This document shows positions 1 through 6,902 of a stretch of 6,902 nt of DNA, piece by piece. Numbering within the stretch: the stretch's first letter is position 1; each line of letters starts with the position of its first letter. Under the pieces are notes generated by a model, which saw only the letters and a list, made by a program, of their open reading frames with translations, did no database searches and was not told the origin of the DNA. The DNA is from Anaerolineaceae bacterium (GTDB taxonomy: Bacteria > Chloroflexota > Anaerolineae > Anaerolineales > Anaerolineaceae): positions 1 through 6,902 of the forward strand of contig JAQTMA010000219.1 in assembly GCA_028714615.1 (NCBI GenBank), written 5' to 3'. The translations under genes were made by a program, and so were the position numbers.

Positions 1-1574
1 ACGCCGAAGCGCTGCGCCAGCTCGTCCTCCCCCATTTTATCAATTCTCAGGAGGAAGCCTTCGAAATCCTGGATACCAGCGGCGCGAGCGTGCTCTCCCT
101 CCACCGCGCCCCCGGTATGTCCCCCGGCCAATACGCAGATGAGCGCGGCGATACGGTTTTCGCAGGCTGGGATTTCGTCCGCTACGTGTTGGAGCGGCGT
201 CAGGACAATGGGCAGGATAAGAACGCCGGCATGGCCCGCGCCGCCTGGGGCGACACCTTCTACGTGGACGGCCCCATCCTGGCCGCCGATGGCTCCCTGG
301 CCGGGGTGGTGCTGGTCGGGCGCTCGCTTGCTACCCTGGTGCGCGAGATCTCCCAGGACGTTATCGGCGAAGTCACGCTCTACACCATCGAGGGGCAGCC
401 GGTTGCCTCCACCCTCTCCTCCAGCCTGGCGGGCGTCCAACCCGTCTCCGCGCAACAGGCCAGCGGCCTGCTCAGCGGCCAGGACCAATCCAGCCTGTCG
501 CGTGACGTCACCCTGGCCAGCGTCCAGTATCGCGAGATCCTCGGCCCCTGGGAAGCCCGCGGCGGCGCCGACCTGGGCCTCTTGGGCACCGCCCTCCCGC
601 GCGCCTTCCTGGTGAATACCAACCAGACCACCGGCGTTCAGGTCTTTGTTCTCGTGGCCATCGCGCTGATGCTCGTTCTAACCGTCGGCGTCACCCTGGC
701 CAACCAGATCACGCGCCCGCTTCTGAAGATCGTCAAAGCTTCTTCCGAGGTCGCCCGCGGTAACCTCGAGGTAAAGATCGACTCGACCGGCAATGACGAG
801 GTGGCCGTCCTGGCCCATTCCTTCAACTCGATGGTGGTTGGCTTACAGGAAGGCTCCATCTACCGCGACCTGCTCGGCCGCACCGTCTCGCCGGAAGTGC
901 GCGAGCAACTCCGCCAGACCTTCACCTCCGGCAACCTGCGGTTGGAAGGCCAGCAAGCGGTCGCGACGGTCATGGTCAGTGACATCCGCGGGTTCAGCAG
1001 CCTGGCGGAGCGAGCTGACCCGGCCACCGTGTTTCACTGGCTGAACGAGTACTTCAGTGCAATGGTGCCGATCATCACTGCCAATAACGGCGTGGTAAAC
1101 AAATTCGATGGCGACGACATGCTGGCCTTCTTTGGAATATTGCCCAAACTGGCTACTCCCACCCAGAGCGCCTACGCGGCCTGCCAGACGGCCATCCAGG
1201 TCCTATCGGTCATCGATCGCCTCAACCTGCAGCGCGTCGAACGCGGCGAGCCGCCCCTCTCCACCGGGATTGGCATCAACACCGGCATGGTCACCGCCGG
1301 CGGCCTGGGCACCTCGGACCGCCTGCATTACACCATCATCGGCGACTCGGTCAACACCGCCCAGCGCCTGGAAGCGCTCACCCGCCAGCTCTTCAACATC
1401 TCGGGAGCCGTCATCAGCCAATCTACTTACGCCGCCCTGGGCGAGTATCGCGATTGCTTCCGGCTTGAGTCGCTCGGTCCGTACATGGTCAAAGGCAAGG
1501 CCGAACAGCTTCAGGTTTACCGCCTGCTGCCCTTGCCGGAGGGGATCGAGCTGGTCAAGGAGCCTCCGGTATGA
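1..1574 (+). CDS. Class III (IIIb-type) adenylate cyclase, cache-TM-HAMP-cyclase, 5' end missing
   Basis: The reading frame is open to the left edge (first full codon at 3), so the real start lies outside; the GTG at 90 is internal. Residues are numbered from that GTG. Residues 1-180 plus about 29 upstream residues are the end of an extracytoplasmic cache/PAS-like sensor (GDTFYVDGPI, GVVLVGRSL, VTLYTIEGQPVAST). A transmembrane helix spans about 183-204, a HAMP linker 205-257 (ITRPL, GNDEVAVLAHSFN), and the cyclase domain about 287-480. All six canonical catalytic positions are present: metal Asp298 (SDIRGF) and Asp342 (KFDGDD), adenine-specifying Lys338 and Thr415 (HYTIIGD), transition-state Asn422 and Arg426 (SVNTAQRLEA). 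Lys plus Thr is the class IIIb adenylate pattern, so ATP to cAMP is the expected reaction, on the cytoplasmic side as a dimer. The ligand is unknown. The stop TGA overlaps the next gene's ATG. Confidence 0.93.
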   Translation, partial: AEALRQLVLPHFINSQEEAFEILDTSGASVLSLHRAPGMSPGQYADERGDTVFAGWDFVRYVLERRQDNGQDKNAGMARAAWGDTFYVDGPILAADGSLAGVVLVGRSLATLVREISQDVIGEVTLYTIEGQPVASTLSSSLAGVQPVSAQQASGLLSGQDQSSLSRDVTLASVQYREILGPWEARGGADLGLLGTALPRAFLVNTNQTTGVQVFVLVAIALMLVLTVGVTLANQITRPLLKIVKASSEVARGNLEVKIDSTGNDEVAVLAHSFNSMVVGLQEGSIYRDLLGRTVSPEVREQLRQTFTSGNLRLEGQQAVATVMVSDIRGFSSLAERADPATVFHWLNEYFSAMVPIITANNGVVNKFDGDDMLAFFGILPKLATPTQSAYAACQTAIQVLSVIDRLNLQRVERGEPPLSTGIGINTGMVTAGGLGTSDRLHYTIIGDSVNTAQRLEALTRQLFNISGAVISQSTYAALGEYRDCFRLESLGPYMVKGKAEQLQVYRLLPLPEGIELVKEPPV

Positions 1575-2266
1575 AGGCGCCAGCTCAACAACCGCGTCAC
1601 CGCTCCCGCGAGGCCTTGCTGCTGGGCGGCATGCTCGCCCTCAGCCTGGTTTGCCTGGGCGGCATGCTCTTTGGGCCGCTGGCCTTCCCCGCCAACGGGA
1701 TGAGCTCGATCCCCGTTCCGCTGCATTCGGTGCTTCGGGCGAATTACGACGCCGATGCCATGGCGATGGCTCTGCCGGCTGCCGGCATCGGCCTGATCGG
1801 GAACGCCATCCAGGATCAGGAGCACGCGCCCGGCGCGCCCGGCGCCCCCGAGCGCCTTTCCACCATCATCTCCGGCCTGCTCACGGCTGTCCCGACCGTC
1901 ACACCGCAATTCCCGCTGTCGCTCACCACCTCGCCCACTGCTGCCTGGACGCCCACCCGCGGCGGGCTGCGCACCTCAACAGCCTTTCCCGGCCAACCCA
2001 CCCGCACGCTCGCTCCCTCTCTCACCCCCTCCGCCACCTGGACCGTAACGCGCACAGCAAGCTCGACTCCCCGGTCCACCGCCACCCCCCGCACCCCGAC
2101 CCCCTCCGATACCTCGGGGCCCTTACCCACCGAGCCCCCGCCTGGGTCCACCGAGCCTCCGCCCCCCACCCACACGCCGCGTCCCACCGATCCGCCGCCT
2201 TACCCGCCTCCACCGAGCCCCACCGATCCGCCGGTTGCCACCACCCAGCCCCCGCCGTATCCCTAA
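1571..2266 (+). CDS. Single-pass membrane or secreted protein with Pro/Thr-rich tail, unknown function
   Basis: 231 residues; the ATG overlaps the cyclase stop (ATGA), which suggests translational coupling and a shared operon. A basic N-terminus (RHRSRE) precedes one hydrophobic segment at about 15-40, an uncleaved anchor or signal peptide. Cys28 lies in SLVC, which is not a proper lipobox because Val is at -1. Residues 41-105 are a short ordinary stretch. From about 106 to the end the chain is almost entirely Thr, Pro, Ser and Ala, with repeated TEPPP/TDPPP/PPPYP units, like a mucin-type or wall-spanning stalk. I recognise no catalytic domain. The same-strand frame through 1108-2334 is a GC-driven shadow; codon periodicity, the coupled ATG and the hydrophobic segment favour this frame. 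A role as accessory to the cyclase sensor is only inference from position. Confidence 0.75.
   Translation: MKAPAQQPRHRSREALLLGGMLALSLVCLGGMLFGPLAFPANGMSSIPVPLHSVLRANYDADAMAMALPAAGIGLIGNAIQDQEHAPGAPGAPERLSTIISGLLTAVPTVTPQFPLSLTTSPTAAWTPTRGGLRTSTAFPGQPTRTLAPSLTPSATWTVTRTASSTPRSTATPRTPTPSDTSGPLPTEPPPGSTEPPPPTHTPRPTDPPPYPPPPSPTDPPVATTQPPPYP
2128..2235 (+). repeat. Degenerate CACCGA(G/T)CC repeats inside the Pro/Thr tail
   Basis: The nonamer CACCGA(G/T)CC occurs at 2128, 2149, 2185, 2211 and 2221. CACCGATCCGCCG appears identically at 2185 and 2221. The units encode T(E/D)PPP-type motifs. The spacing is irregular (21, 36, 26, 10), so this is low-complexity expansion within a coding region rather than a strict tandem array. 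Confidence 0.6.
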
Positions 2267-2304
2267 GCGTTTCTAGCAACGGAAAACCGTCTCCCTGCTC
2301 CGCG

Positions 2305-2338
2305 TCCCCCAAATTTTACAGAATAAAAATTTAGGGGA
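2305..2338. terminator. Hairpin downstream of the cyclase/stalk operon
   Basis: TCCCC-C-AAATTTT at 2305-2317 pairs with AAAATTT-A-GGGGA at 2326-2338 around the 8-nt loop ACAGAATA. The stem has 12 pairs and one C/A mismatch. It lies 39 nt after the stop at 2266 and before the next promoter region, where a terminator is expected. There is no T-run on either side, so an intrinsic terminator is plausible but not shown. Confidence 0.4.
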
Positions 2339-2391
2339 GGGGTCAGAGTCCCGCTCTCCACAGACATTTCCAGATTACGCAGAGAAAGGTT

Positions 2392-2431
2392 TATAATAGC
2401 ACTCGTATTAAACAGTATTTTGATCTATAAT
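2392..2431 (+). promoter_or_regulatory. Candidate -10 hexamers (two TATAAT) before the lipoprotein gene
   Basis: Perfect TATAAT hexamers lie at 2392-2397 and 2426-2431, 34 bp apart, in an A+T-rich gap inside otherwise GC-rich DNA. Matching -35 boxes are poor: TTTCCA at 2367-2372 is 19 bp from the first, and nothing convincing lies upstream of the second. Either or both may start the lipoprotein transcript, giving leaders of roughly 65-105 nt. Confidence 0.4.
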
Positions 2432-2460
2432 GTCGCAATACTGGTGTTCAATTATTAGAT

Positions 2461-2480
2461 AGGCATACCAACCTATGCCT
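2461..2480 (+). promoter_or_regulatory. Leader hairpin just upstream of the lipoprotein ribosome binding site
   Basis: AGGCATA at 2461-2467 and TATGCCT at 2474-2480 form a perfect 7-bp stem with the 6-nt loop CCAACC. It ends 12 nt before the Shine-Dalgarno sequence. It would be transcribed from either candidate promoter. It may be an mRNA-stabilising stem or a protein-binding palindrome; no known riboswitch class is recognisable. Confidence 0.35.
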
Positions 2481-2492
2481 TGAGTTATCGAG

Positions 2493-2499
2493 AAAGGGG
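2493..2499 (+). promoter_or_regulatory. Shine-Dalgarno that favours the ATG at 2506
   Basis: AAAGGGG at 2493-2499 directly abuts the first ATG (2500), which is too close for initiation there. The second in-frame ATG at 2506 is 6 nt away, a normal spacing, so translation more likely begins with MFSRHKH. Confidence 0.6.
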
Positions 2500-3432
2500 A
2501 TGCACATGTTCTCTCGACATAAACATTTACCGGTTTTCCTGGCTCTGATCAGCGCGGCTGCGCTGGTGCTCAGCGCCTGCACACCCGGCAGCGGAGGGCA
2601 ACCTCCCGTACTGGCCACCTCCATCCCACCGGTCCCGGTTACCGGGGAGACGGTAGCTCCGGTAGTGCCCACCCTGGCGGCGACGGCCACCATGGGGCCG
2701 ACCAGCTCCATTCCCGAAACTATCACCCCCGCGGTGACCGTTTCCGACCAGCCGGTTGTGAATGATACTGTCACGGTTGCCAACGTGGTCAGCGCCGGGC
2801 CCGGCTGGATCGTGATTCACATCAACAGTTCCGGGCAACCGGGCGCGATCATCGGTTGGACGCAAGTCAATCCCGGCATCAACTCGAACGTCGCCGTGAA
2901 AATCGATACGTCTAAAGCGACGCCGGTGCTCTACGCCATGCTGCATGTGGATGCCGGCGTGGTGGGGAATTATGAGTTCCCCGGGCCGGACGTTCCGGTA
3001 ATGCTGAACGGACAGATGGTGAGCCCGGCTTTTGGCATCACCGGTGGGTTGGGCGGAACGGCTGCCGCTCCAGCCGCGGGCACAGCCGCCGCTAGCGCAG
3101 GGGCAACCGTCAACATCGCTACGGATGCGAAGCTGGGGAAAATCCTGGTCGACAGCAAGGGTATGACCCTCTACACCTTCAAGAAGGATTCGCCGGGCGC
3201 TTCCACCTGCAGCGGCGGCTGCGCAGAAAACTGGCCGCCCCTGCTCATCCCATCCGGTAGCCCGGTGGCCGGCGCGGGCGTGACCGGAACGTTGGGTTCG
3301 TTTGCCCGCAGCGACAACGGCGTCCAGGTGACGTACAACGGCATGCCGCTCTACTATTTTGCCGCCGATAAATCCGCCGGAGACGTGAACGGACAGGGGG
3401 TTGGCAACGTCTGGTTCGCAGCCACACCGTAA
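2500..3432 (+). CDS. Secreted lipoprotein: DUF7282-like domain plus Lipoprotein_15 (COG4315-type) repeat domain
   Basis: 310 residues from 2500; 308 if the better-spaced ATG at 2506 is used. Numbering is from 2500. A type II signal peptide is clear: positive N-terminus, hydrophobic core, lipobox LSAC with Cys27 as the lipidated residue. A Pro/Thr/Val linker runs to about 80. Residues 81-180 match my memory of the DUF7282 beta-sandwich (SDQPVVNDTVTVANV, GWIVIHINSSGQPGAIIGW, VLYAMLHVDAG). A Gly/Ala-rich linker (182-202) leads to residues 205-308, which fit the 'secreted repeat of unknown function' family PF03640: LYTFKKDSPGASTCSGGCAENWPPL, a pattern here split as LYTFKKDSPG, CSGGCAENWPP and NGMPLYYFAADKSAGDVNGQ. 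Cys237 and Cys241 may pair or bind a metal or cofactor. It is anchored outside the cytoplasmic membrane. Molecular function is unknown. It has its own promoter region and a hairpin after the stop. Confidence 0.9.
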   Translation: MHMFSRHKHLPVFLALISAAALVLSACTPGSGGQPPVLATSIPPVPVTGETVAPVVPTLAATATMGPTSSIPETITPAVTVSDQPVVNDTVTVANVVSAGPGWIVIHINSSGQPGAIIGWTQVNPGINSNVAVKIDTSKATPVLYAMLHVDAGVVGNYEFPGPDVPVMLNGQMVSPAFGITGGLGGTAAAPAAGTAAASAGATVNIATDAKLGKILVDSKGMTLYTFKKDSPGASTCSGGCAENWPPLLIPSGSPVAGAGVTGTLGSFARSDNGVQVTYNGMPLYYFAADKSAGDVNGQGVGNVWFAATP

Positions 3433-3447
3433 ATATTCATAATACGA

Positions 3448-3482
3448 GGAGCCTGAACCCGCAATAAGCGGGTTCAGGCTCC
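3448..3482 (+). terminator. Strong 15-bp hairpin after the lipoprotein gene
   Basis: GGAGCCTGAACCCGC at 3448-3462 and its exact complement at 3468-3482 enclose the 5-nt loop AATAA. It starts 15 nt after the TAA at 3430-3432. No U-tract follows (next bases CCAGCC), so it differs from the textbook intrinsic terminator, but position and stability make transcription termination or 3'-end protection likely. Confidence 0.7.
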
Positions 3483-3512
3483 CCAGCCAAATTCATACGA
3501 TTCCCCAGCAAG

Positions 3513-4787
3513 GTGCTGTTCAGGAGAAGCCGCCTCATGCAAGCCTTGATCGGTCAGCGTTTGTCCAGCGATTTCAACCTTGCCGCGCAAATATTAATCC
3601 TGATCGGGTTATGGATTGGGTTTCTTTTTGCCCGCCGCAAGCAATTTAAGCACCACCAGGCCATTCAAACCACGATGGTGGTGGTGAACTCATTCTTGAT
3701 CCTATTTGTGATGGTCACCAGCCTGTACAACTACGTGATCGCCGGGGGAACCACGACGGGAGTGGTGGCCACCCTGATGATGGCGCATGGCGTGGTAGGG
3801 CTGGTGGCTGAACTGACCGGCATCTACCTGATTCTGCGTATGAGCACCCATCTGCTTCCCGAACGCCTGCGGGTGCGCAACTTCAAGATGGTGATGCGGG
3901 TGCTGCTGGGGCTCTGGACGCTAATCGTGGTGGGTGGTGTAGGGATTTACTATTACCGCTACCTGGCGCCAAAACCGACAACGACGAACCCAATGGCGCC
4001 GCTAGCCCGGGCGGTAGACGACATCCAGATTCACTCGGACGAAATGGCCTCGGCCCTGCAGCGCGGTAACTTGACGACCGCGAAACGCCATGCCGAGCAC
4101 CTGGTGAACCTGATCGTGGGGAAGGGCAGCGCCGATTATGGAGATGTGGATGGAAATGGCACCGTCGAAGATCCCGGGGATGGCACCGGCGCGGTGGTCT
4201 ACCTGGAGAGCGAGCGGAAATCCGTCTCCCAGGGTGGCAGCGACCCGGTCAAAGCAAACACCCTGCTGAACCAGATGGACGCCGCCATGATCCGGGTCGC
4301 CGCCGACGCCAAACAGGTGCTCCTGGCGCAAAACGCCTCCGGGCTGACCCAACCGGCCGAGGACGCTTCTGCGCTGGCCAGCGAGCTGCGGGATGCGTCG
4401 AACGGGTTGATCGGGCAGTTAGCCGCAGTCACCGGCGCGCAAGTTCCCCCGGCAGCTTCGGCGATGAACGCGCCCGGAACGGGAACTGCCGCGGCGGCTC
4501 CGCCAGGAAATGCGAACGCCTCCAGCGTGACCGTTGTGATGCAGAACATCAGCTTCAACCCCAAGACGATCCAGGTGAAAGCCGGCGCCGCCATCGTATT
4601 TGTCAACCGCGACGCCGCCAAGCATACGGTCACCTCCGATACGGGGAAGTTCAATTCAGGCGACATCGCTTCTGGACAGAGTTTTTCGTTGAAGTTGGAT
4701 GAACCTGGGACTTATCCCTACTATTGCGAATTCCACGGCGACAAAGGGGGCGTGGATATGGCGGGGACCATCGTGGTGACGCCTTAG
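3513..4787 (+). CDS. Membrane-anchored cupredoxin with DUF420-like four-helix N-terminus
   Basis: 424 residues from GTG 3513, or 416 from the better-supported ATG 3537. Numbering is from 3513. Four membrane helices at about 22-40, 54-74, 84-108 and 127-147 resemble DUF420 proteins: a basic KHHQ loop after helix 1, a conserved-type His92 in helix 3 (MMAHGVVG), and a final aromatic YYYRYL. Residues 160-310 form a mostly helical extracytoplasmic domain with His174 and a HAEH motif (193-196), plus an acidic DVDGNGTVED loop at 211-220 resembling a calcium site. An Ala/Pro/Gly linker leads to a plastocyanin-like domain (338-424). Its type 1 copper ligands are all visible: His371 (KHTVTSD), Cys405 and His408 (YYCEFHGD), and Met416 (GGVDMAG). 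It probably carries electrons or copper at the outer face. The redox partner is not in the window. The gene ends 2 nt from the convergent anti-sigma-like gene. Confidence 0.88.
   Translation: MLFRRSRLMQALIGQRLSSDFNLAAQILILIGLWIGFLFARRKQFKHHQAIQTTMVVVNSFLILFVMVTSLYNYVIAGGTTTGVVATLMMAHGVVGLVAELTGIYLILRMSTHLLPERLRVRNFKMVMRVLLGLWTLIVVGGVGIYYYRYLAPKPTTTNPMAPLARAVDDIQIHSDEMASALQRGNLTTAKRHAEHLVNLIVGKGSADYGDVDGNGTVEDPGDGTGAVVYLESERKSVSQGGSDPVKANTLLNQMDAAMIRVAADAKQVLLAQNASGLTQPAEDASALASELRDASNGLIGQLAAVTGAQVPPAASAMNAPGTGTAAAAPPGNANASSVTVVMQNISFNPKTIQVKAGAAIVFVNRDAAKHTVTSDTGKFNSGDIASGQSFSLKLDEPGTYPYYCEFHGDKGGVDMAGTIVVTP
3522..3527 (+). promoter_or_regulatory. Shine-Dalgarno that favours the ATG at 3537
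   Basis: AGGAGA lies 9 nt before ATG 3537. The upstream GTG at 3513 has no purine-rich site at a suitable distance, so initiation at 3537 (protein MQALIGQRL) is preferred. Confidence 0.55.
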
Positions 4788-4789
4788 AT

Positions 4790-5854
4790 TCAATTCTTGA
4801 CCAAGGGGACCGAAAACACCCACGGGCCCCGAATTGTTTGCATTGTCGATCCATCCGGGAGGCTTGCAAGGCTATTAATCGTAAGTACCATGTTTACCGG
4901 GGTCGGATCTCCAGGAACCTCAAATCCAAAATCATAACATGCCTGACCCGGGACCTCCGGGTCGACGGCGTCTGAAAACCTCGCATTCTGAACGGACATG
5001 CCCTGCCCGCCCTGGAGATAAGCTTCAGAAACCACCCATTCCTGGGACTCGCCAGTGGCGCGTGGAAGGCAAACCCTTGCCTCAATATACGATGGGGTTA
5101 AAGTCACCGATTCCAGGCGCAGCGTGTACCCACTTACCCGGGTTTCCTGCCCAACCCGAATCGTCTTCCCCTCAGACACCGGTACCTGGAAGGCCAAGTG
5201 GTAATTCCCAATCAAGGGAAAGGGAGGTGGAGGCGTTCGGTTGGTTTCCAAGAAGTTCATCCCAGGCGCACAAGGACCAATGATAAGGTCCAAATTCAGG
5301 TCCAGTAATTTCAATATCTCTGCATTAATATTCTGATGATAAACATATGTCAGTTCGATAGGTTTTCCCGGTTGGTCATCCAAGATTTGGAATGTGCTCT
5401 TCCCGCCTGCCTGCCCCACCGTGACGACTCCGCCGGTGGTGATGCGTGGCCGGCAGATTACGTCTTCTACCGAACTACCAGGTGGGACGACTAGCCCAAA
5501 AACCGTAAGCTGGAAAGCAAGCCGCCGTTCATCCGCATATGCCCAGTCGAGCTGAACCTGCACCGGGATGGAGGATGTTGGATTAGTTCCACCCATTGAT
5601 TTCTGGGGGAACACAGTGGGTTCTGCGGTTTGCTCCTGGTGGATCACCAACCCAGAATCCTCTGCCCCTTGCAGCCCAGGATCCAGCATAATCCGGTAAT
5701 ACGCGTAAGCCGCTGAGCTGATGACCAGAAGTAGCAGGAAAACCAGGGCAACACCACCCGCTTTGTGAAGATGAAACCGCCTTAGGCTCCATCGGGTAGG
5801 CTGCCCGACAATTTGGAGCGAGATAGCTGGCCAGAGATTAGTTCGCTTCGGCAC
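4790..5854 (-). CDS. Single-pass anti-sigma-like protein (DUF4179-type ectodomain), N-terminus cut off by an in-frame TAG
   Basis: 354 residues from GTG 5854 to the TGA at 4790-4792. A short cytoplasmic part holds the TNLWPAI motif (5-11), seen in membrane proteins encoded next to ECF sigma factors. One transmembrane helix follows at about 32-53, then DPGLQ and a beta-rich extracytoplasmic domain (QLDWAYADERRLAFQ at 101-115; GPWVFSVPL near the end). This fits DUF4179/DUF5643-like anti-sigma partners from my memory of the families. The natural start is probably not GTG 5854, which has a weak site only 2 nt away. An ATG at 5908 lies in the same frame, overlaps the sigma stop as ATGA, and has AAAGGA 7 nt upstream. 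It encodes MNQDRRISDA, then TAG at 5876-5878, then TAIADEAV before the GTG. So the gene is either a nonsense mutant or is rescued by re-initiation. Confidence 0.8.
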   Translation of the reverse strand: MPKRTNLWPAISLQIVGQPTRWSLRRFHLHKAGGVALVFLLLLVISSAAYAYYRIMLDPGLQGAEDSGLVIHQEQTAEPTVFPQKSMGGTNPTSSIPVQVQLDWAYADERRLAFQLTVFGLVVPPGSSVEDVICRPRITTGGVVTVGQAGGKSTFQILDDQPGKPIELTYVYHQNINAEILKLLDLNLDLIIGPCAPGMNFLETNRTPPPPFPLIGNYHLAFQVPVSEGKTIRVGQETRVSGYTLRLESVTLTPSYIEARVCLPRATGESQEWVVSEAYLQGGQGMSVQNARFSDAVDPEVPGQACYDFGFEVPGDPTPVNMVLTINSLASLPDGSTMQTIRGPWVFSVPLVKN

Positions 5855-5904
5855 CGCCTCGTCGGCAATCGCGGTCTATGCATCGCTAATACGCCTATCC
5901 TGGT

Positions 5905-6156
5905 TCATAGGATCTTCCTTTCGCTTTTTAGCAGGGAGCGGAGAGCTTGGCGGGCTTTGCTCAATAGCCACTTCACCGTGCCAAGTGGGGCATCTATCCA
6001 CCGGGCGATCTCGGTTTCGCTGCAATTCAGAAAATAGCGCTGCACAACCGCCGCCTGTTGACGGGGTGGCAGTTTACCCAGCGCCTTCCACACTCGATCT
6101 TGAAACTTGGATTGTTCGGTTTGTTGTTCGGGAAGCAATTCATCGATGATTAACAC
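5905..6156 (-). CDS. ECF sigma factor, region 4 part
   Basis: 83 residues if started at GTG 6156; the open frame continues upstream to the TAA at 6199-6201. It contains a complete sigma region 4: KALGKLPPRQQAAVVQRYFL at 24-43, ETEIARWIDAPLGTVKWLLS at 47-66 as the helix-turn-helix that reads -35 elements, then KARQALRSLL. GGAAG lies only 2 nt before the GTG, a weak start site. If translated it depends on re-initiation 42 nt after the TAA, or on readthrough. Its own stop TGA overlaps ATG 5908 of the anti-sigma gene. Split sigma factors with regions 2 and 4 on separate chains are known (SigO-RsoA of Bacillus subtilis), but here both halves stay in one frame. Confidence 0.82.
   Translation of the reverse strand: MLIIDELLPEQQTEQSKFQDRVWKALGKLPPRQQAAVVQRYFLNCSETEIARWIDAPLGTVKWLLSKARQALRSLLKSERKIL
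5916..5921 (-). promoter_or_regulatory. Shine-Dalgarno for the original anti-sigma start at ATG 5908
   Basis: On the minus strand AAAGGA lies 7 nt before the ATG at 5908-5906, which shares ATGA with the sigma stop codon. This placement identifies 5908 as the ancestral start and makes the TAG ten codons later a true interruption. Confidence 0.6.
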
Positions 6157-6198
6157 ATCTTCCAGACCCGGTTTTCCTTGAACAGGCTCAAGACTAAT

Positions 6199-6465
6199 TT
6201 ATCGCTCCTGCTCGTGAGCAGTCGTGATCGCCAAGTTGATAACCGAACGGAAAAACCAGGGCGCGAAGGGACGGCCCGGGTCTAGATGATCGATTCGCTG
6301 GTAGGCATTGAGGGAGGCTTGCTGAACAACTTCCTGGGCGCTTTGCAGGTCGCGGGTGATGAGGTATGCCACCCGGAGTGCTTTGATCTGGTGTTTTTCT
6401 ACTAACCACTCCAGCCCACCAATGTCACCGCATTTCAAGCGGCTCACTGCGCTGTCATCGTCCAT
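6199..6465 (-). CDS. ECF sigma factor, region 2 part
   Basis: 88 residues from ATG 6465, preceded on the minus strand by AAGGAG with a 4-nt spacer. The sequence is a complete sigma-70 region 2: GLEWLVEKHQIKALRVAYLI at about 17-36, DLQSAQEVVQQASLNAYQRI at 39-58, and the typical RPFAPWFFRSVINLAI at 65-80. Region 2 binds the core polymerase clamp and melts the -10 element. The chain stops at TAA 6201-6199, just where the linker to region 4 should begin. Alone it lacks -35 recognition. Recognition of the family is firm; whether the fragment is functional is open. Confidence 0.85.
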   Translation of the reverse strand: MDDDSAVSRLKCGDIGGLEWLVEKHQIKALRVAYLITRDLQSAQEVVQQASLNAYQRIDHLDPGRPFAPWFFRSVINLAITTAHEQER

Positions 6466-6469
6466 TCAA

Positions 6470-6475
6470 CTCCTT
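6470..6475 (-). promoter_or_regulatory. Shine-Dalgarno of the sigma gene
   Basis: AAGGAG on the minus strand, 4 nt before ATG 6465. It fixes the start of the sigma reading frame. Confidence 0.6.
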
Positions 6476-6498
6476 ATGATCTCAAGTTGTATACTGCT

Positions 6499-6504
6499 AT
6501 TATA
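6499..6504 (-). promoter_or_regulatory. Candidate -10 box of the sigma/anti-sigma operon
   Basis: The minus strand reads TATAAT here, 34 nt before the sigma start, within an alternating A/T stretch. No good -35 box is visible at 16-18 bp, so the promoter may rely on an activator or another sigma factor. Confidence 0.35.
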
Positions 6505-6564
6505 TATACTGGTAAGTGGGCTAAATGGTTGGGATTTCTTTCGCCTCTTTCCAAGGATGAATAC

Positions 6565-6596
6565 GAATGAGGGCAGTCCAAGGGCTGCCCTCATTC
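6565..6596. terminator. 12-bp perfect hairpin in the sigma/ABC-F gap
   Basis: GAATGAGGGCAG at 6565-6576 pairs with CTGCCCTCATTC at 6585-6596 around TCCAAGGG. Like the hairpin at 3448-3482 it has no U-tract. On the minus strand it lies 57 nt past the stop of the possible gene remnant at 6654-6791, so it may be that gene's old terminator and would insulate the sigma operon. Confidence 0.5.
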
Positions 6597-6653
6597 ACAC
6601 CTTCTTGTCTACGTTATCCTTATTCCAAAGTTGGTCTTTCGGATAAGATATTC

Positions 6654-6791
6654 CTAAAGAGTGCCTGATGGATCTGATTCAATATAAGCATTCCACGAAC
6701 CCCAATACCCAGACGTTCGCGATACCCAATTGTATCCCACCTGATACGGAATGCCGTAATAGACGATGAGCGCGTTTGGTATAATCCTTCT
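6654..6791 (-). pseudogene. Possible 3' remnant of a minus-strand gene
   Basis: An open minus-strand frame of 45 codons without an ATG, bounded by TGA (6794-6792) and TAG (6656-6654). Its peptide is unusually protein-like for intergenic DNA: PNALIVYYGIPYQVGYNWV, then SGYWGSWNAYIESDPSGTL, rich in Tyr, Trp and Gly. A hairpin follows at terminator distance. I do not recognise the family. Chance is a real alternative for a frame this short. Confidence 0.22.
6777..6785 (+). promoter_or_regulatory. Extended -10 promoter of the ABC-F gene
   Basis: TGGTATAAT is a perfect extended -10 element (TGnTATAAT). There is no good -35 box, which extended -10 promoters often lack. Transcription would start near 6792, giving a leader of about 18 nt before ATG 6810. 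Confidence 0.5.
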
Positions 6792-6800
6792 TCAAGGATT
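6783..6800 (+). promoter_or_regulatory. Palindrome overlapping the -10 box and the ribosome binding site
   Basis: AATCCTT (6783-6789) and AAGGATT (6794-6800) form a perfect 7-bp inverted repeat around CTTC. It covers the last three bases of the -10 box, the likely start site and the AAGGA at 6794-6798. It could be an operator, or a hairpin hiding the Shine-Dalgarno in longer transcripts. Confidence 0.35.
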
Positions 6801-6809
6801 TAACCACTT

Positions 6810-6902
6810 ATGGCCCTGATCAGTCTACAGGAGGTCAGCCTGGGCTTTGGCGGCCCGCTGCTTCTGGAAGAAGTCAATCTGCAAATCGAACGAGGGGAAT
6901 GG
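6810..6902 (+). CDS. ABC-F family ATPase (Uup-like), N-terminal 31 codons only
   Basis: The gene starts at ATG 6810 and runs off the right edge in frame. The peptide MALISLQEVSLGFGG followed by PLLLEEVNLQIERGEW is the first beta-strand region of an ABC nucleotide-binding domain, just before where the Walker A loop is expected. The opening MALISL..VSL.FGG closely matches my memory of Uup-type ABC-F proteins, which have two fused ATPase domains, no membrane part, and act on ribosomes or branched DNA. An ordinary ABC transporter ATPase cannot be excluded from 31 residues. AAGGA lies 11 nt before the ATG, slightly far. Confidence 0.75.
   Translation, partial: MALISLQEVSLGFGGPLLLEEVNLQIERGEW

Follow-up and report, generated by a model that had tools for sequence, protein, structure and literature searches.

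The 6,902-nucleotide contig analyzed here (hereafter the window) carries on its minus strand an ECF sigma factor gene and an overlapping gene for a probable anti-sigma factor, each interrupted by one in-frame stop codon, and we consider it most probable (a probability of about 0.8) that the two represent a recently inactivated sigma/anti-sigma operon of an Anaerolineae-like member of Chloroflexota. We infer the loss of function of both genes and the youth of the decay; because each of the two overlapping genes contains a nonsense codon, that of the second at a near-invariant residue, the recent loss of the pair is the best explanation. Since the gene for the membrane protein that follows the sigma gene is also cut by a stop, a recently dead regulatory module is a simpler reading than a two-piece sigma factor. 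The TAA in the first gene would end the sigma protein after region 2, and the truncated sigma would thus lack the region-4 domain, which reads the -35 element, while the TAG in the second gene would leave only ten residues of the membrane partner. Loss of either member would have made the other purposeless, and both would then have decayed.

Layout and domains of the sigma factor gene

The sigma gene (5905..6465, read from 6465 down to 5905 on the minus strand; the plus-strand frame is unrelated) consists of 186 codons and a TGA with a single interruption, and its ATG is preceded by AAGGAG (6470..6475), a putative ribosome-binding site (-6.9 kcal/mol). The initial annotation had given these coordinates, the 186-codon length and the TAA (6199..6201) correctly, the frame being read on the minus strand, and its statement that the total length is normal agrees with the 174-215 aa of the unbroken relatives described below. 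When the parts before and after the stop were scanned separately with Pfam, Sigma70_r2 matched only the former, at residues 21-82 (6220..6405, E = 5.3e-11), and Sigma70_r4_2 only the latter, at residues 123-175 (5941..6099, E = 1.5e-11); both matches exceeded their cut-offs, and the gene thus has regions 2 and 4 without region 3. In a structure model predicted from alignment A1 (27 rows; mean pLDDT 80.8), the last helix of region 2 ends at residue 88 and the next helix begins at residue 112, with low confidence between them. The TAA, which is codon 89, therefore stands at the predicted start of the linker and leaves both halves open in one frame, as had been claimed earlier, and no frameshift was found in either the sigma or the partner gene. 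The best PDB matches, both by sequence and by fold, were SigW, the nearest solved relative being of the Bacillus subtilis type (5wuq). As judged from its sequence, the gene is an ECF sigma factor by descent.

The initial annotation had also stressed that the break falls in the one place where it costs no domain. That position is confirmed, but the weight laid on it was too great; the linker (residues 89-111) makes up 23 of the 186 codons (0.12), and a random nonsense codon would fall there about once in eight times, so the position of the stop is weaker evidence for a two-chain design. The alignment column of the stop is itself variable, its commonest residue occurring in 42 of 105 unbroken relatives.

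Apart from the sigma and partner genes, the window has four complete or open ORFs, all on the plus strand and free of internal stops over a total of 1488 codons. Their products are a cyclase that contains HAMP and sensor domains, a proline-rich protein for which Pfam gave no match, a lipoprotein bearing secreted repeats and DUF7282, and a protein with a cupredoxin domain. Note that an inverted repeat (6565-6596; arms of 15 nt, loop of 2 nt) is located upstream of the sigma gene; it is possibly a bidirectional terminator between the sigma gene and the plus-strand gene that starts near 6810. No Rfam family matched the window at gathering scores, and a promoter scan of the minus strand (4780-6902) revealed no sigma-70-like site, the numbers being no higher than in shuffled sequences.

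The overlapping partner gene and its stop codon

The partner gene (4790..5908, minus strand) begins at an ATG (5908) that overlaps the sigma stop as ATGA. Its frame reads MNQDRRISDA, TAG (5876..5878), TAIADEAVPKRTNLWPAIS and a hydrophobic stretch, and then remains open until the stop at 4790; the predicted product has a leader with an NLWP motif, one transmembrane stretch and an extracytoplasmic part. The TAG, codon 11 of the partner, had been missed in the initial annotation. An ORF of >120 aa with a loosely similar leader starts between -30 and +100 relative to the sigma stop in 95 of the 105 unbroken relatives, and in 51 of the 105 the partner starts at -1, that is, with a one-base overlap of the ATGA type. 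Among the 57 of these 95 relatives that have starts at -1, +6 or -5 and were aligned, the column of the TAG is nearly invariant (Leu in 55, Phe in one and Arg in one). The ORF list starts the partner at GTG 5854, just before the NLWP motif; in 48 of the 57 relatives the column of this GTG holds Val or Ile.

The partner protein of the window contains no Pfam anti-sigma domain and did not match PF13786, which we take to be DUF4179, and this domain was present in two (P0046 and P0047) of the seven other proteins found in the search with the partner. DUF4179 has been described in RsiV and recorded from a few Chloroflexi (PMC6066255). The RsiV-type anti-sigma factors with DUF4179 thus share the domain with P0046 and P0047 and differ from the window's own protein, in which it was not matched. 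The position of the gene next to the sigma, its leader shared with the relatives, its membrane stretch and the occurrence of PF13786 in two related proteins together suggest that the partner is probably an anti-sigma factor.

Broken and unbroken pairs among the relatives

A scan of genome contigs using alignment A1 gave 304 relatives, of which the best 80 were kept; their titles name Chloroflexota or groups within it. These 80 (L001-L080) are single-chain ECF sigma factors with an overlapping membrane partner, and they agree with the window in having regions 2 and 4, the same total length and the same gene order; their genes are unbroken, whereas the sigma and the partner of the window each contain a nonsense codon. 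In total, 127 of 131 loci gave a sigma sequence, and among the 106 distinct sequences 105 had an open frame of 174-215 aa (that of L070 reaches the end of its contig) and one, L115, was broken. A single chain with both regions was therefore found in 105 of the 106 distinct relatives and not in the window, where codon 89 is TAA. A scan of genome contigs with the single sequence found no relatives, and none was recognized among the 14 stretches that matched in viral contigs.

The searches of the class and the family gave a similar picture. In the class search (102 matches in 396 genomes, with at most eight candidates scored per genome), internal stops were flagged in three matches; two of them were natural C-terminal ends of sigma factors of 174 and 185 aa, and the remaining one was real and was again L115, from genome G200. 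None of the 64 matches of the family search (152 genomes, partly the same as in the class search) had an internal stop. A split in the linker was absent from the 106 distinct relatives, the 102 class matches and the 64 family matches, and neither stop of the window was shared by any relative examined. Breaks of the sigma gene are thus rare in the material seen, and the sole other broken sigma also has a broken partner.

In this second broken pair (L115:4242-5955), the sigma frame is interrupted at codon 5 (TAG) and codon 64 (TAA), counted from a GTG, and the partner frame, which comprises a leader and a match to the partner of the window, has one TAG between those two stretches. No frameshift was seen, and the ORFs of 250-380 aa neighbouring the pair on the same stretch were open. 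The two cases are alike in that the sigma gene is interrupted in frame and the partner frame downstream of it contains an in-frame TAG as well, but the sites of the stops differ, and the proteins are only about 40% identical. As a separate observation, the closest genomic relative of the partner (42%) was found in the last 740 bases of another locus (L132; G073:C50:25522-26103), without the NLWP leader and with an early TAG end; any sigma gene of this locus would not be visible, since the contig ends about 160 bases upstream.

A recent nonsense mutation, one of three possibilities raised in the initial annotation, is favored by the partner's own stop, by the 105 unbroken relatives out of 106 and by the broken partner of the only broken one. 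Another of the three was readthrough, which would set a low level of the full-length sigma and, by extension, of the partner, either by leakage at the stops or by a change in their meaning. The frames on either side of both stops are open and related to those of intact relatives, as such a reading would require; the two stops differ (TAA and TAG), however, and are located at columns with different residues in the relatives, none of which shares either stop. The other genes of the window terminate at TAA or TAG, and TAA is the least leaky stop codon. A changed genetic code was rejected because of the different stops, the differing residues at their columns and the TAA or TAG ends of the other genes, and readthrough as a whole, for which no positive evidence was obtained and which leaves the TAG of the next gene unaccounted for, seems extremely unlikely.

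Since the window is a metagenome contig, one or both stops might also be wrong bases due to sequencing or assembly error, in which case the operon would be intact; the retention of conserved residues (see below) and the intact ribosome site of the sigma gene are in accord with this. Against it, the 558 codons of the operon contain two nonsense codons and no frameshift, compared with no nonsense codon in the 1488 codons of the other ORFs, and simple arithmetic indicates that two random errors over these ORFs would both fall in the operon about 7% of the time. A protein search with the read-through sigma found 42 proteins among 192 candidates, with a best identity of 51%, and a near-identical intact sigma was thus absent within the collection searched. 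The 88-residue sigma fragment (P0044) was recorded once, from a 6902-base contig, and P0045, an exact match to the C-terminal 299 residues of the partner (4790-5689), has two member sequences with a longest contig of 2070 bases, which suggests that a second contig with the same partner fragment probably exists; this separate 2070-base contig says nothing yet about either stop. Taken together, we regard error as unlikely.

Restart signals, sequence constraint and base composition

The remaining possibility is a sigma of two polypeptides, with a region-2 chain ending at the linker stop and a region-4 chain made by re-initiation, either at the GTG proposed in the initial annotation (6154..6156, sigma codon 104) or at the ATT adjacent to the stop. 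Both domains are whole and in one frame, and the conserved residues of both halves are largely kept. We scored every in-frame ATG, GTG, TTG and CTG of the C-terminal half for pairing with the ribosomal tail. The half contains no ATG, and the best duplex of GTG 6156 was -3.7 kcal/mol, similar to the value for the start codon of the partner, ATG 5908 (-4.0 kcal/mol), and weak compared with that of the sigma ATG (-6.9 kcal/mol). Three other codons, CTG 129 (-6.3), GTG 141 (-6.2, without spacing) and TTG 168 (-6.0), scored above GTG 104; they were rejected as restarts because they lie inside region 4 (codons 123-175), which would then be incomplete. The codon that follows the stop does have an AGGAG (-6.3 kcal/mol) six nucleotides ahead of it, which overlaps the last codons of the first chain. 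This codon is ATT, however, which very rarely serves as a start, and the AGGAG is also simply part of codons for ordinary residues.

In a two-subunit sigma, separate starts and a split conserved among relatives would be expected; the window offers the weak GTG 6156 and an ATT that has a good site but is not a normal start, and the split was seen in none of the 106 distinct relatives. Re-initiation at this GTG, as proposed earlier, is therefore poorly supported, and the TAG of the partner is left without explanation by the two-polypeptide reading, which we consider very unlikely. Slightly less likely still is its specific form, a young two-polypeptide ECF sigma in which ribosomes held by the AGGAG would restart at the AUU or at GTG 6156 and a shortened partner would be made from GTG 5854. 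SigO-RsoA of B. subtilis is described as a sigma whose region 4 and region 2 reside on different proteins (PMC8103513); that system has two genes with tested joint activity, whereas in the window a single gene is interrupted by a stop, lacks a good second start and is followed by a broken partner, and the likeness would appear to be one of idea only. No report of an ECF sigma split in the linker was recognized in the literature searched, which is no proof of its absence from print.

For a recent loss of the pair, disabling lesions are present where the relatives are intact (TAA in the sigma and TAG in the partner), while the lack of a frameshift, the intact ribosome site of the sigma gene and the largely retained conserved columns count against decay. 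Of 39 columns with a conservation of at least 90%, the window sigma deviates at four (D45E, F51S, F61L and R137Q); in a leave-one-out comparison, the relatives (n = 105) had a mean of 1.73 deviations (sd 1.63), and 12% of them reached four, as did six of the 15 most isolated ones (no neighbour at 60% identity). Three of the deviations fall among the 22 columns of the N-terminal half (8% of the relatives are as bad) and one among the 17 of the C-terminal half (37%). The low power of this comparison against recent decay should be noted: nonsense codons make up about 4.5% (sigma) and 3.4% (partner) of random substitutions, so that a second stop would be expected after about 25-30 substitutions in the pair, of which, by arithmetic, about one would fall in the 39 conserved columns. 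The result at the conserved columns hence fits a recent death and is compatible with function, with no clear mark of relaxed selection. Any decay would be young, because frameshifts are absent and the sigma retains its conserved residues to about the same extent as divergent unbroken relatives do.

The GC content at third positions was 0.20 (sigma) and 0.22 (partner) below that of the four plus-strand genes of the window, and a deficit as large relative to their own neighbours was found in only two of 69 relatives for the sigma and in none of 36 for the partner. AT drift in dead genes might be its cause, but so large a shift does not fit neutral decay when conserved residues show no corresponding damage; acquisition from elsewhere is as likely an explanation.

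By itself the finding is of little significance: a sigma gene and its partner gene are both interrupted in the window, and G200 provides a second, independent case. It cautions that, where the adjacent gene is interrupted as well, a stop in a domain linker says little in favor of two chains; should the two-chain reading nevertheless be true, an ECF sigma would have become a two-subunit protein through one nonsense codon.
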